In this document: positions 1-64,000 of the stretch, piece after piece | Position numbering within the stretch: position 1 is the stretch's first letter | How the letters are laid out: each line of letters starts with the position of its first letter | From: Nitrosospira sp. Nsp11 | Lineage (GTDB): Bacteria > Pseudomonadota > Gammaproteobacteria > Burkholderiales > Nitrosomonadaceae | NCBI RefSeq assembly: GCF_900142705.1 | Contig: NZ_FRBV01000014.1 | Coordinates: forward strand, 1 to 64,000 | Reading direction: 5' to 3' | DNA: 64,000 nucleotides | The notes under the pieces: generated by a model | What the model saw: the letters and a program-made list of their open reading frames with translations, nothing else | Databases searched by the model: none | Told to the model about the DNA's origin: nothing | Position numbers and translations under genes: made by a program

Positions 1-900
1 GGATACATGAGCAAGCGGCAATTGCTTGATATTCAGCGTAACTATGAAGAGCAGCGTTTCCAGATACAAACTACCGCTCAGCAAGCGCGCATCGATGCAA
101 TGAAGGGCGACCCCAATTATGACCCGGTTGCCTTGCAGAAGCTGCTTGATCAAATGGCGGAGATTCAGTTCAAACACGCGCTCGACGTGGAAAAGATCAA
201 TTCCGCCATGCAGCTTGATGTCAAGGAAAAGTGGGATGGAGTCCTCTTCCCGATCAAGGATGCTTTCGACCGAACCATCAACGGCATGATCCAGGGCACA
301 TTGACATGGCGAAAAGCCATGCTGAATATCGGCGACAACATCGCGGCCTCGTTCATCAAATCAGCGGTCAACATGGCGACGGCCTGGGCCGCGGCTGAGC
401 TCCGGAAAACCGCCGCGACACAGACGGGCACAGTGATGCGGGCTTTCTTGGAAAAGATGGGCCTGATCGACACTACAGCTTCGCGCGCAACCGCCGCCAC
501 AGCAGCAGTGATAGCGGCGAAAGTTTCCGCAGCCGGCATTATACCGGCTGAAGCCGCGATCGCAGCTGGTGGCGCAGCTGCTGCTGTGGCGCCCATTCCG
601 ATTGTAGGTCCTGCCCTGGCAGCCGCAGCATTTGCTGAAACGATGGCCATGGTCTTGAGCGGCCTGGCGGTTGCTTCAGCAGAAGGCGGCTATGACATCC
701 CTGCCGGCATAAACCCAATGACTCAACTTCACGAACGCGAAATGGTTCTGCCGGCTGAGCACGCGGATGCGATCAGGAATATGACCGGGGATGCCTCAAC
801 TGTACATATCCATACCTCGGGCGGTGATTTCATCCATAAAAATGATCTTGCCAAGCTATTGACGCAGCTAAATCGAAATTTTGCATGGCACCGTAAATGA
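1..900 (+). CDS. Phage tail tape measure protein, C-terminal part (5' end outside window)
   Basis: The reading frame is open from the first base; the ATG at 7 is probably internal. The visible 297 residues are a charged helical stretch, then a long Ala-rich hydrophobic segment (about 120-225), then a C-terminal tail with a HEREMVLPAEHADAIRN stretch, a common way for lambda-like tape measure proteins to end. These proteins set tail length and line the tail tube. The gene overlaps the DUF2460 gene by 4 nt (ATGA), and the order tape measure-DUF2460-DUF2163-NlpC/P60-tail tip is a well-known siphophage/GTA tail cassette. The name rests on position and composition rather than on a catalytic motif. 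Confidence 0.8.
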   Translation, partial: GYMSKRQLLDIQRNYEEQRFQIQTTAQQARIDAMKGDPNYDPVALQKLLDQMAEIQFKHALDVEKINSAMQLDVKEKWDGVLFPIKDAFDRTINGMIQGTLTWRKAMLNIGDNIAASFIKSAVNMATAWAAAELRKTAATQTGTVMRAFLEKMGLIDTTASRATAATAAVIAAKVSAAGIIPAEAAIAAGGAAAAVAPIPIVGPALAAAAFAETMAMVLSGLAVASAEGGYDIPAGINPMTQLHEREMVLPAEHADAIRNMTGDASTVHIHTSGGDFIHKNDLAKLLTQLNRNFAWHRK

Positions 901-1514
901 GTAACGCAGTGTTTCCCACACTACCGGGCTTATCATGGTCCACCGGCAAGCATCCGATATTCAAAACCAAAATTCAGGAGTCCGTCTCTGGCCGTGAGTT
1001 GCGCTCATCGTTTCAGGCATACCCTCTTTGGCGTTTCACGCTGTCGTATGAGTTCCTGCGCGGCGATTCCAATGATGACCTAAAAAAGCTATTGGCATTT
1101 TTCCTTGTTGTGCGCGGTTCCTGGGATTCGTTCCTGTATTCCGATCCAGATTTTAATTCAGTCACTGATTATCAGTTCGGCGTGGGGGATGGAAGCACGA
1201 CTCAATACCAGCTGACCCGGGCAATCAGCGCCGGCGGGAACGCTTTCGTGGAACCGGTACAAAACGTCAACCTGCTGACCAACATCAAGAGGGCCGGGAT
1301 CACTCAAACCAGCCCGGCCAATTACAGCATCAGCAGTACTGGCCTGGTGACATTTGTCAGCGCACCCGCCGCCTCTGCTTCTCTTACCTGGACCGGAACA
1401 TATTATTACCGCTGCCGTTTCATGATGGACGAAGGCGGCTTCGATCAATTCATGAAACAGCTCTGGGAGCTCAAGAAATGCGAGTTCAAGGGCGCGCCAG
1501 GTAACAAGGTATGA
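897..1514 (+). CDS. DUF2460 family phage tail protein (distal tail-like)
   Basis: 205 residues. It begins with a PTLPGLSWSTGKHPIFKTKI stretch and later has FRGSWDSFLY-like and YYYRCRFMMD blocks, typical of the DUF2460/TIGR02217 family. RcGTA g12 is a member, and the family forms part of the distal tail/baseplate hub. The start ATG overlaps the tape-measure stop by 4 nt, and the 3' end overlaps the DUF2163 start by 4 nt, so translation is coupled. Family assignment is from recognised sequence features; the structural role is known from related tails. Confidence 0.85.
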   Translation: MSNAVFPTLPGLSWSTGKHPIFKTKIQESVSGRELRSSFQAYPLWRFTLSYEFLRGDSNDDLKKLLAFFLVVRGSWDSFLYSDPDFNSVTDYQFGVGDGSTTQYQLTRAISAGGNAFVEPVQNVNLLTNIKRAGITQTSPANYSISSTGLVTFVSAPAASASLTWTGTYYYRCRFMMDEGGFDQFMKQLWELKKCEFKGAPGNKV

Positions 1515-2365
1515 AGACTGCATCTGCCGCAATGATAAGCCTGCTCGCCAGCAAGCAAAATCTGCTTATGGCCGATCTGTACACCTTCACTCTGGTCGGC
1601 GGGTTCGTTGCCCGTTACACCGGAGCGGATGCCGATCTCACAGTGGGCGGGAATACTTTCAGCAGCGCCGGCCCGATAATCACTCGCAGCAAAATTTCTA
1701 ACAAAGCCGGGCTGGAAGTGCAAACCATGGACATGACTGTCTTTGCCGACAGCACGATGCTCTTGAATGGCAAGCCGTGGCTGCAAGCTGCCCGAAGTGG
1801 CGATCTGGACGGTGCGCGCGTACTGGTTGAGCGCGTTTTCATGCCCACATTTGGCGATACCAGCGCGGGCAAGCTGTGGGCGTTTTCGGGGAACGTTGCG
1901 GATATTGAAGTAAGCCGCACTGAGGCGCGACTTACAGTTAAATCCGATCTGGAAAAACTCAATCAGCAATGGCCGCGAAACATGTATCAGCCTGGGTGCC
2001 TGCATACACTATATGACACCGGCTGCACGCTTAATAAGACGGGTTTCAGGACGGCATCCAACGTCACTCCCGGGTCAAATGTGACGCAGATCAATTGCGG
2101 TCTGTCCCAGGCGTCTGGCTATTTTTCCCTGGGGACTATGGAATTCACCAGCGGTGCGAATGCCGGCATTACACGCACGATCAAACAATACACGCCAGGC
2201 GTGATAGTCCTGGCGTTGCCGCTTGTGGTTCCCCCTGCAATTGGTGACACATTCGTCGCCTATGCCGGGTGCGATAAGCAGCAATCGACATGCTCCAGCA
2301 AGTTTTCGAACCTCGCGAACTTCCGGGGATCCCCATATGTTCCGGTACCGGAAACAGTGCTATGA
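1511..2365 (+). CDS. DUF2163 / phage BR0599-type tail protein
   Basis: 284 residues, the usual length. The N-terminal half is the DUF2163 region. The C-terminal half carries the Cys-containing BR0599 signature: C-D-K-x4-C-x2-K-F followed by NFRGSPYVPVPE. In GTA and related siphophage tails this protein (g13-like) is a hub component that may bind an iron-sulfur cluster; the Cys residues seen here (for example in GCLHTLYDTGCTLN and CDKQQSTC) fit that. It overlaps its neighbours by 4 nt on both sides. Confidence 0.87.
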   Translation: MKTASAAMISLLASKQNLLMADLYTFTLVGGFVARYTGADADLTVGGNTFSSAGPIITRSKISNKAGLEVQTMDMTVFADSTMLLNGKPWLQAARSGDLDGARVLVERVFMPTFGDTSAGKLWAFSGNVADIEVSRTEARLTVKSDLEKLNQQWPRNMYQPGCLHTLYDTGCTLNKTGFRTASNVTPGSNVTQINCGLSQASGYFSLGTMEFTSGANAGITRTIKQYTPGVIVLALPLVVPPAIGDTFVAYAGCDKQQSTCSSKFSNLANFRGSPYVPVPETVL

Positions 2366-2793
2366 GTGGTAAACGTGTCGCCATTGTCGATCAGGCAATG
2401 ACTTGGCTAAAAACCCCATGGCATCATCAAGGCCGCGTCAAAGGTGCGGGTGTGGACTGTGCATATTTTCTGGTGGAAGTGTTCGCCGATGCCGGATTGA
2501 TTCCCCGCATTGACTTGGGCGAATACCCGCCTGACTGGCATATACACAGGGACGAACCGCGCTTCCTGAATGTCCTGAAAAACTACGCGGATTTGACCGA
2601 GCAGGATCCTCTCCCTGGCGACATCGCCATGTTTCGGTTTGGCCGGACAGCCTCGCACGGATCCATTGTTGTCGAGTGGCCGCTCATCATTCACGCTTAC
2701 AAAGACGAGCGCATGGTCACAATATCGGACGCCTCTCGCGGACCGCTAGCCGATCGGCTTGATGGAATCTATCGATTAAGGGGATTGGCGTGA
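2362..2793 (+). CDS. NlpC/P60 family tail peptidase
   Basis: With the ATG at 2362, which overlaps the previous stop as ATGA, the protein is 143 residues. An upstream in-frame start at 2290 would run deep into the previous gene and is unlikely. The papain-like triad is visible: Cys33 in GAGVDCAYFLVEVF, His99 in TASHGSIVVEW and His111 in IIHAYK. Such tail-tip peptidases cut peptidoglycan during DNA entry (GTA g14-like). The gene sits between the DUF2163 protein and the tail-tip protein, as in other cassettes. Confidence 0.87.
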   Translation: MSGKRVAIVDQAMTWLKTPWHHQGRVKGAGVDCAYFLVEVFADAGLIPRIDLGEYPPDWHIHRDEPRFLNVLKNYADLTEQDPLPGDIAMFRFGRTASHGSIVVEWPLIIHAYKDERMVTISDASRGPLADRLDGIYRLRGLA

Positions 2794-5700
2794 GCGGCTT
2801 TTTCGGCGGACAAAAACAACCGAACAACACCGCGCCAATTATCGCGTCGGTCAGATTGCAGACGTCTGCATATGGTAGCGTGGTACCGGTCGTTTTCGGG
2901 CGCGCGCGAGTGTCAGGAAACTTGCTCTGGTATGGGGACTTTACGCCGGTCGCGCACACCGCAACGCAGTCGGCCGGCGGCAAGGGTGGCCCAAGCGGCA
3001 AACAAAAATCCACGACTTACAGCTATCAAGCTGCGGTCATCATCGGCTTGTGTGAAGGGCCGGTAATTGGCATCCGGACGATTTGGCAAGGGAAGGAAAT
3101 TCATAATACTTCCGACCTGAACCTGTCCCTATACACCGGATCATATTCGCAGTCCGCTGCACCGTACATGAGTACGAATCACTCTGACCAGGCGCTCGGG
3201 TATCGTGGCACGGCATACCTTTTCTCGCCGGTCTACCAACTCGATGATCAGGCGGCGCTGCCGAATCACTCTTTTGAGGTTGATGGACTGCGTCAGTACG
3301 GCGGTGCGATTGTCGATGCAAACCCCAGGGACGTGCTTTCCAGTGTTTTGACGGATGCAAACTTCGGCATGGGGTTTTCTGCATCTTTGATAGGCGACCT
3401 GACTCAGTATTCTCAGTTCTGCGTGGCCAGCGGGATATTTATCTCCCCGGCATATACGCAACAGGAAACCGCCCACGGCGTAATTGAACGCTTGCTACAG
3501 CTCGGCAATAGCAATGCGGTTTGGTCTGAAGATCGGTTCCGGGTCGTGCCTTATGGCGATGCCCCCGTCACTGGCAATGGGGAGACCTTCACCCCGGACC
3601 TGACCCCGCAATACGACTTGTCAGACGATGATTTCCTCGATAATGATGATCCCGTCAGAGCGCGTCGTAGCACGCAGGCCGATGCGTTTAACCAGATCAA
3701 CATCAAATTTTTCAACCGCGCGAATCAATACGCGGAGGAACCCGCCGAGTTCAAGGATCAAGCGGCTATCGAAATGCACGGACTCAGGGCAGGCAACCCT
3801 ATCAACCTGGATGAGATCACTGATCCCGCCGTCGCCAGGACTGTAGTGCAACTGATCGGCCAACGCGACCTATATCAGCGCAACTCGTATGAGTTCCGCC
3901 TTGGCTGGAAATACGCCCGGCTCGAGCCGATGGATATAGTCACCTTGACGGATCCCGGCCTCGGGCTAAACCGGACGCCCGTCAGAATCATGGAAATCGA
4001 GGAAGACGAGGACGGGGGGTTGTCCATCAAGGCCGAAGAAGTCCTGTCCGGCGTGAGCTCGAGCGCGGTTTACTCAAGCCAGGAGGTTGGCGGATATAGC
4101 GCGGATTACAACATATCCCCGGGAGACTCAAACGCGCCGGTTATTTTCGAACCTCCTACCTCACTGTCAGTTACCCCCCAGATCTGGATGGCAACATCAG
4201 GCGGCGTCAACTGGGGTAGCTGTGAGGTTTGGGTATCGAGGGACAACGCCACCTATTCACGGGTTGGGCTGATCTCCGGACCGGCACGGCACGGCACCGG
4301 CGCGCTGGCCAACGGATCAGATCCTGACGTTGCAAATACTCTTGCTGTTGATGTGACTGCGTCAAAGGCTGTATTGACGGGGGGAACATTGGCTGACCGA
4401 GATCAACTCAATACGCTGTGCCTGATCGGTAATGAGCTGGTTTCATTCCAGACCGCCACCTTGACCTCGCCGTACCACTACAGCTTGACCGGCTTGCGGC
4501 GTGGCGCGTATGGGTCGAGCAAGTCCGCATGGACAGCGGGGACTCGATTTGCCCGGCTTGATCAGGCCATATTCAAATATGACTATGACCCGGAAATGAT
4601 CGGCACCACGATCTATATCAAGCTAAGGTCACTTAATATTTATGGACTAGCGGCGCAAGATTTGGCCGAGCTCACCGCCACGCCATACGCGGTAACCGGA
4701 TCCTATCTTGGGACTATCACCGGCTTCGCACTGGAGCAGGCATTCACTGGCACAGGGGCCAAGGTGAAGTGGAATGCATACGCCGGTGCGACCTCCTACA
4801 AAATTGAGGTATGGCGAGCGGGCGTGCTGAAGCGCACAGTAAGCGGGATCGGATCGACAAGCTACCAGTACACATTTGAGGACATGACGGCCGACGGCGG
4901 TCCCTGGCGCTCGGTTGACCTGAAGCTGTACGCGGTGTCTGGGAATGGCTCATCAGTGAGCGGGGCAGCCCTCACAGTAACCAATCCCCAGATAGCGGTG
5001 CCTTCGGGGCTTTCCGCAACCGCCGGCATAGGCAATACCACCATTGCCGCCACCTTGCCCTCCGATACGGACTATGGCGGCATGCTGGTATACGGATCGC
5101 TTTCAAGCGGATTCACGCCGGGCCCAGGCAATCTGCTATATGACGGACCCAACAATTCCGAAACCTTCAACGGCCTTCCGGCTGGTGTTGCCAGATTCTA
5201 TAGGGTCGCCTTCTATGACCAGTTTGGAAAGGATGGCCTGAATTTAAGCTCTGAAGTCACGGCAATGCCGCTATCTTCAGGCGGCATTACCTCGGTAGCG
5301 GATCTGTCGACGGCAGGAACCCATGAGGGGCAAGTGGTCTACTTGACCAGCGACGAAAAGCTCCATCGCTGGAATGGTTCGGCCTGGGTTACGTGGGTTG
5401 ATGGTACTGATCTACTGGCCAAATCAGTGACGGCCGGGCAAATGAGCGTAACGAACTTGGCTGCCATAAGTGCAGACCTGGGCACGATTACAGCGGGAAC
5501 CATCACGTTCGCCGGCGCCGGGCATATCAAGGGCGGGCAGACTGCATACAATACCGGCACGGGCCTATTCCTCGGGCACTCCGGCGCAACCTATAAACTC
5601 AGCGTAGGCAATCCTGCCGGTAAAGCCCTGCTATGGGATGGCACAAACCTGACGGTGCAGGGCGATATTATTGCTACTGGAAATATAAGCGCTAATGCGG

Positions 5701-6053
5701 TCACTCAAGTCGGGGCCGCGTATACGTTAGCGCCAATTACTGGCGGCTCACTACAGTATCTATCTGTAAACAAAATGTCTGACGGCCGTCTGCTTGTAAA
5801 CTTCTCATGCTTTATAAAGCCGGGTAGTGATGGCTTTGCTGCCAGTTCCGAGGTCGCCGTATTTGTGAATGGAGTGCAGGTTTATAGGGAATCGGTTATC
5901 GTCACATCCACACAAGCAAAAAGTTTGTGTTTTTATTTTCCTTACGTCGATGCTTCGCCTTCAGGGACTAAGACCTATGAACTAAAAGCAATGAGCGGTG
6001 CAAATTGTGCATATTCCGCTAGATCGATTGTCGCCACGGAGCTAAAACGATGA
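2790..6053 (+). CDS. Tail-tip / host-specificity protein (phage-tail_3, gpJ-like)
   Basis: 1087 residues with a GTG start that overlaps the upstream stop (GTGA). The first ~450 residues are the conserved phage-tail hub domain, with YGSVVPVVFGRARVSGNLLW and GLCEGPVIGI near the N-terminus. After that come repeated beta-rich fibronectin-like segments, then a short 'ITAGTI..GNISANAVTQVG' fibre region and a ~110-residue C-terminal receptor-binding-type domain ending in ATELKR. It would sit at the tail tip and recognise the cell surface. The same C-terminal ending occurs in the tail-fibre gene downstream, which suggests module exchange. Confidence 0.87.
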   Translation: MSGFFGGQKQPNNTAPIIASVRLQTSAYGSVVPVVFGRARVSGNLLWYGDFTPVAHTATQSAGGKGGPSGKQKSTTYSYQAAVIIGLCEGPVIGIRTIWQGKEIHNTSDLNLSLYTGSYSQSAAPYMSTNHSDQALGYRGTAYLFSPVYQLDDQAALPNHSFEVDGLRQYGGAIVDANPRDVLSSVLTDANFGMGFSASLIGDLTQYSQFCVASGIFISPAYTQQETAHGVIERLLQLGNSNAVWSEDRFRVVPYGDAPVTGNGETFTPDLTPQYDLSDDDFLDNDDPVRARRSTQADAFNQINIKFFNRANQYAEEPAEFKDQAAIEMHGLRAGNPINLDEITDPAVARTVVQLIGQRDLYQRNSYEFRLGWKYARLEPMDIVTLTDPGLGLNRTPVRIMEIEEDEDGGLSIKAEEVLSGVSSSAVYSSQEVGGYSADYNISPGDSNAPVIFEPPTSLSVTPQIWMATSGGVNWGSCEVWVSRDNATYSRVGLISGPARHGTGALANGSDPDVANTLAVDVTASKAVLTGGTLADRDQLNTLCLIGNELVSFQTATLTSPYHYSLTGLRRGAYGSSKSAWTAGTRFARLDQAIFKYDYDPEMIGTTIYIKLRSLNIYGLAAQDLAELTATPYAVTGSYLGTITGFALEQAFTGTGAKVKWNAYAGATSYKIEVWRAGVLKRTVSGIGSTSYQYTFEDMTADGGPWRSVDLKLYAVSGNGSSVSGAALTVTNPQIAVPSGLSATAGIGNTTIAATLPSDTDYGGMLVYGSLSSGFTPGPGNLLYDGPNNSETFNGLPAGVARFYRVAFYDQFGKDGLNLSSEVTAMPLSSGGITSVADLSTAGTHEGQVVYLTSDEKLHRWNGSAWVTWVDGTDLLAKSVTAGQMSVTNLAAISADLGTITAGTITFAGAGHIKGGQTAYNTGTGLFLGHSGATYKLSVGNPAGKALLWDGTNLTVQGDIIATGNISANAVTQVGAAYTLAPITGGSLQYLSVNKMSDGRLLVNFSCFIKPGSDGFAASSEVAVFVNGVQVYRESVIVTSTQAKSLCFYFPYVDASPSGTKTYELKAMSGANCAYSARSIVATELKR

Positions 6054-6463
6054 ATTTCCTTGTTTATGAGACTACCACGGGCGCGATAGTGCGGTCGGGT
6101 CAATGTCAAGATGATATGTTGGATAGTCAATCTCGATCTGGCGAAACCGCAATCGAAGGCGAAGCCGATGATGCAACCCAATATGTTGATAGTGGGGTTG
6201 TCTCTTCTCGGCCTACAATCACCGCAACCTGGAGTAAGCTGGAAGTTATAGCAAATGGAAGCGATACAACAACATTGGGAAGCTCACTCCCAAACCCCAC
6301 GGAAGTTTTTGTTTTCGTTCCTGATGGCGCTGTGGCTCCGGAAATGGAGATAGTTACTTCTGGAACATTTTCATTTGCAACACCTATCGTCGGTTCTTAC
6401 ACGATAAATGTAATACCGCCATTCCCGTATCAGCCACACACTCAGATCATCACAGCTATATGA
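6050..6463 (+). CDS. Small tail-fibre-associated protein (copy 1 of a duplicated module)
   Basis: 137 residues, overlapping the tail-tip stop by 4 nt (ATGA). It starts MNFLVYETTTGAIVRSGQ, and the C-terminal half looks like a beta-rich carbohydrate-binding or Ig-like domain (VFVFVPDGAVAPEMEIVTSG). The N-terminus matches the short gene at 7452: YxxTTG, then Q, D, L and G at equivalent positions, then an IE. Position directly after a receptor-binding protein is typical of tail-fibre assembly or accessory proteins, but no family is recognised. Function unknown. Confidence 0.6.
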   Translation: MNFLVYETTTGAIVRSGQCQDDMLDSQSRSGETAIEGEADDATQYVDSGVVSSRPTITATWSKLEVIANGSDTTTLGSSLPNPTEVFVFVPDGAVAPEMEIVTSGTFSFATPIVGSYTINVIPPFPYQPHTQIITAI

Positions 6464-7455
6464 TTATCCAGCCAGTATTAGCGCCAACTCTATCTGGCTT
6501 GACGGCTACCCCTGCGTTAAAAAGCAACCTGCTCAAATGGTCCGCTTTAAATGATCCGTTGCTGTTTGGTGCCGAAGTATGGGCGTCTAGAACAAATGAC
6601 CGCGCAGGCTCCTCCAGACTCGCCACTGTTTACGATAATGCATTCACGCACGCGACAGATTCGGGAGAAACTTGGTATTACTGGATCCGTGCGGTAAGCA
6701 TATACAGCAGGGCAGACGGCGAATGGTATCCGCTGTCTGCAACGGAGGGGGTGTCTTCAACTGCGCTCCTAACCCAGACCACAGACATGGCGCCGAATTC
6801 AGTCACCAGCATCTCTGTGGCGCAGGGTGCCGGGACAATAACGCAAACAAATTATTCGGTATGGGAGAACATATTTTCCATCCCATTTTTGGGAACAGGC
6901 AATAAACACCTAATCACTGTATCTCATTCCGCTAACTCCAATTTAATAACAGTGGGTGCTTCTCAAGGGCTAAAGAGCGTAGAGCGGTTAACCCTGAATG
7001 AATACACGGTCTATAGAACCGGCGCGGTTTCGGTCACCAGTGGCTCAAAAATTGTTACAGGAGTCGGAACGTCCTGGCTGTCCGGTTTGGTCGTCGGCAA
7101 TTACTTTTTTATCCCTGGCGGATTCAAATATCCTATCGCTTCCATCGATGGTGATACGCAAATCACTTTGTCTACCAATTATGTCGGGTCATCGGCTTCC
7201 GGAGTTTCATACTTCATAATCACCAATATCAATACGGTATTGGTGCTGTCTCAGGACACTAGAAATTTCTCGATTGTAGGAACATACGTGATTTCCAGTA
7301 ACCAGCAGTTTAATCATGTATGGGCGCTTGATTCAATCAGCGGAAAGCTATATGACATTATTCTGGATTGGTCCATAGCAAGAGATAACACGAGCTGGGC
7401 GTTAAGCCAATCTTCGATTCTGAGAACAGTCATTCTTCAGGAGTTAAAGCGGTGA
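6460..7455 (+). CDS. Putative tail fibre protein with fibronectin-III-like N-terminus
   Basis: 331 residues, with ATGA overlap to the previous gene. Residues 5-100 look like a fibronectin type III domain (PTLSGLTATPALKSNLLKWS, then WYYWIRAVSIYSRADG). The rest is Ser/Thr-rich beta-structure with a GxGTSWLSG-type repeat (around 195-260), seen in several fibres. The C-terminus RTVILQELKR resembles the RSIVATELKR ending of the tail-tip protein. Codon use is more AT-rich than upstream, suggesting recent module acquisition. Probably a second receptor-binding protein. Confidence 0.6.
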   Translation: MIIQPVLAPTLSGLTATPALKSNLLKWSALNDPLLFGAEVWASRTNDRAGSSRLATVYDNAFTHATDSGETWYYWIRAVSIYSRADGEWYPLSATEGVSSTALLTQTTDMAPNSVTSISVAQGAGTITQTNYSVWENIFSIPFLGTGNKHLITVSHSANSNLITVGASQGLKSVERLTLNEYTVYRTGAVSVTSGSKIVTGVGTSWLSGLVVGNYFFIPGGFKYPIASIDGDTQITLSTNYVGSSASGVSYFIITNINTVLVLSQDTRNFSIVGTYVISSNQQFNHVWALDSISGKLYDIILDWSIARDNTSWALSQSSILRTVILQELKR

Positions 7456-7637
7456 GCAACTATGTAATTTATCAAGCGACTACCGGGGTTGTGAGCATGC
7501 TTATACAAACCAGCGACCCTGTTTTTTTGCAACTAAATACGCCTGCAGGATGTAAATATATTGAGACATCTATAACTAACTTAACTGATATTGCAGGGGT
7601 AGACCCGGCTAATGAAACGATAATTTTAGCTGGTTAA
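7452..7637 (+). CDS. Small tail-fibre-associated protein (copy 2, short)
   Basis: 61 residues from a GTG start that overlaps the fibre stop (GTGA). The sequence MSNYVIYQATTGVVSMLIQ parallels the N-terminus of the 6050 gene but lacks its C-terminal domain. It is the last gene before a strong terminator, so it ends the tail transcript. Function unknown; an accessory or assembly role is inferred only from position. Confidence 0.55.
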   Translation: MSNYVIYQATTGVVSMLIQTSDPVFLQLNTPAGCKYIETSITNLTDIAGVDPANETIILAG

Positions 7638-7659
7638 CAGATAGCATTTTTGAACACAG

Positions 7660-7683
7660 AGCCGCCATTGAGCGGCTTTTTTT
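7660..7683 (+). terminator. Rho-independent terminator after the tail operon
   Basis: AGCCGC (7660-7665) pairs perfectly with GCGGCT (7672-7677) around a 6-nt loop and runs into seven T residues. It lies 22 nt after the last tail gene and just before the lysis-region genes. Confidence 0.88.
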
Positions 7684-7695
7684 ATGGGGGTTGAG

Positions 7696-7872
7696 ATGTC
7701 AATGTTCCAGCGCGCACGCATCAAAGAAATAGAAGAAAGGATTAAAGCCATGGACGCAAAAGTAGGTGCAAAAGCGTACGTGACACTCGACAAGCTGGCG
7801 GAATTCCCACGCATCACGTTGATCGTCGCTGGCGCTGTGCTTGTGATATTTGCCCTACTGGCCGCGAAGTAA
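7696..7872 (+). CDS. Small membrane protein, phage
   Basis: 58 residues from the ATG at 7696, preceded by a GGGGG/TTGAG ribosome site; an in-frame ATG at 7684 falls inside that site. The N-terminal half is charged and helical (RARIKEIEERIKAMDAK). The C-terminus is one membrane span (about residues 38-56, ITLIVAGAVLVIFALLA). It opens the lysis-side gene set directly after the tail terminator. Role unknown; a holin-associated function is possible. Confidence 0.55.
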   Translation: MSMFQRARIKEIEERIKAMDAKVGAKAYVTLDKLAEFPRITLIVAGAVLVIFALLAAK

Positions 7873-7947
7873 AGGAATCCTTGGGCGCTTTTTGCAATGC
7901 TGACTGCCGTGAAGATTCAGAACGATTCGACCGAGCGAGGGCTAGAA

Positions 7948-8241
7948 ATGGGCTGTGAAGGGGAAGAGAAAGAGGAAAGGAGGAGGCGCGGTCCGTCGAA
8001 TCACACGCTGTCGTGGAGCGGGATTATCGCGGTAGCCGGTCTGCTTGCATCGGGCGTGGCGACTTACAACGCCGTGCAGAACGATATTGCGGCGCTCAAG
8101 CGCGGCGAGGTTTATCAGGAGCGCACTAATGAGCGCTTGAGCGCTGAGATTAAGTCGGCAAGGGTCGAGCAGCGGGAAACCATGAAGGAGTTTAACGAGA
8201 AGCTCGACAGGGTTATCGAGCATTGGTCAAGGAGGAAATGA
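7948..8241 (+). CDS. Small single-span membrane protein with coiled coil, phage
   Basis: 97 residues from the ATG at 7948, with GAGGG upstream; 7897 is an alternative in-frame start. There is a short charged N-terminus, one hydrophobic span (about residues 25-43, GIIAVAGLLASGVATYNAV), then a long charged coiled coil. The shape resembles DUF1515/holin-associated phage proteins, but the family is not certain. Its stop overlaps the start of the lipoprotein gene. Confidence 0.55.
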   Translation: MGCEGEEKEERRRRGPSNHTLSWSGIIAVAGLLASGVATYNAVQNDIAALKRGEVYQERTNERLSAEIKSARVEQRETMKEFNEKLDRVIEHWSRRK

Positions 8242-8501
8242 TGCATTACTTACTAATAATCGTGGCCTTCCTGGCCGTCGCCTGCTCTGTGCCGCCGGGC
8301 GCTTTTAAACCTGATCCGTCGCCGATTGAAGTGGCGGTGGATGAGCCGCGACAGGAAATAAAGGAGCGGGGAAAGCCTGAAGTGAAGCCAGAGCCTAAGC
8401 CGAGGGCGGTTATTAAAACTCCGACATGCAAAGGCATCGATACTGGTGACGAGAAAGAATCTTTTAATCTGAAACTCGACTGCATGCTGGATGGAAAATG
8501 A
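8241..8501 (+). CDS. Phage-encoded small lipoprotein
   Basis: 86 residues. Of the ATGs at 8238 and 8241, the latter sits 5 nt after GGAGG and is preferred. The signal peptide ends in a lipobox, LAVAC (Cys about residue 14). The mature part is rich in Pro, Lys and Glu (PEVKPEPKPRAVIKTP), like a periplasm-spanning linker, and has two further Cys. It overlaps the holin start by 4 nt. Function unknown. Confidence 0.6.
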   Translation: MHYLLIIVAFLAVACSVPPGAFKPDPSPIEVAVDEPRQEIKERGKPEVKPEPKPRAVIKTPTCKGIDTGDEKESFNLKLDCMLDGK

Positions 8502-8782
8502 AGTTCGTTGAGAACTGGGAAGCGATTCTAAAGGGCGCCTGGAGCGTACGACTGGCCGCTGTCGCGTCTGCTCTTATCAGCGCATCAGAATCGGCATCGT
8601 CAGTCGTGCCGACCGGGATCTTCGGTATTACGCCGGAACTGGTTGCTGATGCAGCGTTAGTGCTGCGGTATCTCGGCTATGCAACTTATGCGGCTGGGGC
8701 ATTCGTTGCTAGGTTCATGGATCAGGGAATAGCAGTTGCGCAGATTCAGGCGGCACTGGACGCAGCGAAGGAGCGATCATGA
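8498..8782 (+). CDS. Putative holin
   Basis: 94 residues with ATGA coupling to the previous gene and to the endolysin downstream. Two hydrophobic helices are visible (about residues 15-35 and 50-75), followed by an amphipathic C-terminus with AVAQIQAALDAAKERS. Size, topology and position directly before an endolysin fit a class II-type holin. This is positional inference plus topology, not a recognised signature. Confidence 0.65.
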   Translation: MKFVENWEAILKGAWSVRLAAVASALISASESASSVVPTGIFGITPELVADAALVLRYLGYATYAAGAFVARFMDQGIAVAQIQAALDAAKERS

Positions 8783-9312
8783 AACCATCTGTAAATCAGG
8801 TCCGCTCGGCAGTTGCTGTCATGATGGTGAGCGCAAGCCTGTACGTTGGCATCGCTCAGCATGAGGGCTATGTCGAGGTCGCCGCGCCACCAGTCGCTGG
8901 TGACGTACCTACTAACGGATTTGGCTCTACTGCTGGCGTCCGACTGGGAGATAAAACAACGCCAGTCCGAGCCATGATCCGCCTGCTTAACGAGATCGAG
9001 GATGTCTATGCGGCCGGCGTGCGAAAGTGCGTCACGGTGCCGCTGTATCAGCACGAATTCGACGCATACGTGAGTCTTGCCTATAACGTGGGCGTAGGCG
9101 CAGTGTGCCGCAAAGCCGATAAGCGAACAGTTGACGATCAAGGTAAGCCGAAGCAACCGGAGCCGGACAGATTAATCGATGTGCTGAATAAAGCTGATTA
9201 CGACGAAGCCTGTAGGCGCATCAAGTCATTTAATAGGTTCCAAGGAAAGGTTATGCGCGGCCTGACCATTCGCCGCGAGGCTGAATACAAGCAGTGCTTG
9301 GGGTTGGCGTGA
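8779..9312 (+). CDS. Phage endolysin (GH24 lysozyme, probable SAR type)
   Basis: 177 residues. A weakly hydrophobic N-terminal span (about 10-26, SAVAVMMVSASLYVGIA) directly precedes the catalytic QHEGY motif with Glu29, as in signal-anchor-release lysozymes. The remaining active-site region is GDVPTNGFGST (Asp42, Thr45). The C-terminal GLTIRREAEYKQCL block is typical of phage lysozymes. It cleaves peptidoglycan after release from the inner membrane. Start and stop overlap its neighbours by 4 nt. Confidence 0.88.
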   Translation: MKPSVNQVRSAVAVMMVSASLYVGIAQHEGYVEVAAPPVAGDVPTNGFGSTAGVRLGDKTTPVRAMIRLLNEIEDVYAAGVRKCVTVPLYQHEFDAYVSLAYNVGVGAVCRKADKRTVDDQGKPKQPEPDRLIDVLNKADYDEACRRIKSFNRFQGKVMRGLTIRREAEYKQCLGLA

Positions 9313-9524
9313 ATAATTTCGTTCCATGGTTCGTGACTGCTGTTATGTGCAGTTTGATGGCTATGGTTTTCTATTCCTATGCCAACTGGCTTCCGATAAG
9401 AGTATTCGATGTTTTTCTGATGGCCTGGATGAGTTGGGCGGCCATCGTTGTCGTTCGCGGTTACTTCAAGATTTACGCGATCTTTGATCGGATGGACAGG
9501 AGAGCTAAGGATGGTCGGGTGTGA
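9309..9524 (+). CDS. Small two-span membrane protein in lysis cassette
   Basis: 71 residues from a GTG at 9309 that overlaps the endolysin stop (GTGA); a GTG at 9294 lies inside the endolysin gene. Two membrane spans are predicted by eye (about 4-25 and 30-50), followed by a basic C-terminal tail (RMDRRAKDG). An antiholin or second-holin role is possible but unproven. Confidence 0.55.
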   Translation: MNNFVPWFVTAVMCSLMAMVFYSYANWLPIRVFDVFLMAWMSWAAIVVVRGYFKIYAIFDRMDRRAKDGRV

Positions 9525-9868
9525 ACGGTCTGCCCGATAACTTTGTGATCGTTGACGGCCTGCTCACAGTCGAGCCGATTCTGCAACCGTCCTGGCTGAT
9601 CCGCCGTCGCTTAAGCGAGGACTCTATGACCGGCCCTTATGTTTGGGTTGCGACCATAGCGCAAGCGGAAATCGGATACGAGGTAAAAGGGTATCTGGCA
9701 AGGGATGAATATCCTATGGTATTGAGCGAACGCCGGGCCATGAAACGTATCGTTAGCCAACTCGGATTCTCATCTGGTGGCTATGGACGAGCTGACAAGA
9801 ACGGGGCTGAACGAGTATCGCATGCGTTTGAGGTTGGCGGCAAAATTGCACAAAAATCAGGCGATTGA
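9521..9868 (+). CDS. Hypothetical phage protein
   Basis: 115 residues from a GTG start overlapping the previous stop. It is soluble-looking with no signal peptide and no motif I recognise; the middle has a WVATIAQAEIGYEVKGYLA stretch. It is kept because the overlapping-start pattern of the cassette continues through it. Confidence 0.5.
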   Translation: MNGLPDNFVIVDGLLTVEPILQPSWLIRRRLSEDSMTGPYVWVATIAQAEIGYEVKGYLARDEYPMVLSERRAMKRIVSQLGFSSGGYGRADKNGAERVSHAFEVGGKIAQKSGD

Positions 9869-9981
9869 GAAGCGCCACAATCGATTTAAATCATGGGGTT
9901 AAGGGTATGACAAGGGTGCGATATTAAGCCAAACATTCAGTTCAGTTTGCGAAATTGTGCAAACTCATAATCGAGGCAAAC

Positions 9982-10461
9982 ATGTATGTATTGATCGGGA
10001 TATTTTTAGGTGGACTGACTCTTGGTGGACTGGTTTCATGGAAGGTAACGGCGGATCACTTCGAGGCCGGGATGCTGAAAGAGCAGAGACAGGAAATTAA
10101 GATCGTCGCAAAACGCGACGATGTGACGGCCGTATCAGGAACTCAAGCAGTCGCTGCCCAGGAAAAGATAAGAACCGTTTTCAGAGACCGAACCATTTAC
10201 CGAGATCGAGAGGTGCCAGTTGAAGTCATTAAGCGCATGGATAGCGGCTGCGTTATCCCTAATCATTTTGTCAGCATGTGGAACTCAGCCAACCAGGGGA
10301 CCGTTCCCGACGCCACCAGCGGAATTGATGAAACAGCCAGTGACGTTAGGCTCACAGACATTGAGTGGCAGAAAGAGCGAGAAGCCGAAATCTGCCTTGC
10401 CAATACCGAGCAATTGATTGGGTTACAGGGATGGATTAAGGGGCAGAAGGCGGTAGAGTAG
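9982..10461 (+). CDS. Rz-like inner-membrane spanin
   Basis: 159 residues from the ATG at 9982, with GAGG 5 nt upstream; an earlier ATG at 9955 is less likely. One N-terminal membrane span (about 3-20), then a long charged periplasmic helix and a C-terminal region rich in Glu. The Rz1 lipoprotein gene is nested inside it in another frame, the classic spanin arrangement. i-spanins bridge to Rz1 and fuse inner and outer membranes at the last lysis step. Confidence 0.8.
   Translation: MYVLIGIFLGGLTLGGLVSWKVTADHFEAGMLKEQRQEIKIVAKRDDVTAVSGTQAVAAQEKIRTVFRDRTIYRDREVPVEVIKRMDSGCVIPNHFVSMWNSANQGTVPDATSGIDETASDVRLTDIEWQKEREAEICLANTEQLIGLQGWIKGQKAVE
10220..10417 (+). CDS. Rz1-like outer-membrane lipoprotein spanin, nested in Rz
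   Basis: 65 residues wholly inside the Rz gene in the +1 frame. It starts MKSLSAWIAAALSLIILSAC, a clean signal peptide and lipobox (LSAC, Cys20). The mature part is Pro-rich (PTRGPFPTPPAEL), as expected of Rz1. Signal peptide, lipobox, proline content and nesting together make chance unlikely. Confidence 0.83.
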   Translation: MKSLSAWIAAALSLIILSACGTQPTRGPFPTPPAELMKQPVTLGSQTLSGRKSEKPKSALPIPSN

Positions 10462-10492
10462 CGATGTCGTAGGTTTTGTTGGTTTGAACATA

Positions 10493-10723
10493 CTAATTTG
10501 TAGACCCTGTTTCGGCGGGTTTTTTGTTGGATTTAAGCAATTCGGGGTCGCCATATTTGTCGTAACAAGCCTCAGCAATCGCCCTGGCAGCCATGTCGCT
10601 ACTCACATTTTTCATATTTTGAAGAATGCAATCATGGTAATTGTCTGGTTCTTGCATTCGGTTACAAGAAGATATTTGAGCAATTAGCCCGAAAATGGCT
10701 AGAAATTTTAGTGATCGTTTCAA
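10493..10723 (-). CDS. Small lipoprotein at prophage right end
   Basis: 76 residues from a TTG start (no ATG is available upstream). The signal peptide ends in ISSC (Cys about residue 20). The mature part has DNYHDCILQNMKNVSSDMAA and AEACYDKYG, a pattern I have seen in small phage and bacterial proteins of unknown function (a Cys near each end of a short helix-loop-helix). It is the only - strand gene in the prophage segment and converges on Rz, so it is probably expressed from the prophage rather than in the lytic late operon. Confidence 0.6.
   Translation of the reverse strand: MKRSLKFLAIFGLIAQISSCNRMQEPDNYHDCILQNMKNVSSDMAARAIAEACYDKYGDPELLKSNKKPAETGSTN
10500..10527 (+). terminator. Possible weak terminator after Rz
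   Basis: ACCC (10503-10506) can pair with GGGT (10516-10519) before six T residues. The stem is short. The DNA also encodes the end of the opposing lipoprotein gene. Confidence 0.3.
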
Positions 10724-11279
10724 GAATTTTCTTGGCTGTGAAAACTTTAGTGTAGCCCAACCTCATCAATAATCAACCGCATTCACGTTAGGGAATCTAG
10801 GTCGCCCCGCGCGTATTTTTATGCCCGCTACTGGGCCCAAGCTGATAATGGAGGTGATCGGCAAATCACCTACTTTGCGCCGGGTTGCCACGCCGGGATT
10901 GGGTTTAGGGGTGATCGGCAAAATATGCAGATTAATTAAGTATCTGAGTTATCCGGGAATTCCGTATAACTGAACATTTGAACTAGGGTGAAATTCACTT
11001 CAGTTGGTAAGAATTTCTTACATACTGAATTTGATGGAATATCAGTTGTTAGAATTTTTCTAGTTGATATTCTAATTCCCTCGAATTCGAGGGTTTTGAA
11101 CTAGTGCAAATTTTGCACTAGTTGATCAGCAATAAAGAAGGGCGGTCAAATGATGCGTCAACATCATCTGGCCACCTTAACCCACAGAATACAGCTGTGA
11201 GCCAAAGCCAAGGCCCTCCTGCTACGTACGCAGCGCGGGGGAGCTTAGCACAACATTCTCGCCATTTCGAGAGGCTCAT
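10724..11279. other. AT-rich non-coding spacer with many palindromes, upstream of the methylase
   Basis: No convincing gene. A perfect 7-bp hairpin AGGTGAT-6 nt-ATCACCT lies at 10852-10871, and its GGTGATCGGCAAA part recurs near 10913-10925. A dense run of palindromes follows at 10947-11123 (separate entry). The spacing and AT content suit a regulatory or replication-type region of the prophage. Confidence 0.7.
10947..11123. repeat. Array of palindromes with AATT-type centres
   Basis: Within 177 bp I see: an imperfect 25-nt palindrome at 10947-10971 (10 of 12 pairs); GTGAAATTCAC at 10988-10998; GTAAGAATTTCTTAC at 11007-11021; a nested hairpin with GAATATCA/TGATATTC outer arms around TAGAATTTTTCTA (11050-11062); CCCTCGAATTCGAGGG at 11078-11093; and a perfect 12+1+12 palindrome at 11099-11123. 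The sequences differ from one another, so this is not a simple tandem repeat. Possible operators or recombination/replication sites. Confidence 0.75.
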
Positions 11280-12071
11280 ATGTCAGCACCTATTATCCCG
11301 TGGCTTGGCGGCAAGCGCCGCCTGGCCGATCGTCTTATCCCCCTCTTCCCTCCGCATGAGTGCTACGTGGAAGTATTTTGCGGCGGGGCGGCGCTCTATT
11401 TCCTCCGACCAACGCCGGCGCCAGTTGAAATCATCAATGACATTAATGGCGATTTGGTTTCGCTCTACCGCGTGGTGCAACATCACCTTGTAGAGTTCGT
11501 TCGGCAATTCCAGTGGTCACTCACCAGCCGGCAGCTTTTTGAATGGCTGAAAATGACGCGAGTCGAAACGCTCACGGACATTCAGCGAGCAGCCCGCTTT
11601 TATTATCTGCAGCAGTATGCCTTCGGTGGAAAGGTCCACGGGCAGAACTTCGGTACAGCGACCACGACACCAGCGATCAATCTGTGCCGTATCGAGGAAA
11701 GCTTATCGGCTGCACATATTCGCTTGGCCAGCACTACGATAGAAAATTTGCCATGGGGCGAATGCATCGATCGCTACGATAGGCCGCACTCTTTTTTCTA
11801 CCTGGACCCGCCCTACTGGCGGACCGAAGGTTACGGCGTGCCGTTTGAATTTGAGCAGTACGAGCACATGGCCAACCGACTAAGGTCGATGAAGGGAAAG
11901 GCAATGGTAAGTATCAACGATCATCCCGAGATCCGGCGTGTATTTGATGGGCTGCCCATGTTGGGGTTGACCATCCAATATGCGGTCTGCGGGGCTCATG
12001 AACGTAAAGCCAGCGGAGAGCTAGTAATTACTAATTACGACACTGGAAGCGCGAGCGGTTTGTTTCAATAA
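11280..12071 (+). CDS. D12-class DNA N6-adenine methyltransferase (Dam-like), prophage
   Basis: 263 residues. The SAM-binding motif WLGGKRRL is at about 8-15, FCGG at about 34-37, and the catalytic DPPY at 176-179 (SFFYLDPPYW). This is the Dam/D12 group, which methylates adenine in a short site, often GATC. RBS GAGG lies 6 nt upstream. As a lone methylase at a prophage end, with no restriction gene beside it, it probably protects phage DNA or acts on gene expression. Confidence 0.92.
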   Translation: MSAPIIPWLGGKRRLADRLIPLFPPHECYVEVFCGGAALYFLRPTPAPVEIINDINGDLVSLYRVVQHHLVEFVRQFQWSLTSRQLFEWLKMTRVETLTDIQRAARFYYLQQYAFGGKVHGQNFGTATTTPAINLCRIEESLSAAHIRLASTTIENLPWGECIDRYDRPHSFFYLDPPYWRTEGYGVPFEFEQYEHMANRLRSMKGKAMVSINDHPEIRRVFDGLPMLGLTIQYAVCGAHERKASGELVITNYDTGSASGLFQ

Positions 12072-12107
12072 AGCAGAATTGCGGAAAAGTAGCAGAATTG
12101 CGGAAAA
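12072..12107. repeat. Two direct copies of a 17-bp repeat
   Basis: AGCAGAATTGCGGAAAA occurs at 12072-12088 and again at 12091-12107, 19 bp apart. The copies lie directly after the methylase stop and 40 bp before the tRNA 3' end, at the presumed prophage/chromosome boundary. Confidence 0.85.
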
Positions 12108-12146
12108 AAACGGGAGGCGCGAAAACGCCGAAACCCTTGCTGTTAT

Positions 12147-12222
12147 TGGCTCCCCGACCAGGGCTCGAACCTGGGACCTGCGGATTAACAGTCCGTCGCT
12201 CTACCGACTGAGCTATCGGGGA
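12147..12222 (-). tRNA. tRNA-Asn (GTT)
   Basis: 76 nt. On the - strand the acceptor TCCCCGA pairs with TCGGGGA, the anticodon loop reads CTGTTAA (anticodon GTT), the T-arm GGTTCGAGCC is present, and the 3' CCA is encoded. The 3' end faces the prophage, the usual orientation for a tRNA used as an integration site. Confidence 0.96.
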
Positions 12223-12534
12223 ATTGGAGAGGTGCATATACTAATAGCTTGAGCGAGGCTGGTCAATCAAAACCGCCCATCAGTAGCTGGTGACAAGGCC
12301 TGAATTCAGCCTGAAACGGTCTCCTCAGGCCGTTTTGAGCAGATTGTCGGCAAGTCACGTAGCGCAACGTAATCTAACGAAGAACCAAGGCGTGAAAAGA
12401 ACTCGCGTTCGAGCGAGCTTGGCAGGTAGACGTGGATTAGTGAGAGATAGAACAGAATGACCGACAGTTACTCAACCGCTGGCGCTTCCGTGACATCACA
12501 GGAGCGCCAGCGGTTTATTCACTGAAGGCGCTTT
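12223..12534. other. Intergenic region with a strong inverted repeat
   Basis: No gene seen. CCGCTGGCGCT (12476-12486) and AGCGCCAGCGG (12503-12513) form a perfect 11-bp stem, placed downstream of the - strand lipoprotein gene. It could end that transcript, but no clear T-run follows on either strand. A weaker AAACGG/CCGTTT hairpin lies near 12315-12336. Confidence 0.55.
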
Positions 12535-12690
12535 TTAATAGTCCTTGTCGGGAACGACAATAACTTTTTCCGAGGAGGTTCCAGGATCTCCCTTTGGACC
12601 TTGTGGTCCAGACTTGCTGGTATCTATCGATAGGCAGCCTGCAACTCCAGCAAGCATGACAATCACCGTAAATAGTTTTAATTTTTTCAT
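12535..12690 (-). CDS. Tiny collagen-like lipoprotein
   Basis: 51 residues, found by reading the - strand; it is shorter than usual cut-offs. It begins MKKLKLFTVIVMLAGVAGC, a good signal peptide with a lipobox ending at Cys19. The mature part has a collagen-like GPQGPKGDPG run, then EKVIVVPDKDY. GPQGPKGDPG is typical of bacterial collagen-like lipoproteins, but the repeat here is only three triplets. Probably anchored in the outer membrane; function unknown. Confidence 0.7.
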   Translation of the reverse strand: MKKLKLFTVIVMLAGVAGCLSIDTSKSGPQGPKGDPGTSSEKVIVVPDKDY

Positions 12691-12915
12691 TTCGATTATC
12701 CTTTTAATAAGTACGGCATTGAAAACCGCCGCGTATACAAGATAACCTGAAGCTCTAGCTCTAACTGTCTGTTACCGTACATAGGGGCGTTGCTGCACGC
12801 TCTTCTACCCGGTAAAAGAGGATTGGGTTTTTTTCGTGTTTTTGCCTCCACCAACTACTTATTAATTGATCAGCCCAAGTTCCGGGTATCTGCGCCCTCT
12901 TCTCATAGGGTCAGT

Positions 12916-14088
12916 TCATCCAGTTTGCGTATTATAAAGTCCTGAAGCGAGCGGCCTGGCATTCTGCTTGCGAGGCACCACAACCCCTAGCAGGATTAGG
13001 CCAGCAAGCATCAAGGCATAAGACTCGGGCTCTGGAATAGTGGCGACAAAGCCGCCTGCAATAACCTGCCCCAGGTTGTTGACACCGTAGGACTCCGTCA
13101 AAGGGTCGCCGGGCAGGTTTACCAGTGAATTAAGGTCTGTCATGCCGCTTCCATTTGGACCCGTGACAAAAGCATGAAAATCGCTGATCGATTCCTCCGG
13201 CAGCAGGGGAATTTGGGCCGCGCCCACCACTTGCCCGGCGTTATTGACGCCGTACGCCACACTTTCATCTCCGCCCAGCGTGCCGAGGTCGGTCAAGCCC
13301 GCCCCATTGGCGCCGGAAATAAAAGCATGTGAATTCGACTGCCCTACTGCCTGCCCTGTATCGTTTACGCCATACGCAAAGGTATCTCCGCCCAAGGTGC
13401 CGAGGTCCGCCATGTTCGCACCATTAGCACCTGTGATGAACGCACGTTGATCCCCGCTATTCGTAAATGAGTCGCCCACTACCTGTCCGGCGCTGTTGAT
13501 GCCATGGGCCGCGCTGTAATCTCCTCCCAGCGTACCCAGGTCAGTCATGTTCCCACCCTTAGCATCGGTAGTAAAAGCACGGAAGGATTTATCACCGCTC
13601 GTCAGGGAGATTCCTACCGCTTGCCCGGCGGTGTTAATGCCATAGGCCCAACTGGTGCTCCCACCCAAGGTGCCGAGATCAGTCATGCCGACCCCATTGG
13701 GGCCAGTGATAAAAGCATGGTAAGCTTTATCCCCGGTTATGAGGGAACGTCCCACAACCTGTCCGGCAGCATTGATGCCATAGGCCCAGCTGTCGCTTCC
13801 ACCCAAGGTACCAAGGTCTTTGATGCCTGTGCCATCGGAACCCGTAATGAAAGCGTGCGTATTTCCGCCAGACGTTCTGGACCAGCCCACCACCTGTCCG
13901 GCATCGTTGATGCCGCGAGCAAAAGCATCTATCCCGCCCAAAGTTCCGATATCGACCACTGCTTTGCTGCTGGGGTCTACGATGAAGGAACGGAAGCCGG
14001 CAAAAGCCGTCGGCACAAAACCGAGGCTGACGCCCAAGGCTGCAACCAGGACAAGGTTTCGGACTTTACAGCTGGAGATAGCTTTCAT
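12916..14088 (-). CDS. HAF-repeat PEP-CTERM exported protein
   Basis: 390 residues. The signal peptide ends near AFA (about residue 30). At least six HAF repeats follow, each built on DLGTLGG...AYGIN.AGQVVG. The C-terminus (about 355-380) is a PEP-CTERM sorting signal: IPEPESYALMLAGLILLG followed by a basic RKQNAR end. PEP-CTERM proteins are exported and processed by exosortase, often in bacteria that make exopolysaccharide, which fits the co-polymerase and pel genes here. The repeat domain may bind surfaces, but no activity is known. Confidence 0.9.
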   Translation of the reverse strand: MKAISSCKVRNLVLVAALGVSLGFVPTAFAGFRSFIVDPSSKAVVDIGTLGGIDAFARGINDAGQVVGWSRTSGGNTHAFITGSDGTGIKDLGTLGGSDSWAYGINAAGQVVGRSLITGDKAYHAFITGPNGVGMTDLGTLGGSTSWAYGINTAGQAVGISLTSGDKSFRAFTTDAKGGNMTDLGTLGGDYSAAHGINSAGQVVGDSFTNSGDQRAFITGANGANMADLGTLGGDTFAYGVNDTGQAVGQSNSHAFISGANGAGLTDLGTLGGDESVAYGVNNAGQVVGAAQIPLLPEESISDFHAFVTGPNGSGMTDLNSLVNLPGDPLTESYGVNNLGQVIAGGFVATIPEPESYALMLAGLILLGVVVPRKQNARPLASGLYNTQTG

Positions 14089-14374
14089 GTTTTATCTACT
14101 CCCGTAAACGTTGCCGCTTGGGAAATATACGGTCTAATTACATTTCAGGATAGACCATGTAATGGAAATTTCAAGGTGAAAAAATAGGCTCATGACTTTC
14201 TGTTTACGGTGCCGATCTTGAATCTACCGGCTACCGTCATGCTATTGCCTGAGCTCAAGGTATTGCAGGAAATACGATTGACCAATTGCCTTTTGCACGT
14301 CGCCAAATATTTGTATCGCGACTCCAAAGCCGGTGCTATCCGTGCCCGGGTTTTATTTTACGAATCGATTATGA

Positions 14375-17095
14375 ATGACGATTGAGCGCATGAAAAAGAT
14401 TTCCCGCAATGACCCGTGCCCATGCAATAGCGGCCGGAAGTACAAGCACTGCTGCCAGAAGCATGAAGCCGGGACTTCATCCGCCTCCTCCGCTCCATCC
14501 GCTCCGTCCATTTCGGAATACCTCCAGGCAGGGATTCAGTATCATCAAGGCGGAGACCTGCCTCGGGCTCAGGCCATTTATCAACGAATACTCCAAGTAG
14601 TGCCGGATCATCCCGGTGCGCTGCATTTCATGGGATTAATAGCGAGGCAGATGGGAAAGACCGAGATCGCCATCGAGCTCATCGGCAGAGCACTCCTGTT
14701 CAAACCGGACTATGCGGAAGCCCATGGTAATTTAGGGAACGCCCTTAAGCAGCAAGGCAGGATGGATGAGGCGATCGCCAGTTATCGCACCGCACTCGGG
14801 CTCAAGCCGGACATGGTGGAGGTATACGTCAACCTGGGCAATGCACTCAAGGAACAGGGCAAACTGGAGGAAGCTATTGCCAGTTATCGGAAAGCGCTGA
14901 CATTCGATCGGGATTTTGCTGAGATACACACTAATCTTGGGAACGCACTGAGAGAACAAGGCAAGCCGAATGAAGCGATCGCAAGCTATCGCAGAGCGCT
15001 CATGCTCAAACCGGACTCCGCCGAGGCGCACAATAACCTGGGGAATATGCTGGTCGAACGAGGCAATCCCGAAGACGCCGTCGCCAGTTTTCAAAAAGCG
15101 CTCATTTTCAGGCCGGACTTTGCCGAGGCGCACAGCAATCTGGGAAATGCGCTTAGCGAACTGGGCAGACTGGATGAGGCAATTGCGAGCTATCGCAATG
15201 CGCTCGCTCGCAAACTGGATTATGCCGAGGCATACAGTAATCTGGCTAATGCGCTGAAAGAGCAAGGAAAGCTGGACGAGGCGGTAATCAATTATCAATG
15301 TGCGCTACGAATTAGCGAAAACCCGGAAATAAAAAGTGGGTTTGCCGAGTGCATAAGAAATGTTTACCTTACTCATGAGATTCCCGGCATTCGTGCTTTT
15401 ATCACTCGAGCCCTATCCGAGGCATGGATCCGCCCGGCTGAGCTCGGAAACCCGGCTGTATCGCTCATCAAGTTGAATCCGGGCATCAGGCAATGCATAG
15501 ACCGGGCAAATAGCGCCTGGCCTGGGTTCGAAATCCCCGGTTCTAACGGCTCTAGTGGGCAATTCGGTTCCGATAGTCCGGATAACGTGGATAGCCTGTC
15601 CGGCTTCGCCAGTGTCTGCAACGACCTCTTGCTGCAGTGCTTGCTGGAGACTATGCCGGTATGCGACATGGAACTGGAGCGGTTTTTAACCATGGCAAGA
15701 TATGCCATGCTACGTGCCGCCATCCACGAGCACGATCACAACAGAGTCTCCGTTGATTCATCGGCCATTTTTTGCGATGCTTTTCAGAATGCACCGGAAG
15801 CGAAAGCGCTGGTTTTTTATTGCGCGGTGGCTCGACAGTGCTTTATCAACGAATACATTTTTGCCTGTTCAGACGAGGAATTAGAACTGGCACAACGACT
15901 GAAGGATCGCCTTGCTGCCGCTTTGGCAGACTCGCTACCGGTTTCCCCGTTATGGCTGGTTGCTGTGGCGGCGTATTTCCCGCTGATTTCAGTGAGTTCC
16001 TCCGAGGCCCTTGTACAGCTGGCCGATATACAGCCCGCCCTTGTACATCCGCTGCTGGGTCGTTCCTTGCCCGATACCCTGGCTGCGCTGCTAGTGCAAC
16101 AAGTATGGGAACCGCTGGAAGAACGGCGGCTCCGCTCCCTCATCCCGCATCTGACCCCTATCGTTGACGATATGTCACGCCTGGTGCAGAAGCAGTATGA
16201 GGAAAACCCGTATCCAAGATGGGTCAAACTGCCCTCATATCGGAAATCCATTTCGGTCAATCGCTATCTGCGCAACCGATTTTCTTTTTCAAAGTTCATT
16301 CCGATGAGCCGGCTTGATGAGGCTGACGCAAGAATCGATATTCTGATAGCCGGATGCGGAACAGGCCAACATTCGATTGCAACAGCCCAGCGATATGGCA
16401 ATGCTAACGTCCTTGCCGTGGACTTGAGTTTAACGAGCCTGTGTTACGCAAGGAGAAAGACCGAGGAGCTGGGTTTGGGAAACATTGAATATGCACAGGC
16501 CGACATTACCAGCTTAAGCACCCTCAGTTCGCCTGAAATGGGCGGCCGAATGTTTGACCTCATCGAATCGGTCGGCGTGCTTCATCACCTTGCAAAACCG
16601 CTGGCAGGGTGGCGAGAACTGCTTGCTTTACTACGCCCCGGCGGATTAATGCGTTTGGGCTTCTACAGCGCATTTGCCAGACAAAATGAAACTGATGCGA
16701 GGCTTTATATTGCCGAAAAGGGATATGCACCGAATACGGAAGATATCCGACGCTGTCGGCAGGCTATGATGTCTCCCGAAAATGCGCCAGGATTCCGAAA
16801 AGTTTTGTCCGCCAGGGACTTTTATACGATGAGCGAGTGCCGTGATTCGCTATTTCATGTTCAAGAGCATCACTATACGCTGCCTCAGCTAAAAGAAAAC
16901 CTGCTGGAACTGGACCTCGCGTTTCTCGGATTTACACTTGAATCCGACGTTTCCAAACGATATAGAGAGCGTTTTCCCGAGGATATATCCCAAACCGACC
17001 TGGATAAATGGCACACCTTTGAGCTCGAAAACCCTGACACGTTTAGAGGCATGTATCAGTTCTGGTTACAGAAACCGGCGAATATCCAGCATTGA
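14375..17095 (+). CDS. SEC-C / TPR / class I methyltransferase fusion protein
   Basis: 906 residues; an ATG at 14390 is an alternative start. Domains in order: SEC-C zinc motif (NDPCPCNSGRKYKHCC, about 10-27); eight or so TPR repeats (about 45-320, each with A.A..NLG.AL..QG); a linker region of ~300 residues; then a Rossmann methyltransferase domain with motif I IAGCGTGQHS at about residue 660, and VGVLHHL further on. The substrate is unknown; TPR-methyltransferase proteins of this type are often linked to protein or glycan modification. It stands alone between a PEP-CTERM gene and a non-coding repeat. Confidence 0.85.
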   Translation: MTIERMKKISRNDPCPCNSGRKYKHCCQKHEAGTSSASSAPSAPSISEYLQAGIQYHQGGDLPRAQAIYQRILQVVPDHPGALHFMGLIARQMGKTEIAIELIGRALLFKPDYAEAHGNLGNALKQQGRMDEAIASYRTALGLKPDMVEVYVNLGNALKEQGKLEEAIASYRKALTFDRDFAEIHTNLGNALREQGKPNEAIASYRRALMLKPDSAEAHNNLGNMLVERGNPEDAVASFQKALIFRPDFAEAHSNLGNALSELGRLDEAIASYRNALARKLDYAEAYSNLANALKEQGKLDEAVINYQCALRISENPEIKSGFAECIRNVYLTHEIPGIRAFITRALSEAWIRPAELGNPAVSLIKLNPGIRQCIDRANSAWPGFEIPGSNGSSGQFGSDSPDNVDSLSGFASVCNDLLLQCLLETMPVCDMELERFLTMARYAMLRAAIHEHDHNRVSVDSSAIFCDAFQNAPEAKALVFYCAVARQCFINEYIFACSDEELELAQRLKDRLAAALADSLPVSPLWLVAVAAYFPLISVSSSEALVQLADIQPALVHPLLGRSLPDTLAALLVQQVWEPLEERRLRSLIPHLTPIVDDMSRLVQKQYEENPYPRWVKLPSYRKSISVNRYLRNRFSFSKFIPMSRLDEADARIDILIAGCGTGQHSIATAQRYGNANVLAVDLSLTSLCYARRKTEELGLGNIEYAQADITSLSTLSSPEMGGRMFDLIESVGVLHHLAKPLAGWRELLALLRPGGLMRLGFYSAFARQNETDARLYIAEKGYAPNTEDIRRCRQAMMSPENAPGFRKVLSARDFYTMSECRDSLFHVQEHHYTLPQLKENLLELDLAFLGFTLESDVSKRYRERFPEDISQTDLDKWHTFELENPDTFRGMYQFWLQKPANIQH

Positions 17096-17555
17096 TAGAA
17101 GAAGGAAGTTGCAATAGACAGCGGTTCAACTCCTCCGATTATTTCAAGGAAAACCCTATCTACTCGATGGAGATTTTCCTTGACATTCTGAAGTAATCCA
17201 CACTGTCATAATAATCGCACAAATTCCCAAAATCATCCCCTTCAAACTCGCATGAGGCTTAGCTCTTGAGATATCTGATTGATTCTAAACTAATATTCAA
17301 AAGTTCAAAAAATAGCCAAGTAAGAAAATACTGTTACGGGTACGTGACTTACCCAACCTGTGAAGAGGTTATCAACAAACTTATCCACAGCAATTGTGGA
17401 CAATAAAACTCCTCCCGCCCCTACCAAAAACATCCTTCCTCAAAGCAATGTGAGAGACTTTATGGCTTGGTAACTGCTACATATGGTCTTTCGAGCTTTA
17501 AAGCTTTTTTTCTTTGCTCATGTCAACTCGCCTTTGGTTAACCCAGCCACTCCAG
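17096..17555. other. Non-coding region carrying copy A of a DnaA-box repeat
   Basis: No gene recognised. It holds repeat A (separate entry) and, near 17494-17515, a short AGCTTTAAAGCT palindrome followed by a T-run that could stop a + strand transcript. Confidence 0.6.
17174..17403. repeat. Intergenic repeat copy A with three DnaA-box-like sites
   Basis: It matches 19500-19742 in order over about 230 bp: a CTTGACATT block, TAATCCACA, a CCCAAAATC block, a TGTTAC block, then a boxed core. The core has TTATCAACA (17369-17377), TTATCCACA (17381-17389, perfect DnaA consensus) and, on the other strand, TTGTCCACA (17395-17403). The same spacing (12 and 14 bp between starts) is kept in copy B. Confidence 0.8.
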
Positions 17556-17783
17556 CTATTTCATTAGGTTGGCCGGATTTTCATACTCCTCCAGGCGAAG
17601 CGCGGTTTCCACGGCTTTTCTCGCTTCTTCTACTGTCTTGACACGCGAAAGATCAACTGCCGGATTAGGATAGCTGTGCCAGAATGAAAAACCTGCGGCC
17701 GTGATCCATAGGAGGCCTCTGACGTGCTGGTCTATAAATACCTCTTGATGATGTTCGTCAATTATTTTCCATTCCAAGTCCAT
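17556..17783 (-). CDS. Conserved-looking small hypothetical protein
   Basis: 75 residues with an ATG start and GAGGAG about 13 nt upstream. Soluble, with no signal peptide or motif I recognise; it reads naturally (WKIIDEHHQEVFIDQHVRG, then a helix EEARKAVETALRLEEY). The surrounding DNA is repeat A and the promoter of the haloperoxidase gene. Moderate support only. Confidence 0.55.
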   Translation of the reverse strand: MDLEWKIIDEHHQEVFIDQHVRGLLWITAAGFSFWHSYPNPAVDLSRVKTVEEARKAVETALRLEEYENPANLMK

Positions 17784-18041
17784 AGCTCAAGCTCCTCAGC
17801 AGGTTATAATGTGAAACTGTTAGTAACTGCAGAACCCATCAATCCATTGAGCCCTTGCGTTAGGGCACGTCGCGCCCACCGGTGCGTATATCGCATCTCC
17901 GACTCTCAATCGAGGCGAAAAACTGGTTCAACCCCGCCGAGCTTGTGGCGGCAACCCCTGTTTCGAGATGCTCGAGTAAGAGGGGATCGAAGCCCAGTCT
18001 ACCAAAATTATATGCATTGTTTAACTCACCTTGGAGAAAAT

Positions 18042-19280
18042 ATGGTTCGGAGTGTCAAGACACGCAGGAATATTTTGTTACCCATTGCCGTGGCGGTGAT
18101 GCTTGCCGGTCCAGTGGCAAAAGCTGATACGGTTACCGAATGGAGCCGCAAGGCCGGTGATATTCTTGTTGATTCCGGGTTGGGACCACTGCCGGTTGAT
18201 CGCGCGCTGGCTATCGTTCACGCTTCCGTATACGAAGCGGTGAATGCAATCACCCGGCGCTATCCTGTCAGCGACGTCAAGCTTAAAGCGGCCCCAGGGG
18301 CCTCAATCGACGCCGCTATTGCGTCAGCAAACCGTGCCACCCTGGTGAAACTCGTACCATCGCGGCTGGCGGAAATCGACGTTGCTTACCAGGCGGCGCT
18401 GATTACCATCGCCAATGGCCGGGCCAAGACCGAAGGTATTACAGTAGGGAATGAAGCAGCAGCGGCGATTCTAGCCATGCGCGCTGGCGATGGGGCGACA
18501 GCGGGTGAAACATACCGGCCGCGCACCTCTCCAGGCGTCTATGTGCCTACGGTAATACCGGAGGCGCCCCAATGGGCGAAGATGAAACCATGGCTGATGA
18601 CAAATCCTGCTCAGTTCCGTCCCGGCCCTCCCCCGCAGCTTGACAGCGCGATATGGGCGCGCGACTACAACGAGGTCAAGACGCTCGGCGGTAAGCACAG
18701 CGATCGCCGTACTACCGAACAAACCGATATCGCCCTCTTCTGGGAAGAAGTGATGCCGCCGATTTACCATGGGGTTGTACGCTCCGTTGCCGAGGTTGAC
18801 GGAAGAGACATTACCCAGAATGCACGCTTGTTCGCGGCTGTAACTCAAGCATCGCACGATGCGTTAATCGCCGTGTTTGATGCAAAGTATCATTATGGCT
18901 TCTGGCGACCGGTCACCGCGATCCGTAACGGGGACATCGATGGAAACGACGCAACGGAACGAGACCCGTCCTGGCTGCCTTTCATTGAGACACCGATGCA
19001 CCCCGAATATCCATGCGCGCATTGCATCGTTGCTGGGGCGGTTGGCGCGGTGCTGCAAGCGGAGATCGGAAAAGGACCTATGCCCCTCCTGACAACCATC
19101 AGTAACGCGGCGGGTGGCGTAGCGCGAAGCTGGACGAAAATTGATGATCTTACGCAAGAAGTAAATAATGCACGCATTTACGATGGCGTGCACTACCGCA
19201 ATTCCGCAGAGGTGGGCGCTGCCATGGGCCGGCAGATCGGCGAACTGGCCGTAACGAAGTATTTGCGGCCACTCAAGTAG
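18042..19280 (+). CDS. Vanadium-dependent haloperoxidase / PAP2-type exported protein
   Basis: 412 residues from the ATG at 18042 (GGAG 6 nt upstream). The longer open frame back to 17724 has no ribosome site and would precede the signal peptide (ILLPIAVAVMLAGPVAKA, cut near residue 30). Active-site motifs: K-x6-RP in KYHYGFWRPV (about 282-291), YPCAHC (about 323-328, where classical enzymes have PSGH) and R-x4-VH in RIYDGVHYRN (about 378). The histidines and the Arg/Lys oxyanion ligands are present, so vanadate or phosphate binding is plausible; whether it oxidises halide is not known. It lies between the two DnaA-box repeats. Confidence 0.82.
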   Translation: MVRSVKTRRNILLPIAVAVMLAGPVAKADTVTEWSRKAGDILVDSGLGPLPVDRALAIVHASVYEAVNAITRRYPVSDVKLKAAPGASIDAAIASANRATLVKLVPSRLAEIDVAYQAALITIANGRAKTEGITVGNEAAAAILAMRAGDGATAGETYRPRTSPGVYVPTVIPEAPQWAKMKPWLMTNPAQFRPGPPPQLDSAIWARDYNEVKTLGGKHSDRRTTEQTDIALFWEEVMPPIYHGVVRSVAEVDGRDITQNARLFAAVTQASHDALIAVFDAKYHYGFWRPVTAIRNGDIDGNDATERDPSWLPFIETPMHPEYPCAHCIVAGAVGAVLQAEIGKGPMPLLTTISNAAGGVARSWTKIDDLTQEVNNARIYDGVHYRNSAEVGAAMGRQIGELAVTKYLRPLK

Positions 19281-19922
19281 AGCGGTCAGGGCGGGGTACC
19301 GGCAACCGGTATCTTTCGGCGCAACAACGCCGGCAGACACCCAACTCCAGGTTACAGTAGCGGTTCCCCATACCCAGCAGCAGCGTACGATTTAAACACC
19401 TCACCATACGCGTTCGACCCATCGAAAGATAAATTTCGCAAACTCGCGCCGGATGTAAATTCCTGGAATCAACACAAGCCCTGCCATAAAACGGCAAAGT
19501 TTTTTCTTGACATTTTGGCAATAATCCACATTCGGCCACAAGCAATACGCAATCGGTACGATTGCCCAAAATCGCCTTGGGCCAACCTCCCGAGTACTAG
19601 CCTCCTGTTCAAGCCGCTGATAACAAATGCAGTTCTGTAAAGATTAAAAAACCGCCAAAAGCAGAAACATTGTTACATAAAGACCACTTAGTCATCATGC
19701 ACATAGGTTATCAACAAACTTATCCACAGGAAATGTGAACAACAAATTGCTTGCCACCACTTCTCCAAGCAGCCTGGATCCGTTATAGCGCGCCCTACCC
19801 GCTACCACCTCCGGGAACCAAAGTAAATCGCCTCTGACTAATGTATTTATGTGCCCTACATCACGTTGAAGGTGGAACAAGGTTGAATTTTTTCTATTGC
19901 TGATTCTTGTGAGGAGAAAAAA
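19281..19922. other. Non-coding region carrying copy B of the DnaA-box repeat
   Basis: No gene with support; short - strand frames here are shadows. It contains repeat B (19500-19742) and the leader of the small gene at 19923. Confidence 0.6.
19500..19742. repeat. Intergenic repeat copy B with three DnaA-box-like sites
   Basis: Diverged copy of 17174-17403. It has TAATCCACA (19522-19530), TTATCAACA (19708-19716), TTATCCACA (19720-19728) and, inverted, TTGTTCACA (19734-19742). The 12/14-bp phasing of the three core boxes is identical to copy A although the DNA between the blocks differs, so the boxes appear to be under selection. Confidence 0.8.
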
Positions 19923-20123
19923 GTGAAAAAACATGACGACCCGGATGGACCCACCGCCGTTACTGCTTTGCTTGATCATGGAGCGGAAGTTTTTACGAAA
20001 AAAAAGTTCACGCACTCTCAGTCAAAGGCTCAGCAACGTGGAAACGACATAAAAAACGACCGGCAAGAAAAAATGTCCGCTATCAGATCGAGGTCCGCGC
20101 AGGAACAATCGAACCGGAACTAG
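19923..20123 (+). CDS. Small basic protein, MKK-D-D family (copy 1)
   Basis: 66 residues from a GTG with a good GAGGAG site 7 nt upstream. It starts MKKHDDPDG and is rich in Lys, Arg, Ser and Gln (FTKKKFTHSQSKAQQRGNDI). It resembles the 62-residue protein at 25210 (MKK-x-[DN]-D-x-D, then AL.D, F..K.F.H.QS, Q). No family recognised. The strong ribosome site and the second copy argue that it is real. Confidence 0.55.
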   Translation: MKKHDDPDGPTAVTALLDHGAEVFTKKKFTHSQSKAQQRGNDIKNDRQEKMSAIRSRSAQEQSNRN

Positions 20124-20333
20124 GCGTAAGCTGGCAAGGCGACAAGCATAGGGTTTATAACGCGGCATTACCCCGCCGTAAAGCCAGGTTCGAACTCCGC
20201 GCATTCCTATATTCCGCAATTTCAGGCAGGAATCCCGCCACAGCGGCGCATATTCCATTGGTCTTCAGTTTCAGCAGAGAAACGATTTGTCTTTAGATGT
20301 AACCCCCTGTTCCGGCTACATGAGTGGAAAGTT

Positions 20334-21788
20334 TCAACTCACCCGTATATTCTTGAACTGCCACGGATCACTCCTATCCACATCTTCACTGAATAGCCAT
20401 CCCCTATCGCACAGAGGAGTCCAATCGGTATATACACCCAGAATTTCTCCGAGATAAGGCCGTGCGATCTTCAAAGTGAGCTCATGGTCAATGTCGTCGG
20501 GCTCGACCACACCCGCATCAGGATTTTGAAGCACCCATGCCATGCCGGCCAGAACTCCCGCCACAACCTGCAAGCTTGTTGCATTGTTGTGTGGCATTAG
20601 CCGCCGCGCTTCCTGTATCGACAAACGTGAGCCGTACCAGTAGGCCCCCTTGGCGTTACCCATGAGCAGGACGCCAAGTTCATCCACCCCGTCCGCTATT
20701 TCATCACGAAGGATTCGCTTGTTGGACTGCAAGCGCCAATTCCTGCCTGCCAATTCGTGAATGGAAAGCACGGCGTCGTCACAAGGAAGGTACGCGTAAT
20801 GCACCGTGGGACGATAAATTACTTTTTCGTTTTCTTTCAACGTAAGATGATCGGCGATGGAAATAGATTCGCTATGCGTAATTAGAAAACCCTGATAGGA
20901 GCCACCGAGCGGAACCCAGCTGCGCACACGTGTAGCAGCGCCAGGCTGGTTAAGGTAAATGGCAGCGTCACAACCAAATCCATGCCGTGCACCGTCCCGC
21001 GGCCAATGACGCTCATGACTTCCCCACCCCAGTTCTGAAGGCTGAAGACTTTCGCCCACGAACCCTTCGACCGACCAGGTATTGATAAACTCATCGTCAC
21101 GCTTACGCTGGTTGGTAGTCTGAGTATCTCGCTCAGCGATGTGGATCGTTTTAATTTCAAGGCGAGACGCCAGCTCGGCCCAATCTCCGGCGCTTACCGG
21201 CCTCTTTATTGTCAAGCCGGTATCCGCGGCGATATTAAGCAACGCCTGTTTGACAAAGGCAGAAGCAAGACCAGGGTTGGCGCCGTGAGCTACGAGTGCC
21301 GTGGGGCCTCCCCGCTTTTCGCGTGCGAACGCAAGGGCTTTTTCGCGCAATGCATAATTCGAGCGCAACGATACCGATATCGATTTGTCGGTATACCCGC
21401 CCAACCATGGCTCAATACAAGTATCAAGGTATAGTGAGCCGCGCTGCCAGCACAGCTCGATCAAGGCAAGGCTGGAAACGTCCACCGACAGGTTGAGCAG
21501 GAAATCTCCCTTGTTCAGCCATGGCCCGATTGCGGCAGGGTAGTTTTCTTCTGTCAGCATATGAAGCATAAATTCCACGCCGAATTGCCGCGCAATATCC
21601 CGGCCACTCTCATCAGCGGAAATTATCCTGACCTGTTCAGGGCGTATTTCAAGATGTTGAAACAATAGCCTGAGCAAGGCTTGCCCGATGCTGCCGAAAC
21701 CTACTATTATCAGCTTACCGTTCAAACGCCCGTATTTGTCATACCCTGTCTTTTCCATACTGAGATTTTCCTGTGCTTCTTTGAACAT
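20334..21788 (-). CDS. hss: Homospermidine synthase
   Basis: 484 residues from MFKEAQ at 21788, which has a strong GAGGGAG site; the open frame extends 67 codons further upstream without one. The N-terminal Rossmann motif is IIVGFGSIGQALL (about 29-41). Other conserved stretches are YLDTCIEPWLGGY, ALVAHGANPGLAS and GSYQGFLITHSESISIADHL, characteristic of the bacterial enzyme. It makes homospermidine from putrescine with NAD+ as cofactor, in the cytoplasm. Length matches the family (about 470-480). Confidence 0.93.
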   Translation of the reverse strand: MFKEAQENLSMEKTGYDKYGRLNGKLIIVGFGSIGQALLRLLFQHLEIRPEQVRIISADESGRDIARQFGVEFMLHMLTEENYPAAIGPWLNKGDFLLNLSVDVSSLALIELCWQRGSLYLDTCIEPWLGGYTDKSISVSLRSNYALREKALAFAREKRGGPTALVAHGANPGLASAFVKQALLNIAADTGLTIKRPVSAGDWAELASRLEIKTIHIAERDTQTTNQRKRDDEFINTWSVEGFVGESLQPSELGWGSHERHWPRDGARHGFGCDAAIYLNQPGAATRVRSWVPLGGSYQGFLITHSESISIADHLTLKENEKVIYRPTVHYAYLPCDDAVLSIHELAGRNWRLQSNKRILRDEIADGVDELGVLLMGNAKGAYWYGSRLSIQEARRLMPHNNATSLQVVAGVLAGMAWVLQNPDAGVVEPDDIDHELTLKIARPYLGEILGVYTDWTPLCDRGWLFSEDVDRSDPWQFKNIRVS

Positions 21789-21990
21789 ATTCTCCCTCTT
21801 TCCCTGGCGCCTGCTGGACAAATGTTTCCCATTGGACAAACTTGAAAACCGGCCAAACAAAATCCCATCGCTCGCGCTCGCTTTGGCCCTGCGTTGCCTT
21901 GTTACCCGGACCGTCAGGAACTGCACGTAGCAGATTGGGTCAAACTTGTATTCTAGCGCTTCGTATTTCTTTTTGGAGGAGAGCGGCAAA

Positions 21991-22344
21991 ATGACTAATT
22001 GTATCCTGCCACAGCATGAAAATCATACTCATCCGCATGGACCCGAATGCGGCCACACAGGTATCGTGCACAACGGGCATGTCGATTACCTGCATGACGG
22101 GCATCTGCATCACCCGCACGGCAACCATTTCGATGAGCATGTGATAGACATAACCACGGCCAATCCTGAAAGCTGTACGCCTGAACATCAATGCGCGGGC
22201 CATGCGCAAGAACATATACATGGACCTGACTGCGGCCATGAAGCCGTGCCGCATGGCGATCACATGGACTATCTTGTCGATGGCCACCTCCATCACCCGC
22301 ATGACGACCATTGCGATGATCACGGGGCAGTTACGGTGGCATGA
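21991..22344 (+). CDS. Histidine-rich metal-binding protein with two internal repeats
   Basis: 117 residues from MTNCILPQHENHTH at 21991 (GGAGGAG 9 nt upstream). Two ~45-residue repeats each run HGP-[ED]-CGH...HG/DH..DYL.DGHLHHPH..H.D.H. The first covers about 10-55 and the second about 75-117, both with a CGH and many His/Asp pairs, well suited to binding zinc or nickel. No signal peptide, so cytoplasmic storage or delivery is likely. Divergent from hss, with starts about 200 bp apart. Confidence 0.82.
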   Translation: MTNCILPQHENHTHPHGPECGHTGIVHNGHVDYLHDGHLHHPHGNHFDEHVIDITTANPESCTPEHQCAGHAQEHIHGPDCGHEAVPHGDHMDYLVDGHLHHPHDDHCDDHGAVTVA

Positions 22345-22476
22345 TCCGGGAATTGCTGACAAGGTACGAGCGGGTCCGGGCAGGAGCCATACACGATGGG
22401 AATTCTACATCGGAACAGGTAAGAGGCTTGGTGCGCCGGCTTCGCGCTCGCTTCGTTTAGGCGGACGAAGCTGCCT

Positions 22477-22602
22477 TGCGGGTCGTTGCTTTATCCGGGG
22501 GTAAATCCTGCTCTACCGATTGCGGCTGATCGCGGTGAGAAATCTTCGGACGGTGAAACCCGCCATGCGGGTCGTTGTTTTATCCTCGAGGGTAAATTCC
22601 TC
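22477..22602. repeat. Two direct copies of a ~33-bp repeat
   Basis: TGCGGGTCGTTG...TTTATCC...GGGTAAAT-type units lie at 22477-22509 and 22566-22602, separated by 56 bp. Each also has a TTTATCC/GGGTAAA dyad. They stand between the His-rich gene and the co-polymerase gene, next to a REP element. Confidence 0.7.
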
Positions 22603-24607
22603 CCTGCTGGTTTGTAGGTCGGGCTTCGCCCGACATTGTCATTAGCGCAGGGTGAAGTAGCTCAATCTCGTAAATATCCCGGCCTTGTTGCGGCGGTGAA
22701 TACGCGCTGTAGCTGGAAACGACCGAAGGCTCCAAATGACCCGTGACCTGCTCAAGGTCCCCTAGCCGCAGTCCTTGGCGTACAAGATAGGCGATATAGC
22801 TGTGCCGGATTGCTTCGGCGGTAATTTGCTGGGGATCAGGCAAACCCGAGTCCACTGCCGCACAGATTAATGCGGCGGAAAGATCGATGCGCGTCCCTGG
22901 GTCATCCGGGTTCCATACAGGATGACCCCCTGACTGCATGAGCGACGATTTAACGGAATTGCTCAGAGGAATGATTCTGGGCGACCTTCCTGCCATATTG
23001 ATGGCTGCGGCATCCAGATCGATCTGGTCGGCCGTCAACGATGCGGCTTCATCGATAGTCAATCCGCTGAGCAATAAGCCAATCAGTTGTTTTCCCTTTA
23101 GATTGGCAGCGTTGAGCAAGATTCTTAGCTGATGACTGGAAAGCTCCCGGCACGCCGGGGCTGCCAAGGCATTGTTTGTTTTTTGCCCCATTTGGCCCGC
23201 CGTGGCGCCGAGCGCGGCATGAGAATGTTCGATTAATGGGGCAGAGGGGGCCGGATGGCCCTGCACGCCAAAAACCGCAACAAGCGGCTGCTGTTCTTTT
23301 TTTTGCGTTGCCAAATACTCGAAAACCCATACGCTAAAGAGCCCTAGCAATAGCGACCCTACAATGGCTATCAAAGCGTCCCGGCTATAATTGGGCCTGA
23401 GTGGTTCCACCGGTTCAAAAGCCCTGCTAATGACAGTTACCTGCGGATATTTATCTTTGCGGCCGGTTTTGACTTGTACCAACCGCTCCTGCGCGTCTCG
23501 ATAAAGTGTCTCCAAACCTTCCAGATCGGTTTTCAAGGCATCGTGCTCAGCAAATTTGGATGTGAATGCTGATGCTTGCCGTTTATGCTCACTCAATTGA
23601 GCACGAATTTCTCTAACAGTTTGTTGTGCGGCCGCATACGCCATCTCGGCATCTGTCAATGCCACGCTTGCGCCGTATTTACGTTTATTATTGACTGCGA
23701 TCTCCAGTTCCTTGATTTGCTCTGGAATAGATCTCAAATCAGGTTGCAGATTTAAATACTCCCGTGTAAATTTTTTATCGAGTTCCGCCAGCTTTTCGCG
23801 CAAATCCCGCAAACGCGATTCAAGATTAACCAGGCTGCCCTTCTCATCATCGGGAACCACCGCCTTTCCCCGGCCAATGGCGGTCTGGATAGAACTCAGG
23901 TGGGCCCTCGCCTTCACTTCATCCTCACTGGCCTTGTTGAGGGAATCGTTCAGGCCTTTAAGGCGGGCTGCTGCTTCATTCTCCTCACGTTGCGTGGAAG
24001 AGATATCGTGGTTTTTTCGGAAAGCCTCCAGCTCTAGCCGGGCAGAGCTAACCTTATCAGCCAGCCGCTTTACCTCGTCCTCCACAATATGTTCGGTATC
24101 GGTTGTCAATCTTTTGACTTCTTCAGTCCGTGCATCCAGGTACACATCTATCCACGTGTTAATGAGCAGCGGCAAGAACTTTGCATCGGGCCCTTCTGCC
24201 TTTATCTCAACGAGATTGGTTTCAGCGATGGGATCGACATTCAACAAATTCTGAATATCGGATGCAGTCAGCCGTTGCAGAGATTTGCCTGCTGATGTCG
24301 CCTTGAGTCGCGACACAGTCTCTGCAGCAAGCTCGTGCCGCAGAAAAATCTGTCGCTGAATAGCGACATGCTGAATATCCGCCTCGCTGCTTCCACGGTC
24401 TATGGCTGTCATCGCCGAAGTCAGCAAGGTGGCGCCGCTACCGTAAATTGCTGGTCGGCTGTAAACATAAGCCAGGCTTATAGCAAGGCTGATTAGAAAT
24501 ACCAGGCTGAAGATGCTGAATCTGCGGGACCGGTACCAGGGATGCTCATCCGTGTCGCCTGCGGCACGGAAATCTGGGGTAAAGCGGGAATCAATTCTGT
24601 TTTTCAT
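22580..24607 (-). CDS. Wzz/GumC-type polysaccharide co-polymerase fused to a degenerate tyrosine-recombinase-like domain
   Basis: 675 residues from the ATG at 24607 (a TTG at 24625 is possible). Residues 30-50 are membrane span 1; a long coiled-coil periplasmic region follows to about 400; the Pro-rich FEPVEPLRPNY leads into span 2 (about 410-432). This is the PCP fold that controls polysaccharide chain length. The cytoplasmic C-terminus (about 485-650) looks like a phage-integrase catalytic domain: GLTIDEAASLTADQIDLD, then IRHSYIAYLVRQG, then GHLEP and a Tyr (SSYSAYS). The first catalytic Arg (GLRxxE) is Thr, and the His before the second Arg is lost, so strand cleavage is unlikely. In related PCPs this place is held by a tyrosine kinase. 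Confidence 0.8.
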   Translation of the reverse strand: MKNRIDSRFTPDFRAAGDTDEHPWYRSRRFSIFSLVFLISLAISLAYVYSRPAIYGSGATLLTSAMTAIDRGSSEADIQHVAIQRQIFLRHELAAETVSRLKATSAGKSLQRLTASDIQNLLNVDPIAETNLVEIKAEGPDAKFLPLLINTWIDVYLDARTEEVKRLTTDTEHIVEDEVKRLADKVSSARLELEAFRKNHDISSTQREENEAAARLKGLNDSLNKASEDEVKARAHLSSIQTAIGRGKAVVPDDEKGSLVNLESRLRDLREKLAELDKKFTREYLNLQPDLRSIPEQIKELEIAVNNKRKYGASVALTDAEMAYAAAQQTVREIRAQLSEHKRQASAFTSKFAEHDALKTDLEGLETLYRDAQERLVQVKTGRKDKYPQVTVISRAFEPVEPLRPNYSRDALIAIVGSLLLGLFSVWVFEYLATQKKEQQPLVAVFGVQGHPAPSAPLIEHSHAALGATAGQMGQKTNNALAAPACRELSSHQLRILLNAANLKGKQLIGLLLSGLTIDEAASLTADQIDLDAAAINMAGRSPRIIPLSNSVKSSLMQSGGHPVWNPDDPGTRIDLSAALICAAVDSGLPDPQQITAEAIRHSYIAYLVRQGLRLGDLEQVTGHLEPSVVSSYSAYSPPQQGRDIYEIELLHPALMTMSGEARPTNQQGGIYPRG
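22614..22634. repeat. REP-type palindrome inside the co-polymerase 3' end
   Basis: GTAGGTCGGGC-TTCG-type stem-loop, related to the pair at 55288-55349. It lies within the last 20 codons of the gene ending at 22580 and there encodes SGEARPTN. Confidence 0.85.
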
Positions 24608-25209
24608 AAACCGGGTTACATCCAAAAATTCGATATAGCGAACGCAATCCAGGTTTCAATGGATAGGCAAAATAATAGCCGGATATGTTCAGGAATAGCA
24701 ATTAGATAAAGATTCGGCAAACTTATATCACGCTACAAGCAAAAGGCGTGCTAGCTTTGCATTGAGATAAAGGAAAGTAAATTCATCGTATTGTTTCCAT
24801 GCAGCACCTGTCCATCAAATAGATGGTTACGAAGATCAAATAGAACGTCAACAGACCAGACGACACGATAGCAACCTCACCACTTTCATGTCAGGCGTTC
24901 TCATCAGTTCTGCGAAAACGCGAACTTATAAAATCTTGTGCCACAAATGCAGCTTCCGTTCGGTTCCGCACGAACGAAACCCGATCCGTTCCCGGACAAT
25001 GTGCGCAATTCGAGAAATGAAGCTTTCATATTACTGTAAAAGTTTCGTTTTAAGCTGAAGACGTAGCTGGAGCGGTATACGCTTTTCGAAAGCGGGCAAA
25101 AAAATATTGGAAGCCCTTAAACGCCCTTCGCCCTTTTTGGCGAACAACTGCTTCGGAAACTTATTATGGTTTATTCAGCTTTTTTATTTATTCCCTTCAG
25201 GGGCGCACA
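24608..25209. other. Intergenic region, 600 bp, no gene seen
   Basis: It should hold the promoter for the - strand co-polymerase gene and for the + strand small gene. CGTTCG/CGAACG (near 24957-24976) and CGCTTT-TCG-AAAGCG (near 25080-25094) are short hairpins. Nothing else stands out. Confidence 0.5.
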
Positions 25210-25398
25210 ATGAAAAAACGTAATGATCAGGATGTGTTCGGCCTAGCTTCTGCATTGTTTGATCTCAGGTCGGCAGCCTTCCGACAAAAAATGTTTAGAC
25301 ATTTCCAATCGAGTGGCCACCAGCATTGGGTAAATATCGAAAAAATACCGGAAAGGAAAAAGCATGAGAGCATCACACTTTATAAAGAAAGCGCTTGA
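25210..25398 (+). CDS. Small basic protein, MKK-D-D family (copy 2)
   Basis: 62 residues starting MKKRNDQDVFGLASALFDLR, with an AGGGGC site upstream. It matches the 66-residue protein at 19923 at scattered positions, including F..KMF.HFQSSG.Q and an ERKKHES end. No family recognised. Preceded by an AT-rich leader similar in type to that of copy 1. Confidence 0.5.
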   Translation: MKKRNDQDVFGLASALFDLRSAAFRQKMFRHFQSSGHQHWVNIEKIPERKKHESITLYKESA

Positions 25399-25590
25399 CT
25401 GAAAGCCTGGCTGGCGTCCTGCATCTTCACCCGGCTCAGGCATTCCCGTCATGGCTACGGTGTTGCCGAGCTATCGCCGACAACACAAATTGCGCTTGAA
25501 ACCCCCGGGTTATGCAGTGGCCTCGTGACTGGAAAATTTCGATGAGTCACGAGACACTTCCGGCCTCTCTTCTTATATTCATTTAATCCC

Positions 25591-26379
25591 ATGCCCTACC
25601 CCATGGCATTGATGCCCGCAGTGTTTGTGGGCCACGGCAACCCGATGAATGCGATCTCCCGCAACTCATATACTGCGGCGTGGTCCGCGATCGGCGCCTC
25701 GCTCACCCACAGACCCAAAGCTATTCTCTGCATTTCGGCACACTGGTACGTGCCGAAAACAGCAATCACGGCCATGGCGCATCCGCGGACTATTCACGAC
25801 TTTGGCGGATTTCCCCCGGAGCTTCATCAAGTTCAGTATCCCGCACCGGGTTCCCTTGAGTTCGCTGCAGAAGTCGCGGATTTGCTGATGCCAGTTGCGG
25901 TCATGGACACAAGCTGGGGTCTTGATCACGGCGCCTGGTCAGTTCTCATGCACATTTTTCCCGACGCCGATATTCCCATCGTCCAATTGAGCATAGATGA
26001 AACCCGGGAAGCGGCCTGGCATTACGACACGGCCCGACGCCTGGCGCCATTGCGCGATCAGGGAGTGCTTATCCTGGGCAGTGGGAATATCGTACATAAT
26101 TTGCACGCGTATGCATGGGGAAAGCACAATGTAGAACCATACGATTGGGCTGTCCGGTTCGAGAATGTCGTACGTGAAGCGTTAAGCTCGGGCGATGTCG
26201 ATTCTCTCATAGCGTATGACAAACTGGGGCAGGACGCATTGTTATCGGTACCCACCCCAGAGCATTACCTTCCGTTTCTCTACGTCCTTGCACAACGCCG
26301 GAAAGATGAGAAAATCAGTTTCCCGGTGGAAGGATTTGATGGCGGCTCAATTTCCATGTTGGCCGTAAAGATCGGCTGA
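25591..26379 (+). CDS. ygiD: LigB-type extradiol dioxygenase, YgiD/DODA family
   Basis: 262 residues, the usual length. Metal-site motifs: FVGHGNPMNA (His about 13), ISAHWY (His about 50), GLDHGAWSVL (His about 113) and the conserved GSGNIVHNL (His about 173). Members of this family open catechol-type rings with Zn or Fe and O2 (plant DOPA dioxygenase type); the bacterial substrate is usually not known. Followed by a convergent flavoprotein gene, with an intradiol dioxygenase 1.5 kb further on. Confidence 0.88.
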   Translation: MPYPMALMPAVFVGHGNPMNAISRNSYTAAWSAIGASLTHRPKAILCISAHWYVPKTAITAMAHPRTIHDFGGFPPELHQVQYPAPGSLEFAAEVADLLMPVAVMDTSWGLDHGAWSVLMHIFPDADIPIVQLSIDETREAAWHYDTARRLAPLRDQGVLILGSGNIVHNLHAYAWGKHNVEPYDWAVRFENVVREALSSGDVDSLIAYDKLGQDALLSVPTPEHYLPFLYVLAQRRKDEKISFPVEGFDGGSISMLAVKIG

Positions 26380-26427
26380 GATCAGCCTTGCTCATGACCC
26401 GGCGATACCGATGGGTACCCCAGGTTT

Positions 26428-27516
26428 TCAAAGGCGGCCGTAATGGTATGCCGCTGTCTTTTCCTGTCGGCTCACGCGCTCTCGTATCGCATCTTCATAC
26501 TCCGCAAATCCCATGAGTGCGTGGGGTTGCGTTGATCCTTGCGTAGCCTTCAGCAGCGCATGCGCCCCAAGCTGCGCGGATTCAATCGCTAATTCAATTC
26601 CCATTCCGCTGAGCGGATCTGGCGCATAAGCAGCATCACCGACAGCGATCCAGCCTTCTCCCGACATCCTGTCGAACACCTGGGCGCCAGCCATACGGCC
26701 GGATATTTGTATCTTTCCTGATGCAGCCGACAGTAGAGGTGCGAGCAGCCGAGTGTTGCGAAGCTCGCGAACAAAAAATTCCTTCAGGGAGGCAGGCCTT
26801 TTTTTAACCTCATCGCGATCAGTACAGAAACCGGCAAAGTAACTGCCGTCCCCGACGGGCAATGCATACCACCAACCGTTGTCCATACCCTCGACATAAA
26901 GCGTATTCCCGGGCGATGGAACTGACCCGCTAACCGGCGTTCGTAAGAACGTCATCAAGGCAATCTTCGATGGTTCGGCTACGGGTGACCGGTCAACAAA
27001 CTGTGCGGCCACGCGGCCGGTAGCAAGGACTAGAAAACTGGCAGAGGCATGACTTCCGGCCTCATCCCCGACGGTTGCGGCGGCCGAGCGCATCAGGAGA
27101 TGCCACTGATCTCCGCTGCGCTCGATTCCCACAATTTTGGCATCGTCAATGATCAATACGCCCGCCATGCAAGCCACGTCACGCAGCGCCCGGTCGAAAA
27201 GCGGGCGCTCTATTGCGATACCGGCACCCCATGGATTAAACATTGCGTTAAATGTGACGGGCTCGGGCGTATCCCATAATGATATCGTCTCGTGGACTTC
27301 TACCCCGAGCGATGCCTTCTGAAAAAAATCGGGGCTGTAGCGTTCAATAAGGTGACGCGCGTGGCCAGACACGAGTTCGATGCCGCCTGCGGCATAACCG
27401 CCCCAATGTACGAGACCCACGCGCGCGCCGCCGCGCGCGAGCATGAGCGCGCATATCGCACCCGCCGGTCCACCGCCGACGACAGCAATATCTAAACTTC
27501 GGCTAAGCCCGGGCAT
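26428..27516 (-). CDS. FAD-dependent oxidoreductase (tryptophan halogenase / geranylgeranyl-reductase-like)
   Basis: 362 residues from the ATG at 27516; a GTG at 27564 would add 16 residues. The FAD site VVGGGPAGAICALMLARGGA is at about 11-30, and the second FAD motif GWIAVGDAAYAPDPLSGMG at about 275. No motif gives the substrate. Convergent with ygiD (48 bp apart) and divergent from the intradiol dioxygenase gene, which may mark a small aromatic-compound locus. Confidence 0.8.
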   Translation of the reverse strand: MPGLSRSLDIAVVGGGPAGAICALMLARGGARVGLVHWGGYAAGGIELVSGHARHLIERYSPDFFQKASLGVEVHETISLWDTPEPVTFNAMFNPWGAGIAIERPLFDRALRDVACMAGVLIIDDAKIVGIERSGDQWHLLMRSAAATVGDEAGSHASASFLVLATGRVAAQFVDRSPVAEPSKIALMTFLRTPVSGSVPSPGNTLYVEGMDNGWWYALPVGDGSYFAGFCTDRDEVKKRPASLKEFFVRELRNTRLLAPLLSAASGKIQISGRMAGAQVFDRMSGEGWIAVGDAAYAPDPLSGMGIELAIESAQLGAHALLKATQGSTQPHALMGFAEYEDAIRERVSRQEKTAAYHYGRL

Positions 27517-27847
27517 GCGCTGCAACGCCGGTTGTTGCACTTGAAAAATGCCCAGGTTCAACACTGACCCCGTTATCCACCAGCGAAGCTGTAGCTATAT
27601 TGATATCATTATCAGAATACGCAGTGGAAAAGCTGATTTAATGTCTGGATCGAGAGCAGCGATTTCACCCGGCGCATCGATCGCGCAGGCGTATACTCAT
27701 TCTGTACTAACATGATTTTATATGGAAGAATTCATTAGAAAAGAAGGTTTCCGGTGCGGAACATATTGCCCTGCAGGGATCGGTCTGCGGCAGAAAACCA
27801 AAACCGCATCTAATTCCAGCTTGCCATTATGAAAGAGGATATCGACC

Positions 27848-28531
27848 ATGAATCCGGATAAGAGAATGCAAAATCATCGCGTCATGTTGAGTCGTCGCAT
27901 GATATTGAAAGCATCGGCTGCAATATTCGCTACAGGCATATTGCCATCGCTCACTACAGTTTTTGCGCAACCGGCCCTGAACCGGACACAAGATCAGATC
28001 CTGGGTCCCTTTTATCCGATCATGAGCAAACCCGATCGCAGCGGAGACCTGACTCGGGTACCCGGCGGGTCGGGGCGTGCAAAGGGACAGCTTCTTATGG
28101 TTACCGGGCGCGTGCGGAATCCTGCAGGAAACCCAGTGGCAGGCGCGGAGATCGAAATATGGCAGGCCAATGCTTTCGGCCGCTATACGCATCCCGACGA
28201 TACGAACCCGGCGCCGCTCGATCCGAATTTCCAGGGTTTCGGCGCGGTAACCACCGGTCCCGATGGCCTCTATCAGTTCAAAACAATCAAACCCATACAT
28301 TATCCCGCGGGAATCACCGGCATCAGGCCGGCGCATATTCATTTTGACGTCAAGGGCCGCCACGACGTCCTCGTAACGCAGATGTACTTCGAAGGCGATC
28401 CATACAATGACAAGGATCCATACCTCCAGAGCACTCCCGATCCGGAAGCGTTGATCGTAAAGCTGCACTCACCAAGAACAGAAGAGCCTGAATTCATGGT
28501 CGCGGTATTCGATATTATATTCAGAGGCTAA
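27848..28531 (+). CDS. Intradiol ring-cleavage dioxygenase, probably Tat-exported
   Basis: 227 residues. The N-terminus has SRRMILKASAAIFATGILPS, a Tat-type signal (RR motif) cut near AQA. The catalytic domain shows GPFYP, VTGRVRNPAGNPVAGAEIEIWQ, a Tyr in FGRYTHPDD, YQFKTIKP and RPAHIHFDV, matching protocatechuate 3,4-dioxygenase-type enzymes with two Tyr and two His iron ligands. RBS GAAAGAGG lies 12 nt upstream. Exported intradiol dioxygenases of this size have unknown natural substrates. Confidence 0.87.
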   Translation: MNPDKRMQNHRVMLSRRMILKASAAIFATGILPSLTTVFAQPALNRTQDQILGPFYPIMSKPDRSGDLTRVPGGSGRAKGQLLMVTGRVRNPAGNPVAGAEIEIWQANAFGRYTHPDDTNPAPLDPNFQGFGAVTTGPDGLYQFKTIKPIHYPAGITGIRPAHIHFDVKGRHDVLVTQMYFEGDPYNDKDPYLQSTPDPEALIVKLHSPRTEEPEFMVAVFDIIFRG

Positions 28532-28654
28532 TGTCGCTGGCTGGTTACGCATACCTGAACCTCGGCCGGTTATATAGCGAATGGCGAAGGGATCACTGTA
28601 AGTTTTACGTATGCATGACCTTGAGAATTCAATGATTATTGTGATCAACAGGAC

Positions 28655-29653
28655 ATGAAATACCTCGGTCATCTCTCGACGAATGATCCTTTTTATACAT
28701 ACCTTCGCAACGATATTATTCCTCTGCTGGACGTCGGCATAAATTCTCCCGACTTCCGTGTATATCAACTACCGGCGTCCAACCACGTCTACCTCTACGA
28801 AGACAGCCACAGCCACACCCGCATTATCGGAAAATTTTTTGGCGGCGTCGCCGGCTTCGGGCCGGAGGTCGCCTTTCATCGAATGGAGCGAGAATTCAAT
28901 AACCTGAATTATCTCCGAAGCATCGGCTTTAAAGGCTATCCGCATTACGTCGCGCGCCCCTTGGGGCGAAACGCCGATCTGAATAAGGTATTGGTAGAAG
29001 AATTCTGCTACGGCACGCCGCTTGCGGACTTCATCGTCAAGGCGATTCGCGAAAACGCCCGCGATATTCTTTTTCAAAAACTTGCTGCACTCGCCTATTT
29101 TCTCGCAACACTGCACAACCGAACTGCACACGACAGCAAAGTAGACTTCAACAAAGACGGTGTATATTTCGATCGCATTATGGAACAATTGACCAATGCC
29201 CGGCGTGTCGAGCGGGACGAAGCTTTGGAGTTTTACCGGTTCAAGGACCAGTGGCGGGAGAAAACCTTTATGTGGGAAGACCAACAGGTCCTTGTTCACA
29301 GCGATGTCACCCCGGCTAATATTCTGTTTGGCGACGGCCCCTGGGTGATCGTTATCGATCTGGAACGGATGAAATCGGCGGACAGGGTTTTTGATCTTGG
29401 GAGAGTGGTCGGAGAACTCAAGCATTTCTTCATGCAGAAAACCGGTGATAAATGGCTGGCCGAGCCGTTTATCGGGCATTTTCTATGGGAGTATGCCTGT
29501 CACTTTCCTGATCGTGACGCCGCTTTCGGCGCCATCACCCGGCGTATCCCCTTTTATTCGGGACTCACCCTCCTGCGCATCGCCCGCAATGCATGGATCG
29601 GTAAGAAATATAGCCGCCAATTACTGGATGAAGCCAAAAAAACGTTGAGGTAA
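28655..29653 (+). CDS. APH-like small-molecule phosphotransferase
   Basis: 332 residues. Kinase-like fold: catalytic loop VHSDVTPANILF (about 220-231; Asp and Asn), then metal-binding Asp in VIDLERMKSADRVFDLGR (about 240). This is the APH/choline-kinase type. It ends 2 nt before the HAD gene, so the two are co-translated. A paired kinase and phosphatase suggests action on the same or successive phosphorylated metabolites; the substrate is unknown. Not assumed to be an antibiotic-resistance gene. Confidence 0.8.
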   Translation: MKYLGHLSTNDPFYTYLRNDIIPLLDVGINSPDFRVYQLPASNHVYLYEDSHSHTRIIGKFFGGVAGFGPEVAFHRMEREFNNLNYLRSIGFKGYPHYVARPLGRNADLNKVLVEEFCYGTPLADFIVKAIRENARDILFQKLAALAYFLATLHNRTAHDSKVDFNKDGVYFDRIMEQLTNARRVERDEALEFYRFKDQWREKTFMWEDQQVLVHSDVTPANILFGDGPWVIVIDLERMKSADRVFDLGRVVGELKHFFMQKTGDKWLAEPFIGHFLWEYACHFPDRDAAFGAITRRIPFYSGLTLLRIARNAWIGKKYSRQLLDEAKKTLR

Positions 29654-29655
29654 TC

Positions 29656-30414
29656 ATGACGATAAAAGGCATTCTATTTGATCTCTACGGCACTCTGATC
29701 GATATCGAGACCAATGAGTCGATGGAGGAAATCTACCGCGCGATTGCTCACTATCTGACCTACCAGGGAGTATATTTGCACCGCTGGGAAGTAAGGGAGC
29801 GTTATTATCAAATCATGAAGCAGCAGAAGGAAGCGCGCGGGGAGGAATATCCTGAAATTGATGTAGAAGCCATATGGAACGAATTACTCATGCAGGAAGG
29901 CATCCGGTCAGCGCCCATCCGGGGGCAAGTAGCGAAGGTTATTTCCCATATTTACCGCGGCATATCCTGCAATCGCCTTCAGCTATATCCCGGCGTCAAG
30001 CAAGTATTGAATGAATTGCGGATGAGCTACCGCCTGGCCCTCATCTCGGATGCCCAGTCCTGTTTTGCGCAGCCTGAAATCCGTGCCGTCGGGCTGGAAG
30101 GCTACTTCGAGTCTACCGTTATCTCCAGCCATTATGGCTTCAGAAAACCCGACTCCCGTCTTTTTCAACGAACGCTCGGCAACATGAACCTCAAACCGGC
30201 TGAAGTGATCTGGGTGGGTAATGACATGTTCCGAGACATCTATGGAGCGAAGTTACTGGGAATCAAGAATATCTTCATTGATTCCAACCAAGGCGCAAAA
30301 TCCTATAAGGATGTGGCTCCGGATTACCGTGCCCAGAAATTCGCGGACGTTCTCAAAGGCGTGGCGATGCTGAGACAAGCGAACGCTACTGCTACTATTA
30401 ACCCGGATACCTGA
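29656..30414 (+). CDS. HAD-superfamily phosphatase
   Basis: 252 residues. Motif I FDLYGTLID (Asp about 9), motif II LISDAQ (about 126), Lys in HYGFRKPDSRLF, and motif IV VGNDMFRDIYGA (Asp about 191). Coupled to the kinase gene 2 nt upstream. The 3' end overlaps the opposing secreted-protein gene by 17 bp. Confidence 0.88.
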   Translation: MTIKGILFDLYGTLIDIETNESMEEIYRAIAHYLTYQGVYLHRWEVRERYYQIMKQQKEARGEEYPEIDVEAIWNELLMQEGIRSAPIRGQVAKVISHIYRGISCNRLQLYPGVKQVLNELRMSYRLALISDAQSCFAQPEIRAVGLEGYFESTVISSHYGFRKPDSRLFQRTLGNMNLKPAEVIWVGNDMFRDIYGAKLLGIKNIFIDSNQGAKSYKDVAPDYRAQKFADVLKGVAMLRQANATATINPDT

Positions 30415-31267
30415 ACTTCAATCGGTTAACGAAGGGTGCTGAAAGTGTAAAATCGCTGTCACTTGGTATGAAAACACTACAGCTATGTTCCGCGCCCTCA
30501 TCGTTTATCTTGAGGTTGGCAAATATTGCCTTATCCGCTGGACGTGCCACCCGAATTTGCGACGTTCCCGCATCTAACTTATAGCCAACTGGTAAGATCC
30601 TCCGGGCTTCGGCGCCTTCGAATTTTGAGACAGCACCTCGGGTGAGGAAAGAATGCCGAACTTCAGGCTGTACCTGCGGTTTTGAGGAGCCAGTCTTTGT
30701 CCATTTGACATTCAACAGAAATTCTTCGTTATGCGGTAAGTTTGGCGAAGCCCAGCATGTCAGGCCTTCGCGCTTCTGCATGCAAGTAGACCAGTCCTCC
30801 ACCGCCTTCGATGCGACAGGATGCCCGACAGCGGACCTCTGCATGAAAAACTCCGCTGCCTGGGATGAATCCACCGTTGAATTCTTCGAGCAATAGCCGC
30901 TCTTCCACTGCGTGAATCGCTCCTCATTCAAGACGAGGCCCGATGAGCCTGCCCCGGAGTTCGCACCGGTGCTCGTTCCACCATCGTCGAGAGTGAAGAG
31001 CCCATATGAAAGACCTAACGAGCCATCATCGGCGGATTGACGCGCGCGCTTGACTGCGGTCAATGCTTGCGCGAAATTCAAGGAACATAATTCTGCGTAT
31101 AGCGATCGATCTCTCAGCCGAGCATCGGCTTGGGGATACTCGCTATAGAACCCATTCGTAAGAATATTATGACAGGTACTTTCAGCAGCGGACGCGCTTC
31201 CCGGCAAAATAAAGGCGATAAACGGCATGGATAAAATGAAGGCAATGACGGCATTTCGGTTTTTCAT
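30398..31267 (-). CDS. Secreted hypothetical protein
   Basis: 289 residues. The signal peptide ends near SASA (about residue 27). The mature part has about eight Cys, probably in disulfides, and a Ser/Gly-rich insert (GGTSTGANSGAGSSG, about 98-112). No family recognised. It converges on the HAD gene. Periplasmic or outer-membrane location is inferred from the signal alone. Confidence 0.7.
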   Translation of the reverse strand: MKNRNAVIAFILSMPFIAFILPGSASAAESTCHNILTNGFYSEYPQADARLRDRSLYAELCSLNFAQALTAVKRARQSADDGSLGLSYGLFTLDDGGTSTGANSGAGSSGLVLNEERFTQWKSGYCSKNSTVDSSQAAEFFMQRSAVGHPVASKAVEDWSTCMQKREGLTCWASPNLPHNEEFLLNVKWTKTGSSKPQVQPEVRHSFLTRGAVSKFEGAEARRILPVGYKLDAGTSQIRVARPADKAIFANLKINDEGAEHSCSVFIPSDSDFTLSAPFVNRLKFRYPG

Positions 31268-31641
31268 GATGTTCCTCCGCGGCAGTAAGCATAGTATAGC
31301 TAAGATGGGCCGTTTGGATAAGACGAAGGACTGTCGACTCTAATACCATTTTTTGCGCTGAGCCAAATCAAGAAGGCGATTGATACCTATACAACATCCT
31401 GACCCGTATGATTCTGCATCGCGCTCTTATATGATGCTTCCTGGTCTATGGGGAAGAAATCCATTGAGTAGCAGCGAATTCCCGGAGCGCTCTTTAATAC
31501 TGCGCTTTGTTAGCCATCACACAGAAAAGCGCTTTACTCTATGCTCAACTAGCGGCAGGCAGAAGCTCTGCCATTATTCCATGGTTGGCAAGATGATCAG
31601 AAGAGCCATACGTCATCAACTGGAAGGCCCTTCTCTCTGGA
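31268..31641. other. Intergenic region between divergent genes
   Basis: Nothing recognised; it should hold the promoters of the secreted protein and of the c-di-GMP enzyme. A 96-codon frame (31380-31670) overlaps the start of the next gene and looks like a shadow. Confidence 0.45.
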
Positions 31642-34600
31642 GTGGCCTCCGCTTTTTTAATATCCGATGATAAAGTTCCTTTCTCGCTCAACCGTAATAT
31701 GATGAGTCGGAACCCATGGCTCATCGTTTTGCTTTACGCCGCCTTTTCAACGCTTTGGATTGTCGTTGCGGGCTATTTGATCTCGCTCTCCCATGATGAT
31801 CCGGTTTTGCGGAGCCGTGCCTATCTCGCGAAAGAACTGATTCTTGTCGCGATCAGTAGTGTCATGTTTTATCTGCTGCTTAAGTGGAGTCGAAACAACG
31901 TCATTCCTTCGGGGTCACCCGGACCGGATTCCGGAAACGTCTCGTTAAATCGGTTATTGCTGATATTTTTCTCGATGGCCATGGTCGCACCCCTGGTTAG
32001 TATCGGCATCGTCAAGATATATGAGCCACAAATAGAGCGGGATGCATATGCGAATCTTCAAACTATCGTTGACCTTAAAGCAGAACAGATCGAGCTTTGG
32101 CTGGCCGAGCGACACGGGGATGCGGAAGCATTAGCGATGAGTCAGGCGCTCGTCGAGCGGATAGTGAATCTGAAGCGCGATACCGATGGGCGCCTGCAAC
32201 AGCTCATTCGCAGCCGGTTGGACGCGGTTCGGCAGGCCTATAGCTACGAGTCTGTACTGCTGATGGATATAAAAGGACAGCCTCTGCTGGCGTTAGGCGA
32301 TGCGCATAAACTGCCTGCTATTACCAGGACATTACTGACTGCTGCCTTGCAGACGCGCGAGATACAGAGCAGTGACCTGTTTCTGGACGAAAGTGGGGAA
32401 GCCCGGCTGGATATCGTAGTGCCTCTGGTTCACGATGGCATGAGCAACGAGGCTGTCGCAGTCGTCGTTTTGCGCGCGGATCTCGAACAATTTCTGGTTC
32501 CGCTGGTGGAAAAATGGCCCGGTCGCAGCCCCAGCGCGGAGACACTGCTAATCCGTAAAGCAGGTGAAAATATCACCTATCTTAATAAATTGCGCCACAC
32601 CGGAAGCTCCGGGGGCGCCACGTTGCAACGCCAATCGTTAGCCGCGAGGGAAAACTTGCCTGGCGCCATTGCAGCACGAGAAGGCCAGCGTGGAACGGCG
32701 AGTGGAACCGATTATCGCGGGGAGCCGGTCATCGCAGTTTACCGGCCAATTTCCGGCTCTGCCTGGCAGCTGCTCGCAAAAATCGATCATAGTGAGGTAC
32801 TTGCCCAATTATGGACCCTGGTATTCTGGGTCAGCGTGGTAATTTTAATTGCGATGGCTACGGTAGGCGTAATGTTGCTGCTGCTCTGGCGTCAGCAGCA
32901 ACGCGCTCATCAACTGGAGTTGATTGTCCGCACTGCCGAGCAAGACCGCCTCCTCAAGTATTTTTACGAATTGCCATTTATCGGTATGGCAATCATCTCT
33001 CCCGAAACCAGGCGCTGGCTGCGATTCAACAACCAGTTATGCGAAATGCTTGGTTATTCCCGCGAGGAACTCACCGAAAAGAATCTGGCTGAGATGACAT
33101 ATCCGGCGGACATGAAAAAAGACATTGCCGATCTGGAACGTGTCCTGCGGGGAGAGTCGGAAGGCTATGCAACGAACAAACGTTTCCTCCGCAAAGATGG
33201 TTCGATTGTGATGGCCAACATGGATGTCAAATGCGTACACAGAAATAGTGGCGAAGTTCATTACGTCGTCACCATGATCCGCGATGTAACCGAGCAGGAG
33301 CGGCAAAAGGCCGAAATTCTTGCTGCGCAAAGTCAGTTGCAAGCCACGCTGGATGCCATACCCGATCTGCTATTCGAGCTAGACCTCGACGGCTGCTGCC
33401 ATGCCTATCATTCCGCACGCACTTACCTGCCTGGTTCTCCTGTTGAAGATTTGCTTGGCAAGAAAATTTCAGATGTTCTTCCGCCGAGCGCGGCAGATAT
33501 TGTCCTGTCAGCATTGCTGGAGGCTCAGAAAAAAGGGCTGTCATCCGGCAAGCAAGTAGAACTGGAGCTTTCAGGAGAAAAAGGCAGGTTGTGGTTTGAA
33601 CTCTCCGTCTCCCGAAAGCAGCTGAGTGCCGAGCTGGAGCCTCGCTTCATTGTTCTCGCGCGAGATATCACCGAACGTAAGGCATCCGAACAGCGCATCA
33701 TGCAACTTGCTCACTACGATCCTCTCACTGCGCTTCCTAACCGCGCGTTGCTGGCGGATCGGATGAAGGTCGCGATTAAACGCGCCGAACGGCGTTCTGG
33801 CCGGCTCGCCCTGCTATTCGTGGATCTCGACCGTTTCAAGCCGATCAACGATTCGCTTGGACACGACATTGGCGATCATTTGCTTAAAGCTGTGGCGGAA
33901 CGCATGCAAGCTTCAGTTCGTAGCGTTGATACGGTAAGCCGGGTCGGAGGCGACGAATTTGTTGTCCTATTGAGCGAGATCGAAACGACAGAGGATGCGG
34001 CACGCGTTGCGGAAAAACTTATTTTTGGATTATCGCAGCCATATCTGATTGAAGAGCATGAGTTGCTGTTGACCGCAAGCATCGGCATTTGCATCTATCC
34101 GGACAATGGTAAGGAATCCAATATTCTGTTACGCAATGCAGATGCCTCGATGTACACCGCTAAGGAAGCCGGCCGAAACCGTTATCAATTCTACTCGCGT
34201 GACATGACGGTGCGGGCAATCGAACGGGTCAGTCTTGAACACGATCTGCGGGGCGCAGCTGAACGCGGCGAAATATTTTTGGTGTACCAGCCGCAAATCG
34301 AGCTTGCGACGGAGCGAATAATCGGCGCGGAGGTGCTGATGCGCTGGCAGCACCCTATGCGCGGGCTCATTTCGCCGATTCGATTCATTCCCGTCGCAGA
34401 GGATAGCGGCTTGATTCTCGCAATGGGAGAATGGGCGCTGCGCGAAGCCTGCGGGCAGGCCCGGATATGGCGCGATCGCGGGTTACTGGATATATGTATC
34501 TCGGTCAACGTTTCGGCGGTCCAATTCCGTCAAACCGATTTTGTCGTTACCGTTGAGCGCGCACTCAGGGATGCAGGACTATCGCACGGCAACCTGGAGC

Positions 34601-35022
34601 TGGAACTCACCGAAAGCGTAGTGATGCAGGGGATGGAGCCTACCCTGGGGAAATTACGGGAACTGGACGCTCTTGGAGTAAAGGTCGCAATCGATGACTT
34701 TGGCACCGGCTACTCGAGCCTCTCATACCTGCGGCAGTTTACGGTCGCTAGATTGAAAATCGATCAGTCCTTCGTACGGGACTTGCCGGGCAATGTTGAC
34801 GCTAAAGCCATCGCGGCGGCGATTGTGGCCATGGGCCTTAGCCTCGGCTTGCGCATTATTGCCGAGGGCGTGGAGACCAAAGCGCAGGCGGAATTTCTGC
34901 AAAGCGTCTCATGCAAGGAAGGCCAGGGTTATCTGTATGCCTGGCCTATGGCAGCCGACGAGTTTGAAGCATGGGTAGCGGAATGGCAGAGCCGAACAGA
35001 CAAGAAGTCGCACGCAGTTTGA
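31642..35022 (+). CDS. Membrane-bound PAS-GGDEF-EAL cyclic-di-GMP enzyme
   Basis: 1126 residues from a GTG; ATG 31699/31702 would also work. There are two spans near the N-terminus (about 28-50 and 65-82), a third at about 110-130, a periplasmic sensor domain to about 385, a span at about 390-418, two PAS domains (about 435-555 and 560-675), GGDEF (RVGGDEFVVLLS at about 767, with inhibitory-site R-S-V-D five residues before it) and EAL (EVLMRWQHP at about 896; DDFGTGYSSL). All catalytic motifs are intact, so it may both make and break c-di-GMP. The PelD protein in this window carries a c-di-GMP receptor motif. Confidence 0.9.
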   Translation: MASAFLISDDKVPFSLNRNMMSRNPWLIVLLYAAFSTLWIVVAGYLISLSHDDPVLRSRAYLAKELILVAISSVMFYLLLKWSRNNVIPSGSPGPDSGNVSLNRLLLIFFSMAMVAPLVSIGIVKIYEPQIERDAYANLQTIVDLKAEQIELWLAERHGDAEALAMSQALVERIVNLKRDTDGRLQQLIRSRLDAVRQAYSYESVLLMDIKGQPLLALGDAHKLPAITRTLLTAALQTREIQSSDLFLDESGEARLDIVVPLVHDGMSNEAVAVVVLRADLEQFLVPLVEKWPGRSPSAETLLIRKAGENITYLNKLRHTGSSGGATLQRQSLAARENLPGAIAAREGQRGTASGTDYRGEPVIAVYRPISGSAWQLLAKIDHSEVLAQLWTLVFWVSVVILIAMATVGVMLLLLWRQQQRAHQLELIVRTAEQDRLLKYFYELPFIGMAIISPETRRWLRFNNQLCEMLGYSREELTEKNLAEMTYPADMKKDIADLERVLRGESEGYATNKRFLRKDGSIVMANMDVKCVHRNSGEVHYVVTMIRDVTEQERQKAEILAAQSQLQATLDAIPDLLFELDLDGCCHAYHSARTYLPGSPVEDLLGKKISDVLPPSAADIVLSALLEAQKKGLSSGKQVELELSGEKGRLWFELSVSRKQLSAELEPRFIVLARDITERKASEQRIMQLAHYDPLTALPNRALLADRMKVAIKRAERRSGRLALLFVDLDRFKPINDSLGHDIGDHLLKAVAERMQASVRSVDTVSRVGGDEFVVLLSEIETTEDAARVAEKLIFGLSQPYLIEEHELLLTASIGICIYPDNGKESNILLRNADASMYTAKEAGRNRYQFYSRDMTVRAIERVSLEHDLRGAAERGEIFLVYQPQIELATERIIGAEVLMRWQHPMRGLISPIRFIPVAEDSGLILAMGEWALREACGQARIWRDRGLLDICISVNVSAVQFRQTDFVVTVERALRDAGLSHGNLELELTESVVMQGMEPTLGKLRELDALGVKVAIDDFGTGYSSLSYLRQFTVARLKIDQSFVRDLPGNVDAKAIAAAIVAMGLSLGLRIIAEGVETKAQAEFLQSVSCKEGQGYLYAWPMAADEFEAWVAEWQSRTDKKSHAV

Positions 35023-35158
35023 ATCGAAGAATCGAAGAAGCAAAGGCGCATCGAAATTCGTCAAAATATCAGTTGAGGGGAGCCTGAGACACTCCGTGAA
35101 AATCGTGATTCTTCCCGCGCGTTTGTTTCTACCTGTATTGCGGCTTGGCCACTCTTGC

Positions 35159-35344
35159 TTAATTCTTCTCTTCCCGATTCTCGGTCCTCTCCTTTTTGAC
35201 TGGATTCTGCAGTGTATAACCCTCCTCATTTGCCTTGTAACCGCCATAAGCGCCTACGCCCGCTGCTGCCAGCAGCCAGCAGCCCGACAGCATAGGCACT
35301 GTCAGTAAAAGCGTTACCAGATAAAGCAATGACCGTACTTTCAT
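35159..35344 (-). CDS. Small glycine-rich lipoprotein
   Basis: 61 residues, with AGGAG 7 nt upstream of the ATG. The lipobox LSGC places Cys at about 22. It is followed by a short small-residue stretch (LLAAAGVGAYGGYKANEEG) like a glycine-zipper segment, then a basic tail. No family known to me; probably outer-membrane anchored. Confidence 0.65.
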   Translation of the reverse strand: MKVRSLLYLVTLLLTVPMLSGCWLLAAAGVGAYGGYKANEEGYTLQNPVKKERTENREEKN

Positions 35345-35745
35345 TAGCGATCTCCTGAAGTTAAAAAATGCTGGTTTTGTGATCCCGCTTAAAGCAGCGT
35401 ATCGCTAAAATCATAGGTGAATGAGTGTTAAAGTCTGTGCGGTTGCAAACGTTTGTCATTGCGTACGCGCAGTATACTAGAACATAAACGGGTCCTTACT
35501 ACCCTTTTTATTACCCTTATTACCGCCGCCATCGCGAGCGCGTTCGAAGCGCCGCCGACTTGACTGTATAGCTATGATACGTCAAAGACGATTTCATACT
35601 TCCAAATGAAATGAGCATCGGATCATGGCGCTCTTACTCGATCATGAATTCTGTCAATGACAGGCAAACCGGAATGATTACGCGAGCCATATGCAGAAGC
35701 TGTAGCCCCTGCGATTCCACCGAAAAATTCCCAAAGGAGACAGGT
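35345..35745. other. Intergenic region with upstream extension of the next frame
   Basis: No gene. An open frame from 35611 leads into the DUF2591-like gene, but the ribosome site decides for the start at 35746. Confidence 0.5.
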
Positions 35746-36060
35746 ATGAAAGTATCCGAGCTTAAAGACGAACTGCTCGATTACTGGGCGGCGAAAGCAA
35801 ATGGTGCAACGGAAGTGCACGTAATTGATTCACACTGCGTCATCAATCATGTTCGCTGGGAACCGTCGCTCGACTGGTCGCAAGGCGGGCCTATTATAGA
35901 AAGAGAGGGAATTAACCTCAGTCATAGCCTGGAGCCAGGTTCGGAGCACTGTACAGCATATATGAGATCCGGAAGAAACCGGCAAAAAGGGCTCACGCCC
36001 TTGATCGCCGCTATGCGGTGCTATGTCGATTTCAAGTTCGGCGAGGAAGTTGAGGAGTAA
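35746..36060 (+). CDS. DUF2591-like (NinX-type) protein
   Basis: 104 residues from the ATG at 35746 (AAAGGAGA upstream). MKVSELKDELLDYWAAKANG, then WEPSLDWSQGGPIIERE and FGEEVEE at the end, match the NinX/DUF2591 pattern known from lambdoid phages and bacterial genomes. Function unknown. It may be a phage remnant, though no other phage gene is near. Confidence 0.75.
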   Translation: MKVSELKDELLDYWAAKANGATEVHVIDSHCVINHVRWEPSLDWSQGGPIIEREGINLSHSLEPGSEHCTAYMRSGRNRQKGLTPLIAAMRCYVDFKFGEEVEE

Positions 36061-36140
36061 TGCCCGAGCTGTCACTTATAAACCTGGGACGGCATTGGAG
36101 AAAGGATGCGACGCGACACGCGGGCATGATGCGATAACAT

Positions 36141-37727
36141 ATGGCAAACATAAAACTGAAAGCACACTTGCGCGAAGCATCGCAACCTGCACGGATTCTG
36201 GCCGTCCAAGCATTTTCCCGCGCGGCCGGAGCTCCACTCGTACATGGCAACAGCATCCGCCTCCTCAAGGATGCAAAAGAGAATTACCCTGCATGGCTTG
36301 AAGCGATCCGTTCGGCGGAAAAGAACGTTCATTTTGAAAATTATATTATTCGTGACGATAATATCGGCAAGCAGTTTGCCGATGCGCTTATCGCAAAAGC
36401 AAAAGAAGGCTCCCGGGTAAGAGTGCTATACGATTGGATGGGCGCCCTGACCGAAACGTCGGGCAGCTACTGGCGGCGCCTCAGCGACGGCGGCGTCGAA
36501 GTGCGCTGCTTCAATCCACCGAGCTTCAACAGCCCGTTGGGCTGGGTGAGCCGGCTTCACCGAAAGTCGCTTTCCGTGGATAATCGTGTTGCGTTTGTCA
36601 GCGGATTATGCGTTGGGCAGATGTGGGCAGGTTATCCCGAACGGGATATTCCACCATGGCGCGATACGGGCATCGCAGTGCGCGGCCCGGTAGTTGCCGA
36701 TGTGGTACAGTCATTTTCCCGCGCTTGGGCTGAGGTTGGGCCGGAAATCCCTGCCGACGAACTGCCGGACCAGAAGTCAATTCCTATAGAAGGTACGGTC
36801 GATATGAGGGTGCTGGGTCATGTCGCAGCCACCGCTGGATTATATCGTCTCGAACAACTGATAGCGGTATTGGCGCAAAAAACCCTCTGGCTTACCGATG
36901 CCTACTTCGTTGGCACCACGAGCTACGTGCAAGCGCTGAGAGGCGCGGCGATGGATGGCGTGGATGTCCGTTTGCTGGTGCCGGGATCGAGTGGCGACCT
37001 CAAGTTTTTGCGGCCGATATCGCGCGCCGGTTATCGTCCTCTGCTGGAAGCCGGGGTGCGTGTATTTGAATGGAATGGATCGATGTTGCATGCCAAGACT
37101 GCCGTTGCGGACGGACGGTGGGCACGTGTCGGATCAAGCAACCTCAATCTGGCCAGTTGGCTCGGCAATTGGGAATTGGATGTTGCCGTGGAAAACCTGG
37201 GGTTCGCACATGAAATGGAGCAGATGTATCTACAGGATCTGGACAACGCCACCGAAATCGTGCTCAGTGAAAAAAACCGTGTCCATCCGGTCGAGGAGCC
37301 CGAGCCTCCCCCCAAGTCGCAACGCGCAGGGATGGGTAGCGGCAAGAGCGGAAGCGCAGGAAGGCTTACCGCCGGCGCGATCCGTGTAGGCAATACCGTG
37401 GGGGCAGCCATTACCAATCGCCTTGTCCTTGGCGCTGCGGAGGCGAAAATCATGCTGTCCGGGGGCGCTGCGCTGCTGGTTCTGGCCGTGCTTGCGCTGG
37501 TGCAACCGCTGCTGATAGTGGTTCCTTTCGCGTTGATCGCTGGCTGGTTTGGTATTTCACTGCTGCTCCAAGCCTACCTGTTACACAAAAGCAGGAAAAA
37601 CGGTAACGTGTCCGATGTGCCGCCCAGCAGAAACAAGGACAACGTGGTCGAGATTCCGGGCTTGCGCCGTGAGTCTGCTGCCGAGCCACCCCCCCGAGAA
37701 CCGAGCGACGCGCAAGACGGACCTTGA
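36141..37727 (+). CDS. Phospholipase D / cardiolipin synthase-like protein
   Basis: 528 residues. Two HKD motifs: HRKSLSVDN (about 140) and [11 protein letters not shown] (about 316), each followed by GSxN-type residues (RVGSSNL). Two transmembrane segments at about 435-485, then a Pro/charged C-terminal tail. The ClsB-type enzymes it resembles make cardiolipin or transfer phosphatidyl groups at the inner membrane; the C-terminal membrane part is less usual. Confidence 0.85.
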
Positions 37728-37869
37728 GGCAAGTTACCGGATGTCCAGCGGACAGACCGATCCTCTCATTCTCTTTTCTTAAAAAGATAATATTGGCCTT
37801 CCAGCTTCCACTCCATTACTGATGGAAAGGCCGGCTCCGCCATGGTGCAATATCAAATGCGACGTTGCA

Positions 37870-38508
37870 TTATCGGCTGACGGTTTTCACGCGCTCTCGT
37901 CTGATTATTTCATCGATTAATGTCTGGAATTGCTCCCGCGCCTCCTGTTTGACGAACACATCCCCCACCATGGCAGGCATCCATACACCGGGAACAAGAA
38001 CCGCATGATAGATGATGCGCGTTTGCCCTCGTTCTGGCCGCAGTTCCGTGGTCTCCTCCATTTTACGCATATTGCCGCTAATCATGCGTTCGTGGATTCT
38101 CTCGAAGGGAACCAGCTTTATTTCTCGTACTGATTCGAATGAAAAGACAATGAAACCGTATTTCGTGATACTTTTTTGCAAAACATGGCAGTGGTTGCCC
38201 ATTCTGCCAGTGACCCTGCTGGACAGAATACCTGGATTAAACTGGGGTGTGTTTTCGAAATCGGTCAGTACGGCCCAAGCCTTCTGGGGCGCAACCGGAA
38301 CGACAAAACTGACGTCAATGATGATCTGCTCGCCATCATTCTGTACGTCGACCCTGATATTTTTATCATGGGGTTCGAGTATCTGCTTGACGGGATTCAA
38401 AACCTGTACGTTTTCACTCCTGGGCTGATTCTCCTCTTGCGACCAAGCTGAATCTCCCAGAAACAGATTCAGGAGAATGGCAGCGAAAATGACTTGAAAT
38501 TTATTCAT
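37870..38508 (-). CDS. SRPBCC-fold exported protein
   Basis: 212 residues. Signal peptide cut near AWS (about 23). A ~145-residue START/SRPBCC domain follows (VPVAPQKAWAVLTDFENTPQ, then VLVPGVWMPAMVGD). Such proteins bind small hydrophobic ligands; ligand unknown. An imperfect hairpin (GGCCTTCCA with TGGAAAGGCC, 37795-37832) lies between it and the convergent phospholipase gene. Confidence 0.75.
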   Translation of the reverse strand: MNKFQVIFAAILLNLFLGDSAWSQEENQPRSENVQVLNPVKQILEPHDKNIRVDVQNDGEQIIIDVSFVVPVAPQKAWAVLTDFENTPQFNPGILSSRVTGRMGNHCHVLQKSITKYGFIVFSFESVREIKLVPFERIHERMISGNMRKMEETTELRPERGQTRIIYHAVLVPGVWMPAMVGDVFVKQEAREQFQTLIDEIIRRERVKTVSR

Positions 38509-38899
38509 CGTTCAGAACCTGTAGTTCTGCATTGGGGTTTATTATTCGCCGATTTTTGCAAAGGAACAATATTTTTTTTGATGAGCATGAATGAAGGTAT
38601 TGACGGTACGGTACTACACGCCAATCGGTTTACCCCGCTATGAATTTTTCCGGTTTCACTTCCCTGGAGTCTGTCGGATTTAAAGGAAATCAGCTGCCAA
38701 GCGCCTGGCCCGTTCATATTTCGCCGCTTTTTCAACCTACAGGAAATAACTATTGGCCTTCAAAATTCTCGAATCTGCCCTCACTCATTCACTTTTTCAC
38801 TTCGATTCTTCAAGTCCGACCTGCTGCTGGACTACAATAGCAAAACGACGGGCTCGAAAGTTAGCCATAGGCACATCGCCAATCTCAGGAGAAATCCCC

Positions 38900-39406
38900 A
38901 TGAGTCTATTCCACCCCCGTATCGGCCCGGCGCTGCCGCCGGATGCGAACACCTCCATATCAGGCGCATCGAGAGCGGTACAAAGCCCCCTTACCCTGGT
39001 CATGACTATCCGTTCACCTGAAGATTTCAACATCCTCGATGAGCGAATAAAAAAAATCCAATCGGCGCCGCTAGAAAAAAATCCCGTCTGGGTGGCGCTG
39101 GATAAGCTCAAGATCGTACATTTCGCGCGTTTCGTATTCCTAGAAAATAAAACCAAGCTGGCGATAATTACGACATACGATGGCTCGTTCGACGATTATC
39201 TCAATGAGTTCATCGACGAGATAGGCGACGTGTTCAACGTGCTTCTCCAGCACATGAAGGACGCGCCGCCCCTGCCCGTGCAGCGCAATCGCAGCGCTTT
39301 CCGGGACTACATAAAAGCTAACGATCTGGGCGGCATTCCGCCTTTCTACAGCGCCTACCCACAGGCAACGGTGCTGGATATACAGGCTTCGCTGAGTCAG
39401 ACCTGA
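38900..39406 (+). CDS. Hypothetical protein paired with DyP peroxidase
   Basis: 168 residues from the ATG at 38900 (AGGAGA 8 nt upstream). An open frame from 38753 has no good start. It contains ALDKLKIVHFARFVFLEN and FDDYLNEFIDEIGDVF. I do not recognise the fold, but the same kind of protein is often placed before DyP peroxidases. It ends 62 bp before the peroxidase gene on the same strand. Confidence 0.7.
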   Translation: MSLFHPRIGPALPPDANTSISGASRAVQSPLTLVMTIRSPEDFNILDERIKKIQSAPLEKNPVWVALDKLKIVHFARFVFLENKTKLAIITTYDGSFDDYLNEFIDEIGDVFNVLLQHMKDAPPLPVQRNRSAFRDYIKANDLGGIPPFYSAYPQATVLDIQASLSQT

Positions 39407-39468
39407 AGGTAGCCCTCTGATAATCCTCCTATTTTTCAGTTCCCTTTCCGCCGCCTGACTTGCTTCCA

Positions 39469-40872
39469 ATGCCTGACTTGCCATATGAAGACATCCAGGG
39501 TTTCATCCTCCGCACTTATGCGATGCCGGTCCTACGTGTAATTGCCTTGAAGGTAGAACAAGCGGAGCCTGCCCGACGATTTTTGGGCGGATTGGTCAAT
39601 GGCAGTAATGGTGGCCATGCCGATACCACCGATGTTGCGCCCAAGCTCGCGACCGCCACGGATTGGACGGTAAAACCGCAATATTGCCTCAATGTCGGGC
39701 TTACCTACACGGGCCTTGCCGCGCTTGGGCTCCCCGCCTCCTCGCTTGCATCCTTTCCGGAAGAATTTGTGGCAGGCGCCGCAGCCCGTGCCGAGAGGGT
39801 AGGAGATACAGGAGAAAGCAGTCCAAAGCATTGGAAGAGCCCATTCGCCAGTCCTGATCTACATATCTTGCTGCTTCTCTTCGCCGAAACGGAGGATGTG
39901 CTGGTACAAGCCACCGATCAGCTCAGGGCAGCTTATCCGCACGGCGCAATGTCCGAGCTTTCCGTGCAGGAAGCCCGAAGCCTGCCTGAAAGCAAGGCAC
40001 ACTTCGGGTATCGTGATGGCTTCGCGCAACCGTCCATCGATGGCGGGCTTCCGCCGGTGATGCCGGATGTACTTCCAAAAGCGCCGGCTGGAGAATTCCT
40101 TCTCGGCTACCCCAGCCAGTATGCTGACTTTACTTATCCGGTGCCTGCCCCTACCGCGCTTGGCCGAAACGGGAGCTTTGCGGCTTTTCGCATTCTGGCC
40201 CAGGACTGCCACGGCTTCGAACAGTTTCTGGCAGAAACTGCCCGTCAAACCGGGCTCGACCCGGAATTGATAGCCGCCAAGCTCTGCGGCCGCTGGCGAA
40301 ACGGCGTTCCGCTTTCCCTTTCGCCTCATTCCGCGGACGAACAAATCCCCCTGGAGCAGCGCAACAGCTTCGACTACGTACCCAGCGACAGCGTGCCGGA
40401 TGCATTCGATGATGCTCGCGGCTACCGTTGTCCGCTGGGATCGCATATTCGCCGCATGAATCCGCGCCACTCCGTGGTAGCCGGAAACGGCGGCCTCAAG
40501 CATCGCATTATCCGCCGCGGCCTTCCCTATGGGCCCCCTTATGATTCGGCCAATCCCGATGATGGAGTCGAGCGCGGGTTATTGGGTCTGTTTATCGGCG
40601 TAAGCCTCAAGGATCAGTTCGAATTTTTGATGTCTGACTGGAGCAATAAGGGAAGCTTTGCACCCGGCTTGCGCAATACCAAAGATCCCGTCATCGGGAA
40701 TAACTCGGCCTCAGGCGCAACTTTTCTCATTCCCATGGAAAATCAGAAGCATCCGGTCGAGCTTACCGGACTTTCCCGTTTTGTCACCTGCCGTGGCGCA
40801 GCTTATTGTTTCCTTCCCAGCGCCACCGCGCTTCGTTATATTTCCGCTTTACCCGACGCGCCGCTTTCCTGA
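39469..40872 (+). CDS. DyP-type haem peroxidase
   Basis: 467 residues from the ATG at 39469. GxxDG motif in FGYRDGFAQPS (Asp about 182); proximal His in GSHIRRMNPR (about 325), with conserved Arg further on; DPPY-like GPPYDS. No signal peptide. The C-terminus (ISALPDAPLS) has no obvious encapsulin-targeting peptide. It oxidises organic substrates with H2O2. Probably co-transcribed with the upstream 168-residue partner. Confidence 0.88.
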   Translation: MPDLPYEDIQGFILRTYAMPVLRVIALKVEQAEPARRFLGGLVNGSNGGHADTTDVAPKLATATDWTVKPQYCLNVGLTYTGLAALGLPASSLASFPEEFVAGAAARAERVGDTGESSPKHWKSPFASPDLHILLLLFAETEDVLVQATDQLRAAYPHGAMSELSVQEARSLPESKAHFGYRDGFAQPSIDGGLPPVMPDVLPKAPAGEFLLGYPSQYADFTYPVPAPTALGRNGSFAAFRILAQDCHGFEQFLAETARQTGLDPELIAAKLCGRWRNGVPLSLSPHSADEQIPLEQRNSFDYVPSDSVPDAFDDARGYRCPLGSHIRRMNPRHSVVAGNGGLKHRIIRRGLPYGPPYDSANPDDGVERGLLGLFIGVSLKDQFEFLMSDWSNKGSFAPGLRNTKDPVIGNNSASGATFLIPMENQKHPVELTGLSRFVTCRGAAYCFLPSATALRYISALPDAPLS

Positions 40873-41117
40873 CAGAACAAATAGCCTTATCTGTGCATGC
40901 AATTAGAGAAAAAGCGCGTGCCTGACGAAACTGAACCCTATACCCTATTTCAGACAGTTCCGGCAGTAGCGATGGCCAACGCGAATAAACGGGCCGATTC
41001 GCTAGCTAGGCGATTTGCCCAGTGACCTGATGTGTCCAAAACATTAAGGGAAGATAGACCGGAACGGTTGCCGCAAGAGCGATCAATAAGGACCACATGA
41101 TATGAAACCCATACCGT

Positions 41118-41465
41118 TCAGAGCTTCTCCAGAAACTCCTGAAGGACTACAGCTTCATTGCACTCTTCGTCTTTGGCGCCATACATCAGCGTGACCCTTC
41201 CTTTTTTTATCTGTTCTTTGAGCAGCGCAACCTGCTTATCGTTTTCCCTGAGTTCCGCCCGATAACGCGTCTTGAACTCGGTCCACTTGCCGTGGTCATG
41301 GGCAAACCACTTTCGAAGATCGGTGCTTGGCGCAATTTCCTTTAGCCAGATATCGACGCTTGCTTTCTCTTTTGTCAACCCCCGAGGCCAAAGCCTGTCG
41401 ACCAGGATGCGCACCCCATCTTCTTTCTTCGGCGGTTGATAAACGCGTTTTATGCTGATATTCAT
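41118..41465 (-). CDS. DUF488 family protein
   Basis: 115 residues, the common length. RILVDRLWPRGLTKEKAS and WFAHDHGKWTEFKTRY are the family signature. Function unknown. The start at 41465 is conserved with the family; a short open frame that ends on top of it is not convincing. Confidence 0.9.
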   Translation of the reverse strand: MNISIKRVYQPPKKEDGVRILVDRLWPRGLTKEKASVDIWLKEIAPSTDLRKWFAHDHGKWTEFKTRYRAELRENDKQVALLKEQIKKGRVTLMYGAKDEECNEAVVLQEFLEKL

Positions 41466-41894
41466 CTGTGGGTCTTCTCCGCAGTAGTCTGCCGATAACT
41501 CACCAGCAGGGCGCTTGCCGTTACTGACTTATATCGCAATGAAGTCTGGATAAGCAAGGTATGATATCGTTCAAGCACAGCTTTGGTTCCAGCTAACCAG
41601 AAAGACAGCAATGCAACGCTCCATTTTCTGGTACGACGCACAACAGGATGAAAGGCCATGCATGCAGGACTAGACGACAGTCGTCGCCCCGGATCTCATG
41701 TTATCTCATACTCATGTCGGTCTCAAGAACCAAGGCTGCTCTCCTCCAGCAGGCCTTACCGTGAAGGAGTATGCATTTTGAATGCGATGACATCAATGAT
41801 AGAAACGAAGGTTCACTGTAGTTCGCTATATGCTCAGGCGCTGGCTTGGCTTGATAGATTGTGTCGAACGTAAAATAATCTGTGAGGAGGAAAA
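41466..41894. other. Intergenic region, no supported gene
   Basis: It contains the divergent upstream regions of DUF488 and CreA. A 65-codon frame (41462-41659, -) overlaps the DUF488 start as ATGA but its product looks random. Confidence 0.4.
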
Positions 41895-42386
41895 ATGCGG
41901 AAAACTGGATTTACCGTGGAAACGGTCGCCCTGGCATTGCTGTATATAGCGTTTTGCACGTCCGTAAAAGCCGAACTCATCGGTGAAGTGGACACTGCTT
42001 TCCGGTGGATGGGAAAGGATGACCGGGTGGTCATGGAAGCGTATGACGACCCCAAGGTTCACGGCATAACATGCTACGTTTCGCGTGCCAGGACGGGAGG
42101 TCTAAAAGGTACGGTAGGTCTGGCAGAGGACAGGGCAGAGGCGTCCATTGCGTGTCGGCAAGTAACCGAATCGATCCATTTTCCCGAGAAGATCCCAAGG
42201 CAGGAAGATGTATTTACCGAACGCATGTCTATTTTATTCAAGCGCCTGCATATCGTTCGCGTCGTGGATGCCAAGCGCAACACGCTCATTTACTTAACCT
42301 ATTCCGATAAGTTGATAGAAGGCAGTCCACAAAATAGTATTACCGCTGTTCCGGTAGCACGCAATAATCCCATACCGGTCAAGTAG
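41895..42386 (+). CDS. creA: CreA family exported protein
   Basis: 163 residues with a GAGGAGG site upstream. Signal peptide (cut near VKA, about 26). ITCYVSRARTGG, EASIACRQV and IHFPEKIPRQEDVF are the CreA pattern, with three Cys. Function unknown in all organisms. Length is normal. Confidence 0.88.
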   Translation: MRKTGFTVETVALALLYIAFCTSVKAELIGEVDTAFRWMGKDDRVVMEAYDDPKVHGITCYVSRARTGGLKGTVGLAEDRAEASIACRQVTESIHFPEKIPRQEDVFTERMSILFKRLHIVRVVDAKRNTLIYLTYSDKLIEGSPQNSITAVPVARNNPIPVK

Positions 42387-42732
42387 GGTTGCGGTGGTTG
42401 GCAATAATTCGGGATTGTGGCAGAAGCATTAAAGCTATCCTCAAAAAGTACTGTCCAGGAAAATACTATCTGGAGTAATTGCCCGCTTCAACGACCCGTC
42501 CGGGCATCTTTCAGGGAATCACCGCTTCAATCGCTCTATATTCGGAATGAGACGCGTTACCGTACGTGCGCTACCGTACGGACTCATCATTAATTCATGC
42601 ATAGCATTACGTGTTGATGCTGTGCACCTCCAAACAAAACCAGGCTGCAAAGATAAAAACCGGTAGGTAAACCAGTTGAGCAGCTGAGAAAGCGATCACA
42701 ATCCATAATTAATCATCTTAAAGGAGGCACCC
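42387..42732. other. Intergenic region with a small direct repeat
   Basis: No gene. TACCGTACG occurs twice about 13 bp apart near 42555-42580. Otherwise plain upstream DNA for the CHRD gene. Confidence 0.4.
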
Positions 42733-43188
42733 ATGAACATAGTTCTTCGTACGCGATCCACCCTGGCCATTGTTGCGTTAATAGCCGGCACACTGGCTGG
42801 GGGCGCAGGATTCGCGACCGCTGGCGAAATCAAGGTCAATCTGAGCGGCGATCAGGAAGTACCCCCTGTGCAGACCTCCGCATCCGGCAGCGGCACGATA
42901 ACGGTCGATGACGACAGATCTGTCAAAGGCACGATAACTACCTCCGATTTAAAGGGAACGGGTGCGCATATTCATGAGGGAGCGGTTGGCAAAAATGGGC
43001 CGGACATCATCACGCTCAAGAAGAGTTCCGATAACGAATGGTCCGTTCCCGGTGATGCAAAGTTGACTGACGCCCAATACGATGCCTACAAGGCAGGAAA
43101 TCTCTATGTTAACGTTCATAGCGACGCGAACAAGAGCGGAGAGATACGCGGGCAATTAAAACGTGATCTGGGCGCCGGCTCCCGTTAA
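42733..43188 (+). CDS. Exported CHRD-domain protein
   Basis: 151 residues, strong AAAGGAGG site. Signal peptide (cut near ATA, about 30), then a CHRD domain: VNLSGDQEVPPVQT, GAHIHEGAVGKNGPDI and NVHSDANKSGEIRGQL. The domain binds ligands in chordin; in bacteria the role is unknown, periplasmic or surface. Confidence 0.88.
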   Translation: MNIVLRTRSTLAIVALIAGTLAGGAGFATAGEIKVNLSGDQEVPPVQTSASGSGTITVDDDRSVKGTITTSDLKGTGAHIHEGAVGKNGPDIITLKKSSDNEWSVPGDAKLTDAQYDAYKAGNLYVNVHSDANKSGEIRGQLKRDLGAGSR

Positions 43189-43269
43189 ATGACTCGCGAT
43201 TACTGATTACTGAATTGCCCTGTCAGCAGGCGGGGTAATCATTGAGATATGTCCAGAGAGTGCCTCACC

Positions 43270-43506
43270 ATGACAAAATACTTTCAGACCGGGTCGTATA
43301 GAACCGGTCGGCCCCATGGGCATGAGCCGTATCCCGGCAAACCAGTACAGGATCCCCCTCGCCCCATCGATCCCGACAAACCACGGGAAGATCCCCAACC
43401 CTTCGACCCGGACAAGCCGGTGGATCCCCGCCCGTATGATCCCGATCCAACGCCGGGAGATCCAATCATCGATCCAGCGGACGAGCCTCTACTCCAAGCA
43501 GGATGA
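43270..43506 (+). CDS. Pro/Asp-rich low-complexity small protein
   Basis: 78 residues from 43270 (43249 would add 7). Most of it repeats P-x-DPDKP-type units (DPDKPREDPQPFDPDKPVDP). No signal peptide or family. Low complexity makes it hard to exclude a chance frame, but the repeats are clear protein-level units and it follows the CHRD gene on the same strand. Confidence 0.5.
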   Translation: MTKYFQTGSYRTGRPHGHEPYPGKPVQDPPRPIDPDKPREDPQPFDPDKPVDPRPYDPDPTPGDPIIDPADEPLLQAG

Positions 43507-43618
43507 ACAGTATTCAGGGCGTTGCCCGGCAGCACTGCGCGAGCAATATCGGAGGCGTCCGGTTCTTTCCTCAGCAAGACTGAGAGCACAATCGCGGCGC
43601 CCCAAGCAAATCCGGGCG

Positions 43619-44920
43619 TCATTTCAGTGTTATGCCCTCCCGGCTCTTGTCGACTTGAGCTGTCGTGACCAGGCTGGCATGGTTACCCCATGCGTTGCGG
43701 ATATACGACAATACCAGCGCAACCTCACCATCATGCAGGGTCTGGGCGAATGGCGGCATGCCGTAAGGGCGTGGGTTACCCATGGTGGCTGGAGGATAGC
43801 CGCCATTGAGAACGCTGCGAATCGCGTTGATCGGGGGCGTCATTGTGACACTCCGGCTGCCCGCCAGAGGCGGATAAACACCTGGAGCGCCCTGACCGGA
43901 CGCGCCGTGGCAATCCTGGCAGTGCTTCTCATAAATCGCGGCGCCTTGCCGAAACCAGGCCTGGACCTGTTCTGTCATGGCTGGACCTTTAATCAGGGAA
44001 AGTGAATTGCTCTCGGGTAATGACTGCAGATAGATGGCCATTGCACGTGCATCCTCTTTTGTCAGATGCTGGAGGCTTTCCATGACAACCTGCGCCATGG
44101 GACCCGATGTGGTCGCTTGCGGTGAAACACCTGTCGTGAGCAACTGGACGATTTCATCGATTCGCCAATGGGCAAAACCTGCTTCCAGGCCTGAGGTAAG
44201 GGACGGTGCATACCAGTTTGAACCCATAATCTGCCCGCCTCCCAGCGCGTCATCCCCGGCTGTCGCGCCCAGCGGATTGCGCTCCGCATGGCAGGCGTTG
44301 CAATGGCCGAGCCCCTGCACCAGATAGGCGCCCCGATTCCACTCGGCGCTTTTTCCCGGCTCGGGCTGATAGACGCCGGGCTTGAAGTATACGGCGCGCC
44401 AGACACTCAACAATAATTGATAATCGTAGGGAAACTTGATCTGGCTCGGCGCATTGCGTTGCGCAACGGGAGCAAGCGTCTGCAGATGGGCGAAGATCGA
44501 ATCAGAGTCCTCGCGCGTGATTTTTGTATATTCGGTATAAGGAAATGCGGGGTATAAAGGCCGTCCATCGCGTGACTTCCCCTCGTGCAGCGCTTTCCAG
44601 AAATCTTCTTCGCTCCAGCGGCCGATCCCGGTTTCCTTATCCGGGGTGATATTGGTCGTGATGAAGGTGCCGAAGGGTGTGGAAAGACTACGCCCCCCTG
44701 CGTAAGCCGGCCCACTCTGGGCCGTATGGCATCCCATGCAATTACCTGCGCGCGCAAGGTAGGCTCCGCGGCTCAGCGATTGCTCGGTGAATATCGTCTT
44801 CCGGGTATTTGCTGCTTTTCCTGGAGGGGACGCACCGATCAGGGTAAACGACGTACCCATAACAGCGAGACCCGCCAGACCGGCGAGTAGGGCTATCACG
44901 ACAGCGATCCTGCGTTTCAT
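43619..44920 (-). CDS. Three-haem cytochrome c (alcohol/gluconate dehydrogenase subunit-like)
   Basis: 433 residues from MKRRIAVVI at 44920, which overlaps the upstream cytochrome stop as ATGA. Signal/anchor at the N-terminus, then three CxxCH sites: CMGCH (about 60), CNACH (about 208) and CQDCH (about 333). The architecture and length match the membrane-bound cytochrome subunit of periplasmic dehydrogenases. No dehydrogenase subunit is beside it, so its electron donor is unknown. Confidence 0.88.
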   Translation of the reverse strand: MKRRIAVVIALLAGLAGLAVMGTSFTLIGASPPGKAANTRKTIFTEQSLSRGAYLARAGNCMGCHTAQSGPAYAGGRSLSTPFGTFITTNITPDKETGIGRWSEEDFWKALHEGKSRDGRPLYPAFPYTEYTKITREDSDSIFAHLQTLAPVAQRNAPSQIKFPYDYQLLLSVWRAVYFKPGVYQPEPGKSAEWNRGAYLVQGLGHCNACHAERNPLGATAGDDALGGGQIMGSNWYAPSLTSGLEAGFAHWRIDEIVQLLTTGVSPQATTSGPMAQVVMESLQHLTKEDARAMAIYLQSLPESNSLSLIKGPAMTEQVQAWFRQGAAIYEKHCQDCHGASGQGAPGVYPPLAGSRSVTMTPPINAIRSVLNGGYPPATMGNPRPYGMPPFAQTLHDGEVALVLSYIRNAWGNHASLVTTAQVDKSREGITLK

Positions 44921-45645
44921 TGGACGGTAGCGCTTTGAACGATGCTGCCGCAACGCCGTGCCATTTCAACCGGAAGCGTGCCAGCCGGCCCACTATTCTC
45001 CGGTATGGGCTGGGCGGCCAGCCATGCCGCAACTGCGTTCGTCTCTTCGGTAGTAAGCTGCTTTGCGATTTCCGACATGCAATCCGCAGTCTGACCGCGT
45101 ATCAGTCCTCCATTTCGCCAGGCACCGAACTGGGCGATCATGTAAATGCGCGGAAGACCCAGCAAGCCCGGAATAAATGGCGCCGTACCCATCAGTTCGT
45201 TACCATGGCATTGAATGCAAGCCGGAATCTGTCGTGCGGGGTCTCCCTGATTGATAAGCTGCCGGGCGAGCTTGATTTGGGCCGATGACGCAGCCATGCG
45301 CTCGGGTGGCGGGAAAGGCTGTTTAAGCCCCGAAAAGTAGGCGGCCATTTCCAGCAGATACTGGTCCGTCATATTTGCAAGCAGCAGGGTCATGGGCTGG
45401 TAATAACGCAGTCCATCCCGGAAACTGCGCAACTGGTTAAAAAGATATCCTTTTGGCTTGCCTGCGATACGTGGATAGTACGCGTCTCGCCCTACCTTGT
45501 CTTCGAGGCCGTGGCAGGCAACGCAGGGCTTAACCCGCTCCGCCATGGTGTCGGGCACCTCAACCGGCGCAGCGGCGGAAACTGCCTCTACCGCATTGGC
45601 GAGCCCGGCAGAAAATAACAACGTCGCTAAAATAAGTCGTCTCAT
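44917..45645 (-). CDS. Dihaem cytochrome c (c4-like)
   Basis: 242 residues. Signal peptide (cut about 20), then CVACH (about 40) and CIQCH (about 145), each heading a similar half: the two-domain c4 pattern, with the expected downstream Met ligands (for example YYQPMTLLL). Translationally coupled to the three-haem cytochrome downstream. Periplasmic electron carrier. Confidence 0.86.
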   Translation of the reverse strand: MRRLILATLLFSAGLANAVEAVSAAAPVEVPDTMAERVKPCVACHGLEDKVGRDAYYPRIAGKPKGYLFNQLRSFRDGLRYYQPMTLLLANMTDQYLLEMAAYFSGLKQPFPPPERMAASSAQIKLARQLINQGDPARQIPACIQCHGNELMGTAPFIPGLLGLPRIYMIAQFGAWRNGGLIRGQTADCMSEIAKQLTTEETNAVAAWLAAQPIPENSGPAGTLPVEMARRCGSIVQSATVQ

Positions 45646-46137
45646 GGACCGCTGTTTGCTGATCTATAGGATTTCACTGATGAGACTGTGGCAGCCTGCC
45701 AAAGTTGCTAGAGTTGATAAGGGCGGAGGCGGAGGCTGAAGCTCACCCTCTTAGGAAATGCGGGCAGGCTCAGGCTTATCCTGTCGCTGCCCGAGACATT
45801 TCTCTCATTGGAACTTCCACACGAACGGATAATCAGCCAAAACCTGGCCTGCTACCGGCGCTTGCTCCAGCAAGTTTTAGAGGGATTAAATCCCGACTAC
45901 TGTGTTTGTCGGATAGCAGGGGATAGGCAGGTCAGGCATAATAACTTTGGAGTATTTAATAATAACACTTTACCAGTTCGAGCCTGACTTGGCTCATTCG
46001 AATCCTGATCATTTTGTTGAAGCAGAAACCTGTCTGGAATGGCAGAGTGTGTCATCAAAACAACGCTGCCATTGCTTGTGTTGAAATGCAAGCCATCAAT
46101 GATGAGGAGCAACAACAGGGCTCAAGCCCGGCGGCTG
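45646..46137. other. Intergenic region, no gene seen
   Basis: Short frames on both strands have poor composition. It lies between the cytochrome promoter and the end of the HxlR gene. Confidence 0.4.
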
Positions 46138-46524
46138 CTAGCGTGGCTCAACTGCGGGAAATATTTGAGTGCCGGGATGATGTTGCTGGCTCCATGAGAT
46201 GATGGCTGCCAGTACAGGCCTCAGACTTTCGCCCTTCTCGGTCAGGGAATACTCGTAACGTACCGGCTTCTGCTGATAGGCTCGCCGCGTAATAAGGCCT
46301 GTGGCTTCCAATTTTTTCAACCTGTCGGCAAGGATATTTGAAGCGATTTTTTCGGCTGACGATATCAATTCCAGATAACGGCTCTTGCCTAAAATCAAAT
46401 CCCGGACAATAAGCAGCGTCCATTTATCACCAAAAATATCCAGCGCATGGGTAATGGGGCAGCATGACCTTTCGAAGGCAACTTTTCCTTCCGCCATCTT
46501 GTCATCTTTCATAACTTGCTTCAT
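46138..46524 (-). CDS. HxlR family transcriptional regulator
   Basis: 128 residues. CPITHALDIFGDKWTLLIVRDL is the HxlR signature, with winged-helix SNILADRLKKLEATGLI and a conserved Cys at about 21-22. It is divergent from gshA (115 bp between starts); the shared spacer has inverted repeats (TTGCA-3-TGCAA and ACTTGC-GCAAGT) that could be its operators. HxlR proteins often sense reactive electrophiles or oxidants through Cys, which would suit glutathione control. Confidence 0.9.
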   Translation of the reverse strand: MKQVMKDDKMAEGKVAFERSCCPITHALDIFGDKWTLLIVRDLILGKSRYLELISSAEKIASNILADRLKKLEATGLITRRAYQQKPVRYEYSLTEKGESLRPVLAAIISWSQQHHPGTQIFPAVEPR

Positions 46525-46546
46525 AACTTGCCTGCAGGAAAAATTG

Positions 46547-46624
46547 GTGAGTTAATAATAGTATAGTTACTTGCACTTTGCAATACAGTAAGATAAGCTT
46601 CGTGGACTTGCTTATTGCAAGTAA
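46547..46624 (+). promoter_or_regulatory. gshA promoter/operator region, duplicated at 48658
   Basis: About three-quarters identical by eye to 48658-48736, with blocks ACTTGCA, GCAATACA, GATAAGCTT and ATTGCAAGT in the same order. It contains two dyads: TTGCA-CTT-TGCAA and ACTTGC-5 nt-GCAAGT. It ends 15 nt before the gshA start. Confidence 0.75.
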
Positions 46625-46639
46625 TATCGGAGGATAAAA

Positions 46640-48286
46640 ATGTCAAAACCGTTATCTCATAGCCAGCGCCAGGCACCTATCCACGAATCTCTTCAGCCGC
46701 TATTAATTGGTGGACTGAAAGGCATCGAAAAGGAAAGCCTCCGAATTGACCGGAAGGGATTCATATCACTGTCTCCTCATCCGATTGAGCTAGGAGCCGC
46801 ATTGACCCATCCGCACATAACAACGGATTATTCCGAGGCTTTGCTTGAGTTGATCACACCAGCATTATCGGATGGAAAGGAAACGTTGAATTTTTTGACG
46901 GACTTGCATAAATACGTCTGTGCAAATATTAATGACGAATTATTGCTGGCAGCAAGTATGCCTGTCGGTGCTTTACGGGACTCGGCAATTCCTATCGCCA
47001 GATATGGCTCCTCCAATGTAGGAATGATGAAGCACATATATCGCCGCGGTTTAGGTTACCGCTATGGCCGTTGCATGCAGGTAATCGCCGGGATCCATTT
47101 TAATTACTCGCTTCCTGAACAATTCTGGCCGGAATACCAGCAGTTCAAGAAGCATACGGGTGACCTGCAATCATTCGTCACCAATGCTTATATGGAAATG
47201 ATCAGAAACCTGCAGCGCTATGGCTGGCTCATCCTTTACCTGTTTGGCTCTTCACCTGCGGTCAGTAAAAGTTTCGTCGATAGCCGTAACTCTGCTTGTT
47301 CCCATACTTTGGAGAAATTTGACGATACCTCATATTACAAACCTTTTGCAACTTCACTGAGGATGAGTGAGATTGGATATGTAAATCCGGTTCAGGCAAT
47401 GTTTCATATTTCCTTTAATAGCCTTGATGAATATATAAGGGATTTGGCCAGCGCGACAACGAAATCCTATCTGGATTACGAAAAAATCGGCATAAAGGCA
47501 GGTGATCAATATCAGCAATTAAACACTAATTTTCTACAAATCGAGAACGAATATTACACCTCGGTACGGCCGAAACAGCCTACAAGGCCCAATGAGAGAC
47601 CGCTCAAGGCCCTGAGAAGCAGAGGGATCGAATATATCGAAATCCGATCACTTGATATTGATATTTTTGAACCTGCGGGAATCTCGATCGAAACGACACG
47701 GTTTCTTGAAGCGCTTAGCCTGTATTGTTTATTTCGCGGAAACTTGGGCCATGACTTGAAGCAGTATGAGGAGGTTAATAATAATGCGTTATCCGTTGCC
47801 AACCAGGGAAGAGATCCCACGCTGAAGCTATCCGACAAAGGACAGGCAGTCTCCCTGCAAGAATGGGGGTTGAAGTTGTGCGAGGAAATGCAGGAGATTT
47901 GCGAGGTTCTGGATAAAGGGAATGACAATAAACCCTATACACAGGCATTACACAAACAGTGGGAAGTTGTTTGTCACTCCGAGCTGACTTCTTCAGCAAG
48001 AATGCTGTTGGCAATGCGGGACCAGAAGCTTTCGATTACTGAACTGGTGTTGCAAAAATCGGATGAATACGCACGTTATTTTCGGAATACACCACTTGAG
48101 ACCTCGGTAAAGAAAAGCTTTGATGCCCAAGTCGAAGCGTCGCTGAAGCAACAGGAACGGTTGGATACAATGGCCGAGATCCCGTTCGATAAGTACTTGA
48201 GTAATTATTTTTCTGAAGACGCCACCGCTAATGAAACGTGTTTGAAAGAATCTAAAAAAAACCTGGTCCTGGATTGGAACACCTGA
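46640..48286 (+). CDS. gshA: Glutamate-cysteine ligase
   Basis: 548 residues, close to the E. coli type (about 518). GIEKESLRID, TDYSEALLELITP, QVIAGIHFNYS, EYIEIRSLDID and the ATP/metal-binding Glu residues are conserved; the GxEKExLR motif binds substrate and Mg. First step of glutathione synthesis, in the cytoplasm. GGAGG lies 9 nt upstream. No gshB in the window. Confidence 0.95.
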   Translation: MSKPLSHSQRQAPIHESLQPLLIGGLKGIEKESLRIDRKGFISLSPHPIELGAALTHPHITTDYSEALLELITPALSDGKETLNFLTDLHKYVCANINDELLLAASMPVGALRDSAIPIARYGSSNVGMMKHIYRRGLGYRYGRCMQVIAGIHFNYSLPEQFWPEYQQFKKHTGDLQSFVTNAYMEMIRNLQRYGWLILYLFGSSPAVSKSFVDSRNSACSHTLEKFDDTSYYKPFATSLRMSEIGYVNPVQAMFHISFNSLDEYIRDLASATTKSYLDYEKIGIKAGDQYQQLNTNFLQIENEYYTSVRPKQPTRPNERPLKALRSRGIEYIEIRSLDIDIFEPAGISIETTRFLEALSLYCLFRGNLGHDLKQYEEVNNNALSVANQGRDPTLKLSDKGQAVSLQEWGLKLCEEMQEICEVLDKGNDNKPYTQALHKQWEVVCHSELTSSARMLLAMRDQKLSITELVLQKSDEYARYFRNTPLETSVKKSFDAQVEASLKQQERLDTMAEIPFDKYLSNYFSEDATANETCLKESKKNLVLDWNT

Positions 48287-48756
48287 TAGACGAATTGCGG
48301 GTAGTCAAAGAAGCGAAGCAAGAACCAAAACGACGCGAGGCACGTGCTGAAGCCGCGGTTGCAAGAAGGCGGAGATAGTTATTCCAGGCATTTTCAGGAG
48401 TTTCCCAATCATCCCCTCGTTCGAAATAGTGCCCCGTGAAATCCTACTTCTTATGACCCTGGCAATCGAGGTCAAGCAGATACACAAGCGTTGCGACAAT
48501 GATCCGCCAGTGGTTTTGCTTTCCTGCTACAAGTCGGGATCGGGCTATCGGTCTATCGAATTATGGGATTGGCTGAGCGATAGCGCGGCCGATCAAAAGC
48601 TGCATTTCCTTGCAGTGTGTAGTCGTGTCTCATAGCTGCCCGCAGAGAAAATTATACGTGAGTAAAATAAGCAATAGTGACTTGCAGTTCGCAATACATT
48701 AGGATAAGCTTTCGTTACTGGTTCATTGCAAGTTGAAACGACGCTTTGGAGCGCTG
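48287..48756. other. Intergenic region, gshA 3' side and promoter copy
   Basis: No well-supported gene. A short frame directly after gshA (to about 48380) would give a basic, Ala/Arg-rich peptide. The second promoter copy sits at 48658-48736. Confidence 0.45.
48658..48736 (+). promoter_or_regulatory. Second copy of the gshA-type promoter/operator, before the GST-like gene
   Basis: Matches 46547-46624 over its full length: GTGAGT, ACTTGCA, GCAATACA, GATAAGCTT and ATTGCAAGT in register, ending 20 nt before the start at 48757. It implies shared control of gshA and this gene. Confidence 0.75.
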
Positions 48757-49467
48757 ATGGTAATACTTTATCAATTGGAACGTACGTGGGGCATTCCGAA
48801 TCTCAGCCATTTCTGCTGCAAAACAGAAACTTATTTAAGAATGGCGGACATTAAATATGCTGTTAAAGCGACGCTCCCGTTGTTTGCGCCGAAAGGTAAA
48901 GTGCCTTACATCGAAGATGGAGATCTCAAATTAGCGGACTCGCGCTTTATCGTACGACACCTTAAAACCCGATATAAAGATCTGGATGAGGACTTAACCC
49001 CGGCAGAATCGGCACTGTCGCTGGCAATGCAGCGGTTGCTTGAAGAGCATCTGTTCTGGGCCACAATGTATTCGAGATGGCAGTATACGGATGCAAATTG
49101 GCAAGTGAATAAGAAAGCGATTTTTAGTGTTCTGCCCCCTGTTATTCGCGATGTGGCGGCAATCTATTATCGTCGCAGGATTCAGCGCCAGATTTTGGGG
49201 CATGGAACGGGGCGGCATAACGCCGAGGAGGTTTTCGAACTCGGTATGCAGGATATTGATGCGCTGTCAGCATGCCTCGGGGGGAAAAAATATTTCCTGG
49301 GAGATAAGCCGACCAGCCTGGATGCGAGTGCCTTCGGATTTCTCATCAATACGTTCGGCTGCCCGATCGAGTCGCCACTAAAGGAACATGGCTTGACGAA
49401 GGACAACTTGAGAAATTATATCGAGCGAATCAAGCTGCAATATTATTCCGACCTGGGGGCTGCTTAG
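48757..49467 (+). CDS. GST-superfamily protein, metaxin/FAXC-like
   Basis: 236 residues from the ATG at 48757 (GGAG 7 nt upstream); a GTG/ATG at 48733 lies in the promoter copy. The N-terminal thioredoxin-like domain shows ERTWGIPNLSHFCCKTETYL, GKVPYIEDGD and LADSRFI; the C-terminal helical domain shows YFLGDKPTSLDASAFGFL. This is the Tom37/metaxin/failed-axon-connections branch of GST-like proteins. Function unknown in bacteria, probably glutathione-linked given its promoter. Confidence 0.83.
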   Translation: MVILYQLERTWGIPNLSHFCCKTETYLRMADIKYAVKATLPLFAPKGKVPYIEDGDLKLADSRFIVRHLKTRYKDLDEDLTPAESALSLAMQRLLEEHLFWATMYSRWQYTDANWQVNKKAIFSVLPPVIRDVAAIYYRRRIQRQILGHGTGRHNAEEVFELGMQDIDALSACLGGKKYFLGDKPTSLDASAFGFLINTFGCPIESPLKEHGLTKDNLRNYIERIKLQYYSDLGAA

Positions 49468-49734
49468 TATTATGTAGCTCTACCGCTGAAGGATAAATCT
49501 CATAATGTTTATAAAGCCTTGCCGGTGAGTCTTGCGGGAGCTTTCACTCGGAACAAACATACAAAATATTTGCCCAAATATCAGCCAGGCCGCCCATCGC
49601 CAACTCAGCCGTTGATGACCTTCCCGACTCGATTTCATTTCCAACTCGCATAAGCCGGGCCTTGCGCCTGCGGATAAACGTTATTCTGCTAGACTGAATC
49701 ATGAATAACACGATTCCTGTAGACGGAGGCGTAA

Positions 49735-51183
49735 ATGTTCGGCTCAAATATACTGGAAGTGGCAATCGGTATCATTTTCGTCTACTTGCTCCTGAGCCTC
49801 ATATGCACGGCCCTTAATGAGGGAATCGCGTCGCTCATTGACAAGCGGGGAAGAAACCTCATGGGGGGAATTAAAAATCTTCTCAATGATCCGCAGTTCA
49901 CCGGGTTGGCGCAGCAAGTCTACAACCACGGACTGATAGGCGGCATCTCGCAGTATGCTTCCAATCCGAACAAAATAACCCGCTTGCCCTCCTATATGTC
50001 GGGGCAGAACTTCTCGCTGGCTTTGCTCGATATTCTTGGCGCACGCGGGATTATCGCGGGTAAGTATGGCGATCTTCTGGCTATCGCAGAAAACGCGGAC
50101 GACGCGTACGGAAAAGCCGTCGAAGCAGCAGCCGCAACGCCGGCTAATCCTCAGTTCGCCGAAGCCGTCAATCAGGCAAAGGCGGCTCAGGAACGAGCCC
50201 GGGCAGCCTTGGAGGCTATTGCGGACGAGGCAAAGGCGGCATACGACAAAGCCATCCAATCCGCCACCAGCGCTCCAACAGACGCAGATCTTGCCCATCT
50301 TGCAACACAGGCAAGGAATAACGTTGAAACCATAAACGCTGCAATTAAAATGCTCGATGCGCGCCGCGCCGCGATTGCATCCGCAAAAAATCCCAAGAAG
50401 GCCAAGCTGCTTCTGACAGCTGGCACGACTCTGAAAGAGGCGCTTGCCTTCGCCCGTACTTTCGCCGCCCAGTCTCCCGATCCATTGGGCAATATTCAGG
50501 AAGGGCTGAAAAGGCTGCCCGAAGGTGACACAAAAGAAACGCTTCTTGTCCTTATAGACAAAACGCGGCGCGAAGTCGCTGCTGTCGAGCACCAGGCGGA
50601 AGCATTCCGGAGAAATCTCGAAGGCTGGTTCAACAATGCCATGGAAAGGGTTGGCGGCTGGTACAAGCGCTGGACCCAGCGCGTGCTGCTTTTTTTGGCG
50701 ACCGCGGTAGTTGTTATTTCCAATGCCGATACGGTCATGCTCATTCAACGGCTTTCAAAGGATAATGCTTTGCGCGCGTCGCTGGTCGCTGCGGCAGAGG
50801 ATGCCGTAAAGGCCCAGCCTGCCTTGGAGTTGCCTGCTCCCCCTATGGAAGGGGCAGCATCTCAGCCCGCGCAATCGCCCCCAATCGAAGCAAAAAATAA
50901 CACTCCGGGTTTGCAAGCGGTTCTTAAAACGGCAGAGAGCATCAGGTTGCCGGTAGGATGGTCATTTAACCCCAGCGACGCCGGACATTTTCGAAACCCC
51001 GAGCTGTCGTGGGATTACGCAGGCTGGGCGTTTTACAAGCTGTTCGGCCTGCTGGTTTCCATACTTGCCGTATCGATGGGGGCCCCCTTCTGGTTTGATA
51101 CATTAAGCAAATTCGTCAATTTGCGCAGCGCCGGTACTCCACCTGGCGAAACCAGCAAAAGTGCACGTCAGCCTACCCTGTAA
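49735..51183 (+). CDS. Membrane protein with Ala-rich coiled-coil insert
   Basis: 482 residues. An N-terminal span (about 7-29), then LNEGIASLIDKRGRNLMGGI and LLNDPQF, a conserved start seen in a widespread protein family of unknown function. An Ala-rich coiled coil fills about 120-220. Spans at about 318-338 and 440-462 follow, then a Pro-rich loop and a basic C-terminus. The coiled coil and a Pro/Gln linker (about 370-395) look inserted relative to the conserved ends. Confidence 0.72.
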   Translation: MFGSNILEVAIGIIFVYLLLSLICTALNEGIASLIDKRGRNLMGGIKNLLNDPQFTGLAQQVYNHGLIGGISQYASNPNKITRLPSYMSGQNFSLALLDILGARGIIAGKYGDLLAIAENADDAYGKAVEAAAATPANPQFAEAVNQAKAAQERARAALEAIADEAKAAYDKAIQSATSAPTDADLAHLATQARNNVETINAAIKMLDARRAAIASAKNPKKAKLLLTAGTTLKEALAFARTFAAQSPDPLGNIQEGLKRLPEGDTKETLLVLIDKTRREVAAVEHQAEAFRRNLEGWFNNAMERVGGWYKRWTQRVLLFLATAVVVISNADTVMLIQRLSKDNALRASLVAAAEDAVKAQPALELPAPPMEGAASQPAQSPPIEAKNNTPGLQAVLKTAESIRLPVGWSFNPSDAGHFRNPELSWDYAGWAFYKLFGLLVSILAVSMGAPFWFDTLSKFVNLRSAGTPPGETSKSARQPTL

Positions 51184-51256
51184 ATTTCAGGAAATATGAT
51201 TTTCGGAGTATTACGTGATGCGATGCAAAACAGCATCGGGAGATCAGAGACTTTCC

Positions 51257-52780
51257 ATGTCCATACTCATTGTCGTCGAGGAACCCGATGCCTGGCCTCT
51301 CGAGATTCCAGGTGTAACGATCATATCGGCGCGAACATATTTGACTGATCCAGGGTTCGCCATAAACCATGGCGCCGGCCAAACCCACCATTCCCTGAAT
51401 CGCTCCGCCAGGGTTTTCAACCTTTGCAAATCCTACCATTACCAGGGCTCGGGCTATTATGTTTCGCTGCTCGCAGAGGCCCGTGGGCATAAACCGCTGC
51501 CCAAGGTCGGCGCAATCGAGGATTTGCAATCCCAGAATCTGATACGCCACCTTACCGAGGATCTGAGCGCCTTGATTCAGCGTTTGCTTGCACCGCTGGC
51601 AATGAACGACTTCGAACTCCACATCTATTTCGGCCGCACCACAGATAGTCGCTATAACAGACTCAGCCATCAGCTTTTCAATCTGTTACAGGTGCCGCTC
51701 CTGTCCGCCCGCTTCGAACGCCATCGCAACCAATGGAGCTTGCGCAGCATACGGGCGATCGACGCAAGCGATATTCCCGCCTGCCACCAGGAGCTTGCGG
51801 TGCTTGCAGCAACTGAGTACTTCAAGGTCAAGGGCCGCAGGCTATGGCAGAAGAAACACATTTCCCGCTTCGATCTCGCAATCCTTCACGATCCGGGTAA
51901 TCCTGAACCTCCTTCCAATGCAAAAGCTTTGCACAAATTCAGGGATGCGGCAGAGGAATTGAGCATGCGCGTAAAATTTATTACCCGCGCCGATATCGGC
52001 CGGTTGCCTCAATTCGACGCGCTGTTCATCCGCGATACAACCTTTGTCAATCACTATACTTATTACTTCTCGAGACTGGCATTTGCGGAAAGGCTGGTGG
52101 TGATAGACGATCCCGAATCCATCCTCAAGTGCAACAATAAGGTCTATCTGGCTGAACTCCTCGCTCGGCACAATATACCCACCCCCAAAACGTTGTTGGC
52201 GCACCGGGACAACATCGCCCGAATCATCCCTGAGCTCGGTCTCCCCTGCATACTGAAGCAGCCGGACAGTTCATTCTCGCGCGGGGTGGTAAAAATCGAA
52301 ACAGAAGCCGAACTGCTGCCCCGGATAACCGAGCTGCTGGCCAAATCGGTACTCGTTATTGCCCAGGAATGGCTGCCTACCGCATTCGACTGGCGAGTCG
52401 GCATACTCGACCGGAAACCATTATTCGTTGCCAAATATTACTTCCCCCCCGGACACTGGCAGGTCATCAAGCGCGATGTGCAGAAACGCAAAATGAGCGA
52501 AGGTTCCACTCAAGCCATCCCGCTGGGCGAAACACCACCAGAAGTAGTCGGAATTGCACTCAAATCGGCCAACCTCATTGGTGATGGCTTCTATGGCGTG
52601 GATATCAAGCAATCCGGTAACCGCTGCTACGTGATCGAAGTCAACGACAATCCCAATGTGGATGCCGGCAACGAAGACGGCGTGCTCAAGGATGTACTTT
52701 ACCGGGAAGTGATGGGCGTTTTTCTGAAGCGTATCGAAGCCCGGGAACGAGACCATAAAAGCGCCAGTAGCGAAACCTGA
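51257..52780 (+). CDS. RimK-like ATP-grasp ligase with N-terminal RimK-related domain
   Basis: 507 residues from MSILIVVEEPDAW (51257); an ATG at 51218 with GGAG 10 nt upstream would add 13 residues. The N-terminal ~200 residues match the RimK-like ATP-grasp N-terminal domain; the C-terminal ATP-grasp has LPCILKQPDSSFSRGVVKI and CYVIEVNDNPNVDAGNED (Mg-binding Glu/Asn). It probably joins amino acids to a carboxylate end of a protein or peptide; substrate unknown. Confidence 0.85.
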   Translation: MSILIVVEEPDAWPLEIPGVTIISARTYLTDPGFAINHGAGQTHHSLNRSARVFNLCKSYHYQGSGYYVSLLAEARGHKPLPKVGAIEDLQSQNLIRHLTEDLSALIQRLLAPLAMNDFELHIYFGRTTDSRYNRLSHQLFNLLQVPLLSARFERHRNQWSLRSIRAIDASDIPACHQELAVLAATEYFKVKGRRLWQKKHISRFDLAILHDPGNPEPPSNAKALHKFRDAAEELSMRVKFITRADIGRLPQFDALFIRDTTFVNHYTYYFSRLAFAERLVVIDDPESILKCNNKVYLAELLARHNIPTPKTLLAHRDNIARIIPELGLPCILKQPDSSFSRGVVKIETEAELLPRITELLAKSVLVIAQEWLPTAFDWRVGILDRKPLFVAKYYFPPGHWQVIKRDVQKRKMSEGSTQAIPLGETPPEVVGIALKSANLIGDGFYGVDIKQSGNRCYVIEVNDNPNVDAGNEDGVLKDVLYREVMGVFLKRIEARERDHKSASSET

Positions 52781-53111
52781 CGATAATTTTTAAGGTTTTC
52801 CTGGCGCTGGCCGCGTAGCCTTCAATATAGAGAATATCGTTATAAATGCTACTTCCTGCTCGTTGATTGTCATCATTCAGATTAGCCACAATTCAAGCAC
52901 TAGCAACGCTTTAAGCCACGCGGAGATAGCTGGATTGCCAACGGGTCCTCGGATGCGAAGCCGGGAGGGTTCTTTTTACTGTCCAGCTACAGAATGCGCC
53001 ATAATGTAAAATAAAATTTTCTGGCGTAGCGAATATTATTAATATTAAACAGGTATTCCTTATTCCACATAATCGTTTGTTTAGTTGAACACACATCCAT
53101 AGAAGAATCTC
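52781..53111. other. Intergenic region, no gene seen
   Basis: AT-rich upstream DNA for the PEP-CTERM gene; short - strand frames look like shadows. Confidence 0.45.
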
Positions 53112-53972
53112 ATGCAACCCCGACGAAACTATTCGCTTACCAAACGGATTTTTGGATTGGGGCTAGCTAGCCTCGTCAGCCTGAGCCATGCAGCGCCGCT
53201 TATCGTATTACCGGCGGGCGAGATCACCCGCTTAAGCTATGCTGGCCAGGAGTTCTTCGACGACAAAAACGGAAACCACCTGCCCGATAGGGGAGACGTA
53301 TTTAAAGGCATAGTGAATATCACCCGAATTCACGGTGTTGCAAGCGGAGCGGACTTTTCAAGCCAGCTGGCAGACAACGAACTGACAGGTCGCTTTCAAT
53401 TTTCCATAATCGATCAGTCGAGCGATTTTGGCCACCTTGAATTTGGCTTGTTACCAGGAGACTTTTTTAATTTTTATGTGGGACAGGGATCGACCAAGAA
53501 CTTCGATCCTTCCTCGTCGAATGCCTATGATCGAGCTTCAGATGGTCAATTTTGGCTCGGACTACAGCCGGGAGGGGTTTTTGAAAGCGTAAACGACAGG
53601 CAACCGAACGGATCCACCCTCAACCGGGCATGGGCCGACATTACGGCAAACAACACCGGCTATTTCCTTCGTAGTGATTTGCTTCGCACTATTCTTGGTA
53701 AAGATGCTCAGCACAGAGTAGGAAACCAATTCCATGGCGATCATTCCACGCAGGCGATTTTTGATAATCAAGTTGCTGGGCCCTCATCGTTCCCTTCCCA
53801 GTTCACCTTCAATATCTTTGGCGAATTCGATGTTTTCGCGGTGCCTGAGCCTCCTACGCCGCTCCTCATTCTGCTTGGCATGACGATCGGATTGAGTTTT
53901 CGAAGATGCCGAAATATGTCGAGACGATTACAGGATCGAATTACGCCGCTTAATGCGGCAGGAAGCTCTTAA
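53112..53972 (+). CDS. PEP-CTERM exported protein
   Basis: 286 residues. Signal peptide cut near SHA (about 28). No known domain in the middle; a DDKNGNHLPDRGD stretch could bind calcium. PEP-CTERM signal VPEPPTPLLILLGMTIGL and RRCR follow at about 243-270, with an unusual ~20-residue extension after the basic end. Exported and probably sorted by exosortase, like the HAF protein at 12916. Confidence 0.8.
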   Translation: MQPRRNYSLTKRIFGLGLASLVSLSHAAPLIVLPAGEITRLSYAGQEFFDDKNGNHLPDRGDVFKGIVNITRIHGVASGADFSSQLADNELTGRFQFSIIDQSSDFGHLEFGLLPGDFFNFYVGQGSTKNFDPSSSNAYDRASDGQFWLGLQPGGVFESVNDRQPNGSTLNRAWADITANNTGYFLRSDLLRTILGKDAQHRVGNQFHGDHSTQAIFDNQVAGPSSFPSQFTFNIFGEFDVFAVPEPPTPLLILLGMTIGLSFRRCRNMSRRLQDRITPLNAAGSS

Positions 53973-54014
53973 GAAAATTGGGTTGCCGGATCAGGTGGCG
54001 CTAATCAGATCTGC

Positions 54015-55010
54015 TCAACTCTGATCAGAGTCAGGTAGCCGCGCTCGATCGTGAGGTTGATAAAAGTCCAGGATCGGACCTGCCGGAACAATACCGTTGG
54101 GATTGATAGTTGGATGGCTGCGGTAATAGTGTGCCTTGATGTGCTGCATGTTCACCGTCTCTGCAATGTTGGGCCACTGGTATAGCTCGCGGGTGAAACC
54201 CCAAAGATTCGGGTACTCCGTCAGACGCCTGAGATTACATTTAAAGTGGCCATGGTAGACCGAATCGAAGCGAACCAGCGTGGTGAAAAGCCGCCAGTCG
54301 GCTTCGGTGACATGCCCGCCCACAAGATAGCGCTGACGTGAGAGACGCTGATCGAGGTCGTCCAGGCGTTGAAATAAAACCGCGACTGCATTCTCGTAGA
54401 CCTGCTGATCGGTGGCAAAACCTGCCTTATAAACTCCATTGTTGACGTCGTGATAGACGCGGTCGTTAATCTCGTCGATTTGGGGCAGCAGCGCATCCGG
54501 CACAAAATTTTCTCCCGTGGCGCCGATGCCATCAAAGGCAGTATTCAGCATGCGGATAATCTCGCCTGATTCGTTGTTGACGATCGTGTTCCGCTGCAAA
54601 TCCCACAGCACCGGCACCGTCACCCTGCCGCTATATTCCGGAGCGGCGCGCAGGTAGACTTCATAAAGATAGCGCGCCTTGCCAACAGGATCAGGCACCA
54701 CGCCGGGAGCCTGATCGAACGTCCAGCCGTGGTCGCCCATGTAGGGATTGACCACGGAGACGCTTATCATGTCGCCCAAACCTTTCAGCGCGCGAAAAAT
54801 CAGTGTGCGATGTGCCCATGGGCAGGCCAGGGAAATATAGAGGTGGTAGCGGCCCGCCTCGGCGGGAAATCCACCCTCACCGCTCTGCCCGGGACTGCCA
54901 TCGCGTGTGATCCAGTTGTGAAACTGGGCATTCGTACGGACGAAGCTGCCGCCCGTCGATTTTGTGTCGTACCATTCGTCTACCCATTTGCCTTTGACGA
55001 GCAAACCCAT
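54015..55010 (-). CDS. Glutathionyl-hydroquinone reductase-like (Xi-class GST)
   Basis: 331 residues from the ATG at 55010, which has a near-perfect GAGGAGGT site; the open frame runs 38 codons further upstream. Catalytic SLACPWAHR (Cys about 61), then GWTFDQAPGVVPDPV and NNESGEIIRML as in YqjG-type enzymes. It reduces glutathionyl-quinones to quinols, using GSH. Third glutathione-linked gene in this 9-kb block. Confidence 0.9.
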   Translation of the reverse strand: MGLLVKGKWVDEWYDTKSTGGSFVRTNAQFHNWITRDGSPGQSGEGGFPAEAGRYHLYISLACPWAHRTLIFRALKGLGDMISVSVVNPYMGDHGWTFDQAPGVVPDPVGKARYLYEVYLRAAPEYSGRVTVPVLWDLQRNTIVNNESGEIIRMLNTAFDGIGATGENFVPDALLPQIDEINDRVYHDVNNGVYKAGFATDQQVYENAVAVLFQRLDDLDQRLSRQRYLVGGHVTEADWRLFTTLVRFDSVYHGHFKCNLRRLTEYPNLWGFTRELYQWPNIAETVNMQHIKAHYYRSHPTINPNGIVPAGPILDFYQPHDRARLPDSDQS

Positions 55011-55124
55011 CTTTACCTCCTCTATCTCGCCGATTTGATGTCTAGCAGTGTAACGTAAGTCAGGATGGTTACGAAGGGCTGGAAGATCAGCCAGAGACAA
55101 GTGTTGCAGTACGTCGGTGTCCAC

Positions 55125-55437
55125 TCAAATGGGATCAACGGTGGTTACTGCCCAGCAAGCTGGCTGAGAGTTCGATGGCCCAGATGATCGAGTGAACGGA
55201 TTAACCAGCACTTCTATTAGAAATAATTCTAATAGAAGTGGTTGGATAAATTTTGATAGCACAACGATACAAAGGTATCAATATCGTGAAGTAGGTCGGG
55301 CTACGCCCGACGCTAATTTACGATCGTCGGGCGTAGCCCGACCTACTTCAGGCAACAGCCGCAATGTCTGATTCTATTGCGTTGACGGGTAAGATGGTTT
55401 CAACTTGATCTCCAGCGGAGGTGCAAAAAAAGCTGGC
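55125..55437. other. Intergenic region with REP pair
   Basis: No gene; it holds the REP-type inverted pair (55288-55349) and the promoter side of the GST gene. Confidence 0.5.
55288..55349. repeat. REP/REPIN-type inverted pair
   Basis: Two perfect 25-bp inverted arms (55288-55312 and 55325-55349) with a 12-bp spacer. Each arm has GTAGGTCGGGC and is itself a small palindrome. It is related to the single unit at 22614-22634. REP elements of this type are moved by RAYT transposases; none lies in the window. Confidence 0.9.
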
Positions 55438-56667
55438 TCACATGGCCTCATCTGCCCAATCGACAAGCAACGCGCCAACTCCGCATGCGGCGCCGATAAG
55501 GCAAACCACTATCCATCCGCCCCAAGCCCAGGCGATTCCCGCAGCGGCCGCGCCGGCCGCCCCGCCGAGGAAGAAAAGACCTACGAAAAGGCCGTTGAGC
55601 CGACCGAGTGCCTCCGGATGGAGAAGATTGATGACTCGACGGCCAAGGTTGTGGTCACCGACGACGCCGATATCGAGCAAAATCGCACCCGCACCCATGA
55701 GAAGAAGGGACAAGAGCGGCGTCGCAACATGCGACGATCCCGCCCATCCCGCAAGCGCGAAGGCCACCACTACTAGTAGATGGGATGCGATTGTCCCCGA
55801 TCGCGTCCAGCCGAGATCGCCCGCTCGCCCGACAAACGGCGTCACCGCTGCGCCGGTTGCGCCGACGAGTGCGAACAAAGCGATTTCACGTTGGTCGAGT
55901 TCAAACGGCAGTTGCATCAACTTGAGTGCGACAGCAGTCCAGAATAGGCTAAATGCGGCCATGGTCAAGCTCGCCGTGAACGCTCGCCGTCGCAGCACAG
56001 GCTCCGCGCGCAATAGATGCCAAAGCGAGGCGATTAAAAACGGATAAGTCGAGCGCGCCACTGGCCGGCGTTCGGGCAGCCTCCCAGCGAGCGTGAACGC
56101 GAGCGTCGCCAGGGCGAATGCGCTCACGCCGTAAAAAGCGCGCCATCCAAAGTTAGCGGTGATGATGCTCGCAAGTGGCCTCGACAGTACAATGCCGAGC
56201 ATTAGGCCGCCCATGATGTCCCCGATGACGCGGCCGCGCTGCTCTGGCGACACCATGGAGGCAGCGACCGGGACCAGGATGTGGATAGCAGAACACGCGG
56301 CCCCAAGAATGAAAAGAATCGCCAGCAGCAACGCCGCGCTTGGAGCGAAGGCAGCGGCGATAGCACTTATCGCCGCGCATCCGATCATCCTGACGATCAG
56401 CTTGCGATTTTCCAGGAGATCGGCCAGCGGAACCAGAAGGAAGAGACCAAAGGCGTAGCCGAGCAAGGTCGCCATAGAGACGAGCCCGCCGCTTGCTTCA
56501 GCGAGGCCAAGCGATGGGCCGATCAGGCCGATTAAGGTCTGCGGAGCGTAGAGATTGGTAACGACGACCCCTACGGACGTCGCGAAGAGCGCTGTGAGGG
56601 GCCCGGTAAGCGGTATTTCTCCCTTGGTCGAGGGATCGGTGGGAGTCTCGCGCGGCGTTACGGACAT
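55438..56667 (-). CDS. MFS transporter
   Basis: 409 residues from MSVTPRETP (56667); the open frame extends 18 codons further. Twelve hydrophobic spans by eye, with PLADLLENRKLIVR in the loop 2-3 position typical of the family. Third-codon GC is higher than in the neighbours, suggesting horizontal origin. Close in type to multidrug or sugar-efflux carriers; substrate unknown. Convergent with nothing, upstream of the pel operon end on the same strand. Confidence 0.85.
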   Translation of the reverse strand: MSVTPRETPTDPSTKGEIPLTGPLTALFATSVGVVVTNLYAPQTLIGLIGPSLGLAEASGGLVSMATLLGYAFGLFLLVPLADLLENRKLIVRMIGCAAISAIAAAFAPSAALLLAILFILGAACSAIHILVPVAASMVSPEQRGRVIGDIMGGLMLGIVLSRPLASIITANFGWRAFYGVSAFALATLAFTLAGRLPERRPVARSTYPFLIASLWHLLRAEPVLRRRAFTASLTMAAFSLFWTAVALKLMQLPFELDQREIALFALVGATGAAVTPFVGRAGDLGWTRSGTIASHLLVVVAFALAGWAGSSHVATPLLSLLLMGAGAILLDIGVVGDHNLGRRVINLLHPEALGRLNGLFVGLFFLGGAAGAAAAGIAWAWGGWIVVCLIGAACGVGALLVDWADEAM

Positions 56668-56934
56668 GATGGATTTTATTCTAATTGGAGTCCACCGATT
56701 TACCAGAAGCAGGTCTGGCACAGTTCGCCGCTGCGTGTTGAATGAACGTGATCAGGCGCATAATATCGGTACAGTTGGGGAAAGCTTCAATCGATTTTCG
56801 GCTCCGCCACGGATTCCCGGCTGTAATCGAAATCAAATCTCTCCTTCCACACCACCTGCGCGATTTTAACTTCAAAAAAGCGTTTCCCGCCAATTGACGG
56901 CTTCCTGTTCAATCCTTTGCCGGTGGTAATCGCG

Positions 56935-58305
56935 TTAATTCTGCAACATGAACGTTTCGTATTCCAGGCGGTTGAATTTGTGCGAGAGGATAAAGAGGCT
57001 GAGAAACGCGGATAACGTTACCGAGGCGGCAAATCCATAACCGAAGGTTTCCGCGCCCAGGTGCAATGTGGCAAAGGTGAACAGCAGGTTCGTGATAAAG
57101 AAACATGCAGTAATGATCAGCACCTCTCGGCGAGCATCCAGATAGAACAGCACGTTGAGTATCGCCATCAACAGCACCTGTACACTGACTGCAACGACGT
57201 CGATATAGAACAAATGTATATATAGCGGGGAAATACCTACTGCGTGCAGCAGCTCCCTGCCCCATAACAGGCACAGCATGACCGTCAGGCCCTGTACTTT
57301 GAAGATCTCGTAGATTCCCTGCCGGGCGGCGTACACCATCTGGTCCCGTCTATATTCAATATGCATAAGCGTATCGCCTTCCCGGACTGCGCGGTAAAAA
57401 CGCTCATGCTGTTGCGCGAAATCAGCCTCCATGCTTACCAGAAATACGGCCATGCCGGGCAAAATGAACAGATAGGCCAGAAAAATCGGAAGATCGTAAA
57501 TGATGGAAGCGCGCAAAGGGCCAATGACTGCCTCGGAAGTATGCGGCACAAACCAGAATATGAACTTATCCACCCAGACGGCCAGATAATAAAGGGTACC
57601 GACAGCAAATAAACTATAGAAACTCCTGCGTTGGTTGAGAAAATCAAACTTGAGCAGCGAGTTCCCGGGATATTCGCGGACAATATGGCGCAGAAATGAA
57701 AACAGCAGGTAGGCGTGCCCGGTCAGCACGCCCAGCAATAGCCCATTCAGTTCCCAAGGCGACGCCACAAGCGCTACCGCGATGCCAAGTAAATAACCTT
57801 TTCCCAATGTCCGGACTATGCGGCGATAGGCCTTCATTCCCGACAGAAAAATAAGGGTGATCCAGGCGCCGCTCAGCACGACAAAATTGCTCAGCAATAA
57901 CAAGTTCTGGAAAAATGGTCCGGTAAAAAACCAGAAAATGGCAGGCGCGGCCCATAGGAAACCGACCCCCATGGTAATCGTAAGGACGCCAAACAAGTTG
58001 GGTAACACCTCTGCCTGGGCGCTCGCATAAGCCCGATCCGCAACAAAGCGCGTAAACATCAACTGCATGCCCCCGGTCCAGATTAATGAAGTTGCCATAA
58101 GGTAGGTTACGCAGATCTGGAAGGCATTAACTTCCCGCTGGGCGACCCCCAGCGCGACGGCAAGAATGCCGATCATCATGATGCTCAGAATAGATATTAC
58201 CCACGGACCGCCGCTAACCAGACCCGCGTAGCCGTATGCGCGCAATACCGACCAATAGCTGTCGCGCTCGAGCATTTTGCGAATCTCAAAACCTATACCG
58301 CCCAT
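56935..58305 (-). CDS. pelG: PelG, Pel polysaccharide inner-membrane transporter
   Basis: 456 residues from MGGIGFEIRKML (58305), the conserved family start. The open frame runs 90 codons further into GC-rich DNA without support. About 12 spans; FVADRAYASAQAEVLPN and HIEYRRDQMVYAARQGIYE are typical of PelG. MATE/Wzx-like fold; works with PelF, PelD and PelE to pass Pel across the inner membrane. It lies 390 bp after pelF, an unusual gap. Confidence 0.93.
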   Translation of the reverse strand: MGGIGFEIRKMLERDSYWSVLRAYGYAGLVSGGPWVISILSIMMIGILAVALGVAQREVNAFQICVTYLMATSLIWTGGMQLMFTRFVADRAYASAQAEVLPNLFGVLTITMGVGFLWAAPAIFWFFTGPFFQNLLLLSNFVVLSGAWITLIFLSGMKAYRRIVRTLGKGYLLGIAVALVASPWELNGLLLGVLTGHAYLLFSFLRHIVREYPGNSLLKFDFLNQRRSFYSLFAVGTLYYLAVWVDKFIFWFVPHTSEAVIGPLRASIIYDLPIFLAYLFILPGMAVFLVSMEADFAQQHERFYRAVREGDTLMHIEYRRDQMVYAARQGIYEIFKVQGLTVMLCLLWGRELLHAVGISPLYIHLFYIDVVAVSVQVLLMAILNVLFYLDARREVLIITACFFITNLLFTFATLHLGAETFGYGFAASVTLSAFLSLFILSHKFNRLEYETFMLQN

Positions 58306-58695
58306 ATTCAACCTAAATCCAATAGTTGGACGAGGGGAAGTGTACGGTTTTTGGGGTGCAGGGCAAGGCTCAATGACGCGGAATGCGACCGCGCAGAGCG
58401 GAGCAGTGCCTTCCGCAGGAAGGTGCGACCCCGAAGCGGGATGCGGGTGCCCCCTTGCGTGTGGAACGCGATCGCGGCATCCCCTGCGCTGCCCGATCCC
58501 CGCTGCGCGGAGCCCCTCGGGCGACGCTTCGGGGCGCCATTCCATTCCAAGAAGTTGCAACGCAGCCATGTGCAAAAACTGTGCAATTCACCCCGTAGTG
58601 CCATCACCCGGGAGGTGGCCGTCAAATAATATGAAATATTATTATTAATCATAACGCTGATCTATCAAATGAGCGGTGAACTACCGGATTCAGGT
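58306..58695. other. GC-rich non-coding insert between pelF and pelG
   Basis: 390 bp inside an otherwise overlapping operon. It has CCTTCC-GCA-GGAAGG hairpin DNA and distant inverted arms CCCCGAAGCG (58429-58438) and CGCTTCGGGG (58525-58534), with open frames on both strands but no gene-like product. It could be a repeat element or a transcript-processing site. Confidence 0.6.
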
Positions 58696-60282
58696 TCAAG
58701 CCACTTTCACGGGTTGTTTAGCTGAATCCGGCACCGAATCCAATGCTTTCGCATAAAGATTCCGATAGGATGAGAACATTAACTTGTCGTCATAGTAGCG
58801 CTTCACTCGCTCAAGCCCAGCCTGTTGTGCCGCGTGCCATCGCGCGGTGTTATTGAGCAGTTCAAGCGCCGCTTTCGCCGTTCCCTCGGGGTCGGCGATG
58901 AAAACCACGCTTCCCGCCGCGCCGAGAGCGCGGTCTTCCTGGCTGTTTCCCTCGATAAGTTCGCGGCATGAGCCTACATCGGTGGCGACACACGGAACAC
59001 CACTGGCAAACGCCTCCAGTACGACCAGGGGCAACGCTTCGCTGATTGAGGTCAATACCATCAGACCCAGCTGCGGAAGAATTTCAAGCACGTTTTGAAA
59101 GCCCATGAATTTGACATGATTTTGCAGCCCGAGGCTTGATGCCAGTTCTTTGCACTCATTCACATAGGACGGGTCTTCATCTTCCGGGCCGGCAATCCAT
59201 CCTTCCGCATCGGGCCGTTCATTGACCAGCATGCGTAACGTCCGAATGAAGGTCTTGATGTCCTTGATGGGCACCACCCGCCCGATCAATCCCAGCACCG
59301 GCGGAATTTTTTCAGGGCGTTTTTCAAACGCGACCCGATAGCGCTGCAGATCGATCCCGTTAGTAATGACAAGCGTTTTTTCCGCCGCCGCCCCATCCGC
59401 GATCTGCCTCAGGCGATTGCCCTCGTACAGGCTGACAATGGGCGATGCTTGCGCGTAGGCCATGCGGCCGATCTGTTCATAAAATCTTATCCAGAGGCCA
59501 CGGATATATCCCATTTCATCATGCAGGGTATTACATACATCGTCATTGTGATCCTGGATCCATGTGGCTTGCGCCAGATCGATCTTCCGCTCCTTCGTAT
59601 AGATACCGTGCTCCGTCAGCACGAAGGGAATATTGCGGCGCAGGCGAATCATCGCGCCCAGCAATCCCGCATACCCTGTCGAGATGGCGTGTACAGCGCG
59701 TACGGGTGGCAGCCCGGCGGCAATATCCGCCAGCACGAACAGAGGCGCGTGCATGGCGCGTATCGCCCAGAAATAGGCAACAAACGAGGGCTCCGTGCAA
59801 CGCTCGCGGTACTGGCGGGTGATGTAATCCCATGAAGCTTCGCTATAGAGAAAATCTTCGTGGCTGATGCCACCGGCGGAACCCAGGCGAGAAAACGCTT
59901 TTGTCATTTTCTCGCCGGGCATTGTCAACGACTGGCGCATGTGCGCATGCAGCTCATCCATTTCCGAGAAAGCCGTGCGGTCGCCTTTGCATGCAATCGG
60001 TTTAAGCCGCTTATCCTGGTGCAGCAAATAATGTGTTTCCACGTGCGTTACATTCGGCGGGAATTGATACTGCGCGGGGCCATACATTTTCCTTTCGCCG
60101 CCGATAAAAATAACGGCAAATTTGATTTCCGGCAAACCGGCGATGATCTGGTGTACCCATGAGGATACGCCGCCCCGAACGTATGGGTAGGTCCCTTCCA
60201 GCAACAGGGCAATATCGGCCACCGGACCTGCCGCCGAACCTGCTACCGTCCCCGCTGCCTTGGCTCGAACGATGTCATTCAT
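58696..60282 (-). CDS. pelF: PelF, Pel glycosyltransferase (GT4)
   Basis: 528 residues from the ATG at 60282, which overlaps the pelE stop as ATGA; GTG 60294 is another possible start. LLLEGTYPYVRGGVSSWVHQ, EHGIYTKERKIDLAQA, GLIGRVVPIKDIKTFI and SEALPLVVLEAFASGVPCVATD fit PelF. It polymerises Pel (partly acetylated GalNAc-rich polymer) from UDP-sugars in the cytoplasm and delivers it to PelG. Confidence 0.95.
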   Translation of the reverse strand: MNDIVRAKAAGTVAGSAAGPVADIALLLEGTYPYVRGGVSSWVHQIIAGLPEIKFAVIFIGGERKMYGPAQYQFPPNVTHVETHYLLHQDKRLKPIACKGDRTAFSEMDELHAHMRQSLTMPGEKMTKAFSRLGSAGGISHEDFLYSEASWDYITRQYRERCTEPSFVAYFWAIRAMHAPLFVLADIAAGLPPVRAVHAISTGYAGLLGAMIRLRRNIPFVLTEHGIYTKERKIDLAQATWIQDHNDDVCNTLHDEMGYIRGLWIRFYEQIGRMAYAQASPIVSLYEGNRLRQIADGAAAEKTLVITNGIDLQRYRVAFEKRPEKIPPVLGLIGRVVPIKDIKTFIRTLRMLVNERPDAEGWIAGPEDEDPSYVNECKELASSLGLQNHVKFMGFQNVLEILPQLGLMVLTSISEALPLVVLEAFASGVPCVATDVGSCRELIEGNSQEDRALGAAGSVVFIADPEGTAKAALELLNNTARWHAAQQAGLERVKRYYDDKLMFSSYRNLYAKALDSVPDSAKQPVKVA

Positions 60283-61373
60283 TTGTTCCACCACGCCCTT
60301 ACCAAAGCCAGTTCGTGCCCTCTCTCGCCGGGCCGCGTCAGTGCCGATAAATAAACCTTCACTTCCGGGAATCTTCGCTCACTGAAGGCTATTTCGGCAA
60401 GCCATGGCAGAATTTTCTGCTCATCCGTTCCCCCGGCTCGTGCGTTGGCAAATGCCTCTCCAGCGAGCGCGAGATCACCTGATTCCAGCAAAATCCGCCC
60501 GTACAACAGCCAGCTATCCGCATCGGACATAACGGATGCGCCTGCTTTATCCGCCACATCCGGTACAGTTGACCCACCAGCCGATGATTCATCGCCTGCG
60601 GAGGCGAGTACAGCTTCCGCAAGTACAGTTTCCATATGGCGTCGCGCGGTTTGCAGCCAATGCTGCTTCACGGCCCCTTGTACCAGACGGTGATATACCA
60701 GTTCCCAACACAAAGCAGCAATCGCTTTATGGCAGGCATTGCGCATGCGCACCGGAACGTCCGGCAGTCCTTCGGTCAGGGCCAAAATATGGTTGGTCAG
60801 ATTTTTTTCGCTACTGTCTCTCATGGCGTAAGCCAGCAGTCGCACATCATCGACGGGATCGCACGTTGCCTTCGACCAGATTGTCATGGCTTCGCGCGGC
60901 GCCATATGCCGCGTCGCCATCACCGCCTTCAGCCGCTTCAACGGTCGCCCGGCAAAATGCACAATCTGACGCAACGCACCCTGGCTGTAGGGCGGTGTCG
61001 GGAAAATGACAGGTGGCGAAAACGGCAGCTCAGGCAAGGCAATAATCTTTACATTGTGGGAAGAACGGCTGCGCGGGCGTTGTAAAGCGCTGGTGATGCT
61101 CCACAGTATGCCAAGCGCACCGAGGACCGGTAAAATCCATATAAAGGCAACCAGAAAACTCAGGCTTCTTCTCGCGGGCAACTTGTAACGGCGCGGCAGC
61201 AATTGCCAGAAGCCCCGGGCAAGAAAATAGGATGAAACAGAGTGGGATAACACCGCCGCCAGCACTATCCAGTTCGCCGCCCAGGCCGCTATCCAATCGC
61301 TGGCACTCAACCAGAGCAGTAAGCCGGCCAGTACCTCGGCTGCCACTCCCCATTGTATGGACGTCCGATACAT
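60279..61373 (-). CDS. pelE: PelE, Pel inner-membrane protein with TPR-like region
   Basis: 364 residues. Two N-terminal span regions (about 10-50 and 75-95), then a helical repeat domain with DADSWLLYGRILLESGDLALAGEAFAN near the C-terminus. Position between pelD and pelF and the 1-nt and 4-nt overlaps identify it. PelE scaffolds the PelD-PelE-PelG complex. Confidence 0.9.
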   Translation of the reverse strand: MYRTSIQWGVAAEVLAGLLLWLSASDWIAAWAANWIVLAAVLSHSVSSYFLARGFWQLLPRRYKLPARRSLSFLVAFIWILPVLGALGILWSITSALQRPRSRSSHNVKIIALPELPFSPPVIFPTPPYSQGALRQIVHFAGRPLKRLKAVMATRHMAPREAMTIWSKATCDPVDDVRLLAYAMRDSSEKNLTNHILALTEGLPDVPVRMRNACHKAIAALCWELVYHRLVQGAVKQHWLQTARRHMETVLAEAVLASAGDESSAGGSTVPDVADKAGASVMSDADSWLLYGRILLESGDLALAGEAFANARAGGTDEQKILPWLAEIAFSERRFPEVKVYLSALTRPGERGHELALVRAWWNK

Positions 61374-62644
61374 CAGTGCGGCTCCAAAGAACGAATCGTT
61401 CGCGGATCGATATCGTTGATGGCTATCAGCTCGCTCGTTACTCTTCCAAGAATATCATCCACCCGCTGCATCCATGCTTGCGCGTTCGCGGTATCGGTCA
61501 AGGGGAGCAGAAGCCAGATGACCGGCTTTTCCTCATCTTTAGCCATACACATCAGGTCGACAGCGCGGACCGAAGACCGCAGTTGCCCATAAACGTTCAG
61601 GACATCGCCGGGAGCGCCCGACAACCTCAGGAGCGTTGCATCGAGCTTGAATCTTAAAAAATCCTGATGCACACGCTCAAACGAAGCAATAAAGCGTCCG
61701 GTAGAAGAATCGGCTGTGCCAAAACGAAGGTGGTCGACGCCATGCGCCACAAGCACCGCAATAAGTCTTAAGTTATTTTCTTGAAAAGCAAAGAACGGCA
61801 TGGATCTAACCACCAGCATTGCATGAATTTCGCCGGTCGAGTCAGCCAGAGGAATAGCGGCCAACAACTGGTTTTGCTCCATGGCGTATTCGCTTATAAG
61901 GTTTACCGCCGCCAGCTCGCCGCTTTCGAGCGCGCTTGTCACCACGGGGTCATCGTCGCTTATCGAAAAATTTTCACCGATACACGCTAGAATTCTGCCC
62001 GTATCGATCCGGTCGGCCGCTATCCCCACTATGCATGCTTGCGTCAGCGCACCATATTCTGCTATGAACTCGATAAGCCGCTGTAACGAAGATGCATTCA
62101 GCCCATCAATACCATCGAGCGTCGATTGCAAGTTCATGATGCCTTCACGCAATGAAGATCCACTATTAGCGACAGTTTGCTCCAGGCGGTCGTGCGACAG
62201 GCGTAACAGTTGATAACTGCGCGTAAATTCCTCCAGGCGTTCCGCGCGATATTGGTAGGCGCCTTCCAGCCGGTGTAACCGGCGTCCCCACATATCGCGA
62301 AACTCTCCCGCCACCATCGCCACGACAACAACGCCGATTGCCCATGGCAGTGGAAAACCGGTCGCAATTTGCCATTGCTGATTGATAGCCACCCCTAATA
62401 TTGCCAATATAAGCAAAGCACTGACAAAACCATAGACGAATCCATACCGTAACCCAGCCAGCAAAGGAGCGAGGAGCGGCCACGGAAACCCGCCATTCAG
62501 CCGGAAAGGATCATGCTGCTGAGTAATGAATGATGCCGCGATCACAATCGCGGTCAGTACAAACGTCTCGAACCAACCGCCCCAGACCGACACGGGCGTA
62601 TTGACATCGATGACTTCAATACCTTCCAGCCAAGGTTTTTTCAT
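61373..62644 (-). CDS. pelD: PelD, c-di-GMP receptor of the Pel system
   Basis: 423 residues. Four spans (about 22-120), a coiled linker, a GAF domain (about 170-310) and a degenerate GGDEF domain without GGDEF residues. The RxxD inhibitory-type site that binds c-di-GMP is kept as Arg360-A-V-Asp363 (SSVRAVDLMCM). Binding switches on Pel synthesis in Pseudomonas. The 5' end overlaps the TPR gene by 4 nt; it shares one base with pelE at the 3' end. Confidence 0.95.
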   Translation of the reverse strand: MKKPWLEGIEVIDVNTPVSVWGGWFETFVLTAIVIAASFITQQHDPFRLNGGFPWPLLAPLLAGLRYGFVYGFVSALLILAILGVAINQQWQIATGFPLPWAIGVVVVAMVAGEFRDMWGRRLHRLEGAYQYRAERLEEFTRSYQLLRLSHDRLEQTVANSGSSLREGIMNLQSTLDGIDGLNASSLQRLIEFIAEYGALTQACIVGIAADRIDTGRILACIGENFSISDDDPVVTSALESGELAAVNLISEYAMEQNQLLAAIPLADSTGEIHAMLVVRSMPFFAFQENNLRLIAVLVAHGVDHLRFGTADSSTGRFIASFERVHQDFLRFKLDATLLRLSGAPGDVLNVYGQLRSSVRAVDLMCMAKDEEKPVIWLLLPLTDTANAQAWMQRVDDILGRVTSELIAINDIDPRTIRSLEPH

Positions 62645-64000
62645 GGCTTGGCAGGCTCCTTATCTGGCCGGGGTGTCATTTGCAATTCACGGATTTTCGC
62701 GAGGGTTTCACGACATACCTCCAATTCTGTATTTAAAGAGCTTTGATTAGGCGCTGCTTCTCCAGCGAGCCATCGATTGGCCCGGTCAACGTCATCTATG
62801 GACAACGGCAATATTTTCGGGGAAGAAGGCGCCCCGGGCCGCTGCTCCAGATGAGTGGAAATTGCGGATAACTGTGCGGAAACAGCCGGATGATCTTTAT
62901 TTTTTACCGTACCGGCGAATGCTTCCCATGCTGGCGTTTGAAGGCGCTCGCGCTGACGCCGCAGCGCAAAATAACGCGCGTTGTCCAGCGCCTTTGTAAA
63001 ACCCCAACGCTCGCGCATCGATTGCCATTTTTCCAGGTTATCCGCATCCCCGGACTGCGTCAGCGGATCTTTCAGTCCACGAAAGTAATCTGCCAGGCGC
63101 GGAGGATATTCCACTTCGGTTTGGGCGAAACGCTGTGAAGCAAACATTTGCAAGGCGCTGAAGCGGACCTGGTTTGCGTTGGCGAGGCAGTCTGACCATT
63201 CCATATTATCGGCTAATGTCAATGTCCACAAAAAATCCCGAGGCCTCGTCTCTAACGATCTCAAATACCGCGCCGCTGCCTGGACGGGTTTACCCAGAGT
63301 GTGCTCTGCCGCTGCCAGGGCTTCGGTCAAGGGCGGGTTTACCACCGATTGATTCCCGGATGGGTTACGGTACGGTTGAACGACAACCTCAAGCAATGCC
63401 TGATCGATATTTTTGTCGGACAATAGCAGCCAGATCATTGCCTCCGTAACTTCAGGGTCAGGACCTCGCAGTCGCAAGAGCTCCCGCAACGCCTGGCGCG
63501 CTGCGTCTCGCCCTCCGCTTGCCATTTTCCGCATGGATCGGAAATACCAGTAATCTGGCGCTTGCGCTATCGAAGGCAGTGGTTCGGCCAGCGAGAGCCA
63601 TTGATCGAGCTCTTCCAGATTTTTTCGCTTCCATGAAAAACGCATGAGTCGCTGCAAATCTTCTATACGCCGCAGCCGATCCCATCCATAACGTGCAAGT
63701 TGCTCACCTTTTTTATCGTCGCGATGACGTGCCGCCAGACGTTGCAGGTGTTCGAGTATATTCACATCGTTTGGCCGAAGCGCCAGCGCCTTTTCGTAAG
63801 CTTTGCTTGCGTAGGTATCCTGGCCCAACTGCGTAGAGACTCTAGCCAGCAATAACCAGTACTCTTCAGCATACGCAGGGTCAGGGGACTTGATTCCACG
63901 AAGCAGTAGCTCGAAGCTTTTCTGCGTTTCCCCCGCTTCTTCATATACCCGAGCCAGCGCCAATTGTTGCTGTCCATTTCGCGTATCGGGCATTTCCTCA
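62641..64000 (-). CDS. TPR protein in the pelB position (5' end outside window)
   Basis: The frame is open to the window edge; the ATG at 63993 is probably internal. About 450 residues of TPR-type helices (ALARVYEEAGETQKSFELL, YEKALALRPNDVNILEHL), ending in a Pro-rich MTPRPDKEPAKP tail with no outer-membrane beta-barrel. P. aeruginosa PelB has a TPR part followed by a barrel; here the protein ends after the helices, so the barrel is either a separate gene or replaced. It directly precedes pelD, where pelC normally stands. Confidence 0.75.
   Translation of the reverse strand, partial: EEMPDTRNGQQQLALARVYEEAGETQKSFELLLRGIKSPDPAYAEEYWLLLARVSTQLGQDTYASKAYEKALALRPNDVNILEHLQRLAARHRDDKKGEQLARYGWDRLRRIEDLQRLMRFSWKRKNLEELDQWLSLAEPLPSIAQAPDYWYFRSMRKMASGGRDAARQALRELLRLRGPDPEVTEAMIWLLLSDKNIDQALLEVVVQPYRNPSGNQSVVNPPLTEALAAAEHTLGKPVQAAARYLRSLETRPRDFLWTLTLADNMEWSDCLANANQVRFSALQMFASQRFAQTEVEYPPRLADYFRGLKDPLTQSGDADNLEKWQSMRERWGFTKALDNARYFALRRQRERLQTPAWEAFAGTVKNKDHPAVSAQLSAISTHLEQRPGAPSSPKILPLSIDDVDRANRWLAGEAAPNQSSLNTELEVCRETLAKIRELQMTPRPDKEPAKP

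Follow-up and report, generated by a model that had tools for sequence, protein, structure and literature searches.

Wzc of Escherichia coli, a polysaccharide co-polymerase (PCP) of the PCP-2a type, has two membrane helices, a small base of strands with long periplasmic helices, and a BY-kinase domain past the second membrane helix. PMC8285477 describes an octamer that is held by the C-terminal tail entering the kinase site of the neighbour. In the pseudokinase PCP-2 system EcpK/EpsV a dead cytoplasmic domain works with the PCP. EcpK, a separate protein with a dead kinase fold, was proposed to scaffold its PCP independently of phosphorylation, and PCP-2 variants with a fused pseudokinase are also named (PMC12004946). 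Among tyrosine recombinases, the last helix of XerA lies in cis in a groove which other recombinases fill with the helix of the neighbour, and a switch of this XerA helix from cis to trans was proposed (PMC3646895). The recombinase fold recurs in the SPbeta-type phage regulators MrpR/YopR and SroF. MrpR is presented in PMC10516654 as a DNA-binding repressor which has kept the fold and a core-binding domain and has lost the recombinase function; SroF was compared by its PDB title alone.

We analysed a gene of Nitrosospira sp. Nsp11 in a window of 64,000 nucleotides (contig NZ_FRBV01000014.1, positions 1 to 64,000; genome G000 with 3.2 Mb in 35 contigs, 99.97% complete). Its product shares with Wzc the two membrane helices, the strand base with long periplasmic helices and the presence of a domain past the second helix. 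Yet this domain has a recombinase fold where Wzc carries a BY-kinase, and the gene is unlinked to a polysaccharide locus in the window. Unlike EcpK it joins its putatively dead domain to the PCP in the same chain, and unlike MrpR, as far as the latter is described, it is a PCP fusion. With XerA, XerC and XerD it has the catalytic-domain fold and sequence profile in common, whereas catalytic residues and the core-binding domain are missing and a PCP is fused. An earlier note on this DNA, made from the sequence, knew of no family described with such a pairing. A full-text literature search was in line with this. Among the matches listed, with most subscription papers outside the literature covered, no description of a PCP paired with a dead tyrosine recombinase was found. 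No paper of this search contained both 'polysaccharide co-polymerase' and 'tyrosine recombinase'; 'chain length determinant' and 'tyrosine recombinase' co-occurred, once each, in two papers titled as E. coli genomes.

Anatomy of the fusion protein

The gene encodes 675 amino acids on the minus strand, with the ATG at 24607 and the stop at 22580; the earlier note had given these coordinates correctly, with the strand unstated. According to profiles, a structural model and structural matches, residues 24-446 resemble a PCP with a coiled-coil periplasmic part between two membrane helices. The closest sequence families were the EpsF/XrtA-system chain length determinants TIGR03007 (1.9e-14) and TIGR03017 EpsF (2.7e-14), followed by TIGR01005 (1.5e-10), all NCBIfam matches within residues 102-448. 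Yet the scores were far under the curated cut-offs with 52.7 vs 422.75 bits for TIGR03017 and 52.8 vs 278.85 bits for TIGR03007, and the 11 Pfam families that were listed at E <= 10 included no Wzz or GNVR model. By hydropathy, residues 27-54 and 408-434 are hydrophobic. Together with local matches of the model this gave two membrane helices around a large, mainly helical periplasmic part. The full-length model was built from six sequences only and was weak with a pTM of 0.33. Because of this its PDB matches are local, with query TM-scores of at most 0.28 and large rmsd. The whole model matched Wzc best (9r64, 2.4e-9), and WzzE (8p3p, 9e-6), XerA (5hxy, 1.8e-5) and KpsE (8tsh, 9e-5) were matched as well. 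No kinase model of Pfam or NCBIfam matched residues 447-675, and a BY-kinase, with its Walker motifs and Tyr-rich tail, was not found there. Flanking charges weakly back the placement of the C-terminus in the cytoplasm.

As seen by Foldseek, a PDB profile search and hhalign, residues 486-657 fold like the catalytic domain of tyrosine recombinases. Pfam Phage_integrase matched residues 492-635 at 4.4e-4 in the whole protein. With the last 230 residues alone it reached 3.4e-5 and 24.1 bits, under the cut-off of 27.1, and the XerA model NF040815 reached 2.7e-7 with 30.4 bits vs a cut-off of 220. Domain homologues in three genomes of the genus passed the Pfam cut-off (G004, 31.3 bits; G005, 29.8 bits; G006, 28.6 bits), and PF00589 was matched at E <= 0.01 by 28 of 39 diverse members. 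AlphaFold2 modelled the domain from five sequences with a pTM of 0.72 and a core pLDDT of ~90; the mean pLDDT of the five models ranged from 73.6 down to 50.2. Foldseek with the domain model returned 115 PDB matches. All 21 at E <= 1e-3 were tyrosine recombinases or integrases with XerA as the best (5hxy, 2.3e-6, TM 0.59 on the query), and MrpR, YopR and SroF held ranks 25-27. A 39-sequence domain profile matched an archaeal Xer recombinase (4a8e, 2e-12) and XerD (1a0p, 6e-7) in the PDB, and hhalign of the domain against 16 recombinase domains gave 97.9% at 5e-13. The earlier note had proposed the reuse of a DNA-enzyme fold and had tied its reading to a structure search; the recombinases returned by Foldseek and by the profile and hhalign comparisons bear this out.

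The domain profile was run on 274 genomes of the class. It gave four matches at 171-224 bits, each of them in a fusion frame, and then dropped to 51 bits. Above this gap these genomes showed the domain in PCP fusions only, whereas the weaker matches lay in frames that differ in size. The domain thus forms a discrete subfamily. A core-binding domain was not found; the second membrane helix and the domain are separated by ~50 variable, low-confidence residues without a Pfam match. The C-terminal segment (residues 636-657) was of low confidence in both the domain model and the full-length model, and it probably occupies the place of the recombinase helix that is exchanged between subunits. Taken together, NCBIfam, hydropathy, Pfam and Foldseek agree with the earlier reading of the anatomy, and we consider it nearly certain that a PCP is followed past its second membrane helix by a dead tyrosine-recombinase domain.

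Table. Features of the fusion gene and of neighbouring reading frames in the window
Feature	Positions	Strand	Basis
Whole gene, PCP fused to pseudo-tyrosine-recombinase domain, 675 aa	22580..24607	-	ORF, profile matches, homologues
First membrane helix, residues 28-50	24458..24526	-	hydropathy and model helix 28-50
PCP part, predicted periplasmic, residues 51-406; base of strands and long helices	23390..24457	-	profile matches, model, structural matches
Second membrane helix, residues 407-436; Pro-rich stretch PVEPLRPNYS just before	23300..23389	-	model and hydropathy
Linker, residues 437-485, presumed cytoplasmic, variable, without core-binding domain	23153..23299	-	pLDDT <50 at 435-485; omega 0.30 for 447-485
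Pseudo-tyrosine-recombinase catalytic domain, residues 486-635	22703..23152	-	profiles, model, Foldseek, hhalign; omega 0.146
Thr517 where the first catalytic Arg is expected; Arg in 0/88	23057..23059	-	alignment
Glu598 where the box II His is expected; His in 0/88	22814..22816	-	alignment
Arg601, box II Arg, retained in 82/88	22805..22807	-	alignment
Tyr633, nucleophile position, retained in 76/88	22709..22711	-	alignment
C-terminal segment, residues 636-657; P638 in 82/88, P653 in 85/88	22637..22702	-	alignment
His-rich ORF, 117 aa	21991..22344	+	
62-aa ORF	25210..25395	+	
Large PAS-GGDEF-EAL protein	31642..35022	+	

Catalytic residues, charge and selection

The motif reading of the earlier note proved right. 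Residues 515-517 are GLT in place of GLR, the His of the HxxR motif is replaced by Glu598 with Arg601 retained, and the spacing from His624 to Tyr633 is nine residues as in the aligned recombinases. The conservation of these positions, a check proposed in the earlier note, was counted in an alignment of 96 distinct homologue rows, 88 of them with the domain; identical sequences were counted once, and two rows were dropped, L134 because it shares its end with L036 and L106 because it is the same gene as L129. None of the 88 domain-bearing sequences had the first Arg or the box II His; 82 had the box II Arg and 76 the Tyr. At the H/W site (third-site His) 16 sequences had His and none had Trp. 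The GKG hairpin, whose Lys we take to be the catalytic Lys of the recombinase family, is two residues shorter in the profile alignment. The acidic residue of box I was present in all 88 sequences (87 Glu, 1 Asp) and Arg544 in 87, and G515, E520, R544, G612 and G623 were nearly invariant. In summary, the fold of the catalytic domain is there, the full catalytic set R, K, H, R, H/W, Y and the core-binding domain are not, and the domain is predicted from these residues to be catalytically dead.

Over ten close pairs omega was lowest in the PCP part (0.092), followed by the domain (0.146), the C-terminal segment (0.21) and the linker (0.30). Both halves are under purifying selection. The identities of the PCP half and the domain correlated with an r of 0.83 over 3828 non-independent pairs. 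The mean entropy was 1.99 bits for the C-terminal segment vs 1.94 bits for the core, i.e. on average the segment is not better conserved. Residues 490-637 and their equivalents carried a mean net charge of -5.2 (88 sequences, range -13 to +2). The corresponding value of control recombinase domains was +2.6 (n=26, range -3 to +7), a narrow control taken from 26 of 30 recombinase loci (three short loci and L179 left out); judged by their size and motifs, these 26 are probably XerC/XerD. The acidic character of the domain and the missing core-binding domain argue against DNA binding.

Distribution and gene neighbourhood

The earlier note had suggested a search for other PCP proteins with this C-terminus, and the fusion was found across genera. 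Of the 23 genus genomes 22 had a full-length homologue, and the remaining one is 80% complete. Some match was seen in 84 of 125 genomes of the family. The strong ones were the 22 of the genus and 26 labelled g3, one of which ends at a contig end; the other family matches were weak PCP matches with E-values of 5e-11 to 7e-4. Nitrosospira multiformis and Nitrosovibrio tenuis are the nearest named records that carry the gene. Wider samples, screened at E <= 1e-20, gave matches in 10/399 genomes of the order, 6/369 of the class and 3/398 of the phylum, every one inside the class. Family f218, which includes Methylobacter marinus, had matches in 49 of 151 genomes and 18 of 29 genera with domain-less and partial matches counted, family f6 in 3 of 4 genomes and family f142 in 7 of 36. 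The homologues analysed are part of the matches in these three families; L107 gave no match. Known carriers are ammonia oxidisers, methanotrophs and other lineages of the same class. Thus, a few lineages commonly carry the fusion, and outside them it is rare.

In the methanotroph-family genus g608 nine genomes matched the PCP half only. Eight g608 proteins (L111-L118) stop 58-64 residues past the second membrane helix, i.e. the domain is gone, and in six of these eight loci the next gene starts 61-63 bases past the stop. The domain-less rows group in a single clade (100/97) within the domain-bearing ones, which is consistent with a single loss of the domain; the tenth g608 genome (L119) retains it. 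Because one clade dropped the domain and retained the PCP, the domain is not always needed. The tree comprised 95 of the 96 rows, L141 belonging to family f142, with a midpoint root, and its long branches make deep placements unsure. Nitrosospira copies branched within those of methanotrophs (99/93 and 100/100 on the branches) and away from the g3 copies of Nitrosomonadaceae. In this tree without an outgroup root, such a placement suggests a transfer between methanotrophs and Nitrosospira. A phage origin of the domain subfamily was not supported: one scan of viral contigs with the window's own domain, which detects close relatives only, found no relative. Eleven plasmid records matched, and the ten listed match the PCP half only, including EpsF and tyrosine-autokinase PCPs.

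The neighbours of the fusion gene in the window are a saccharopine-dehydrogenase-like gene, a His-rich ORF and a LigB-type dioxygenase gene. A polysaccharide operon was absent around the gene in the window and, by eye, also at most of the homologue loci read. The neighbours change with the lineage (loci mostly read by eye), and none conserved across genera was seen in the loci read. Polysaccharide-linked neighbours were a flippase-like gene in L083 (below cut-off) and an XrtA-system amidotransferase gene in L138 (above cut-off); sugar-dehydrogenase-like genes were seen by eye near the gene in L072. An SNF2-type helicase gene (~1100 aa) lies upstream in ten methanotroph loci (L035 with an overlap of 4 bases, L036, L076, L121, L132, L140, L144, L145, L147 and L148), where two of the ten matched SNF2 models, below cut-offs, and the others were recognised by similar N-termini. 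This neighbour is limited to part of one family, and several of these loci have a glycosyltransferase gene downstream (one checked: TIGR04283, above cut-off). A separate locus in the window's genome encodes EpsE, EpsF (660 bits), the EpsG kinase and the exosortase XrtB, all above cut-off. Because this locus provides a normal PCP and kinase, the PCP of the fusion is an extra PCP.

Divergent from the fusion gene we observed a 62-aa ORF with the core RSAAFRQKMxxHFQ. In a search of the 23 genus genomes and the loci analysed it adjoined the fusion gene in 21 of the 22 fusion-bearing genus genomes, and the 22nd (L023) had a weaker copy. Some genomes have a second, weaker copy ~5 kb from the first, with the fusion gene between the two. 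The product of this ORF is a possible partner of the fusion protein. The His-rich ORF contains 27 His, is also found by the fusion gene in several genus loci and matched no Pfam family at E <= 0.001; its product is perhaps metal-binding. The large PAS-GGDEF-EAL protein, likely a cyclic-di-GMP enzyme, is encoded ~7 kb from the fusion gene. Rfam yielded no match over 20000-28000, and scans for promoters (5 found vs 3.5) and terminators (5 vs 3.9) were near chance.

Role of the domain

We favor the view that the protein is a PCP of the Wzc/EpsF type (PCP-2) in which the kinase is replaced by a dead recombinase domain with a scaffold role; to this statement as a whole we give an even chance. The domain would sit in the cytoplasm below the ring of PCP subunits and would hold or gate the PCP assembly without phosphorylation, as was proposed for the pseudokinase EcpK with the PCP EpsV. 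The likeliest contact would be the recombinase oligomer contact, where the post-tyrosine segment docks on the neighbouring subunit. Such docking would parallel the Wzc kinase tail in the active site of its neighbour, and a dead recombinase domain in the position of the kinase would supply a ready oligomer contact. The C-terminal segment has conserved points in P638 and P653, yet it is of low confidence in both models and on average not better conserved than the core, so that docking in trans is conjectural. We doubt the stronger version, in which the protein would represent a separate PCP class where the subunit exchange of the recombinase synapse, with the post-tyrosine segment handed to the next subunit, is reused to open and close the ring, a kinase-free switch that would have evolved independently of the tail mechanism of Wzc. 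The gene lies outside a polysaccharide operon in the window, and its role in polysaccharide export is itself putative.

Instead of a module for self-assembly, the domain could be a docking platform for another cytoplasmic protein, e.g. a glycosyltransferase, a phosphatase or a regulator. The structure of XerD with FtsK gamma (5dcf) among the matches shows that the fold is able to bind a protein partner, and conserved polar positions such as D586, Q611 and R614 would suit such a contact. Yet a candidate partner conserved across genera was not seen beside the gene in the loci read, the 62-aa ORF being conserved in the genus, and we regard a docking platform as unlikely. A membrane-held counterpart of MrpR, i.e. 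a tethered DNA-binding regulator or chromosome anchor, appears distinctly improbable. It has a precedent in that MrpR has the fold and binds DNA after loss of the recombinase function (PMC10516654), and it is in keeping with MrpR, YopR and SroF among the Foldseek matches. The upstream SNF2-type helicase genes of the ten methanotroph loci fit a DNA role as well and count against a scaffold. However, they are confined to part of one family, the domain is acidic (the charge comparison comprised recombinases, MrpR standing outside it), the Lys hairpin is shortened, and the core-binding domain that MrpR keeps is missing. The earlier note had considered binding of DNA or protein; protein scaffolding is the likelier of the two, and the DNA part is weakened by the acidic charge, the lack of a core-binding domain and the short Lys hairpin.

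The loss of catalytic residues and the absence of the domain in one clade of eight sequences would be expected of a functionless, decaying leftover of a chance fusion. An omega of 0.146, near-invariant residues over 88 sequences and retention of the domain in very diverged families make decay very unlikely. An active recombinase tethered to the membrane might be suspected from the frequent retention of Tyr633 and Arg601. With the first Arg and the box II His missing in 88 of 88 sequences and the Lys hairpin shortened it is effectively refuted by the sequence and scarcely conceivable. Finally, two genes joined by an assembly error or a frameshift, which the earlier note had named as a threat to its reading, are practically out of the question. 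The same join is found inside single open frames of tens of genomes with full-length homologues across genera, and the '1 TGA' in some genus matches is the gene's own stop, close to where the match ends, these frames reading 690 aa.

If the scaffold reading is true, a dead enzyme domain that is unrelated to the kinase but takes its position would mean that a switch of PCPs can be built without phosphorylation. The uses of the recombinase fold would then widen from DNA to membrane scaffolding. The natural clade without the domain (L111-L118) is a ready comparison for the role of the domain.
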